From: Chloroflexota bacterium
GTDB taxonomy: Bacteria > Chloroflexota > Dehalococcoidia > DSGV01
Assembly (NCBI GenBank): GCA_021787985.1
Contig: JAJYLG010000030.1
Location: 1 to 34,008 of the forward strand
DNA: 34,008 bases
Direction: 5' to 3'
The notes below the pieces were generated by a model. It ran no database searches and was not told the DNA's origin. It was given only the letters and a program-made list of their open reading frames with translations. This document shows, one piece after another, positions 1-34,008 of this stretch. The position numbers and the translations under genes are program-made. Position 1 is the stretch's first letter. Every line of letters begins with the position of its first letter.

Positions 1-1149
1 CTCTGGGACCCGGCCCGCGGCCCGGTCGTCGACCAGGAGACGTACCGGGCGTGGAGCCACGGATATCGCGCCGCCAACCGCCAGCTTGCCCAGTTGGCCG
101 TCCGCGCCGCGGGCGACGTACGGGCGCCGATCATCTGGTCGCACGATTACCAGACCTACCTGGTACCCGGTACGGTGCGGGCGTTGCGACCCGACGCGGT
201 CATCGAGCACTTCATCCATGTGCCCTGGCCAGACGCCCGCTATTTCGGGCTGCTGCCGCCGACGCTGCGCCGCACGATCCTTGCCAGCCTGGTGGCGGCC
301 GACCTGATCGGAGTCCAGACACAGGCCGACGCCGTGCGACTGCTGCAGTCGATCGAGCTCTATCTACCCGGCACACGCATCGATATCGCGAGCCAGGCCA
401 TCCACTACCGCGGCCGGACGGCCTGGGTGCGGCATTACCCCGTCTCCGTGGACGCCGACGCCCTACGGCGCATCGCCAGGTCTCGGGAGACACGCCAACG
501 GCTCGAGTGGCTGCGACCGCTCCTCCAGGGGCGGCTCCTGCTGCGGATCGACCGCTGCGAGCCGGCGAAGAACATCGTCCGCGGGTTCCTGGCGTTCGAG
601 AATCTCCTCCAGCGCCGGCCGGACTTGCACGGCCGGATCACGTTCCTGGCGTTGCTCGTCCCCAGCCGCATGCAGATCGATGAGTACCGCGCGTACCGTG
701 ACGAGGTGTTCGCCGAAGCGGGCCGCATCAACGCACGTTTCGAGCGCGACGGCTGGCAGCCGATCCGCGTCCTCTATGGGCACGACTACGCCCGTGCGGT
801 CGCGGCCCTGCAGGTCTACGATGTATTGCTGGTGAACTCCCTGGCGGACGGAATGAACCTGGTGGCGAAGGAGGGGGCGGTGCTCAACCGTCGCCGTGGC
901 GTGGTTGTCTTGTCGGAGGCGGCGGGCGCCATCGAGGAGCTCGGCCCGTGGACGGTCAACGTCGCGCCCACCGACGTGCTCGCCACCAGCCACGCCATCG
1001 AGAGCGCACTGGCGATGCCGCTCGACGAGCGCGTTCGCCGCTCGGCGGCGCTGCGCACACTGGTGGAGCGGCGCTCGGGCCGCGCCTGGCTCGAACGGCA
1101 GCTCGACGAGCTCGGACACATTCTCGAGCACCGCCTCGCGCCGGCCTGA
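1..1149 (+). CDS. otsA: Trehalose-6-phosphate synthase-like GT20 glycosyltransferase (5' partial)
   Basis: The reading frame is open from the first base, so the N-terminus lies outside the window; 382 residues remain. The family joins a nucleotide-activated glucose to glucose-6-phosphate to make trehalose-6-phosphate in the cytosol. Seen here: the SHDYQTYLVP segment (matching the family HDYHLMLLP motif), then HFIHVPWPD (acceptor-site block), DLIGVQTQ, RIDRCEPAKNI (matching the VDRLDYIKG-type block) and, near the C-terminus, LADGMNLVAKE with VVLSEAAGA, the nucleotide-sugar binding region. No fused phosphatase domain follows. The stop overlaps the start of the next gene (TGATG), so the two are probably translationally coupled. 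A related GT20 enzyme such as glucosylglycerol-phosphate synthase is an alternative, since specificity cannot be read from these motifs. Confidence 0.88.
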   Translation, partial: LWDPARGPVVDQETYRAWSHGYRAANRQLAQLAVRAAGDVRAPIIWSHDYQTYLVPGTVRALRPDAVIEHFIHVPWPDARYFGLLPPTLRRTILASLVAADLIGVQTQADAVRLLQSIELYLPGTRIDIASQAIHYRGRTAWVRHYPVSVDADALRRIARSRETRQRLEWLRPLLQGRLLLRIDRCEPAKNIVRGFLAFENLLQRRPDLHGRITFLALLVPSRMQIDEYRAYRDEVFAEAGRINARFERDGWQPIRVLYGHDYARAVAALQVYDVLLVNSLADGMNLVAKEGAVLNRRRGVVVLSEAAGAIEELGPWTVNVAPTDVLATSHAIESALAMPLDERVRRSAALRTLVERRSGRAWLERQLDELGHILEHRLAPA

Positions 1150-2441
1150 TGCTGGCGCACGTCCCCGTTACCCCGATCGACATCGAAGAGTACCGGCCGA
1201 TCGTCGGCGACGCCACGATCGATGAACTGCGCGCGCTGAGCGAGCCGCTGCGCGGGATGGTCGTGCACCACGTGAACGCCACTGCCTTCGGCGGTGGCGT
1301 GGCCGAGATCCTCCAATCGCTCGTGCCGATCCTGCAGTCGCTCGGTATCCGCGCCGAGTGGCGCGTGATCCGCGGCGCGGACGAGTTCTTTTCCCTCACC
1401 AAGCGCATCCACAACTCGCTTCAAGGGCTTTACGCGCCGTTCACGCCCGACGACCAGCAGGTCTACTTGCGCTACCAGGAGAGCAACGCCGCGCTGGTCG
1501 AGTCCGAGGCCGATGTGACTGTCGTCCATGACCCGCAGCCGGCCGGGCTGTTTCCCGCCCTGATCCAGCTACGCGAGCACCACCCGGGCGGTGGATGGAT
1601 CTGGCGCTGTCACATCGACCTCACCGAGGCCCAGCCCGACGTCTGGGACTTCGTGGCGAGTCAGATCGCACCGTACGACGCCGTCGTCTTCTCCCTCGAG
1701 CAGTTCGTGCGCCAGGTGCGCGAGGGACAGATCCTACGAGTGCTCGCGCCCGCCATCGACCCCCGGACCCCGAAGAACGCCGCGCTCTCGCTGGAGAGCT
1801 CGCGGTCGATCGTCGCGCGGCATGGTGTCGATCCCGACCGGCCCTTCCTGCTCCAGGTGTCTCGCTTCGACCCGTGGAAGGACCCGCAGGGCGTGATCGA
1901 CGTCTACCGCATGATCAAGCAAGTCATCCCGCGCGCGCAGCTCGTGCTCATCGCGTCGATGGCGGACGACGACCCGGAGGGGTGGTCCTACTACGAACGC
2001 ACCGCCAGGCGTGCCGGCGAGGACTTCGACATCCACCTGTTGTCGAACCTGAACGGCGTGGGCAACGTCGAGGTGAATGCCTTCCAGCAGCTCGCGACCG
2101 TCGTGCTGCAGAAGTCGATCCGCGAGGGCTTCGGCCTGACGGTGACCGAGGCGCTGTGGAAGGCGCGGCCGGTGGTCGCCAGCAACGCCGGCGGCATCCC
2201 GCTGCAGATCATCAACGGCAAGACCGGCTACCTGGTCGGCAACAATGTCCAGTGCGCGGCCGGAGCGCTACGGCTGCTGCAGAAGCCGCGCGTGGCCGCG
2301 CGCATCGGCCGCAACGGCCGCGAGCACGTGCGCAGGCACTTCCTGATCACGCGCCTGGTGCGCGACGAACTGATGCTCTACCGCGACGTGCTCCGGCAGC
2401 GCGCCCTCGCGGGCGGAGAGCGGCAGCCGATCAGCCAGTAG
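1149..2441 (+). CDS. treT: Trehalose synthase, GT4 family (TreT-like)
   Basis: Predicted 430-residue cytosolic glycosyltransferase. TreT makes trehalose directly from NDP-glucose and glucose, so no phosphatase is needed. The start is the ATG inside TGATG, overlapping the GT20 stop by one base; the frame extends upstream but only as a shadow of the previous gene. Residues 8-45 read like known TreT proteins: EEYRPIVGD, then HHVNATAFGGGVAEIL, which forms the glycine-rich sugar-binding loop. The C-terminal half is a GT-B donor domain with LLQVSRFDPWKDP, QKSIREGFGLTVTEALWK (the E-x7-E type donor motif of GT4) and VVASNAGGIPLQI. It sits with a GT20 synthase, so two trehalose-forming activities appear coupled. 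The gene is convergent with rtcB with only 3 bases between the stops. Confidence 0.88.
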   Translation: MLAHVPVTPIDIEEYRPIVGDATIDELRALSEPLRGMVVHHVNATAFGGGVAEILQSLVPILQSLGIRAEWRVIRGADEFFSLTKRIHNSLQGLYAPFTPDDQQVYLRYQESNAALVESEADVTVVHDPQPAGLFPALIQLREHHPGGGWIWRCHIDLTEAQPDVWDFVASQIAPYDAVVFSLEQFVRQVREGQILRVLAPAIDPRTPKNAALSLESSRSIVARHGVDPDRPFLLQVSRFDPWKDPQGVIDVYRMIKQVIPRAQLVLIASMADDDPEGWSYYERTARRAGEDFDIHLLSNLNGVGNVEVNAFQQLATVVLQKSIREGFGLTVTEALWKARPVVASNAGGIPLQIINGKTGYLVGNNVQCAAGALRLLQKPRVAARIGRNGREHVRRHFLITRLVRDELMLYRDVLRQRALAGGERQPISQ

Positions 2442-2444
2442 CCT

Positions 2445-3956
2445 TCAGCCTTTGATCACCAAGACCGGCACCAGTCGGGCGACCCGGCGCGCGATCTTCA
2501 GGTCGTCCAGCACGCGCACCACCGTCTCCACGTCTTTGTAGGCCTCGGTCGCCTCCTCGGCCAGCAGCCGCGGGTTGCGCGCCCGGACGGTGATCTGGCG
2601 TTCGGCGAGCCTGGCGCGAATGTCCACACCGGCGAGCGACTTGCGCGCGCGCGTGCGGCTCTGCCGCCGGCCGGCGCCATGGCAGGTTGACCCCCAGGAG
2701 AGCGCCATCCCGTCCGGCAGGCCAACGCATACGTACGAGGCGGTGCCCATGTCGCCCGGCACGAGCACCGGCTGGCCGACGTCCCGGTACTCCGCGGGCA
2801 CTTCGCGATGCCCTGCGGGAAACGCGCGCGTGGCACCCTTCCGGTGTACGCACAACGTACGGCGTTCACCGTCGACCTCGTGCTCCTCGAACTTGGCCAT
2901 GTTGTGTGACACGTCGTAGACGAGCCGCATGCCGAGCTCCTCGGCCGGCCGGGCCAAGACGCGGGCAAACGCCATGCGCGTCGAGTGGGTGATCACCTGC
3001 CGGTTGGCCCAGGCGAAGTTCGCGGCCGCGTTCATCGCCCCCAGGTACGCCTGGCCTTCGGGCGAGCGCACGGGCGCGCAGGCGAGCTGCCGGTCAACCA
3101 GCGCGACGCCGTGGCGGGCCGCCGCCTCTTCGGCCACCTCCAGGTAGTCGGTGCACACCTGATGGCCCAGCCCCCGCGAGCCGGTGTGGACCATCACGAC
3201 AACCTGACCACGCGACAAGCCGAAGGCGCGACCGGCGGCCGCGTCCAGCAGCCGGTCGACCACCTGTACCTCGATGAAGTGGTTGCCCGAGCCGATCGTG
3301 CCGAGCTGCCCCCGGCCGCGGGCCCGCGCGCGCACGCTCACTCCGGACGGCTCAGCGTTCTCCATCCGCCCGCCCGACTCGGTGCGAGCCAGGTCCTCCG
3401 GCAGCCCCCAGCCGCGTTCCACCGCACAGCGCGCCCCGTCCGCCAGCACGCGGTCGCACTCCGCATCGTCCAGCCGCCACGGCCCGTCCTCCGCCATGCC
3501 CGGCGGAATGTCGCGGAAGAGCTGATCGGTCAGCGCCTTGCGCACCGGCTCGATCTCCTCCAACGACAGGTTGGTCGCGATCAGGCGGACGCCGCAGTTG
3601 ATGTCGAAGCCGACTCCCCCCGGGCTGATGACCCCGTCCTCGGGCCGCATCGCTGCCACGCCCCCGATCGGGAAGCCGTAGCCCCAGTGGAAGTCCGGCA
3701 TCGCCAGCGAGAAGCGGACGATGCCGGGAAGCGTCGCCACGTTCGCCACCTGCTGGATCGCCTCATGCTCCCCCTCGCCCGGTAGGAGCGATTCCGAACC
3801 GTAGATCCGGCCGGGCACCAGCATCCCCGGCCGGTGCCCGATGGGCAGCTCCCAGATGTCGCGCCCGACTCGCAGCAGCGGCCCGTGCCTCTCCTGCCGG
3901 ACGAGACCCCCCTCCGCCTCAGATATCGAGGTAGACTCGTCCGTGCCACGTTCCAT
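2445..3956 (-). CDS. rtcB: RNA-splicing ligase RtcB
   Basis: 503-residue GTP- and Mn-dependent RNA ligase that joins 2',3'-cyclic phosphate (or 3'-phosphate) ends to 5'-OH ends in tRNA splicing or RNA repair. The signature GGVGFDINCGVRL carries the metal-binding Cys121. Further expected ligands are visible: His226 in GSGNHFIE, His257 in VHTGSRGLG, His351 in DVSHNMAKF, and the guanylylated His426 in STCHGAGR. Length matches the family. The ATG has a strong AGGAGG Shine-Dalgarno (bases 3963-3968, minus strand) six bases upstream, inside the end of the archease gene, which it overlaps by 38 bases. Archease activates RtcB, so the overlap supports a functional pair. No RtcA cyclase or RtcR regulator is nearby. 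Confidence 0.96.
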   Translation of the reverse strand: MERGTDESTSISEAEGGLVRQERHGPLLRVGRDIWELPIGHRPGMLVPGRIYGSESLLPGEGEHEAIQQVANVATLPGIVRFSLAMPDFHWGYGFPIGGVAAMRPEDGVISPGGVGFDINCGVRLIATNLSLEEIEPVRKALTDQLFRDIPPGMAEDGPWRLDDAECDRVLADGARCAVERGWGLPEDLARTESGGRMENAEPSGVSVRARARGRGQLGTIGSGNHFIEVQVVDRLLDAAAGRAFGLSRGQVVVMVHTGSRGLGHQVCTDYLEVAEEAAARHGVALVDRQLACAPVRSPEGQAYLGAMNAAANFAWANRQVITHSTRMAFARVLARPAEELGMRLVYDVSHNMAKFEEHEVDGERRTLCVHRKGATRAFPAGHREVPAEYRDVGQPVLVPGDMGTASYVCVGLPDGMALSWGSTCHGAGRRQSRTRARKSLAGVDIRARLAERQITVRARNPRLLAEEATEAYKDVETVVRVLDDLKIARRVARLVPVLVIKG

Positions 3957-4359
3957 CGCGGTCCTCCTCGAAGCGGGACGCGTGCTTCGTCACCGCCTTC
4001 ACCGCCAGCAGCTGCGCGTGCCGTGACGCCTCGTAGCGCTCACCGAGCAGAACCCCCTGCGCCGCGCCCGGCGTGACGCGGTCGACCCGCGCGCGGCGTG
4101 TCAGGAAGCGGCGCGTCTCCCAAAGGAAGAGCTGCTCGTCCAACCAGCGCTCCATGACCGACACGAACCCCGCGCCCGTCACGCGCACCGGCCACTCCTC
4201 GCGTGGCCGCACCGCCCGCCGGTCGGCGAGCAGGCCGGCGAACCCCGCGCTCAGCGTCTCGAGTAGCGCCTCGGCCGACGGCGCCACCGCGGCCAGGCCA
4301 ACATCGGCAGTATGCGGCAGCTTCCAACACCGCCCACGCTCGCTGCCGTCTCGTCCCAT
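3919..4359 (-). CDS. Archease (RtcB activator)
   Basis: 146-residue archease, a small metal-binding chaperone-like protein that promotes guanylylation and multiple turnover of RtcB. The N-terminus carries KLPHTADVGL, the family hallmark (His16 and Asp19 are the usual metal ligands), and the protein ends in VTKHASRF...VYLDI with the conserved terminal Asp. The chosen ATG gives the usual 140-150 residue length; the frame stays open upstream, but that sequence is unlike archease and runs into the divergent gene. Its 3' end overlaps rtcB by 38 bases, so the two are transcribed together with archease first. A TAGTAT -10-like hexamer lies about 20 bases upstream. Confidence 0.92.
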   Translation of the reverse strand: MGRDGSERGRCWKLPHTADVGLAAVAPSAEALLETLSAGFAGLLADRRAVRPREEWPVRVTGAGFVSVMERWLDEQLFLWETRRFLTRRARVDRVTPGAAQGVLLGERYEASRHAQLLAVKAVTKHASRFEEDRDGTWHGRVYLDI

Positions 4360-4379
4360 CGCACGCGCCCCGTGTGCCG

Positions 4380-4385
4380 ATACTA
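4380..4385 (-). promoter_or_regulatory. Candidate -10 element of the archease-rtcB operon
   Basis: On the minus strand this reads TAGTAT, preceded by GGC, about 20 bases before the archease ATG. No convincing -35 is visible. It lies in the 103-base divergent spacer shared with the MEMO-family gene. Confidence 0.35.
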
Positions 4386-4462
4386 GCCCAACCCCGCCGG
4401 CGCTGCTGTGGCGCTTGCCAGCCCGGCGCCGCGTGACCATCCTCGATCCGAGAGGGGTGGCA

Positions 4463-5719
4463 ATGCAGTCGCCCAGACCGGATCCTTTGCCGCGCCTGCG
4501 CCCGGTCGACGCGAAGTGGCTGGGCCAGGACGGCGCGCCGATGCTCGCCCTCCAGGACCCGCTCGGGCTGCACCCTGACACGCTCGCGCTGCGTCACCCG
4601 TTCCAGCTCATCGCCGCCCTGTGCGACGGCAAGCATACCGTGGAGCGCGTTGCCGCCGAGCTCGGCGAGGCGATCGGCATCCCAATCGAGGCGGAGCTCA
4701 TCGCGCACGTCGTCCGGCAGCTCGATGAACACTACCTGCTCGACAACGCCCGCGCACGGCTGCGCCGCGCCGAAGCGCTGCGGGAGTATCGCGCCGGCGG
4801 CTCGCGACCGCTCTCGCATGCCGATGCCGTGTACCCGTCCGACCCCGCGGTCCTGCGCATGCTGCTCGACGGGTTCGGCTTCTCGGCTGACGGCCAGCAG
4901 CAGCCCGCGGGACGACTCACCTTCGTCCTCTCCCCCCACATCGACTACCGCCGCGGGGGCGACCTCTACGCGGCCACGTGGAGCGCCGCGGCAGCGGCCG
5001 CCCGGTCGGCCGACCTGGCCGTCGTCCTCGGCACCGACCACTACGGCGGGCCGGCAATGCTGACCCTCACCCGCGTGCCGTACGCGACGCCCCTCGGGCC
5101 CCTACCGCTCCCCGCGGAGGCCGTCGAGCGGCTGGCCGCCGCGCTCGGCGAGGACGCGGCATTCGCCGAGGAGCTCCACCATCGCCGCGAGCACTCCATC
5201 GAGCTGGCGGGCGTCTGGCTGCACCACGCGCGCGGAGGTCAGCCGCTGCCGCTCTTGCCGGTGCTGTGTGGGTCCTTCCATCCGTTCACCAGCGGTGACC
5301 AGCGCCCCGAAGACCACCCGCGGCTGTCACGGTTCCTCGACGCGCTCGCCGAGATCACGGCCGGGAAACGGGTGCTCGTCGTCGCCGCCGCGGACCTGGC
5401 GCACGTCGGTCCCACGTTCAACGATGCGGAGGCCCTCGACGACGACGCGCGCTCGCGGCTCGCCCGCGCCGACGAGTGCCTGCTCGCGCCGGTGCTGGCC
5501 GGCGACGCGGCCGCCTTTCTCGAGGAGCTCGTCGCAGAGCGCGACGCGCGCAAGGTGTGCGGCCTCCCGCCGACCTACCTGGCGCTGCGCCTCCTGCAAC
5601 TCGCCGAAGGCGGGCCGCTGGCCGCTCGCCAGTGCGGGTACAAGCAGGCTCCGGCAGACGCCGATGGCGGCTACGGGTCCGTGGTCTCGATCGCGGGCGT
5701 CGTGCTGGCCGCCGGCTAA
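4463..5719 (+). CDS. MEMO-family protein with N-terminal PqqD-like domain (AmmeMemoRadiSam system protein B-like)
   Basis: 418 residues. The start is the ATG after a GAGAGGGG Shine-Dalgarno; the open frame upstream is antisense to archease. Residues about 25-95 (LRHPFQLIAALCDGKHTVER...LDEHYLLD) resemble a PqqD-like winged-helix module. Residues about 150-418 form the MEMO domain, related to extradiol dioxygenases: SPHIDYRRGG with His159, LGTDHYGG with His193, the conserved EHSIELAG around 243-250, VLCGSF with Cys269, and DLAHVGPTF. These correspond to the metal-site residues of MEMO1 and archaeal homologues. MEMO proteins are often found with AMMECR1 and a radical-SAM protein; neither is in this window. 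The biochemical reaction is unknown. The gene is convergent with the next one, 4 bases apart. Confidence 0.82.
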   Translation: MQSPRPDPLPRLRPVDAKWLGQDGAPMLALQDPLGLHPDTLALRHPFQLIAALCDGKHTVERVAAELGEAIGIPIEAELIAHVVRQLDEHYLLDNARARLRRAEALREYRAGGSRPLSHADAVYPSDPAVLRMLLDGFGFSADGQQQPAGRLTFVLSPHIDYRRGGDLYAATWSAAAAAARSADLAVVLGTDHYGGPAMLTLTRVPYATPLGPLPLPAEAVERLAAALGEDAAFAEELHHRREHSIELAGVWLHHARGGQPLPLLPVLCGSFHPFTSGDQRPEDHPRLSRFLDALAEITAGKRVLVVAAADLAHVGPTFNDAEALDDDARSRLARADECLLAPVLAGDAAAFLEELVAERDARKVCGLPPTYLALRLLQLAEGGPLAARQCGYKQAPADADGGYGSVVSIAGVVLAAG

Positions 5720-5723
5720 CCCA

Positions 5724-5930
5724 TCAGATCTTCAGCGCTACGAGCTCGCGCGACAGCCTGCCGTCCCGCAGCTCAACCGACACGTAGATGATGCGGTACT
5801 TGGCGGACCGGCCGCCGAGGTGCAGCCGGATCTCGTCGTTCTTCTCGAACCGGTAATCCGTCTCGATCTCCGTGAGCAGCGGCCCCTTGCTGGTGGTGAA
5901 CGGATCCGCCTCGTAAACCGACGTCTTCAT
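5724..5930 (-). CDS. Small conserved-looking protein of unknown function
   Basis: 68 residues, charged, with alternating hydrophobic strands (IRLHLGG, KYRIIYVSVEL, LVALKI) that suggest a small beta-barrel; no signal peptide, membrane segment or cysteine. The ATG has a GGAGAG Shine-Dalgarno eight bases upstream. It starts 15 bases after the stop of the phosphotriesterase-like gene and is probably its operon partner. I do not recognise the family. The good ribosome site, operon position and absence of a better frame on either strand are the reasons for calling it real. Confidence 0.7.
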   Translation of the reverse strand: MKTSVYEADPFTTSKGPLLTEIETDYRFEKNDEIRLHLGGRSAKYRIIYVSVELRDGRLSRELVALKI

Positions 5931-5945
5931 CGCTGCTGCTCTCCA

Positions 5946-6893
5946 TCAGTAGGCGCCCTGTCGCTCGAGAAAGACACGGGGGTTCTCCGTCGTCATGCGC
6001 GTGATGTCGCCGTCGCTCACGCCGGCCTGGCGCAACTCCGGCACCACCCTCGTCGGAATGAACAGCAAGTGCCAGTCCGGCATGGCGCGACGGACCGCCT
6101 CAACGGGCGACCAGTCCCACCAGCAGTTGGCGTCGTGACCGAGGACCATGCTGCCCGCGTACCCCTCGCGACAGAGATCCGCGATGACCCGGACCCGGTC
6201 CGCCGTCGGCAAGAAGCGATCGATCCCGAACCGGTCCATGCCGATCATGCTGCCGCGCGCCATCAAGCCGCGGAGGTATCCCAGGTCGGTGGTGTCCCCG
6301 CTATGGCCGATGACGACGCGCGACAGGTCCACGCCCTCGCTCGCGAAGACCTCCTGCTGGAGCACGCCGGTGCGCATGCGTGCGTTGGTGTGGGTGCTGA
6401 TCGGCGCGCCGGTGGCGCGGTGCGCCATCGCCGCCGCGCGCAGGATCGTGAGCACGCCCCGATCCAGGCCCGTCTCGTCGGTCGCGACCTTGATGATCCC
6501 CGCCCGGATGCCCGTCCCGGCGATCCCTTCGGCGATGTCCCGCGCGAAGAGCGCCGCGGCGGCCTCGGGCGGCCGTGACTGGAAGTAGCGCGGCGGCTGC
6601 CAGTAGATGCCGGTCGCGACCACGACCTGCATGCCGCTGCGACGAGCGACCTCCGCCACGGCCTCGACGTCGCGCCCGAGGTCCGCCGGGGTGAGGTCCA
6701 CCACCGTCTTCACCCCGTGCGCCCGCGCCTCGGCGAGGCAGTCTGTCGCGCGGGCGATCACCTCTGCCCGCGGATAGGTGGAGGGGAACTGCTCGGACAG
6801 GCCGGCCGAACGAATGATGACGTGCTCGTGCATCAGAGTGAAGCCGAGGTCGGCGGTGTCGATTGGACCCAGCACGCCCTGGATGGTCGCCAT
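5946..6893 (-). CDS. Phosphotriesterase-family metallohydrolase (PLL-type lactonase candidate)
   Basis: 315-residue amidohydrolase-fold enzyme. The start is the ATG preceded by GGGAGGG seven bases upstream; about 41 in-frame upstream residues are basic, low-complexity sequence and were excluded. The binuclear metal centre is complete: His22 and His24 in MHEHV, the carbamylated Lys135 in AGIIKVATDE, His168 in STHTN, His197 in VIGHSGD, and Asp254 in LGHDANCWW. Sequence order and spacing resemble SsoPox-type phosphotriesterase-like lactonases, which open acyl-lactones and weakly hydrolyse organophosphates; GMDRFGID matches that subgroup. Natural substrate is unknown. It is followed 15 bases later by a small unknown gene and preceded by another unknown gene on the same strand. 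Confidence 0.88.
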   Translation of the reverse strand: MATIQGVLGPIDTADLGFTLMHEHVIIRSAGLSEQFPSTYPRAEVIARATDCLAEARAHGVKTVVDLTPADLGRDVEAVAEVARRSGMQVVVATGIYWQPPRYFQSRPPEAAAALFARDIAEGIAGTGIRAGIIKVATDETGLDRGVLTILRAAAMAHRATGAPISTHTNARMRTGVLQQEVFASEGVDLSRVVIGHSGDTTDLGYLRGLMARGSMIGMDRFGIDRFLPTADRVRVIADLCREGYAGSMVLGHDANCWWDWSPVEAVRRAMPDWHLLFIPTRVVPELRQAGVSDGDITRMTTENPRVFLERQGAY

Positions 6894-6988
6894 GGACGCT
6901 CCCTCCCGTGCCGCGTTGTCCGGCGGCCACGCCCGCCGGGGCACGAGCGAAGGGTACCGCGAACGGCCGCGGAAGTGAGCCCGCGGCA

Positions 6989-7005
6989 ACCACCGTCGTG
7001 GTGGT
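6989..7005. other. Short perfect hairpin between two minus-strand genes
   Basis: ACCACC, a 5-base loop, then GGTGGT. It lies about 50 bases downstream of the Cys-containing gene stop (minus strand) and upstream of the lactonase gene. There is no T-tract, so a terminator role is uncertain. Confidence 0.3.
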
Positions 7006-7052
7006 CGGCGCGCCAAGCAGTCCGGAAGGACCGCGCCGTTAGGGCATCGAGG

Positions 7053-7562
7053 TCAGGCGGCGGTGCTCACGGGTAGGTGGATCGTTACGCTGCAGTACGG
7101 GTCGCCCCACTTGAGATTCGTCTCCTGCTCGTCCCACAGATCCTCGCCGATCGCCTCGTACCACCCGGCGCGGCGCGCGAAACAGCTACAAGCGGTGATA
7201 CCGCGCGCCTTGCCCAGCAACCGTTGGTAGACTGGGCAGTCGCGCACCTCCAGGACCAGGACCCCGCCGTCACGCCTCTCGATCGAGGCGTCGCCTGGCT
7301 CGATCCCCAGGTAGATACGCGTGGCCCCGTCCAGCAGCAACCGTGCCTGCTCGGTGCTCGCCGGTGGCGCGATCCCGGCCGCCTTCATCAGCCGTTCCAT
7401 CTCAGCCCGGCCAGCAGCGCGCTGGGCGCGGAAGTAGTCAACGGCCGCCTCGCGCCAGTGCTTGCCCCGGAAGCGCGTCTCGACCTGCGCCTGATCGAGC
7501 TCCGCCGCGAGCGTGAGCTGCATCTCGTGCGTTTCGTCAAGCTCCAGGTTCCGGGTCTCCAT
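7053..7562 (-). CDS. Unknown Cys-containing protein, possibly ATC-hydrolase/DUF6125- or V4R-like
   Basis: 169 residues, cytosolic. The ATG has a GGAGG Shine-Dalgarno six bases upstream. The N-terminal half is helical and charged (HEMQLTLAAELDQAQVETRF). The C-terminal half has a cysteine pattern: RDCPVYQRLLG, then ITACSCFARR, then LKWGDPYCSVTIHL at the end. The closing GDPYC block is reminiscent of V4R-type domains and of the L-2-amino-thiazoline-4-carboxylate hydrolase/DUF6125 group, but I recognise this only as a pattern from memory. It lies upstream of the lactonase gene on the same strand, 159 bases apart, and downstream of cheR by 136 bases. Confidence 0.7.
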   Translation of the reverse strand: METRNLELDETHEMQLTLAAELDQAQVETRFRGKHWREAAVDYFRAQRAAGRAEMERLMKAAGIAPPASTEQARLLLDGATRIYLGIEPGDASIERRDGGVLVLEVRDCPVYQRLLGKARGITACSCFARRAGWYEAIGEDLWDEQETNLKWGDPYCSVTIHLPVSTAA

Positions 7563-7698
7563 CGCCGGCCTCCAGAATATAGGCGAATCTTCCGAGTACA
7601 GACTCGCGCGCTCGTTTCAGTTTGTCTGTCGGGCAGGCGCCCCCATCCGCTAGGCCCTATGACCTATCGGCCGCCCAGCCGTCAGCGGCCCGCCAGCG

Positions 7699-8493
7699 TC
7701 AGGCCGCCCGGGCGACTGCCCGCCGTCGGTAGAAGGAGACGCGAACCGGCTCCAGGCCGAGCTCGTGAGGACGCGAGACCACCTCGGTCCCGCCGACGAA
7801 CAGGATGCCACCTGGGCGCAATGACGCCACCAGCCGCCGATACAGCGCGTTCTTGGCGGACTCGGTGAAGTAGATGACCACGTTCCGGCAGACGACGAGG
7901 TCGAAGTCCTGCTCGCAAGGGTCGCGCAGCAGATCGTGCCGCACGAAGGTAACCGACCGCCGGACCTCCGCCGTGACCGCCCAGCCATCCGCTTCGTGGC
8001 GCAGGTAGCGGTCCCGGAGGTCAGCAGGCAAGGCGCGGACGTCCGGATCGCGGTAGCCGCGGCCGCTCGCTGCCCAGACGAGCGCGCGGGCGTCGATGTC
8101 GGTCCCGAGCAGGAAGTGGCGTGCGAGCGGGGCCCGCTCGGCCAGCAACATGGCCAGCGTGTACGCCTCCGCCCCGATCGAGCAGCCGGCGCTCCACGCG
8201 CGCAGCGCTCGCCGATGGCGCAGCAGCTCGGGCAGCACCGCGCCACGCAACTCCTCCCAGCGCAGCGGGTCCCGGTAGAACTCGGAGACGTTGATAGTGA
8301 AGTAGCCCTCGAACGCACGTTGCAGGTCCGGGTCTTCGCGCAGACGGCGCGCCAGCACGGCCAGCCCCGGCACACCGTGCCGGTCCGCGAAGGCGCGCAG
8401 CCGCCGCTCCATCTGCGGCCGCTTGTACTGGGCGAGGTCCACCCCCATCCCGCGCCGCACCGCCTGCACCAGGAACTCGTACTCGTCGATCAT
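7699..8493 (-). CDS. cheR: Chemotaxis protein methyltransferase CheR
   Basis: 264 residues. CheR transfers methyl groups from SAM to glutamates of chemoreceptors. The N-terminal helical domain (about 1-75) is followed by the Rossmann methyltransferase domain: WSAGCSIGAEAYTLAM (the SAM-binding motif I, normally WSAAC-S-TGEEPYS), LLGTDIDARAL, and CRNVVIYF near residue 205. The start overlaps the cheB stop by 4 bases (ATGA), so it is the last gene of the operon. No C-terminal NWETF-docking or TPR extension is present. The 136-base gap after it separates it from the next gene. Confidence 0.95.
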   Translation of the reverse strand: MIDEYEFLVQAVRRGMGVDLAQYKRPQMERRLRAFADRHGVPGLAVLARRLREDPDLQRAFEGYFTINVSEFYRDPLRWEELRGAVLPELLRHRRALRAWSAGCSIGAEAYTLAMLLAERAPLARHFLLGTDIDARALVWAASGRGYRDPDVRALPADLRDRYLRHEADGWAVTAEVRRSVTFVRHDLLRDPCEQDFDLVVCRNVVIYFTESAKNALYRRLVASLRPGGILFVGGTEVVSRPHELGLEPVRVSFYRRRAVARAA

Positions 8494-9548
8494 GCCGCGG
8501 CCGCCAGCGCGCGCGCCGCGCGCTGCACCGCTCCGGCGACGCGGTGCAGCGGGAGCACCTCGTCCGCAAGACCACGCTCGATCACCGCCCGCGGCATGCC
8601 GTAGATCACCGCCGTCTCCGCCGACTCGGCGACGACCCGCCCCCCATGCTCCTTCACGGAACGGGCGCCCTCCGCCCCGTCCTCGCCCATGCCGGTCAGC
8701 ACCACCGCGATGCAGCGGCGCCCGAACGCGGCGGCGGCCGAGCGCAGCATGACGTCCACCGACGGGCGCACGCCGTGCACCGCCGGCCCGTCGTGCAGGC
8801 GTACGCGACCGCCGCTCGCCACTTCCAGGTGCCGCCCCCCGGGGGCCAGGAGCGCCAGACCGGCCGCGGCCATGTCGCCGTCCTCGGCCTCCTTGACGCG
8901 CAGGCTGCCCGCCTGGTGCAGCCGGCGAGCGAACGGGCCCGTGAACCCGGCCGGCATGTGCTGGACGATCAGCACCGCCGCGTCGAGGTCGGCCCCGAGC
9001 TCGGGCACGAGCTGCGCCAGCGCGCGCGGTCCGCCCGTCGACGCACCGATGCAGACGGCGGCGAGCGGACGGCGCAGCGCCGCCCGCGGCGGCGATGCGG
9101 CCGGGCGGGCGGGCATCGGCTCCGCCAGGCGCCGCAACGAAGCCCGCGCGGCGCCCCGCACCTTCTGACGCAATTGGAGACCGATGCTGCTCAGGTCGAG
9201 CGAGCGGCCGCGGTCCGGCTTCTGGACGAAATCCACCGCTCCCAGCTCGAGCGCGCGCAGCGTGGGCTCCGCGGCTTCGGCAGTCAGCGACGAGAGCATC
9301 ACCACCGCCGTCGGCCGCTCGGCCATGATGCGCGCGAGCGCCGCCAGCCCATCCAGCCGCGGCATCTCTACGTCCATCGTGACCACGTCAGGGCACAGCT
9401 CGTGGACACGCGCCACCGCCTCCAATCCGTCACAGGCGACGCCCGCCACGCGGATGTCGCCATCGCGCTCGAGCTCACGGGTCACGAGCTGCCGCATGAA
9501 CGGCGAGTCGTCGACCACGAGCACCCGCAGCACGGCCGCCCCGTTCAC
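8490..9548 (-). CDS. cheB: Chemotaxis response regulator / methylesterase CheB
   Basis: 352 residues. It demethylates and deamidates receptors when phosphorylated. The receiver domain at the N-terminus has the acidic pair VVDDSP and phospho-acceptor Asp59 in VTMDVEMPRLDG, with the conserved Lys in FVQKPD. After a Pro/Ala-rich linker comes the esterase domain with Ser170 (GASTGGP), His197 (QHMPAGFT) and Asp290 (LTGMGEDGAEG). I chose the GTG at 9548 because it overlaps the cheD stop as GTGA and gives a normal N-terminus; a GTG at 9581 would add 11 residues. CheB ends by ATGA overlap with cheR. Confidence 0.95.
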   Translation of the reverse strand: MNGAAVLRVLVVDDSPFMRQLVTRELERDGDIRVAGVACDGLEAVARVHELCPDVVTMDVEMPRLDGLAALARIMAERPTAVVMLSSLTAEAAEPTLRALELGAVDFVQKPDRGRSLDLSSIGLQLRQKVRGAARASLRRLAEPMPARPAASPPRAALRRPLAAVCIGASTGGPRALAQLVPELGADLDAAVLIVQHMPAGFTGPFARRLHQAGSLRVKEAEDGDMAAAGLALLAPGGRHLEVASGGRVRLHDGPAVHGVRPSVDVMLRSAAAAFGRRCIAVVLTGMGEDGAEGARSVKEHGGRVVAESAETAVIYGMPRAVIERGLADEVLPLHRVAGAVQRAARALAAAA

Positions 9549-10036
9549 AGCGGCCGCCAGTCCTCGCCGATCGTTCGCCACGCGACCGTGCCGTCTGCCA
9601 CCGCCAGGCGGACCGAGCGCCCTTTGGCGCCGCCGACCGCCTCGCCCGCCACGGCCACGCGCAGCGACCGCAACGCGTCCCTGCAGGCGCGCGCGTTTCG
9701 CTCACCGATGTCGCCCACTGCCAGGGCAGCGGCCGGCAGCACGTGCGCGCCGCCGACCAGCCATGCGCGCAGCCGCTTCCGGCTGGCGCCGAGCTCCTCG
9801 GCGCGGCGCACCAGCTCCGGCACCGCGAGCGGGGCAAACCGGCCCGGCACCATGACCCCGTGCCCGGGCGGCACGATCGGCAGCACCACGTGCGCCAGCC
9901 CCCCAACCCGCGCCCTCCCGTCGTACACAACGACGGCGATACACGAGCCGAGCCCCAACGCGCCCAGGGTCACACCGGGGTCCACGCTCGCCACCAGCTC
10001 CCCCAGGCCGATGTTGACTGCCCCCAGCGCGATCAC
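9545..10036 (-). CDS. cheD: Chemoreceptor glutamine deamidase CheD
   Basis: 163 residues from a GTG start that overlaps the cheC stop (GTGA). CheD deamidates receptor glutamines, and CheC stimulation or binding links it to CheY-P level. The catalytic triad described for Thermotoga CheD is visible: Thr23 in DPGVTLGALGLGSC, Cys32 in the same block, and His49 in GGLAHVVLP. Length is typical. The longer open frame upstream is a shadow of cheC and was rejected. It overlaps cheB by 4 bases at its end. Confidence 0.93.
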   Translation of the reverse strand: MIALGAVNIGLGELVASVDPGVTLGALGLGSCIAVVVYDGRARVGGLAHVVLPIVPPGHGVMVPGRFAPLAVPELVRRAEELGASRKRLRAWLVGGAHVLPAAALAVGDIGERNARACRDALRSLRVAVAGEAVGGAKGRSVRLAVADGTVAWRTIGEDWRPL

Positions 10037-10641
10037 GCTCGTGATGACCGCGCTGGGCCGGAGCCCGAGAGCGCGAGGGCCGTGAGGGACCCCTCGTCCA
10101 GCAGAGTCACGAAGCTCGCGTCGAGCACGGACTCCGGCGCCACGAGCTGCGCGTCGACCATCAGCGCCGACGGCTGCCGCAGCGCCATGTCCGCCAGCAG
10201 CGCATCGATCATCGCCCCGATCATGTCCACCATCACCAGGGGTGGGGTGGGGGTGATGGTCGTTCCCAGCTCCGCCGCCAAAGCGTTCAGGAAAGCGGAC
10301 ACCGCGATGTTCCCGGTCTCGCCGATCGCCGACAGCGCCAGGTCGTCCTCCTGCCAGGTCCGAACCAGATCGTCGCCCAGAAGCAGACGACACAGCCGCT
10401 CGGCCGTGCCGCGAGTCATCAGCAAGAGCAGGTGCGCCGGCAGCCCGCCGCGCGAGCCCGCGTAGACACCGACGTACTCCGATTCCACCGAGTCGAGCCG
10501 GCCCGGCACCTCGGCGACGTCGAGCGCCAGCACGGCCGCCTGACGCACCTCGATGGGAGTCCCGGCGAAGGACGCCAGATCGCGCGCGGACGCCTCCACC
10601 GCTCTCGCCACCGCCGACGCCATCGCCGCCGAGAGCTCCAC
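10033..10641 (-). CDS. cheC: CheC-family CheY-P phosphatase
   Basis: 202 residues from a GTG whose Shine-Dalgarno TAGGAG includes the cheA stop codon, eight bases upstream. The CheC/CheX/FliY family dephosphorylates CheY-P. The phosphatase motif is clear once: SAIGETGNIAVSAFLNALA with Glu108 and Asn111, followed by the expected Pro about 20 residues later (TPTPP). The usual N-terminal copy of this motif (E-x2-GNI) is not recognisable; residues 1-30 lack it. The protein may therefore have a single active site. Adjacent cheD supports the CheC-CheD pair known from Bacillus and Thermotoga. Confidence 0.85.
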   Translation of the reverse strand: MELSAAMASAVARAVEASARDLASFAGTPIEVRQAAVLALDVAEVPGRLDSVESEYVGVYAGSRGGLPAHLLLLMTRGTAERLCRLLLGDDLVRTWQEDDLALSAIGETGNIAVSAFLNALAAELGTTITPTPPLVMVDMIGAMIDALLADMALRQPSALMVDAQLVAPESVLDASFVTLLDEGSLTALALSGSGPARSSRA

Positions 10642-10652
10642 GCCCGGCGCTC

Positions 10653-12680
10653 CTACGCGGCCGCCCGGCGGGCACCCCGGCGCTCCAGCCCTTCAAGGAT
10701 CCGCGCCACATCCAGGATGATGGACACGCGCCCGTCGCCGAGGATCGTGGCGCCCGCGATCCCGGGCAGCTCTCCCAGGTACTCGCCGAGCGTCTTGATC
10801 ACCACGTCCTGCTCGCCGACCAGGTCATCCACCACCAGCCCGGCCTCGCGCGCTCCCGCGCGCACCACCACCACGTACCCGTCGCCCGCGCGCGTTGCGG
10901 ACTCCAGGCCCAAGTGCTCACCCAGCCGCACCAGCGGCAATGTGCGTCCCCGTGCGACCACCATCTCGTGGCGCGTCACCGTGCGCACGTCCTCCCGCCG
11001 CAGGCGCAGCGTCTCCACCACCACGTTCAAGGGCACGGCCAGCGTGCTGTCGCCGACGCGCACCAGCAGCCCCGAGATGATCGCGAGGGTCAGCGGCAGC
11101 TTGATGCGGAAGCTCGTCCCCCCACCAACCTCGCTCGCCACCTCGACCGTGCCGCTCAGCCGCTGGATGTTCGTTCGGACGATGTCCAGGCCGACGCCCC
11201 GGCCGGAGACATCCGTCACGCGCTCGGCGGTCGAGAAGCCCGGCAGGAAGATGAGGTCCCGCGCCTCCCCGTCGCTGATCCGCGGTGCGGCCTCGGCGGC
11301 GACGAGACCCTTGCGCACCGCGGCGTCGCGCAGGCGCGCCGGATCGAGGCCACACCCGTCGTCCTGGACGACGATGATGATGTGGCTCTCCTGGTGCTCC
11401 GCAGCCAGTCGGATCAGCCCCTCCGCCGGCTTGCCCGCGGCCAGGCGCTCGGCGGGCGGCTCGATCCCGTGGTCGACCGCGTTGCGCAGCAGGTGGATCA
11501 GGGGGTCACCGATCTCCTCGATCACGGAGCGGTCGAGCTCGGTCTGTTCGCCTTCAATGACCAGCCGCACCCGCCTGCCGGCTCGATGCGCGACATCGCG
11601 CACCACCCGCGGAAAACGGCTGAAGACGGTGTCGATCGGGATGAGGCGCGACAGTGTGACCTGCTCCTGCAGCTCGTCCGTCACGCGGCCCAGGTGCTGG
11701 GTCATCTCCGTGAGATCTCGGAGCGCCTCGTGTTGCACGCCCGCCCCCGCCAGCCGGCGACCGATCTGCTGCAGCCGCGTGCGGTCGATCACCAGCTCCC
11801 CGACCAGGTTCATGAGCGCGTCGAGCCGCGCGATGTCGACGCGCACGACGCCGCCCACAGGACGCCGTCCGGTGCGCCGGCCCTGGATGACGCCGGCGGC
11901 CCGGTCAACCGCCGCCGGTGGGCCGGCGGCCGCGGGCTGACGCGCTTCCGCGCGCGCGGCCTCAGCCAGCGTCACGTGAACCTCCACGACTTCCGGGACG
12001 CCGGCCGCGAGCTCACGCACCTCCGCCTCGCTGCGGTCCGTCTCCAGCGTGCAGCGGACCTCCGGCCCGCACTCGCCGCGTTCGATCGTCTCCAGCGGCG
12101 GGTCGCACCAACCCACACGGCCGATCGTTCCCAGCTCGGTCAGCACCTGGAACGCCCGCACGGCGTGCCATTCGGAGTTAGGTTGCAGGCGCACATCCAC
12201 CCGGTAGGGCGGAAGCGCCGCCACCACGGAGGCCACAGCCTCGCCAGCGGTCGTGGCGCCCGCGGGCGCCTGCTGCCTCTCCCGCGCGTCCCCAGCGACG
12301 GCCCGCAGCCCCGCGACCAGCGGCTCGACCTCCGCGTCCGACGGCTCTCCGGTACTCACCTCGTCCTTCAGCGCCTGCAGCGCATCGAGCGCCGCCAGCG
12401 CCGCGTCCACGACCGGCCCAGCGGGCACCAGTCGGCCCTGGCGCACCTGGTCCAGCACCGACTCGAGCGCGTGAGTCAGCTCCGCCATGCGGCGGTGACC
12501 GATGGCCGCCGCGCTGCCCTTGAGTGTGTGGGCCGCGCGGAAGACCGCCTGCAGGATGGCCGGGTCGGAGCGCTCGCGCTCCAGCACGAGCAGCCCGTCG
12601 GCCAGGACCCGGATCTGCTCGTCGGCTTCGGCCAACCAGAGCGGCAGGTCGTCCGGTCCGAGGTCAAAGGCGATAGCCAC
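10653..12680 (-). CDS. cheA: Chemotaxis sensor histidine kinase CheA
   Basis: 675 residues, started at a GTG with GGAGG seven bases upstream. P1 domain: phospho-acceptor His51 in RAAHTLKGSAAAIG. A P2-like or linker region, rich in Pro/Ala, covers about 140-290. P3 dimerisation helices carry LMNLVGELVIDRTRLQQI. P4 ATPase motifs: LLRNAVDHGIEPP (N box), VQDDGCGLDP (G1), FLPGFSTAERVTDVSGRGVGLD (F/G2 boxes), and GGGTSFRIKLP. P5 CheW-like domain occupies about 530-660. All catalytic boxes are intact. It lies between cheW and cheC and is the core kinase of the operon. Confidence 0.96.
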   Translation of the reverse strand: MAIAFDLGPDDLPLWLAEADEQIRVLADGLLVLERERSDPAILQAVFRAAHTLKGSAAAIGHRRMAELTHALESVLDQVRQGRLVPAGPVVDAALAALDALQALKDEVSTGEPSDAEVEPLVAGLRAVAGDARERQQAPAGATTAGEAVASVVAALPPYRVDVRLQPNSEWHAVRAFQVLTELGTIGRVGWCDPPLETIERGECGPEVRCTLETDRSEAEVRELAAGVPEVVEVHVTLAEAARAEARQPAAAGPPAAVDRAAGVIQGRRTGRRPVGGVVRVDIARLDALMNLVGELVIDRTRLQQIGRRLAGAGVQHEALRDLTEMTQHLGRVTDELQEQVTLSRLIPIDTVFSRFPRVVRDVAHRAGRRVRLVIEGEQTELDRSVIEEIGDPLIHLLRNAVDHGIEPPAERLAAGKPAEGLIRLAAEHQESHIIIVVQDDGCGLDPARLRDAAVRKGLVAAEAAPRISDGEARDLIFLPGFSTAERVTDVSGRGVGLDIVRTNIQRLSGTVEVASEVGGGTSFRIKLPLTLAIISGLLVRVGDSTLAVPLNVVVETLRLRREDVRTVTRHEMVVARGRTLPLVRLGEHLGLESATRAGDGYVVVVRAGAREAGLVVDDLVGEQDVVIKTLGEYLGELPGIAGATILGDGRVSIILDVARILEGLERRGARRAAA

Positions 12681-12709
12681 GGTCGGCCTCCACGGCGCGC
12701 CGCGCCGGC

Positions 12710-13174
12710 TTACGCGGTCGCGCCGGCGACCGCGGCGAGCTGGTCGTGCTCCTCCAAGGTCAGGGCGCGGTCCAGGTCGAGCAGGATGATCAGCCGGTCG
12801 TCCACCTTGGCGATGCCCCGGAGGTACGACGTCTCGACCGTTGTCACCACCGGGCTTGGCGGCTCTACCGCGGCAGCCGGGACACGCAGCACCTCCGTGA
12901 CACCGTCCACGATGGCGCCGATGGTCTCGCCACGCATCTCCACCACCACGATGCGGGCCGACCTGCCGCGCTCCCCCGCCTGCAAGTGAAGCCGCATGCG
13001 CAGATCCACCACCGGGATCACCCGACCGCGGAGGTTGATGACCCCCTCCACGAACCGGGGCGCGCGCGGCACCGCCGTGACGCTGGGGAGTCGGATGATC
13101 TCATGCACACGCGCGATGTCCACCCCATACTGCTCGTCCGCCAGGTCGAACACGACAACCTGCTCTTCGTCCAT
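12710..13174 (-). CDS. cheW: Chemotaxis coupling protein CheW
   Basis: 154 residues, a single CheW domain that links receptors to CheA at the inner membrane. Features: FDLADEQYGVDIARVHEI at the N-terminus, then VPRAPRFVEGVINLRGRVIPVVDLR, the family signature. The ATG has GGAGG nine bases upstream. It is the first gene of the six-gene che operon, 29 bases before cheA. No receptor, CheY or flagellar gene lies in the window, so the signal source and output must be encoded elsewhere. Confidence 0.95.
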   Translation of the reverse strand: MDEEQVVVFDLADEQYGVDIARVHEIIRLPSVTAVPRAPRFVEGVINLRGRVIPVVDLRMRLHLQAGERGRSARIVVVEMRGETIGAIVDGVTEVLRVPAAAVEPPSPVVTTVETSYLRGIAKVDDRLIILLDLDRALTLEEHDQLAAVAGATA

Positions 13175-13278
13175 CGCCTGCGCCCTCCGCGCGAAACATC
13201 CGCTCGCTCGATCTGAGATTCGGGCCAGACGACCGCGCCTTAAGTCGAAGGCCTCGATGTCGGCCCATGCCTCACACT

Positions 13279-13298
13279 CGCGGCTCCCGCGAGCCGCG
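13279..13298. repeat. Perfect 7-bp inverted repeat in the cheW/nucleosidase divergent spacer
   Basis: CGCGGCT, a 6-base spacer, then AGCCGCG. It lies upstream of the TATACT element of the plus-strand gene, about where a -35 would be. It could be an operator or an RNA hairpin; no T-run follows. Confidence 0.35.
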
Positions 13299-13310
13299 CG
13301 GAGGGGCGCG

Positions 13311-13316
13311 TATACT
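13311..13316 (+). promoter_or_regulatory. -10 element placed for leaderless transcription
   Basis: TATACT, one base from the consensus TATAAT, ends 7 bases before the GTG start of the nucleosidase-family gene. That would put the transcription start at or beside the start codon. There is no Shine-Dalgarno at a normal distance. Confidence 0.55.
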
Positions 13317-13323
13317 CCGTCTC

Positions 13324-14001
13324 GTGCATCCTCCCCGCGTGATGCTGTTCGCGGCGTCGCCGCTCGAGCTGCTTCCGGCCCGCGCCGCGCTGCGCGGCAG
13401 GGTGGCCGTTCGCGCGGTCGTTACGGGAATCGGCCAGCAGCGGGCGACGCGTGCCGCCGGCGCCCTCGCGGCGCGGCCGGCCACGGCCGTGGTCACCGGC
13501 TTCTGCGGCGCGCTGGTGGACCGTTTGCGCGAGGGCGACGTGGTGCTGGCCGTCTCCTGGTGCGGAGCGGGCGGCGCGGAGCGGATCGAGGCTCACCGCC
13601 CGCTGCTCGACACGGCGGCCGCCGCGATCGAGCGCGCCGGCCTGCGTTGGCACGCGGTCGCTGGCGCGTCAGTCGAGCGCCCGGTCAACACCCGCGAGGA
13701 GCGGGCCGCGCTGCACAAGGCCACGGGCGCGGAGTCCGTCGAGATGGAGGACCTGGCGATCGCACGCCGCTGTCGCGAGCTCGGCGTGCCGCTCCTCAGC
13801 CTGCGGGTCGTCTCCGATACGCCGGCGACGCCGCTCCCGGACGCACTGCTGGCGCCCGAGCCACGGCTGCCGGTGCGCCCGCGCGAGGTCGCGGCCGCGG
13901 TACGCGTGGCGCCGCACATCCTGCTCGCGATGCGCCGCCTGCGGGCCGCCAGCCGCGCGGCCCTGCCCGCGGTCTACCTCCACGCGGAAGCGCACCGGTG
14001 A
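13324..14001 (+). CDS. Nucleoside phosphorylase/nucleosidase-superfamily protein (MTAN- or HpnG-like)
   Basis: 225 residues. The superfamily cleaves N-glycosidic bonds of nucleosides, by phosphorolysis or hydrolysis. Seen: VMLFAASPLELLPAR at the N-terminus (the usual beta-1 region), AVVTGFCGAL (the glycine-rich TGxAG-like strand), SVEMEDLAIARRC (the EME substrate-binding motif) and RVVSDTP with the catalytic-type Asp. Start is taken as GTG 13324 because of the leaderless promoter; GTG 13339 or ATG 13342 are possible. The next gene, overlapping by GTGA, is a carotenoid enzyme, so a role in isoprenoid lipids such as the adenosylhopane nucleosidase HpnG is possible but unproven. Confidence 0.78.
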   Translation: MHPPRVMLFAASPLELLPARAALRGRVAVRAVVTGIGQQRATRAAGALAARPATAVVTGFCGALVDRLREGDVVLAVSWCGAGGAERIEAHRPLLDTAAAAIERAGLRWHAVAGASVERPVNTREERAALHKATGAESVEMEDLAIARRCRELGVPLLSLRVVSDTPATPLPDALLAPEPRLPVRPREVAAAVRVAPHILLAMRRLRAASRAALPAVYLHAEAHR

Positions 14002-14765
14002 GCCTACCCGAGCGCGTGCTCTGGGAGGTGGCAGGCCGGCCGTACGTCTTTGCCCTGCTCGTGCCTGCCGCCTGGGCGGGCGTTCGCTGGCTGGGCGCGC
14101 GTCGTTTCGCCGCGTCCGCGGCCTTCGCCTATCTCGTCGCGTGGGGTGCCGAAGCCTGCTCCATCCGCTGGAATGCGCCCTTCGGCTACTATCGCTACAC
14201 CGCGGCCACCGCCGGTCGTGAAGTTTGGCTGGCGGGGGTGCCCACCTGGGACACCGTGTCCTTCGTCAGCCTGGCGACGGTATCGGCGGCGATCGCGGCG
14301 TCCGCGCTTGACCGCCCGCTGCCCGGCGCCGGCGGACGCTGGCTGCGCTTCGTGCTGCTCGCCGCGGTGGTGATGACGCTCGCCGACGTCGCCGTGGACC
14401 CGGTGACGCTGCAGGGCTCGCGCTGGTTCCTCGGCCAGGTCTACTACTACCGGTCGGCCACGTACCTCGGCGTGCCGTGGCAGAACTTCGCCGGCTGGGG
14501 CGTCGTCGCGGCGACCATCGTCGGCGGCTGGTCCGCCGCCGGCGGGCTCGCGCGCGCCACGCTGCCGCCCCCGTCGCCCCGGGTCGTGCTGGTGGCCGTG
14601 TGCTGTTTCATCGGCGTCGCCTTCTTCATGACGGCCGTCGCCGTGGCGCTCCGCGAATGGAGCATGACGGCCAACGCCGCCGCCATTGGCGCGCTCGTCC
14701 CCGCTGGGCTGGCCGTCGGGCGGGCGCGCCGGCAACCGGCGCCGGCGGTCGTCCGGGGAGCCTAG
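13998..14765 (+). CDS. Carotenoid biosynthesis protein, CruF/bisanhydrobacterioruberin hydratase-like (DUF422)
   Basis: 255-residue integral membrane protein with about seven hydrophobic segments. The family hydrates the end groups of carotenes, for example in gamma-carotene or bacterioruberin derivatives. Family-like sequence: AEACSIRWNAPFGYYRYT around residues 50-67, then LAGVPTWDTVSFVS, ADVAVDPVTLQ, and YLGVPWQNFAGWG. GTG start overlaps the upstream stop as GTGA, so the two are translationally coupled. No phytoene synthase or desaturase is in the window. Its TAG stop shares a CTAG palindrome with the stop of the convergent HEAT-repeat gene. The exact reaction cannot be assigned. Confidence 0.82.
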   Translation: MSLPERVLWEVAGRPYVFALLVPAAWAGVRWLGARRFAASAAFAYLVAWGAEACSIRWNAPFGYYRYTAATAGREVWLAGVPTWDTVSFVSLATVSAAIAASALDRPLPGAGGRWLRFVLLAAVVMTLADVAVDPVTLQGSRWFLGQVYYYRSATYLGVPWQNFAGWGVVAATIVGGWSAAGGLARATLPPPSPRVVLVAVCCFIGVAFFMTAVAVALREWSMTANAAAIGALVPAGLAVGRARRQPAPAVVRGA

Positions 14766-15721
14766 TCCAGCCCGGCCTCGGCTCGCGCCCGCTGCGCGAG
14801 CAGCGGGACTTCGATCGCCCGCTCCGGCGCCGTGACCGCCTCGCACAAGCGCGCCATCACCAGGCCGGGCTCACCGCGTAGCACGTGGTACGCGCCCTCC
14901 GCCACCCACACGTGCGGCACCTGCCGGGCGAGCAGGTCAAGCGCCGCCTTCACGCCGTCCGTTCCGAGGCGATTCAGCCCGTCCGCTGCCAGCCAGCGCA
15001 CGCCGGCGTCCTCGTCGTCCAGCCGTTCCGCGAGCGCACGGGCGCACGCCGGGTCCACGATGGCACGAAGCGCTCTGGCGGCCAGCCAGCGCGTATGCGC
15101 GTGCTCCGACCCCAGCGGCGCGAGCAGCGCGCTCGTCGCGGCACGGCCATATCGGATGAGCGCATGCTCGGCCTCGACGGCCGACTCGTCGTCCCGGTCC
15201 AATGTGTGCACCAGCGCGGGCAGCGCCGCCGGGTCGTGGAGCTCGGCAAGCGCGCGCGCGGCGGCAACGCGCACGGCCAGCTCCGGGTCGTCCATCAGCC
15301 GCGCGAGGGCCTCCACCGGCAGGACCCCGGGGTGCCAGTGGGCGAGCTCCGCGGCCGCGCGGCGGTCGACGGCATCCGAAGCGCTTGCCAGGTCGGCCGC
15401 CGCCCGAGTAACCGCGGGAACAGCGCGGTCGCGAGCGAGGCCGGCGAGCGCGCGGACGGCGCCAACCGCTCGGGGGAAGCGGCCCATCGGCGCCGGGACG
15501 TGGACGCGAGCCCACTGCCCGGCGACGGTCCAGCGAGCCAGCTCCTTCCACAGCGCGGGGTCGGCGCTGGTGATGATCGCGCGGAATACCGGCCGCTCGA
15601 CGGCCGGGTCGGTCGCGACCAGGGACTGAATAACCTGGCGGGCGGCTGCGACGTCGCCCGCGGCCGCCCGCGCCACGGTCTCCTCGGCGGTCAGGGCCAC
15701 ATCCTGGTCGATGTTCCTCAT
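14762..15721 (-). CDS. HEAT-repeat protein
   Basis: 319 residues made largely of helical HEAT/PBS-lyase-type repeats between about 85 and 290. Repeat units are recognisable as DDPELAVRVAAARALAEL, DDESAVEAEHALIRYG and DDEDAGVRWLAADGLNRLG, spaced about 30 residues apart. No signal peptide or catalytic domain. Such repeats serve as protein-binding scaffolds or lyase-like domains; the partner is unknown. I chose ATG 15721 because a GAGG lies nine bases before it; ATG 15730 or GTG 15739 would add 3 or 6 residues. It has its own promoter-like TGCTAGGCT upstream. The gene is convergent with the carotenoid gene. Confidence 0.82.
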   Translation of the reverse strand: MRNIDQDVALTAEETVARAAAGDVAAARQVIQSLVATDPAVERPVFRAIITSADPALWKELARWTVAGQWARVHVPAPMGRFPRAVGAVRALAGLARDRAVPAVTRAAADLASASDAVDRRAAAELAHWHPGVLPVEALARLMDDPELAVRVAAARALAELHDPAALPALVHTLDRDDESAVEAEHALIRYGRAATSALLAPLGSEHAHTRWLAARALRAIVDPACARALAERLDDEDAGVRWLAADGLNRLGTDGVKAALDLLARQVPHVWVAEGAYHVLRGEPGLVMARLCEAVTAPERAIEVPLLAQRARAEAGLD

Positions 15722-15770
15722 CGCGTCCATCCTCGGCACGGCGACGTCGCGCGTCCCCGGCTGCCTCTCT

Positions 15771-15776
15771 AGCCTA
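15771..15776 (-). promoter_or_regulatory. Candidate extended -10 of the HEAT-repeat gene
   Basis: Minus strand reads TGC-TAGGCT, about 50 bases before the chosen ATG. The TGC extension recurs at two other promoters in this window (TGC-TACCCT at 27960 and TGC-TACCAT at 32701). Confidence 0.4.
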
Positions 15777-15823
15777 GCAGTGCGGCGGCGCGGGGCGCGC
15801 CCGCTGACTGGACTATCGCGGCT

Positions 15824-16648
15824 TCAGGAAACGACCCGCCGGATGAAGGCGCGCACGCCGAAGTAGCCGAAGACCGCGACGCCGGCCAGCAGGCCGCCGT
15901 ACACGGCCAGATAGTGCATGTGCCCCAGTTGTGGCGTCAGCGCCGCGCGTAGCCCCTCGCTCATGTACACGAGCGGGTTCACGAGCGTAAGCACCTGCAG
16001 CCAGCGGATCGACGACAACGCCGCCCAGGGATAGTAGACGGCCCCCAGGAAGGTCACCGGGATCACGATCAGAGAGAACACCAGCGGGACCTGCCGGGGA
16101 TTCACGGCCGAACCGATCCAGAGCCCCAGGGAGGTGGACACCAGCGCCCCCAGCGGCAGGACCGTGGCCAGCACGAGCGGCTGTACCCGGATGTCCGGTC
16201 GCTGCAGCGGCACGAGGTACAGCAGCGGGAAGACGACGGCGGCTGCCAGCAGCGACTGAAGGAAGGCGAACACGATCTTCTCGACAGCCACGCCCCACAC
16301 GGGTAGCGGGGCCATGACACGGTCCTCGATCTCGCGAGTGAAGCTGAACTCCTGAACCAACGGGATCGCCACCGCCTGAATTCCCTGCAAGATGATCGAG
16401 GAGCCCATCAGCCCGGCCACGAGCACCTCTCCAAAGCCCCGTTGGCCTTGCCCGATCTTCGGCAGCACGTACGCGAACACGAAGACGAAGAGGAACGGCT
16501 GGACCACCGTTCGCAGGAGGAAAGGGAGGAACTCGCGGCGCAGGACGCGCGCGTCGCGCTGCATCAGCGCCAGGAACGTCCAGACGACCGCCAGCCGCGG
16601 CGCGCGCCGTGAGGTTGCGGACGAGAAGGTGACAGAACCAGCGGTCAT
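15824..16648 (-). CDS. ABC-2 type exporter permease (DrrB-like)
   Basis: 274 residues with about six transmembrane helices. Visible hydrophobic blocks include FLLRTVVQPFLFVFVFAYVL, LLAAAVVFPLLYLVPL, ATVLPLGALVSTSLGLWIG and the C-terminal YGGLLAGVAVFGYFGV. NPLVYMSEGLRAAL before the last helix is typical of ABC-2 permeases of the DrrB/NodJ type. The ATG overlaps the ATPase stop by 4 bases (ATGA), so the two form one transporter. Regulated presumably by the TetR-family gene at the head of the operon. Likely an exporter of a hydrophobic compound or drug; the substrate is not readable. Confidence 0.9.
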   Translation of the reverse strand: MTAGSVTFSSATSRRAPRLAVVWTFLALMQRDARVLRREFLPFLLRTVVQPFLFVFVFAYVLPKIGQGQRGFGEVLVAGLMGSSIILQGIQAVAIPLVQEFSFTREIEDRVMAPLPVWGVAVEKIVFAFLQSLLAAAVVFPLLYLVPLQRPDIRVQPLVLATVLPLGALVSTSLGLWIGSAVNPRQVPLVFSLIVIPVTFLGAVYYPWAALSSIRWLQVLTLVNPLVYMSEGLRAALTPQLGHMHYLAVYGGLLAGVAVFGYFGVRAFIRRVVS

Positions 16649-17640
16649 TCGCGCAGATCCCTCCCTGTCAGCTTGATGAAGACCGTCTCGAGCGTCGGCG
16701 CCGCCAGCGAGAGATCGTGCAGCTCGGCGTTCTCCGCGAGCGCAGTCTCGACGACGCGCGGCAGCAGACCCCGCGCGCCGTCCGCGTAGAGGTCCAACCC
16801 GCGCGGCCCGCGCTCCACTCCCAGCACGCCGGGCAACCCGGAGAGCCCCGCTACCAGGCGTTCGCTCATCGGCTCGACCTGCAACGTCATGATCGTCTCG
16901 GCGCCGAGCGAGCGTTTGAGGTCCTCGGGCGAGCCGAGCGCCAGAATGCGGCCGCGGTCCATGATCGCCACCCGCTCGCAAAGGCGGTCCGCCTCTTCCA
17001 TGTAGTGGGTGGTGAGCAGGATCGTCTGTCCCCCCTCGTGCAGCTCCCGCAGGATCTCCCAGAGCGCCAGCCGCGCCTGCGGATCGATCCCGGCCGTCGG
17101 TTCGTCCAGGAACAGCACCTGCGGACGATGGACCAGCGCGCGACCGATGAGCAGGCGCTGCTGCATGCCGCCCGAGAGCTGGTCCACCGGGGCGCGGGCG
17201 CGCTCCTTGAGCCGCACCATCTCGAGGATGCGATCGGCTTCCACGGCCGCCTCCCGGCCGTTCAAGCCGAAGTAGCGCCCGTGATAGTAGAGGTTCTCCT
17301 GCACGGTCAGGCTGCGGTCGAGCGTGTTCGACTGGGTGACCACGCCGATCAGCCGCTTGACCTGCACCGCGTGGCGGCGCACCTCGACACCCGCCACCCA
17401 CGCCTCGCCGGCGGTCGGCGTGACTCGCGTGGTGAGCATCCCGACGGTCGTCGTCTTGCCCGCGCCGTTCGGCCCGAGCAGCCCGAAGATCTCGCCCTGG
17501 CGCACCTCCAGCTCGAGCCGGTCGACCGCGAGCGTCCCGTTGGAGTAGCGCTTGACCAGCTCGCGCGTCCGAATCGCGGGCCCGCTTCCGGGCTCCCGCT
17601 GCTCGGCTCGCGGCATCACCGTCGTCCCTGTATCAGCCAT
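16645..17640 (-). CDS. ABC exporter ATPase (DrrA-like)
   Basis: 331 residues. ATPase domain: Walker A GPNGAGKTTT, Q-loop VVTQSNTLD, signature LSGGMQQRL, Walker B VLFLDEPTAGID, and the H-loop TTHYMEEAD. A C-terminal extension of about 80 residues (TLQVEPM...LETVFIKLTGRDL) matches the DrrA group. The ATG has AGGAG seven bases upstream; the gene overlaps the end of the TetR gene by 8 bases and the permease start by 4 bases. It powers the ABC-2 permease encoded next. Confidence 0.94.
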   Translation of the reverse strand: MADTGTTVMPRAEQREPGSGPAIRTRELVKRYSNGTLAVDRLELEVRQGEIFGLLGPNGAGKTTTVGMLTTRVTPTAGEAWVAGVEVRRHAVQVKRLIGVVTQSNTLDRSLTVQENLYYHGRYFGLNGREAAVEADRILEMVRLKERARAPVDQLSGGMQQRLLIGRALVHRPQVLFLDEPTAGIDPQARLALWEILRELHEGGQTILLTTHYMEEADRLCERVAIMDRGRILALGSPEDLKRSLGAETIMTLQVEPMSERLVAGLSGLPGVLGVERGPRGLDLYADGARGLLPRVVETALAENAELHDLSLAAPTLETVFIKLTGRDLRE

Positions 17641-18247
17641 CGGCCATCTCCTCATGCTCCCCTTCTGATGATCCGGCGCCGCGCGCCGCCCGCGACACCA
17701 CGGCCGCCAGCCCGCGCGCGAACGCGGGGTCACCCGCCTCGTCCGGCTGACGGTGGAATACCGTCTCGGTGTACGCGCGATACCAGCAGGCGGCCAGGAA
17801 GGTCGTGGCCAGCATGGCCGCATCCTCACGGGTGAGGGCCGGATACGCGCGAAGGATGAGCTGCGCCAGCAGCTCTCCCGCTCGTTGCTGCTTCGCCGGG
17901 TCGGGCCGCCAGCCGGCAGGCGTGGCCCAGGCGACCAGTAGGCCGGGCAGCAGGAGGCGGAAGAAGTGCACCGCGCGCACCGCCGCCGCCTCCATCCATT
18001 CGCCGCGACCGGCCGGCCGCTCGCAGAGCAGCCGCTCGAAGATCGGCGCCGGAGCGTCACCGCCGGCGGCCGCGCACAACCGCAGCAGCTCCGCCTTGCC
18101 GGTCACGTAGTTGTACACCGTCCCCTCGGCGATGCGGCAACGGCGCGCCACCTCACCGATCGTCAGAGCGCCGACCCCGCGCTCGCGGCAGACCGCGATG
18201 GCCGCTTGGACGATCTGGTCACGGGAAGCGCTGGGGCGGCGCGACAC
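17633..18247 (-). CDS. TetR-family transcriptional regulator
   Basis: 204 residues. The N-terminal TetR HTH reads RDQIVQAAIAVCRERGVGALTIGEVARRC followed by AEGTVYNYVTGKAELL, the recognition helix region (normally TLYxHFxxKxxLL). The C-terminal ligand-binding domain is helical and not assignable. GTG 18247 was chosen because AGGA lies eight bases upstream; a TTG at 18265 would add 6 residues. First gene of an operon with an ABC exporter, so it probably represses the exporter until a ligand binds. A palindrome candidate operator (18258-18271) lies directly upstream. Confidence 0.88.
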   Translation of the reverse strand: MSRRPSASRDQIVQAAIAVCRERGVGALTIGEVARRCRIAEGTVYNYVTGKAELLRLCAAAGGDAPAPIFERLLCERPAGRGEWMEAAAVRAVHFFRLLLPGLLVAWATPAGWRPDPAKQQRAGELLAQLILRAYPALTREDAAMLATTFLAACWYRAYTETVFHRQPDEAGDPAFARGLAAVVSRAARGAGSSEGEHEEMADG

Positions 18248-18257
18248 GGCACATTCC

Positions 18258-18271
18258 TGAATCAAGACTCA
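18258..18271. promoter_or_regulatory. Candidate TetR operator
   Basis: TGAATC-AA-GACTCA, a 14-bp imperfect palindrome with 5 of 6 arm positions matching. It lies 10 bases upstream of the TetR start in the 89-base spacer divergent with queC. Autoregulation by TetR proteins at such sites is common; the assignment is inference. Confidence 0.4.
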
Positions 18272-18322
18272 CTTTCATGCTCGCCGCGCCCTCGCTCCCG
18301 TGTCAACCGCGCCGGGCCGCCG

Positions 18323-18328
18323 TACGCT
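18323..18328 (+). promoter_or_regulatory. -10 element of queC, leaderless spacing
   Basis: TACGCT ends 8 bases before the queC ATG. A -35-like GTGTCA (4 of 6 to TTGACA) lies 17 bases upstream. No Shine-Dalgarno is present, so the message may begin at the ATG. Confidence 0.5.
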
Positions 18329-18336
18329 GATCTCGT

Positions 18337-19065
18337 ATGCAGTCTTTAGGCGTCGTCCTGCTCTCGGGCGGCCTCGATAGCTGCGTGGTCGCCGCCCTCG
18401 CCCGCCGGCGCGCCGTCCAGCTCCAGGCGCTCACCCTGCGCTACGGTCAGCGCCACGCCCGCGAGCTCGACGCGGCGCGCGCGGTCGCGTCCGCGCTCGC
18501 CATCCCGCAGCGCGAGGCCGACGTCTCCTTCTTCGGCGCCCTGGCCTGGTACAGCTCGCTCACCACCCCGGAGCGCTTCCCCCTGCCACAAGACCGCCCA
18601 CTCGAAGCGGCGGGAACGGCCATCCCCAGCACGTACGTCCCGCTGCGCAACACCTTCTTCATCGCGCTGGCGGCCGCGCTCGTCGAGAGCGCCGCGCTGG
18701 AGGCGATCGAGCAGCACGGCGCCTCTCCGGCGGAGCTGCGGGCGGCGGTCTACATCGCCGCCAACGCCATCGACTACTCCGGCTACCCTGACTGCCGGCC
18801 GGAGTACTACGCACAGGTGAGCGAGACGCTCTGCCGCGGGTCGAAGATCGGCACGGAGTACGGCGTGCCGATCCGCGTCGAGACGCCGATCCTCGCGCTG
18901 GGCAAGGCCGAGATCGTCCGGCTCGGCGTGGAGCTGGCGGCGCCGCTCGAGCTGACCTGGTCGTGCTACGCTGGCGGCGCACGGCCGTGCGGGCGCTGCG
19001 ACTCCTGCCGGCTGCGCGCGGAGGGCTTCGCCGCCGCCGGCCTCCCCGACCCGGCGCTGCGATGA
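18337..19065 (+). CDS. queC: 7-cyano-7-deazaguanine synthase QueC
   Basis: 242 residues. QueC converts 7-carboxy-7-deazaguanine to preQ0 with ATP and ammonia, on the path to queuosine in tRNA. The N-terminal PP-loop LLSGGLDSCV is at 8-17, and YVPLRNTFFIALAA and AAVYIAANAIDYSGYPDCRPEY are family blocks. Near the C-terminus the zinc site shows CYAGGARPCGRCDSC with four cysteines. ATGA overlap with queE means the product of QueE is consumed by its operon partner. No queD is in the window; queF lies about 10.7 kb away. Confidence 0.96.
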   Translation: MQSLGVVLLSGGLDSCVVAALARRRAVQLQALTLRYGQRHARELDAARAVASALAIPQREADVSFFGALAWYSSLTTPERFPLPQDRPLEAAGTAIPSTYVPLRNTFFIALAAALVESAALEAIEQHGASPAELRAAVYIAANAIDYSGYPDCRPEYYAQVSETLCRGSKIGTEYGVPIRVETPILALGKAEIVRLGVELAAPLELTWSCYAGGARPCGRCDSCRLRAEGFAAAGLPDPALR

Positions 19066-19781
19066 CCGACCTCCTCCTCAGCCGCATGCCATCGGGCGAG
19101 CCGGAGATCTTCACGTCCGTTCAGGGGGAAGGCGTGACGGTCGGCGCTCCGGCTGCCTTCGTGCGGCTGGCCGGCTGCAACCTGCACTGCGGCTGGTGCG
19201 ACACCGCCTACACGTGGGACTGGGCCTTGTTCGACCGTCGCCGGCTGACGGGGCACTGGCCGGTGAGCGAGGTCGCGGCCCGCATCAGGGCCTCCGCCGG
19301 CGGACCGCCTCGGCGGCTCATCGTGACCGGCGGCGAGCCGCTGCTGCAGCGCCCGGCCGTCGCCGAGCTCACGGAGCTGCTGCGCCCGGAAGCCTTTGTC
19401 TTCGAGGTCGAGACGAACGGGACGGTGCCGCCGGGGCGCCTCGCTGAGCTCGTCGACCAGTGGAACGTCTCGCCCAAGCTCGCCTCCTCCGGCAACGACG
19501 GGCCGGGGCGCATCCACGCGGCCGCGCTGCGCGCGCTGCGGGACACGGGCCGCGCGTGGTTCAAGTTCGTCGTCGCCGAGCCGCGGGACCTCGCGGAGGT
19601 GGCGTCACTGGTGCGCGAACATGACCTGCCCGAGCGCCGTGTGCTGCTCATGCCGGAGGGAACGACCGCCGCGACCGTGCTCGAACGAATACGCTGGCTC
19701 GTGCCCGAGGCGATCGCCCGCGGCTGGCGGGTCACGCCAAGGCTGCACGTGCTGCTGTGGGGCGACGAACGCGGACGCTGA
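19062..19781 (+). CDS. queE: 7-carboxy-7-deazaguanine synthase QueE
   Basis: 239-residue radical-SAM enzyme that contracts 6-carboxytetrahydropterin to 7-carboxy-7-deazaguanine. N-terminus: EIFTSVQGEGVTVGAPAAFV, then the cluster motif with Cys39, Cys43 and Cys46 in AGCNLHCGWCDT (C-x3-C-x2-C). GGEPLLQ follows, as in the family, and VETNGTVPP and WNVSPKLASSGN are QueE-like. The ATG overlaps the queC stop (ATGA). About 74 bases separate its stop from the convergent DUF302 gene. Confidence 0.95.
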   Translation: MTDLLLSRMPSGEPEIFTSVQGEGVTVGAPAAFVRLAGCNLHCGWCDTAYTWDWALFDRRRLTGHWPVSEVAARIRASAGGPPRRLIVTGGEPLLQRPAVAELTELLRPEAFVFEVETNGTVPPGRLAELVDQWNVSPKLASSGNDGPGRIHAAALRALRDTGRAWFKFVVAEPRDLAEVASLVREHDLPERRVLLMPEGTTAATVLERIRWLVPEAIARGWRVTPRLHVLLWGDERGR

Positions 19782-19855
19782 GCGCGTCTCCCGCCGTCTC
19801 CGACCCCCGATCTCAGACCGCAACGCGCCCCGCTGGCGCCCCCAACGCGAGCGCG

Positions 19856-20269
19856 CTAGCGGACCGGCGCGCGCTCCAGCGACTCCCCCACCGCGCGCAG
19901 CCGCCGCTCCGCCTCGGCCGCGATCGGTTGCAGCGACGCGTCGCCCACGACCCGCAACGCCGCCTCGGGTCGCAGCACCTCGATGACGGTGCTGGCGCCC
20001 TCCGCATGGAGCGTCACGGTACACGGCAGCATCAGGCCAACGTGCGGGTTGACGCCCAACGCCCGATGAGCGAGCTGTGGGTTGCACACCCCGAGGATGC
20101 GATACGGGGCCGTCTCCTCGCCCAGCTTGTCACGCAAGGTCGCCTGCACGTCGATCTCCGTCAGGATGCCGAAGCCCTGCTCCTTCAGCGCGGCCGCGAC
20201 GCGCTCGCGCGCCTGCTCCAGCGGCAGGTCGAGCCTCACCTGATAGCCGTACTCTGCGATCTCTTTCAC
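19856..20269 (-). CDS. DUF302 domain protein
   Basis: 137 residues from a GTG with GGAGG six bases upstream; the 23 in-frame residues before it are not family-like. DUF302 features: YGYQVRLDLPLEQARERVAA at the N-terminus, TEIDVQATLRDKLG, then GVCNPQLAHRAL and LMLPCTV, giving the two conserved cysteines. The molecular role of DUF302 is not established; these proteins often accompany sulfur-oxidation and persulfide genes. Here it is the last gene of a five-gene minus-strand cst-type cluster, 65 bases after the MBL/rhodanese gene. Confidence 0.85.
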   Translation of the reverse strand: MKEIAEYGYQVRLDLPLEQARERVAAALKEQGFGILTEIDVQATLRDKLGEETAPYRILGVCNPQLAHRALGVNPHVGLMLPCTVTLHAEGASTVIEVLRPEAALRVVGDASLQPIAAEAERRLRAVGESLERAPVR

Positions 20270-20334
20270 GATAGTCCTCCGCGAATGGTGCTCGGTATGC
20301 CAGGCGCCCGCTGCGGCGCCGCCGCCCCGTCGTG

Positions 20335-21687
20335 TCACGCGCTTACGCCGGCCGGCGGCTGCAGATCCGCCGCACCGCCCTCGATCAGGCAGCTCACCCG
20401 CCGGCCTCGCGCCCTCAAGAAGCTCGCTGCCATCGTCGCACGATGTCCCGTGCGGCAGATCAGCAGCACCGGTTCATCGCCGACCTCGTCCGCCCAGGTC
20501 GGCAGGCCGTCGATCGGCCGCGGGAACACGCCGGGCAGCGGCGACGTCAGGTGCTCGTCCTCGAAGCGCACGTCCAGGACCGGCCGAGCGCCGCCCTCCA
20601 CGACCGCACGCGCTTCCTCGACCTCTAGCGTGTCCAGCGCGTCGACCGGCCGGTCGGCGGCCCAGTCCGCGAACGGGACGTACCCCCGCACGTCCTCGTA
20701 GCCGATGCGGAACAGCTCGACGGTCACGCGCTCGGCCTGGGCCTCGCCGTATGTGACCAGCACCAGCGGCGCATTGAACGGGATCAGCCAGCCGAAGTAG
20801 GCCAGCATCGACCCATCCTCCTCGATGACGACCGAACCGGGGACATGCCCGCGCACGAAGTCGAAACGACGCCGGACGTCGACGATCTGGACTCCTTCGG
20901 CGGCCAGGGCTCCGACAGCCGCCGGCGCCAGGCCAGCCGGCACGGGCGGCTGTCGGTACACCCGTGCGCCCGCGCGGTTGATGGGCGCCATGTGGCGGTA
21001 GTAGCCGGGCACGGGCGGCAGGTGCGCCAGGTGCCTCTCGCGAAACGCCTCGTAGTCGGACGTCAGCAGCGCCGGGTTTCGGCCGCGTTCCGCCGCCAGC
21101 GTCGCGCGGCGCTCGCTGCCCACGACCGCGGTGCTGCAAAACGAGCCCGCGCCGTGCGTCGGCAGGATCTCGCCGTCCGCGGGCAGCAGCCCGGCGATGC
21201 GCTGCGCCGACTCCCACTGCATGCGGGTCAGCGGCTCGGTGTGCGCCGGCCCGAGCAGGTCGGTGCGCCCCGCGGCCGCCATCAGCAGCGCGCCACCCGT
21301 GAAGGCGCCCCGGACCCTTCCGTCTTCATCGACCACCACGTACGCCGTGTGCTCATGCGTGTGTCCGGGGGTCGCCACCGCGCGCAGCCGCACCCGTCCG
21401 ACCGCGATCTCCTCTCCATCGGCCACGCCCCGGTGGGGGAGCTCCAACCGGGCCTGGGCGGGCGCGACCACCGTCGCACCCCGGGCCGCAAGCTCCGGTC
21501 CACCCGAGAGGTAGTCGTTGTGCACGTGCGTCTCGAAGGCGTAGGCGATGCGCGCCCCGCGCTCGGCCGCCGCGGCCATGTACGGCCGTACGTCGCGCTG
21601 CGGGTCCACAACCGCTGCCTCACCGTCGGACACGACAAGATAGGACGCGTCTCCCAGTGCATCGGCGACGAATTGGATGATTTCCAT
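20335..21687 (-). CDS. MBL-fold / double rhodanese protein (CstB-like, persulfide metabolism)
   Basis: 450 residues. Residues 1-230 are a metallo-beta-lactamase fold like ETHE1/persulfide dioxygenase: ETHVHNDYLSG with His54, His56 and Asp58, and TPGHTHEH with His109. Two rhodanese domains follow: about 250-345, with no active-site cysteine, and about 355-445 with Cys411 in LLICRTGHRA. CstB proteins oxidise low-molecular-weight persulfides and transfer sulfane sulfur. Oddity: at the ETHE1 iron ligand position (FTGD) this protein has FTGG (Gly132), so the standard third ligand is missing. The ATG has GGGAGG nine bases upstream. It lies 15 bases after the TauE/SafE gene. Confidence 0.86.
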   Translation of the reverse strand: MEIIQFVADALGDASYLVVSDGEAAVVDPQRDVRPYMAAAAERGARIAYAFETHVHNDYLSGGPELAARGATVVAPAQARLELPHRGVADGEEIAVGRVRLRAVATPGHTHEHTAYVVVDEDGRVRGAFTGGALLMAAAGRTDLLGPAHTEPLTRMQWESAQRIAGLLPADGEILPTHGAGSFCSTAVVGSERRATLAAERGRNPALLTSDYEAFRERHLAHLPPVPGYYRHMAPINRAGARVYRQPPVPAGLAPAAVGALAAEGVQIVDVRRRFDFVRGHVPGSVVIEEDGSMLAYFGWLIPFNAPLVLVTYGEAQAERVTVELFRIGYEDVRGYVPFADWAADRPVDALDTLEVEEARAVVEGGARPVLDVRFEDEHLTSPLPGVFPRPIDGLPTWADEVGDEPVLLICRTGHRATMAASFLRARGRRVSCLIEGGAADLQPPAGVSA

Positions 21688-21702
21688 GCGCTTCGGCCTC
21701 CC

Positions 21703-22467
21703 TCACGCCAGCACCACGGCCGCCTGCCGGTAGAGCAGGTAGACCGCGAGCAGCACGACCACCACCGCGAACGCCTCACGCAGCCGCTGGTCGCGCGAGC
21801 GGCCGGCAATGTGCGCGCCGGCGTAAATCCCTGCCACGCCTCCCACGACCATCAGCGCGGCCAGGCCCAGGTCGAGCGAGCCGCTGCGGATGTACGGGAT
21901 CAGGCCCGTGGCGCAGTTGATAGCGATCACCAGCAACGAGGTGCCGACGGCGTAGGTCATGCCCACGCCGAGCACCAGCACGAGCGCCGGCACGATGACG
22001 AAGCCGCCACCGACCCCGAAGAACCCCGTCATGAAGCCGACCACGCTGCCGGCCCCGGCCACCTTCCACCACGATTGGCGGCCCCGCGCCCGCAAGCTCG
22101 TGCCACGCTGGGCCCACATACGCCAGGCCGCGACCAGCATCAGCGCCGCGAGGCCCGCGAGCACCGCGTGGCCCGGCAGGACATGGTTGAGCCAGCCGCC
22201 GCCCAGCGCGCCACCCGTGCCCAGCAGCCCGAACAGCCCGCCCTGCCCCCAGAGCACGCGGCCCGCACGACCATGCACCAGCGCGCCGAAGGCCGCGTTC
22301 GCGCCCACGATGACCAACGAGGTCCCGGTTGCGGCGTGCACGTCCACGCCCAGCACGTAGACGAGAATGGGGATCGTCAGGATCGAGCCGCCGCCACCGA
22401 TCGCCCCCAGCGACAGACCGATCAGCATGCCAAGGGCGGTGGCGAGCATCCCCGCTGCGACCCCCAT
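21703..22467 (-). CDS. TauE/SafE-family membrane permease (sulfite/sulfur anion export)
   Basis: 254 residues with about eight transmembrane helices. Family features: the N-terminal GLSLGAIGGGGSILTIPILVYV and the second-half repeat VGFMTGFFGVGGGFVIVPALV, whose glycine-rich GGGG/GVGGG loops define TauE/SafE proteins. These export sulfite, sulfoacetate or related anions at the inner membrane. It sits between a rhodanese gene and the MBL/rhodanese gene in a cst-type operon, so a sulfur oxyanion is the likely cargo. ATG with AGGGG about 5-6 bases upstream. Confidence 0.88.
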   Translation of the reverse strand: MGVAAGMLATALGMLIGLSLGAIGGGGSILTIPILVYVLGVDVHAATGTSLVIVGANAAFGALVHGRAGRVLWGQGGLFGLLGTGGALGGGWLNHVLPGHAVLAGLAALMLVAAWRMWAQRGTSLRARGRQSWWKVAGAGSVVGFMTGFFGVGGGFVIVPALVLVLGVGMTYAVGTSLLVIAINCATGLIPYIRSGSLDLGLAALMVVGGVAGIYAGAHIAGRSRDQRLREAFAVVVVLLAVYLLYRQAAVVLA

Positions 22468-22494
22468 CCCAACCCCTGTGCCCGGGCGCCCGCC

Positions 22495-22833
22495 TTACCG
22501 GCGCGCGACGGGCAGACCCTCCGCGGCCCAGGCCCCGATGCCGCCCGCAACCGAGAGCGCATCGTAGCCGAGCTGCTGAAAGTACTGCGCCGCGGTCAGG
22601 CTGCGGTTCCCACTATGGCAGATGAACAGCACCGCGCGGTCGCGCGGCAGCTCGCCCGCCCGGGCGACGATCCCGTCCAGCGGGACGTGTTTCGCGTCGG
22701 GCGCATGCCCCTGCGTCCACTCCCATTGCTCGCGGACGTCCACCAGCACACCGGTGCCATCGCGCACCATCTCGTGCGCGCGGCGTGCATCGACCTCCAG
22801 CGCGCTGCGCGCGCCGTTGCGGAACCAACCCAT
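22495..22833 (-). CDS. Single-domain rhodanese (CstA-like sulfurtransferase)
   Basis: 112 residues, one rhodanese domain, cytosolic. Active-site loop CHSGNRS with Cys72; VDVREQWEWTQGHAPDAKHVPLD and AGGIGAWAAEGLPV are standard. It moves sulfane sulfur from persulfides to acceptors. The ATG has AGGAGGG eight bases upstream. It follows the CsoR/CstR-family gene by 48 bases. No TusA or DsrE domain is fused, unlike S. aureus CstA. Confidence 0.93.
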   Translation of the reverse strand: MGWFRNGARSALEVDARRAHEMVRDGTGVLVDVREQWEWTQGHAPDAKHVPLDGIVARAGELPRDRAVLFICHSGNRSLTAAQYFQQLGYDALSVAGGIGAWAAEGLPVARR

Positions 22834-22881
22834 TGGTTCGGCCCTCCTCTGTCCTGCTCCCGTCTGATCCGGAAAGGGCCG

Positions 22882-23175
22882 TCAGCCCGCGCGAGACAGC
22901 AGCCCGATGATGCGCGTGATCCGCGAGTGCGCCCCGGCGACCGTTGCCCCGCGCAGGCACTCGTCCACGTAGCCGTCGGCGATCTCCGCCGCTGCGCGGT
23001 CGAGCGCCGCCCTGGCAGCAAGGATCTGGGTGATGACCGCCTCGCAATCACGGTTCCCCTCGACCATGCGCGCGATGCCGCGCACCTGGCCCTCGATCTT
23101 GCGCAGACGGTCCAGCACCCGGCGCCTGCGCTCCCGGTCGATCTCATCTAGCGAGCTGTTCTCGTCGCGAACCAC
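22882..23175 (-). CDS. cstR: CsoR/CstR-family repressor, probably persulfide-sensing (CstR-type)
   Basis: 97 residues, DUF156 fold. The family uses Cys-x-His-Cys to sense copper in CsoR. Here Cys44 (NRDCEAV) and Cys73 (VDECLRG) are kept, but the His that lies four residues before the second Cys in CsoR is Tyr69. A two-cysteine site without His is the pattern of CstR, which senses persulfides through a disulfide or trisulfide. GTG start with GGGAGG six bases upstream. It heads the sulfur-stress operon, and an operator candidate lies just upstream. Confidence 0.85.
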   Translation of the reverse strand: MVRDENSSLDEIDRERRRRVLDRLRKIEGQVRGIARMVEGNRDCEAVITQILAARAALDRAAAEIADGYVDECLRGATVAGAHSRITRIIGLLSRAG

Positions 23176-23201
23176 CGGCGACCTCCCTTACTGCTGCAGG
23201 C

Positions 23202-23221
23202 TACCATACCCCAGATAGGTA
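23202..23221. promoter_or_regulatory. Candidate CsoR/CstR operator and promoter of the sulfur-stress operon
   Basis: Plus strand contains TACCCCAGATAGGTA (23207-23221), with TACC/GGTA inverted arms. On the minus strand it runs into TATGGT (23208-23203), a plausible -10 that would start transcription just before the Shine-Dalgarno of the repressor gene. The TACC...GGGGTA pattern resembles CsoR-family operators from memory. Site overlap with the -10 fits autorepression. Confidence 0.5.
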
Positions 23222-23480
23222 GGCAAAGCCTCCTCGGCCGCGATAATCGGCCCAGGATTGCCGAGGTGTGTGCGTACCCGCCCCTGAGCGCCCAGGCCGC
23301 TCTTCGCCCTCGCCTCGACAGCCGCCCTGCGACGAACGGTGTCGCCCGACCGGAATCCTCGTCCTGTCACCGCCCCCACCGGCCTTGGCTGACCTCGGCA
23401 CGAGCAAACGCGGCCGGCCCGCCAGGCGCTCGCCGCGAGAGCGGAGACGCGGCCGGCGGACACTCAGGCGGTGGTGCCAC
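23222..23480. other. Non-coding spacer
   Basis: No supported gene. Short frames here on both strands are GC-biased and lack ribosome sites. One inverted repeat, GGCCG-CGATAAT-CGGCC, lies near 23237-23253. Otherwise I see nothing assignable. Confidence 0.5.
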
Positions 23481-23510
23481 TTGACACTTAGTATCAATAG
23501 GCCCTAGACT
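23481..23510 (+). promoter_or_regulatory. Promoter with Fur-type box ahead of the fur remnant
   Basis: -35 TTGACA (23481-23486), 18-base spacer, -10 TAGACT (23505-23510), then 6 bases to the ATG at 23517. The 15-bp box TGACACTTAGTATCA (23482-23496) overlaps the -35. The layout is identical to the promoter of the intact fur-like gene at 24857. Confidence 0.75.
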
Positions 23511-23516
23511 GCGGCC

Positions 23517-23699
23517 ATGATCAGTCAGTCCACCACCACTCCGCGCGCCCGCGCCGCCGAGCCGTCTCTCGGTGCGGCCGGCCGCCGCCTCACCCGCCCG
23601 CCCTGTTTCACCCCCGGCGCTCCTCCTCGCGCCGCCCAGCCTCGCCCGCTCGAGGTCGACCGACGCGGCGGCCACTGCCGGGCGCGCGGCGGCGGCTGA
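23517..23699 (+). pseudogene. Internally deleted copy of the fur/zur-like gene (60 residues, still open)
   Basis: The ORF starts MISQSTTTPRARAAEPSLGA and ends PLEVDRRGGHCRARGGG. These match the intact regulator at 24893 at both ends: MSSQSTLAPRVHAAEQSLGA at the start and WLEVYGRCADCRAREA at the end. Between them 261 bases (87 codons) are missing relative to the intact gene, so the frame is kept. The DNA-binding recognition helix, the HHHH metal site and the first C-x2-C are lost, and one cysteine of the last pair is gone. Upstream, the promoter and Fur-type box are also duplicated. Most likely a decaying duplicate; a functional micro-protein is possible but unsupported. Confidence 0.75.
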
Positions 23700-23753
23700 G
23701 CCTCGGAGATAGCCGATGACAGACCGACCACCGGCAACCCTTGGCGGAGCACG

Positions 23754-23768
23754 TGATACTAAGTCTCA
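23754..23768. promoter_or_regulatory. Fur-type box upstream of the NicO-like gene
   Basis: TGATACTAAGTCTCA, a 15-bp 7-1-7 palindrome with 6 of 7 arm positions matching. It is 90 bases before the NicO/UreH-like start. The sequence CATATAGC follows and may hold a -10. It matches the boxes at 23482, 24858 and 25389. Confidence 0.65.
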
Positions 23769-23858
23769 TATAGCACCCGGCGAGAGCGCCCGGGCGCCCG
23801 CGCCGCTCCGCCTCCCAGCAACCAGCGCACGCGTTCGCCGCGCAGAAAGAGCACTACC

Positions 23859-24710
23859 ATGCATGAACTACTAGACCCAGGCGCCGGCCTCCCGGTGCCG
23901 CTGCTGCTTGCCGCGGCCTTCCTGCTCGGCGTGTTGCACGGCATCACGCCCGACGAGCATACCTGGCCGATCACCTTCTCATACGCCATCGGCGGCTTCA
24001 GCACGCGGCGCGGGATGTTGTCCGGCTTTCTGTTCTCGCTGGCCTTCACCCTGCAGCGCGCCATCGCCGCCGAGCTCGCGGCCCTCGCGCTGGTCGGCTT
24101 TCTTTCGCTCCCCCATTTCGAGGAGGCCTTGTACGTGGTCGTCGGCCTGCTGATGGTGCTGGCAGGGCGCTACCTACATCGCCACGGCCACGCCCTGCAC
24201 CTCTTCCACCACGAGGTAGGTGAGGAGCCACTGGAGACCGGCAGGCCGGTGCCGGCGAAGCTCGCCCTGCTCCACGGCTTCGTCGCCGGCTGGGGGACCG
24301 GCGCCTTCGCGACCGTGATCTACGCGGCGCTGGCGCCCGCCATGCCGAGCGTGTACCTGGGGTGGGTCCCCGGCCTGATGTTCGGCCTCGGCACGATGGT
24401 GACCATGGTGCTGTTCGGCGCCGCCGTCGGCGCCTGGATGCAGTCGCGGCACATGGGCGTCGACGCGATGGCGTTTGTCGGGCGCCGGGTTTCCAGCACC
24501 ACGCTCTTCTGGGGCGGCTGGGTGTTCGTGCTGGCAGGGATCGTCGGGCTGCTCGTGCCGCTCAACGACCTCGTCATCACGACCCCGGTGCGGTGGTACA
24601 GCCTCCATCACCTGAGCATCGGATTCCTGCTGATGGTGGGCGCGCTCTTCGTGATCGCGGTCGGAGCGTTCTGGGACGCGACACGCACGGCGCGACTGCG
24701 CTTCCGCTAG
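23859..24710 (+). CDS. NicO/UreH-like polytopic membrane protein, putative metal transporter
   Basis: 283 residues with about six to seven transmembrane helices. The first helix ends in HGITPDEHTWPI, which resembles the H-x4-D-H metal motif of NicO/RcnA/UreH-type nickel-cobalt transporters with one extra residue. Between helices 3 and 4 is a histidine-rich cytoplasmic loop (YLHRHGHALHLFHHEVG), common in metal transporters. A second motif, LHGFVAGWGTGAF, lies at about 135-147. ATG chosen; only a weak Shine-Dalgarno (GAAAGAG). A Fur-type box upstream and the zinc importer downstream suggest metal-responsive expression. Whether it imports, exports or acts as an accessory is unknown. Confidence 0.72.
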   Translation: MHELLDPGAGLPVPLLLAAAFLLGVLHGITPDEHTWPITFSYAIGGFSTRRGMLSGFLFSLAFTLQRAIAAELAALALVGFLSLPHFEEALYVVVGLLMVLAGRYLHRHGHALHLFHHEVGEEPLETGRPVPAKLALLHGFVAGWGTGAFATVIYAALAPAMPSVYLGWVPGLMFGLGTMVTMVLFGAAVGAWMQSRHMGVDAMAFVGRRVSSTTLFWGGWVFVLAGIVGLLVPLNDLVITTPVRWYSLHHLSIGFLLMVGALFVIAVGAFWDATRTARLRFR

Positions 24711-24721
24711 CGAGCTGTTGA

Positions 24722-24747
24722 GAGATCCGTTCGACCATCCCCCCTTC
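24722..24747 (+). repeat. Dispersed repeat copy 1
   Basis: The sequence containing AGATCCGTT-CGACCAT lies just after the NicO-like stop. It is matched by 28348-28368 after the ABM-domain gene, apart from a one-base gap and a few changes. In both places a hairpin follows directly. Confidence 0.55.
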
Positions 24748-24772
24748 CTGGTCTGTACACCAGGAGGGGGGG
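24739..24772 (+). terminator. Strong hairpin, likely terminator after the NicO-like gene
   Basis: Stem CCCCCC-TT-CCTGGT, 6-base loop, ACCAGG-A-GGGGGG: 12 pairs around a small asymmetric internal loop. It starts 28 bases after the stop codon. The following bases are GTTCG, not a T-run, so Rho-independent termination would be atypical. Confidence 0.5.
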
Positions 24773-24856
24773 TTCGTATCTGGAGGACAGCCCCAGACCC
24801 CGGCGGTGTTCGCGGCGGGACCGCAGCGCCCCCGCGTTCCCCCTGCCCGGGATTTC

Positions 24857-24886
24857 TTGACACTAGGTATCACTAAGCTCTAAACT
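24857..24886 (+). promoter_or_regulatory. Promoter and Fur-type box of the fur/zur-like gene
   Basis: -35 TTGACA (24857-24862), 18-base spacer, -10 TAAACT (24881-24886), 6 bases to the ATG. The box TGACACTAGGTATCA (24858-24872) covers the -35, so repressor binding would block RNA polymerase and give autoregulation. The spacing to the ATG implies a leaderless message. Confidence 0.78.
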
Positions 24887-24892
24887 GCCACT

Positions 24893-25336
24893 ATGTCGAG
24901 CCAGTCTACCCTCGCCCCGCGCGTCCACGCCGCGGAGCAGTCGCTCGGCGCGGCGGGCTACCGCCTTACCCGCCCCCGCCGCGAGTTGTTGCGCGCCATC
25001 GCCGCCATGCCCGACCACTTCACTCCCGACGAGCTCATCCACGCCGTCGGCCCTGCCGTCGGCCGCGCTACCGTCTTCCGCACCATCCGCATGCTGACCG
25101 AGCGCGACCTTCTCTGCCGCGTCCGCCTCGAGGACGGCACCCTCGCCTACCGCTGGAGCGGCGCCGGTCACCACCACCACCTCGTCTGCGTGAGCTGCGG
25201 GCGCGTCGACGACCTCCAGGGTTGCGATATCGACTCCGACCTCGCCCGCCTCGCCGCCGCGAGCGGGTTTGCCGTCGACGGGCACTGGCTCGAGGTCTAC
25301 GGCCGCTGCGCCGACTGCCGGGCGCGGGAAGCCTGA
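24893..25336 (+). CDS. Fur-family metalloregulator, Zur-like
   Basis: 147 residues. Winged-helix domain at the N-terminus: GYRLTRPRRELLRAI, then FTPDELIHAV and VGRATVFRTIRMLTERDLL (recognition helix). Metal-binding segment HHHH (93-96) with LVCVSCGRVDDL, giving Cys99 and Cys102, and a second structural zinc pair Cys139 and Cys142 in YGRCADC. Fur, Zur, Mur and Nur cannot be told apart by motif alone; the neighbouring importer with three His ligands supports zinc. Its promoter carries the 15-bp box, and the importer genes follow 17 bases later in the same direction. A truncated copy lies upstream. Confidence 0.9.
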   Translation: MSSQSTLAPRVHAAEQSLGAAGYRLTRPRRELLRAIAAMPDHFTPDELIHAVGPAVGRATVFRTIRMLTERDLLCRVRLEDGTLAYRWSGAGHHHHLVCVSCGRVDDLQGCDIDSDLARLAAASGFAVDGHWLEVYGRCADCRAREA

Positions 25337-25353
25337 ACGAGCGGACACCGCCG

Positions 25354-26295
25354 ATGCGATCACCCCTTCGCCGTCGGCCCGGCAAGAGTGATACCTGGTA
25401 TCGACACGTGCTGCCCACGGCCGCGGTCCTCTTCCTCGCCGCCCTCGCGGCCGCCTGCGGCAGCCGCGGGACTGCGACCCCGGCAGGCAAGCCGCTCATC
25501 GTGGGCACGACCACTCAAATCGCCGACATCGTTCGCAACATCGCCGGCGACCGGGCTGCCGTGGTCTCGCTCGTCGGACCCAACCGAGACCCCCACGACT
25601 ACGAGCCGACCACGGATGCTGTGGAGCAGGTCGCGCGCTCGCGCGTCGTCTTCAAGAACGGTGCCGGGCTGGACGATTGGCTGGACCGCGTCCTCAAGAA
25701 CGCCGGCGGCTCCCGCCCGACCGTGGACCTCTCCGCCGTCGTTCACCTGCGTTACGACGCCGGCCAGCCCGACCCCCACTACTGGATGGACCCCACGAAC
25801 GTGGAGCGCATGGTCCCGGCCATCCGCGATGCCTTGGTCGCGGCCGATCCGGCCGATGCCACCGCCTACCGCGCCAACGCCAACCGCTACCTGCAGCAGG
25901 TGCGGACCATGGACGCGCAGGTCAAGTCCATCTTCGACACCGTCCCCACGGCGGGCCGCAAGCTGGTCACTGATCACGACGCGTTCCACTACTTCGCCGA
26001 TCACTTCGGGCTCGACTATGTCGGCACTATCCTCCGCGGGCTCAGCACCAGCTCGGAGCCAACCACCCAGCAGCTCGCGGCGCTCGTCGGGGCGATCCGC
26101 GACCAGGGGGTCAAAGCCATCTTCGCTGAGGCGAGCCTCAACCCGAAGCTGGCTGAGCAGATCGGCAGGGATGCCGGCGTCAAGGTGGTCACAGACCTCT
26201 ACGGCGACAGTCTGGGACCGCCCGGCTCCGATGCTGGCACTTACATCGGCATGATGGTGTCCAACGCGCGGGCCATCGCGGAGGCGTTGCGGTGA
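25354..26295 (+). CDS. znuA: Metal ABC transporter substrate-binding lipoprotein, ZnuA-like
   Basis: 313 residues from the ATG; a hydrophobic export signal (VLPTAAVLFLAALAAAC) ends at Cys35 in an imperfect lipobox (AAAC). The cluster A-1 family delivers Zn or Mn to an ABC-3 permease. Ligands seen: His81 in DPHDYEPT, His142 in DPHYWMDPTN, His208 in VTDHDAFHYFA, and Asp285 in DLYGDSLG. His rather than Glu at the third position is typical of ZnuA-type zinc binders, not PsaA/MntC. No His-rich loop. The start is uncertain: a Fur-type box (25389-25403) lies inside codons 12-17, and the GTG at 25408 is a possible alternative giving 295 residues. The stop overlaps the next gene (GTGA). Confidence 0.9.
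   Translation: MRSPLRRRPGKSDTWYRHVLPTAAVLFLAALAAACGSRGTATPAGKPLIVGTTTQIADIVRNIAGDRAAVVSLVGPNRDPHDYEPTTDAVEQVARSRVVFKNGAGLDDWLDRVLKNAGGSRPTVDLSAVVHLRYDAGQPDPHYWMDPTNVERMVPAIRDALVAADPADATAYRANANRYLQQVRTMDAQVKSIFDTVPTAGRKLVTDHDAFHYFADHFGLDYVGTILRGLSTSSEPTTQQLAALVGAIRDQGVKAIFAEASLNPKLAEQIGRDAGVKVVTDLYGDSLGPPGSDAGTYIGMMVSNARAIAEALR
25389..25403. promoter_or_regulatory. Fur-type box at the start of the znuA-like gene
   Basis: TGATACCTGGTATCG; its core GATACC-T-GGTATC is a perfect 13-bp palindrome, the most symmetric of the four. With the ATG at 25354 it is intragenic; with a GTG start at 25408 it would lie in the promoter. Confidence 0.7.
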
Positions 26296-27086
26296 GTCAG
26301 AGCCTCCCCGCCGTCGAGATCGTCGACCTCACCGTGGCGTACGGCGAGCGGGTGGCGTTGCGCCGCCTGAGCCTGACGCTGCCGCCCGCTGCGTTCGTGA
26401 GCGTCATCGGGCCGAACGGCTCGGGCAAGAGCACCATGCTGCGTGCGGTGGCCGGCATGGTGCGGGCCCGTCACGGTGGCGTGCGCATCTTCGGCCAGTC
26501 GGTGCAGCGCGCCCGCGGCCGCATCGCCTATGTGCCGCAGCGAGAGGAGGTGCACTGGGAGTTCCCCGTGACCGTGCAAGAAGTGGCCGAGATGGGGCGC
26601 TACTCCCGGGCGGGTTGGCTGCGCCCCCTCTCCCACCCCGACCACGCGGCCGCGCTCGACGCGCTGCGCCAGGTGGGGCTCGCCGACCGCGCCGGGGAGC
26701 AGATCGTGAATCTCTCCGGCGGCCAGCAACAGCGGGTCTTCATCGGACGCGCCCTTGCCCGGCAGGCCGGCCTGCTGCTGCTCGACGAGCCGCTCAACGG
26801 CGTGGACGCGGCCAGCCAGGACCAGGTGATCCATCTCCTGCAGCGCCAGGTCGGCCAGGGCGCGACCGTGGTCATGGCCACCCACGACCTGGAGATGGCC
26901 GGCCACGTCTCGACCCACCTCGTCTTCCTGAACGAAGGACGCCTGGTTGCCTTCGGCCCGCCGGTCGAAGCCCTCACGGCCGAGACGCTGCGGCGCACCT
27001 ACGGGGGGCAGCTCCTCTTCCACGAAGCTCTCGTCACCCATCGCCCGGTCGACGTGGGAGCTGCGCATCATGAACGCCATCGCTAG
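26292..27086 (+). CDS. znuC: Metal ABC transporter ATPase, ZnuC-like
   Basis: 264 residues. Walker A GPNGSGKST, Q-loop YVPQREEV, signature LSGGQQQRV, Walker B LLLLDEPLNG, and H-loop ATHDLEM. The sequence order and VTVQEVAEMGRY fit the manganese/zinc/iron transport ATPases. GTG start overlaps the znuA stop as GTGA, and the end overlaps the permease start by 17 bases, so all three importer genes are translationally coupled. It hydrolyses ATP to drive import across the inner membrane. Confidence 0.93.
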   Translation: MSQSLPAVEIVDLTVAYGERVALRRLSLTLPPAAFVSVIGPNGSGKSTMLRAVAGMVRARHGGVRIFGQSVQRARGRIAYVPQREEVHWEFPVTVQEVAEMGRYSRAGWLRPLSHPDHAAALDALRQVGLADRAGEQIVNLSGGQQQRVFIGRALARQAGLLLLDEPLNGVDAASQDQVIHLLQRQVGQGATVVMATHDLEMAGHVSTHLVFLNEGRLVAFGPPVEALTAETLRRTYGGQLLFHEALVTHRPVDVGAAHHERHR

Positions 27087-27948
27087 CTGGTTCACCGACC
27101 CGATGCAGTTCCAGTTCTTCCGCCACGCGCTCGGTGCGGTGCTCATCATGGGGCTGCTCTGTGGCGCCCTGGGCACCTTCGTGGTGCTGCGCGGCTGGTC
27201 GTTCTTCGGCGACGCGCTGACCCACGCGGTCTTCCCGGGCGTCGTGGTCGCCCAGATCGTCGGCGGGTCGTTCTTCGCCGGTGGGCTCGTGGCCGGCCTG
27301 CTCACGTCGCTGGCGATCGGCGTCGTGGCACGCAGCCGCCGCGTCACCGCCGATACCGCCATCGGCGTGCTCTTCGTCGGCGCGTTCTCCCTCGGTGTGT
27401 TCCTGCTGAGTCGTACCGTCAGCTACCGGCAGGACCTGAGCGCGTTCCTCTTCGGCCAGGTCCTCGGCGTTTCCACCGCCGATCTCGTCGTGTCGACGAT
27501 CATGGGCACGCTCGTGATCGGCATCACCCTGGCGATCTTCAAGGAGCTGAAGCTGGCCGCCTTCGATCCGGTGAGCGCCGCGGCCATGGGCTACCCGGTC
27601 TTCGCGCTCGACCTGCTGCTTCTCGGCCTGCTTACGGTAACCATCGTGGTGGCGCTCAAGACCGTCGGCAACATCCTCGTTCTCGCGATGATCGTCACCC
27701 CGGCCGCGACGGCGCGCCTCTACGCTGAGCGCCTCAGCAGCATGATGCTGTTCGCCGCGGCCCTCGGGGCGATCGAGGGAGTGCTGGGGCTGTTCCTCGC
27801 GGCGCACCTCGACGTGCCACCCGGAAGCACGATCGTCCTGCTCGCCACGGCGGTCTTCCTCGCGGGGCTCGGGCTCTCGCCACGGGGCGGCCTGCCGGCG
27901 TACCTGCGCCAGCGGCGGGCCAGCGCGGCCGAGCGCCCGGACGCGTGA
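27070..27948 (+). CDS. znuB: Metal ABC-3 permease, ZnuB-like
   Basis: 292 residues, about eight to nine transmembrane helices. ABC-3 family features: FFRHALGAVLIMGLLCGALGTFVVLRGWSFFGDALTHAVFPGVVV at the N-terminus and VSAAAMGYPVF, VALKTVGNILVLAMIVTPAATARLYA in the second half. Start ATG preceded by GGGAGC; the start overlaps the ATPase gene by 17 bases. It forms the channel of the importer fed by the ZnuA-like lipoprotein. Confidence 0.92.
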   Translation: MNAIASWFTDPMQFQFFRHALGAVLIMGLLCGALGTFVVLRGWSFFGDALTHAVFPGVVVAQIVGGSFFAGGLVAGLLTSLAIGVVARSRRVTADTAIGVLFVGAFSLGVFLLSRTVSYRQDLSAFLFGQVLGVSTADLVVSTIMGTLVIGITLAIFKELKLAAFDPVSAAAMGYPVFALDLLLLGLLTVTIVVALKTVGNILVLAMIVTPAATARLYAERLSSMMLFAAALGAIEGVLGLFLAAHLDVPPGSTIVLLATAVFLAGLGLSPRGGLPAYLRQRRASAAERPDA

Positions 27949-27962
27949 CCACCGCGTCCTGC

Positions 27963-27968
27963 TACCCT
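27963..27968 (+). promoter_or_regulatory. Candidate extended -10 of the ABM gene
   Basis: TGC-TACCCT lies 51 bases before the ABM start, in the gap after the permease stop. It resembles TGC-TACCAT upstream of the MFS gene. Confidence 0.4.
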
Positions 27969-28019
27969 GGACCGTGCCCCGCCACCGCGGGGACGACTGT
28001 TGAAGGAACCCGCTGCCGG

Positions 28020-28334
28020 ATGTTCGTCGTCGCCAACCGCGTGCCCGTCAACCCCGCGCACGCCGACACGTTCGAGTCGATGTTTCGCGCCACCCTCGGG
28101 CGCACCACCAACGTGCCCGGCTTCATCAAGACCCAGGTGCTACGCCCGGTCGAGGCCGGCACCTACGTCGTGCTCACCTACTGGAAGGACCGCGCCAGCT
28201 TCGAGGGATGGATGCAGAGCGAGTCCTTCCAGCGAGCCCACGCACGGTCCGGTCCCGAGGGCATGGTGTCCGGGCCTTCCGCTCTGGAGATGCACGAGGT
28301 CGCCCTGTCCACCGACCCGTCGGAGGCCGGTTAG
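28020..28334 (+). CDS. Antibiotic biosynthesis monooxygenase (ABM) domain protein
   Basis: 104 residues, one dimeric alpha-beta ABM fold. Typical: VVANRVPVNPAHADTFESMF, VPGFIKTQVLRP, TYVVLTYWKDRASFEGWMQSESFQRAH. The family includes heme-degrading IsdG/HmoB enzymes and small monooxygenases; NPxHADxFExxF resembles the HmoA/IsdG-like branch, but the usual Asn and His needed for heme degradation are not clear. The ATG at 28020 was chosen; a GTG at 27945 would add 25 residues that are unlike the family. AAGGA lies about 12 bases upstream. Confidence 0.8.
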   Translation: MFVVANRVPVNPAHADTFESMFRATLGRTTNVPGFIKTQVLRPVEAGTYVVLTYWKDRASFEGWMQSESFQRAHARSGPEGMVSGPSALEMHEVALSTDPSEAG

Positions 28335-28347
28335 CAGCAGGGTTCTG

Positions 28348-28368
28348 AAAGATCCGTTTCGACCATTT
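28348..28368 (+). repeat. Dispersed repeat copy 2
   Basis: AAAGATCCGTTTCGACCATTT, matching copy 1 at 24722. Located 14 bases after the ABM gene stop. Confidence 0.55.
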
Positions 28369-28399
28369 CCCGCCTGCTTCGTGGCCCGGAAGGGGATGG
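28363..28399 (+). other. Imperfect hairpin following repeat copy 2
   Basis: CCATTTCC and GGAAGGGGATGG can pair as CCAT/ATGG and TTCC/GGAA around a bulge. It is weaker than the hairpin after copy 1. It sits in the 196-base convergent gap between the ABM gene and the lipoprotein gene; the rest of that gap (28400-28530) has no supported feature. Confidence 0.35.
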
Positions 28400-28530
28400 C
28401 CTATCCCGTTGGGTGGCCGTTCACGCGGTCCCGGCCGCCTGGTCCGCGCTGTCGGTCGCGTCGCCGTCCGAGTCGCGCACACGAATCGACTCCATCGGCC
28501 CGAGCACGGACGGTCACGGACGGCCCACCC

Positions 28531-29724
28531 CTACGGCCGCCACTGCGGTCGCGTGCCCTGCGCCACCACGGCTGCGCCGCTGCCATCCGCGGCGGCGACC
28601 ACCACCGCCGGCGAGCCGCCTGCCGCTCCGCGCGTGTACGCGAGGAGCTGCCCGTCGTTCGATAGCGCCGGCCAGGCCGCGTCCTCGAGCAGCTTGGCCG
28701 GAGCGCCGCCCTGCAGCGAGATGCGGAACAGGTCAGGCGTCCCGCTCATGGCGGCCGTCGGGCCGCTGGGGGAACGCATGCAGGCCGTGACGTCAAACGT
28801 CCCGGCGCTGTAGAGCAGCGCGCCGCTTCCCGCCCAGGTCACACCATAGGGGACCTCGTCGTAGTCGGACGAAGGCCGCGGCAGCAGGTCGTGCACCCGG
28901 AACTCGTGGCTGGTGCCGTCTACTCCCACCACCTGCGCGCTGCCCGAGGCCGAGCAGGCACTATTGTGCACCGTGGTCGTGTAGGCCATCGCCCGCCGGT
29001 CGGGCGAGGCGGCGACGTCCGTCGGCGTGCGACCGCTGAGATTGCCGACCGGCAGGCGCGTGCGGGTGCCGTCGCCGCTGATCAGGTAGAAGCTGAACGC
29101 CGTGTTGCCGCTGGCGCCCGCGAGCGCGTATGGCCCGCCCTCGGCAAGGATGCGCCCGTCGGCGGTCCATGCGGGCGCGCCCCAGTCCCACTCCGTGTCC
29201 CGGGTGAGCGGGAGCGCGGCGCCACCGCCGCCGGTCGGCGCAACCACCAGCCGCCAGCCTCCCGCTCCGCTGACCGGCTCGCGGAACGCCAAGCGCTGAC
29301 CGTCAGGCGAGAAGGCCGCGTCGGCGCCCACGGCAAGCGACGTGACGCCGCCCAACGTCCCGTTGTCGCCGACCTGGACCACGTGGACGGGTGCGGCCGT
29401 CCCCCAGTAGGCGAGCGCGCGACCATCAGGGCTCCACGCGAAGCCGGTCACGCCATCGGCGACGAGCCGATCGCCGCCGCCATCTCCACGGACGAGGCGG
29501 AGCTGCATCTCGCGTCCCGAGGGGCGCAGATAGGCCAGCCAACGTGCGTCGCGCGGCGCGGCGGTCGGCGAAGCGTGAGGCGTGGCGGTTCCGGTGGGGG
29601 TGAAGGTAGGGAGGCCGGGCGTCGCCGTGGGCGACGACTGGCGCTTGCCGCCGCCGCAGGCGGCGAGCAGCATCAAGGTCGACGCGAGCGCAGCAGCCAG
29701 CGGAACACGGCGGGGAGCTCGCAC
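28531..29724 (-). CDS. Beta-propeller (TolB/WD40-like) lipoprotein
   Basis: 397 residues from the second of two adjacent GTG codons. Signal peptide [21 protein letters not shown] ends in a good lipobox (LAAC), followed by a Ser/Thr/Pro-rich linker. Repeated propeller blades show [34 protein letters not shown] and [12 protein letters not shown]. No catalytic residues are evident. Such proteins are usually surface or periplasmic-face binding scaffolds. TACAAT lies 6 bases before the chosen GTG, so the message may be leaderless. Divergent from queF across a 71-base spacer. Confidence 0.85.
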
Positions 29725-29730
29725 CACCCT

Positions 29731-29736
29731 ATTGTA
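29731..29736 (-). promoter_or_regulatory. -10 element of the lipoprotein gene, leaderless spacing
   Basis: Minus strand TACAAT, 6 bases before GTG 29724 (3 bases before GTG 29727). This decides for the second GTG. Confidence 0.5.
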
Positions 29737-29770
29737 CGAGCGTGCCGCGAGCGATGCTGGCGCTCGGCGT

Positions 29771-29776
29771 TAGAAT
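29771..29776 (+). promoter_or_regulatory. -10 element of queF
   Basis: TAGAAT, 19 bases before the queF ATG, with a GGGAGG Shine-Dalgarno between. No clear -35. Confidence 0.45.
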
Positions 29777-29795
29777 GTACATCGGGAGGCTAGGT

Positions 29796-30200
29796 ATGGA
29801 GCGCTACGGCGAAGCGCAGATCGCCGAGGCGCGGCTCGGGGCGCTGCCGAACCCGAACCCGGGGCGCGACTACGAGATCGCGTTCACGTGTCCGGAGTTC
29901 ACCTGCTTGTGCCCACGATCCGGGTTCCCGGACTTCGCCACGATGCACATCCGCTACGTGCCGGACCAGCACATCGTTGAGCTCAAGTCGCTCAAGCTCT
30001 ACATCAACAAGTTCCGCAGCGAGTACCTCTTCCACGAGGCGGCGGTGAACCGTATCCTCGACGACCTGCTCGCCGCGCTCCAGCCTCGCTTCCTCGAGGT
30101 GGTCGGGGATTTCAACGTGCGCGGCAACATCAAGACGATGATCACCGCCCGCCACGTCAAGCCCGGCTATCGCTTCGGGCCGGAGGTGCGTGCGCCGTGA
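29796..30200 (+). CDS. queF: NADPH-dependent preQ0 reductase QueF
   Basis: 134 residues, the short unimodular type I QueF. It reduces preQ0 to preQ1, the step after QueC in queuosine synthesis. Catalytic features: [19 protein letters not shown] with nucleophile Cys39 and Asp46, the QueF motif [20 protein letters not shown] with His80 and Glu81. ATG with GGGAGG six bases upstream; an upstream extension in the frame was excluded. The stop overlaps the RND gene as GTGA, an unrelated partner. Confidence 0.95.
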
Positions 30201-32674
30201 GGCGACTGCTCGACGGCGCGTGGGACCGGGTCGCCGAGGGGGTGGTCCGCTGGCCCGCGCGCGTTCTTCTCCTGAGCATCGTCGCGGCCGCCGCGTGTGT
30301 CCCCGGGCTCACGCGGCTCCGGATCAAGACCGGTCAAGACCAGTTCGTTCCTACCAGCAGCGCCGTCTACCGCGACAACCAGGCGTACCAGGCCACCTTC
30401 GGCGGCGATGCGATGGTGGTGATGCTCTCCGGCCCGATGGCGGAGCTCACCAACCCACACAACCTGAGCACCCTTGCCGCGCTTCAGGACGAGCTGGCGA
30501 AGCGCGGTGACCTGCTGCTCAGCGTCACCAGCCCGATCTCGCTCGTTCGCTTCGCGATCAAGCAACTGCCCATTCAGCAAGAAGCGGCGATGAAGGAGAT
30601 CGGCCAGCTCCAGGCCCAAGCCGCCGCCAAGGCGCGCGCCGATGCGCTGGCCGTCGGCAAGTCCCCCGCCGAGGTGAAAGCGGCCGAGGACGCCGCCAGC
30701 CAGGCCGCCCTGACTCAGTACCTGGCACAGCACCAGGCGGAGATCGACGCCCTCGCCAGCGCCGGCACGCCGTCCATCGACAACCCGGCGTTCGTCCGTT
30801 TCGTCCTCCTCGGCTCGAACGGCAAGCCTCGACCGGAGGTGGCCGGCATCGTCCCCGACAGCGAGCACTTCCTGCTGGTCGTCACGTTGCGCGGCAACCT
30901 TCCGCTCGAGGCGCAGTCCAGCGCCGCCAAGCTCGTCTACGACGCCGCGCATGCCGCCCACTTCACCGGGCTGGGCGTCGTCGCCAGTGGCTCGCCGCTG
31001 CTCGTCCGCTCGTTGGAGACGGGCATGCGGCACAGCATCGCCGTCATGGCCGTGGTCACCGTCCTGGTCATGGTCCTCGTGCTGGCGTTCCTGTTCCCGG
31101 CGCGCTGGCGGCTGCTCGCCATCATCGAGGTACTGCTCACCACCACCGCCTCCTTCGGCCTGATCGGCTATCTGGCCATCCCGCTCACCCTGGCCACGAT
31201 CAGCGGCCTGCCGATCCTGCTCGGCCTGGGGGTGGACTTCGCCATCCAGGTCCACAATCGCTATGAGGAGGAAACGGCCCGCAGCGACTCGCGCGCCGAG
31301 GCCATGGCCAAGGCGTTGCGCGGCATCGGGCCGCCGCTCGTCGTGGCGGTCATCGCTGGGCTGGTGGGCTTCCTGGCGCTGCTGTGGTCCGCGGTGCCGC
31401 TGATCCACCTCTTCGCGGCGATGCTCGCGGTCGGCGCGGTCGTGCTCTTCATCTACGCCATCGCCGTCATCGGGGGCGCGCTCAGCCTGCGTGACCGCGA
31501 GGCCCGCTTCCCGGCCGGCGAGGTCCATCACAATCGCTGGTTCGACCTCGAGCGCATCCTCCCCGGCCTGATCCGCACCACCGTCTCCCGTCCGTTCCTG
31601 ATCGTCTTCATCGGCCTGGTGGCTGCCATCCTCGGCGTCATGGGCGACCGACGCCTGGTGGTCAAGAGTCAGCCGGAGCAGTTCCTGCCGTCGAACAACG
31701 CCGCGGTGCGCGACCTCCGCCAGATCGAGGCCGTGGCGGGCTCCAACGGCTCACTCGACCTCTACGTCTGGGGCGGCGACATGCTGCGGCCCGACGTCCT
31801 GCAGTGGATGCTATCCGTCGAGCAGAAAGAGCTGTCCCGACATCCCGACACCCTCCTAAGCGCCTCCAGCGTGGCGTCGCTGCTCAAGGGCAGCACGCCC
31901 AGCGGCCAGCTCCCCGACCAGCAGCAGGCGAAGCAGATCCTCACCGCCACGCCGCCCGACCTGTCGTCGCAGGTCATCGCGCCGGACTACACCCAGGCCG
32001 CCATCGTCTTCGTCATGAAGAACCTGCCGCTGACCCAGCAGAAGCAGCTCACGGACGAGATCATGTCCGAGCTGCCGCCGCCTCCTGCCGGCGTCCATAT
32101 CGCGCCAGCCGGACTCTCCGTGATCGGCGCCGAGGCCGCCTCCCGGCTCGCGGCCAACCGCGACGTGATGGCGTTGATCGCGCTCGGCTTCGTCTTCGTC
32201 GCGCTCACCGTCGTCTATCGGGACCCGCTCAAGTCGTTCATCCTCGTCTTCCCGGTGGCGCTGATGGTCGGCTGGACGGGCGGCATGATGTGGCTGCTGC
32301 ACGCGTCGCTGAACCCACTCACCTCGGTGGCCGGACCGCTGATCGTGGCGATGGGGATTGAGTTCCACCTGTTGCTGACCAGTCGCTACACGGAGGAGCG
32401 GGCCGCTGGCGTGGAGCCTCGCGCCGCCATGCTCACCGCCGCGCGTCACACCGGGCGCGCGATCACCGTCTCCGGCCTGACCATGGTCGCCGGCTTCGCC
32501 GCCTTGATGGCGGCCGACTTCCCGCTCGTCCAGGACTTCGGCAAGGTCACCACGATCGCCTTCCTCCTCTCGCTGATCAGCGCGCTGGTGGTGCTGCCAC
32601 CAGCCCTCGTCTGGGCCGACGAGCACCTGCGCGCCGCCGGCGAGCCGGCCGAAGCGCCCCACCCCAGCGCCTGA
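30197..32674 (+). CDS. RND/MMPL-family exporter (HpnN-like)
   Basis: 825 residues. Two RND halves: a transmembrane helix near the N-terminus, a large outside loop, then five helices (about 275-430), and the same plan repeated. Each half has the family block, for example [23 protein letters not shown] in the first and [23 protein letters not shown] in the second. An Ala/Gln-rich helical stretch lies in the first outside loop (about 130-190). The MMPL/HpnN group moves lipids or hydrophobic compounds to the cell surface; hopanoid transport is one option. GTG start overlaps the queF stop by GTGA. Confidence 0.88.
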
Positions 32675-32703
32675 ACGCGCTTCGGTCAAACGAATAACCC
32701 TGC

Positions 32704-32709
32704 TACCAT
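32704..32709 (+). promoter_or_regulatory. Candidate extended -10 of the MFS gene
   Basis: TGC-TACCAT, 36 bases upstream of the GTG start. The -35 region (TTCGGT) is weak. Confidence 0.4.
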
Positions 32710-32745
32710 CCCTTCGCGGCAGGAAAGGACGGCGTCGTTTCCGCG

Positions 32746-33996
32746 GTGGGGAGATCTGCGTCGCAGGCGGCGTCCGAGGTCAACCGACCGGACCTGCGCG
32801 GCCGCGCGTTCGCTTCCCTGGCGGTCCGTGACTTCCGGCTGCTGCTCGGCGGCACCGCGGGGACGCAGCTTGGCGACTGGGTGCAGGCCGTCGCCCTGGG
32901 CTGGCTGGTCTTCCAGCTCAGCCACTCGCCCTTCCAGCTCGGCCTGATCTCCTTCGTTCGCGGCGCCACCATCCTGCTCGTGTCGCCGCTGGGCGGCGTC
33001 GTCGCCGACCGGGTGAACCGGCGCACCGTAATCGTCATCGCCACGGCCGCGGGTGCCGTCACGGCCACCACGCTGTCGCTCCTCGTCGTCACCCATGTGG
33101 TCCAGGTCTGGCACCTGTACCTGTCCGCCATCGCCGACGGCGCGGCGCTCTCCATGAACCTGCCGGCGCGCCAGGCGATCGTCTACGACATCGTCGGTGG
33201 CGAAGATCTGGCCAACGCGGTCGCCCTCAACTCGCTGGCCGGCAACGTTGCGCGCATCATCGGGCCCTCGCTTGGCGGCGCGATCATCGGGCTGGTCAGC
33301 GTTGCCGCCGCGTTCGCGCTGCAGGCTGCCTGCTATCTGCTCTCGGCGTCGTTCACCTTCAGGCTGGCCCCGGTCCGCCAGCACCGCGGACCCGGCCTGA
33401 GCGTCTTCGAGTCATTCGGTGGCGGGTTCGCTTACGCCTGGCGGAACAAGCTCGCCGGCGTCATCCTGCTCATGGTCTTCATCCCCGCCATCCTCGTGTA
33501 CCCATACGTCTCGTTCCTACCGGTCTTCGCGCGAGACGTCCTGCACGTGGGCGCGGGCGGGTACGGGCTTATCACCTCGGCGGTCGGCTTCGGCTCGATC
33601 GTCGGGGCTTCGGTCGTCGCTTCCCGCGCGCTCGATCGGCGGCCCGGGCGAGCCGTGCTCATCGGCACCTTCGTCTACTGCTTCCTGGTGGTCTGTTTCG
33701 CCTTCTCACACCTGTTCGTGCTATCGTTCTTCCTCCTCGCGCTCGCCGGCGTGGCGAACTCCATCTACCTCGCGCTGGACAACACGCTGCTTCAGCTCCA
33801 CACCGAAGACGCGCTTCGCGGACGAGTGATGGCCATCTTCTCCATGACGTTCGGCGTCACCCCGTTCGCCACCCTGCTCATGGGCGCGCTCATCGCGATG
33901 TTCGGTGCGCCCCACACGGTGGCGGTCTTCGCCAGCCTTGCTACGCTGAGCGTGGTGTTGATGGGATTCGCCACGCCGCGGTTGCGCCAGCTCTGA
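32746..33996 (+). CDS. MFS transporter, EntS/MFS_3-like exporter
   Basis: 416 residues, about 12 transmembrane helices. Family features: FRLLLGGTAGTQLGDWVQAVALGWLVFQL in helix 1, GGVVADRVNRRTV (the MFS motif A between helices 2 and 3), GPSLGGAIIGL and a second-half repeat RALDRRPGRAVLIG. This group exports siderophores, macrolides or related hydrophobic compounds. The GTG has a poorly spaced Shine-Dalgarno (AGGAAAGGA about 16 bases upstream), so the exact start is not secure. It is 71 bases after the RND gene, with its own promoter-like element. The substrate is unknown. Confidence 0.9.
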   Translation: MGRSASQAASEVNRPDLRGRAFASLAVRDFRLLLGGTAGTQLGDWVQAVALGWLVFQLSHSPFQLGLISFVRGATILLVSPLGGVVADRVNRRTVIVIATAAGAVTATTLSLLVVTHVVQVWHLYLSAIADGAALSMNLPARQAIVYDIVGGEDLANAVALNSLAGNVARIIGPSLGGAIIGLVSVAAAFALQAACYLLSASFTFRLAPVRQHRGPGLSVFESFGGGFAYAWRNKLAGVILLMVFIPAILVYPYVSFLPVFARDVLHVGAGGYGLITSAVGFGSIVGASVVASRALDRRPGRAVLIGTFVYCFLVVCFAFSHLFVLSFFLLALAGVANSIYLALDNTLLQLHTEDALRGRVMAIFSMTFGVTPFATLLMGALIAMFGAPHTVAVFASLATLSVVLMGFATPRLRQL

Positions 33997-34008
33997 CGAG
34001 CGCGCCGC

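Follow-up and report, generated by a model that had tools for sequence, protein, structure and literature searches.

What is a short reading frame that resembles an abridged fur gene, promoter included, doing immediately upstream of a membrane-protein gene and 1.4 kb before an intact fur? The locus lies in a window of 34,008 bases, which is one entire contig out of the 189 that make up a 3.5 Mb draft genome (features are on the forward strand unless stated otherwise). We consider it highly probable that the frame is a lineage-specific duplicate of the znu-linked fur that has decayed, and that its promoter-operator now possibly drives the membrane gene.

The duplication is directly visible. Positions 23480-23599 match 24856-24975 as a direct repeat at an offset of 1376, with 77% identity over 120 nt and a local score of 101, compared with 37 for the best match elsewhere in the window. 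The repeat takes in a promoter, a 7-1-7 operator, and a 6-base gap before the ATG, and continues to codon 28 of the intact Fur-family gene. A promoter scan independently recovers both promoters with the same layout: TTGACA, an 18-base spacer, and TAGACT at 23481-23510 for the remnant, and TTGACA, an 18-base spacer, and TAAACT at 24857-24886 for intact fur. It finds three promoter-like sites in the region vs. 0.1 in shuffles. The ATG follows the -10 element by 6 bases in both copies (23517 in the remnant, 24893 in intact fur), a spacing typical of leaderless genes, in which TA-like signals stand about 10 bp ahead of the start (PMC3160421). The repeat and the scan confirm the first-pass annotation, which had reported a parallel copy at 23481-23590 with -35, 18-base spacer, -10, box, and 6 bases to the ATG; the end of the second copy, given there as 24967, falls at 24966 under the offset of 1376. 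Upstream of the -35 and downstream of the stop, homology between the two copies does not exceed that of shuffles, and the recognizable duplication therefore begins at the -35. In a draft genome of 189 contigs, a repeat of this kind might be an assembly artefact or a chimera. We regard this as extremely improbable, since copies created by misassembling a single gene are nearly identical, whereas these are 23% different and the smaller one carries several indels; the operators and neighboring genes also make sense together.

Three pieces of fur can be recognized in the remnant. The first, at 23517-23600, corresponds to codons 1-28 with 21/28 residues identical, which bears out the earlier count of about 28 retained N-terminal residues. 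The last, at 23648-23686, matches 25288-25326 at 33/39 bases in the same frame (0/1000 shuffles as good) and keeps one of the two cysteines of the final CxxC; the recognizable C-terminus comes to about 13 codons rather than the 15 residues proposed before. Between them, an eroded piece at 23607-23647 aligns to fur codons 43-58 (25019-25066) with frameshifting gaps. Taken as 23607-23649, this alignment has four small gaps and a score of 29, with 8/1000 shuffles as good, and a slightly shorter segment is weaker (22/500 shuffles as good); homology of the middle piece is likely but not certain. Missing from the remnant are about 42 bases of fur after codon 28 and about 220 before the C-terminal piece. 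The net difference in length (444 - 183 = 261 nt) agrees with the 261 bases first reported as lost with the frame kept. The frame closes only in net, the sum of the losses being by chance a multiple of three. A single in-frame deletion does not describe the change, because the small gaps in the alignment of 23607-23649 to fur 25019-25066 put this piece out of frame. No fewer than two large deletions, along with several small indels that shift the frame, were likely involved in the decay.

The losses extend to the DNA-binding region and the metal site. Within 23517-23699 there is no winged helix, as only codons 1-28 are colinear and the recognition-helix region is absent. Of the metal site, the HHHH residues and the first CxxC are gone and the second CxxC is reduced to GGHC, so that the remnant is without recognition helix and metal site, as had been stated. 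The coding signal is missing as well. GC content at first, second, and third positions of remnant codons 29-60 is 0.88/0.75/0.78 vs. 0.74/0.53/0.92 in fur, and real genes here have 0.45-0.53 at second and 0.87-0.92 at third positions. We rejected the open 60-aa frame as a sign of coding because 83% of shuffles of codons 29-60 are also free of stops. For the N-terminal part, dN/dS between the two copies is estimated at 0.35, and the bootstrap range (0.08-1.09) is too wide for selection on the peptide to be either shown or excluded. A functional short protein, translated from this frame and acting, for example, on Fur dimers or another partner, would account for an open frame with a promoter and a start and for a dN/dS point estimate below 1. 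It is nonetheless a very unlikely reading, given the absent codon periodicity beyond codon 28, the frameshifted middle, the lack of any DNA-binding or metal site, and the lack of relatives. The 60-aa ORF also has no match in Pfam or NCBIfam. Colinear homology to an intact paralogue, together with disabling changes and the loss of coding signal, identifies the remnant on sequence grounds as a fur pseudogene, and the several deletions, frameshifted middle, lost periodicity, and lost functional residues support the earlier suggestion of a decaying paralogue.

The parent can be sought among the Fur proteins of the class. The intact regulator (P0001, 147 aa, 24893-25336) matches PF01475 with an E value of 1e-24, and in the tree it groups with the Furs of the class that are linked to znu (83/87) and away from those that neighbor the membrane gene elsewhere. 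Its N-terminal residues resemble those of the remnant, as do those of no other Fur in the tree set. The best reading is that the duplicate is lineage-specific and derives from this znu-linked, Zur-like gene 1.4 kb downstream. By domain searches, the genes that follow (25354-27948) encode a ZnuA/MntC-like binding protein, an ATPase, and an ABC-3 permease. This cluster scores alike on zinc (AztC/A/B) and manganese (MntC/A) models, all below cut-offs, and the metal of the regulon would be zinc or manganese.

A motif scan places Fur-type 7-1-7 operators throughout the locus. The remnant carries TGACACT-T-AGTATCA at 23482-23496, overlapping the -35 and spacer of its promoter, and intact fur carries TGACACT-A-GGTATCA at 24858-24872; the remnant box is the better palindrome of the two. 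A further operator, TGATACT-A-AGTCTCA at 23754-23768, lies some 90 bases upstream of the membrane gene, and a fourth, weaker one with three mismatches, TGATACC-T-GGTATCG, is found at the start of znuA (25389-25403). The four sites in the window compare with 0.08 expected. Close matches are confined to this locus: TGATACTnAGTATCA with up to two mismatches occurs at three sites in the 3.5 Mb genome (23482, 23754, and 24858), all inside 1.4 kb. At three mismatches the genome has 13 further sites, which we take, without proof, as background; the 12 loci inspected are mostly in or beside unrelated reading frames. Two side observations concern these boxes. If znuA starts at ATG 25354, the fourth operator falls inside its frame; the real start may be GTG 25408, which comes just past the box and immediately precedes a lipoprotein-like signal. 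The operators at 23482 and 23754 also match in inverted orientation past the box (23473-23496 vs. 23754-23777, GGTGC...GCACC, 20/24), possibly by chance.

The same box recurs close to fur, znuA, or both in many relatives of the class (L007, L013, L017, L019, L021, L022, L025, L031, and L034). It stands immediately ahead of fur, in the interval between fur and znuA, or in both places, as with TGATACTAAGTATCA (L017), TGATACTGAGTATCA (L022 and L025), and TGATACTAGGTATCA (L013). Because relatives share it at these positions, the box is most likely the ancestral operator of the intact Fur. A 7-1-7 inverted repeat at fur and metal-uptake promoters that is common to relatives is what a Fur/Zur operator would look like, and the intact Fur presumably binds it. 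The first-pass annotation had raised the possibility that the extra operator titrates the repressor, which would set the threshold of the regulon. The extra, near-perfect box does exist. Titration itself is weakly supported and appears highly improbable, since the locus has four sites in cis, the remnant box being one of them, autoregulation of the repressor would offset a single extra site, and a cis role as operator for 23859-24710 is simpler.

Whether that cis role is real turns on how the promoter has fared. Remnant and fur promoter-operators differ at 2/21 positions vs. 7/15 neighboring positions (P = 0.019, in a small test chosen post hoc). Such lower divergence fits, and does not prove, a retained role as a metal-responsive promoter. 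In the stretch from the remnant promoter-operator to the membrane gene, no terminator was detected, and for this reason the remnant promoter would most likely add to transcription of that gene. The operator at 23754 speaks against any need for it: with a box of its own, the membrane gene may not depend on the remnant promoter. We therefore also weighed the case in which gene and promoter are both decaying, the membrane gene is driven from the 23754 site alone, and the promoter looks intact through recent loss. The membrane gene's own box and the statistical weakness of the promoter conservation favor this case. Against it, divergence at the -35, operator, and -10 is lower than at neighboring positions, and the palindrome in the remnant box is better than the one at intact fur. 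This case has close to an even chance, and for the promoter itself it is about as likely as a retained switch. Taken alone, service of the membrane gene by the remnant promoter is possible, with a chance somewhat short of even.

The membrane gene (23859-24710) encodes a putative metal transporter of a family with an invariant HG..PDEHTWPI..SYAIG. This assignment draws on context and on analogy, as the HGITPDEH motif resembles the HX4DH motif of NiCoT transporters. In Pfam, no family exceeds the cut-off (DsbD_2 lies below it), and the predicted structure (mean pLDDT 81) has no match in the PDB at E <= 0.001. Within the class, the gene has weak partial matches only, and none of its homologues was found on plasmids. 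Clear homologues are present in other Chloroflexota groups, with 41-51% identity in the alignment. These homologues span L057-L080, and in 16 of 22 distinct Chloroflexota loci a Fur gene lies no more than about 1.5 kb away: directly upstream on the same strand in L066-L072 and L075, downstream in L057, L058, L060, L061, L063, and L077, and divergent in L059 and L065. A similar 7-1-7 box precedes few of the homologues (L059, L063, and L074), and most are without one. L066-L072 and L075 all come from a single Chloroflexota family; in the tree their Fur-like proteins are set off by a very long branch (4.1 changes per column) and possibly represent a diverged subfamily of Fur. The one relative from a GTDB contig scan (L034, of the same class) has fur and znu genes, with the membrane gene absent from its 7.3 kb contig. 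On the other side of the remnant, the minus strand at 20335-23175 encodes in a row a CsoR-type repressor, a single rhodanese, a TauE/SafE exporter, and a metallo-beta-lactamase-rhodanese fusion, a gene row that resembles a persulfide-responsive (cst-like) operon. An Rfam search of the window returned nothing.

In the simplest history, as we infer it, the membrane gene would have arrived beside a native fur-znuABC locus, and fur would then have been duplicated around it. The upstream copy would have decayed, keeping its promoter, operator, and 28 codons and making no working regulator. The remaining promoter-operator would most likely be active in step with fur-znuABC under metal scarcity and add transcription of 23859-24710. 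Put more broadly, a regulator would have been converted into a promoter: a fur duplicated beside a horizontally acquired transporter gene decays, and its leaderless, autoregulated promoter puts the newcomer under the intact paralogue. We propose this tentatively, as a minority reading. Decay of a duplicated, autoregulated repressor from the coding side with persistence of its promoter-operator offers a plausible route for a new gene into an existing metal regulon, with a modest general effect. The locus also points to an uncharacterized Chloroflexota membrane family with recurrent Fur linkage, a candidate for metal transport.

Repeated duplication of fur has been described in Actinobacteria (PMC2464607), and we found no precedent in the literature searched for a fur remnant with a retained promoter. 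As a regulator pseudogene whose promoter-operator persists, the case is of an ordinary kind and is mildly interesting for possible promoter reuse. It shares with other pseudogenes of duplicated regulators recognizable ends, internal deletions, and frameshifts, and differs in that promoter and operator are near intact and stand before another gene. The intact copy resembles Zur-like regulators beside znuABC in its Fur domain, HHHH and two CxxC motifs, its ZnuA, ATPase, and ABC-3 neighbors, and the box at its own promoter, whereas here the half-site is TGATACT, close box matches occur at one locus only, and the protein reaches no curated NCBIfam equivalog cut-off. Finally, Fur-linked loci of other Chloroflexota likewise place the same membrane family beside a Fur gene, sometimes upstream on the same strand, but there the Fur is an open gene from other branches of the tree, whereas here its position is taken by the remnant of a znu-linked Fur.
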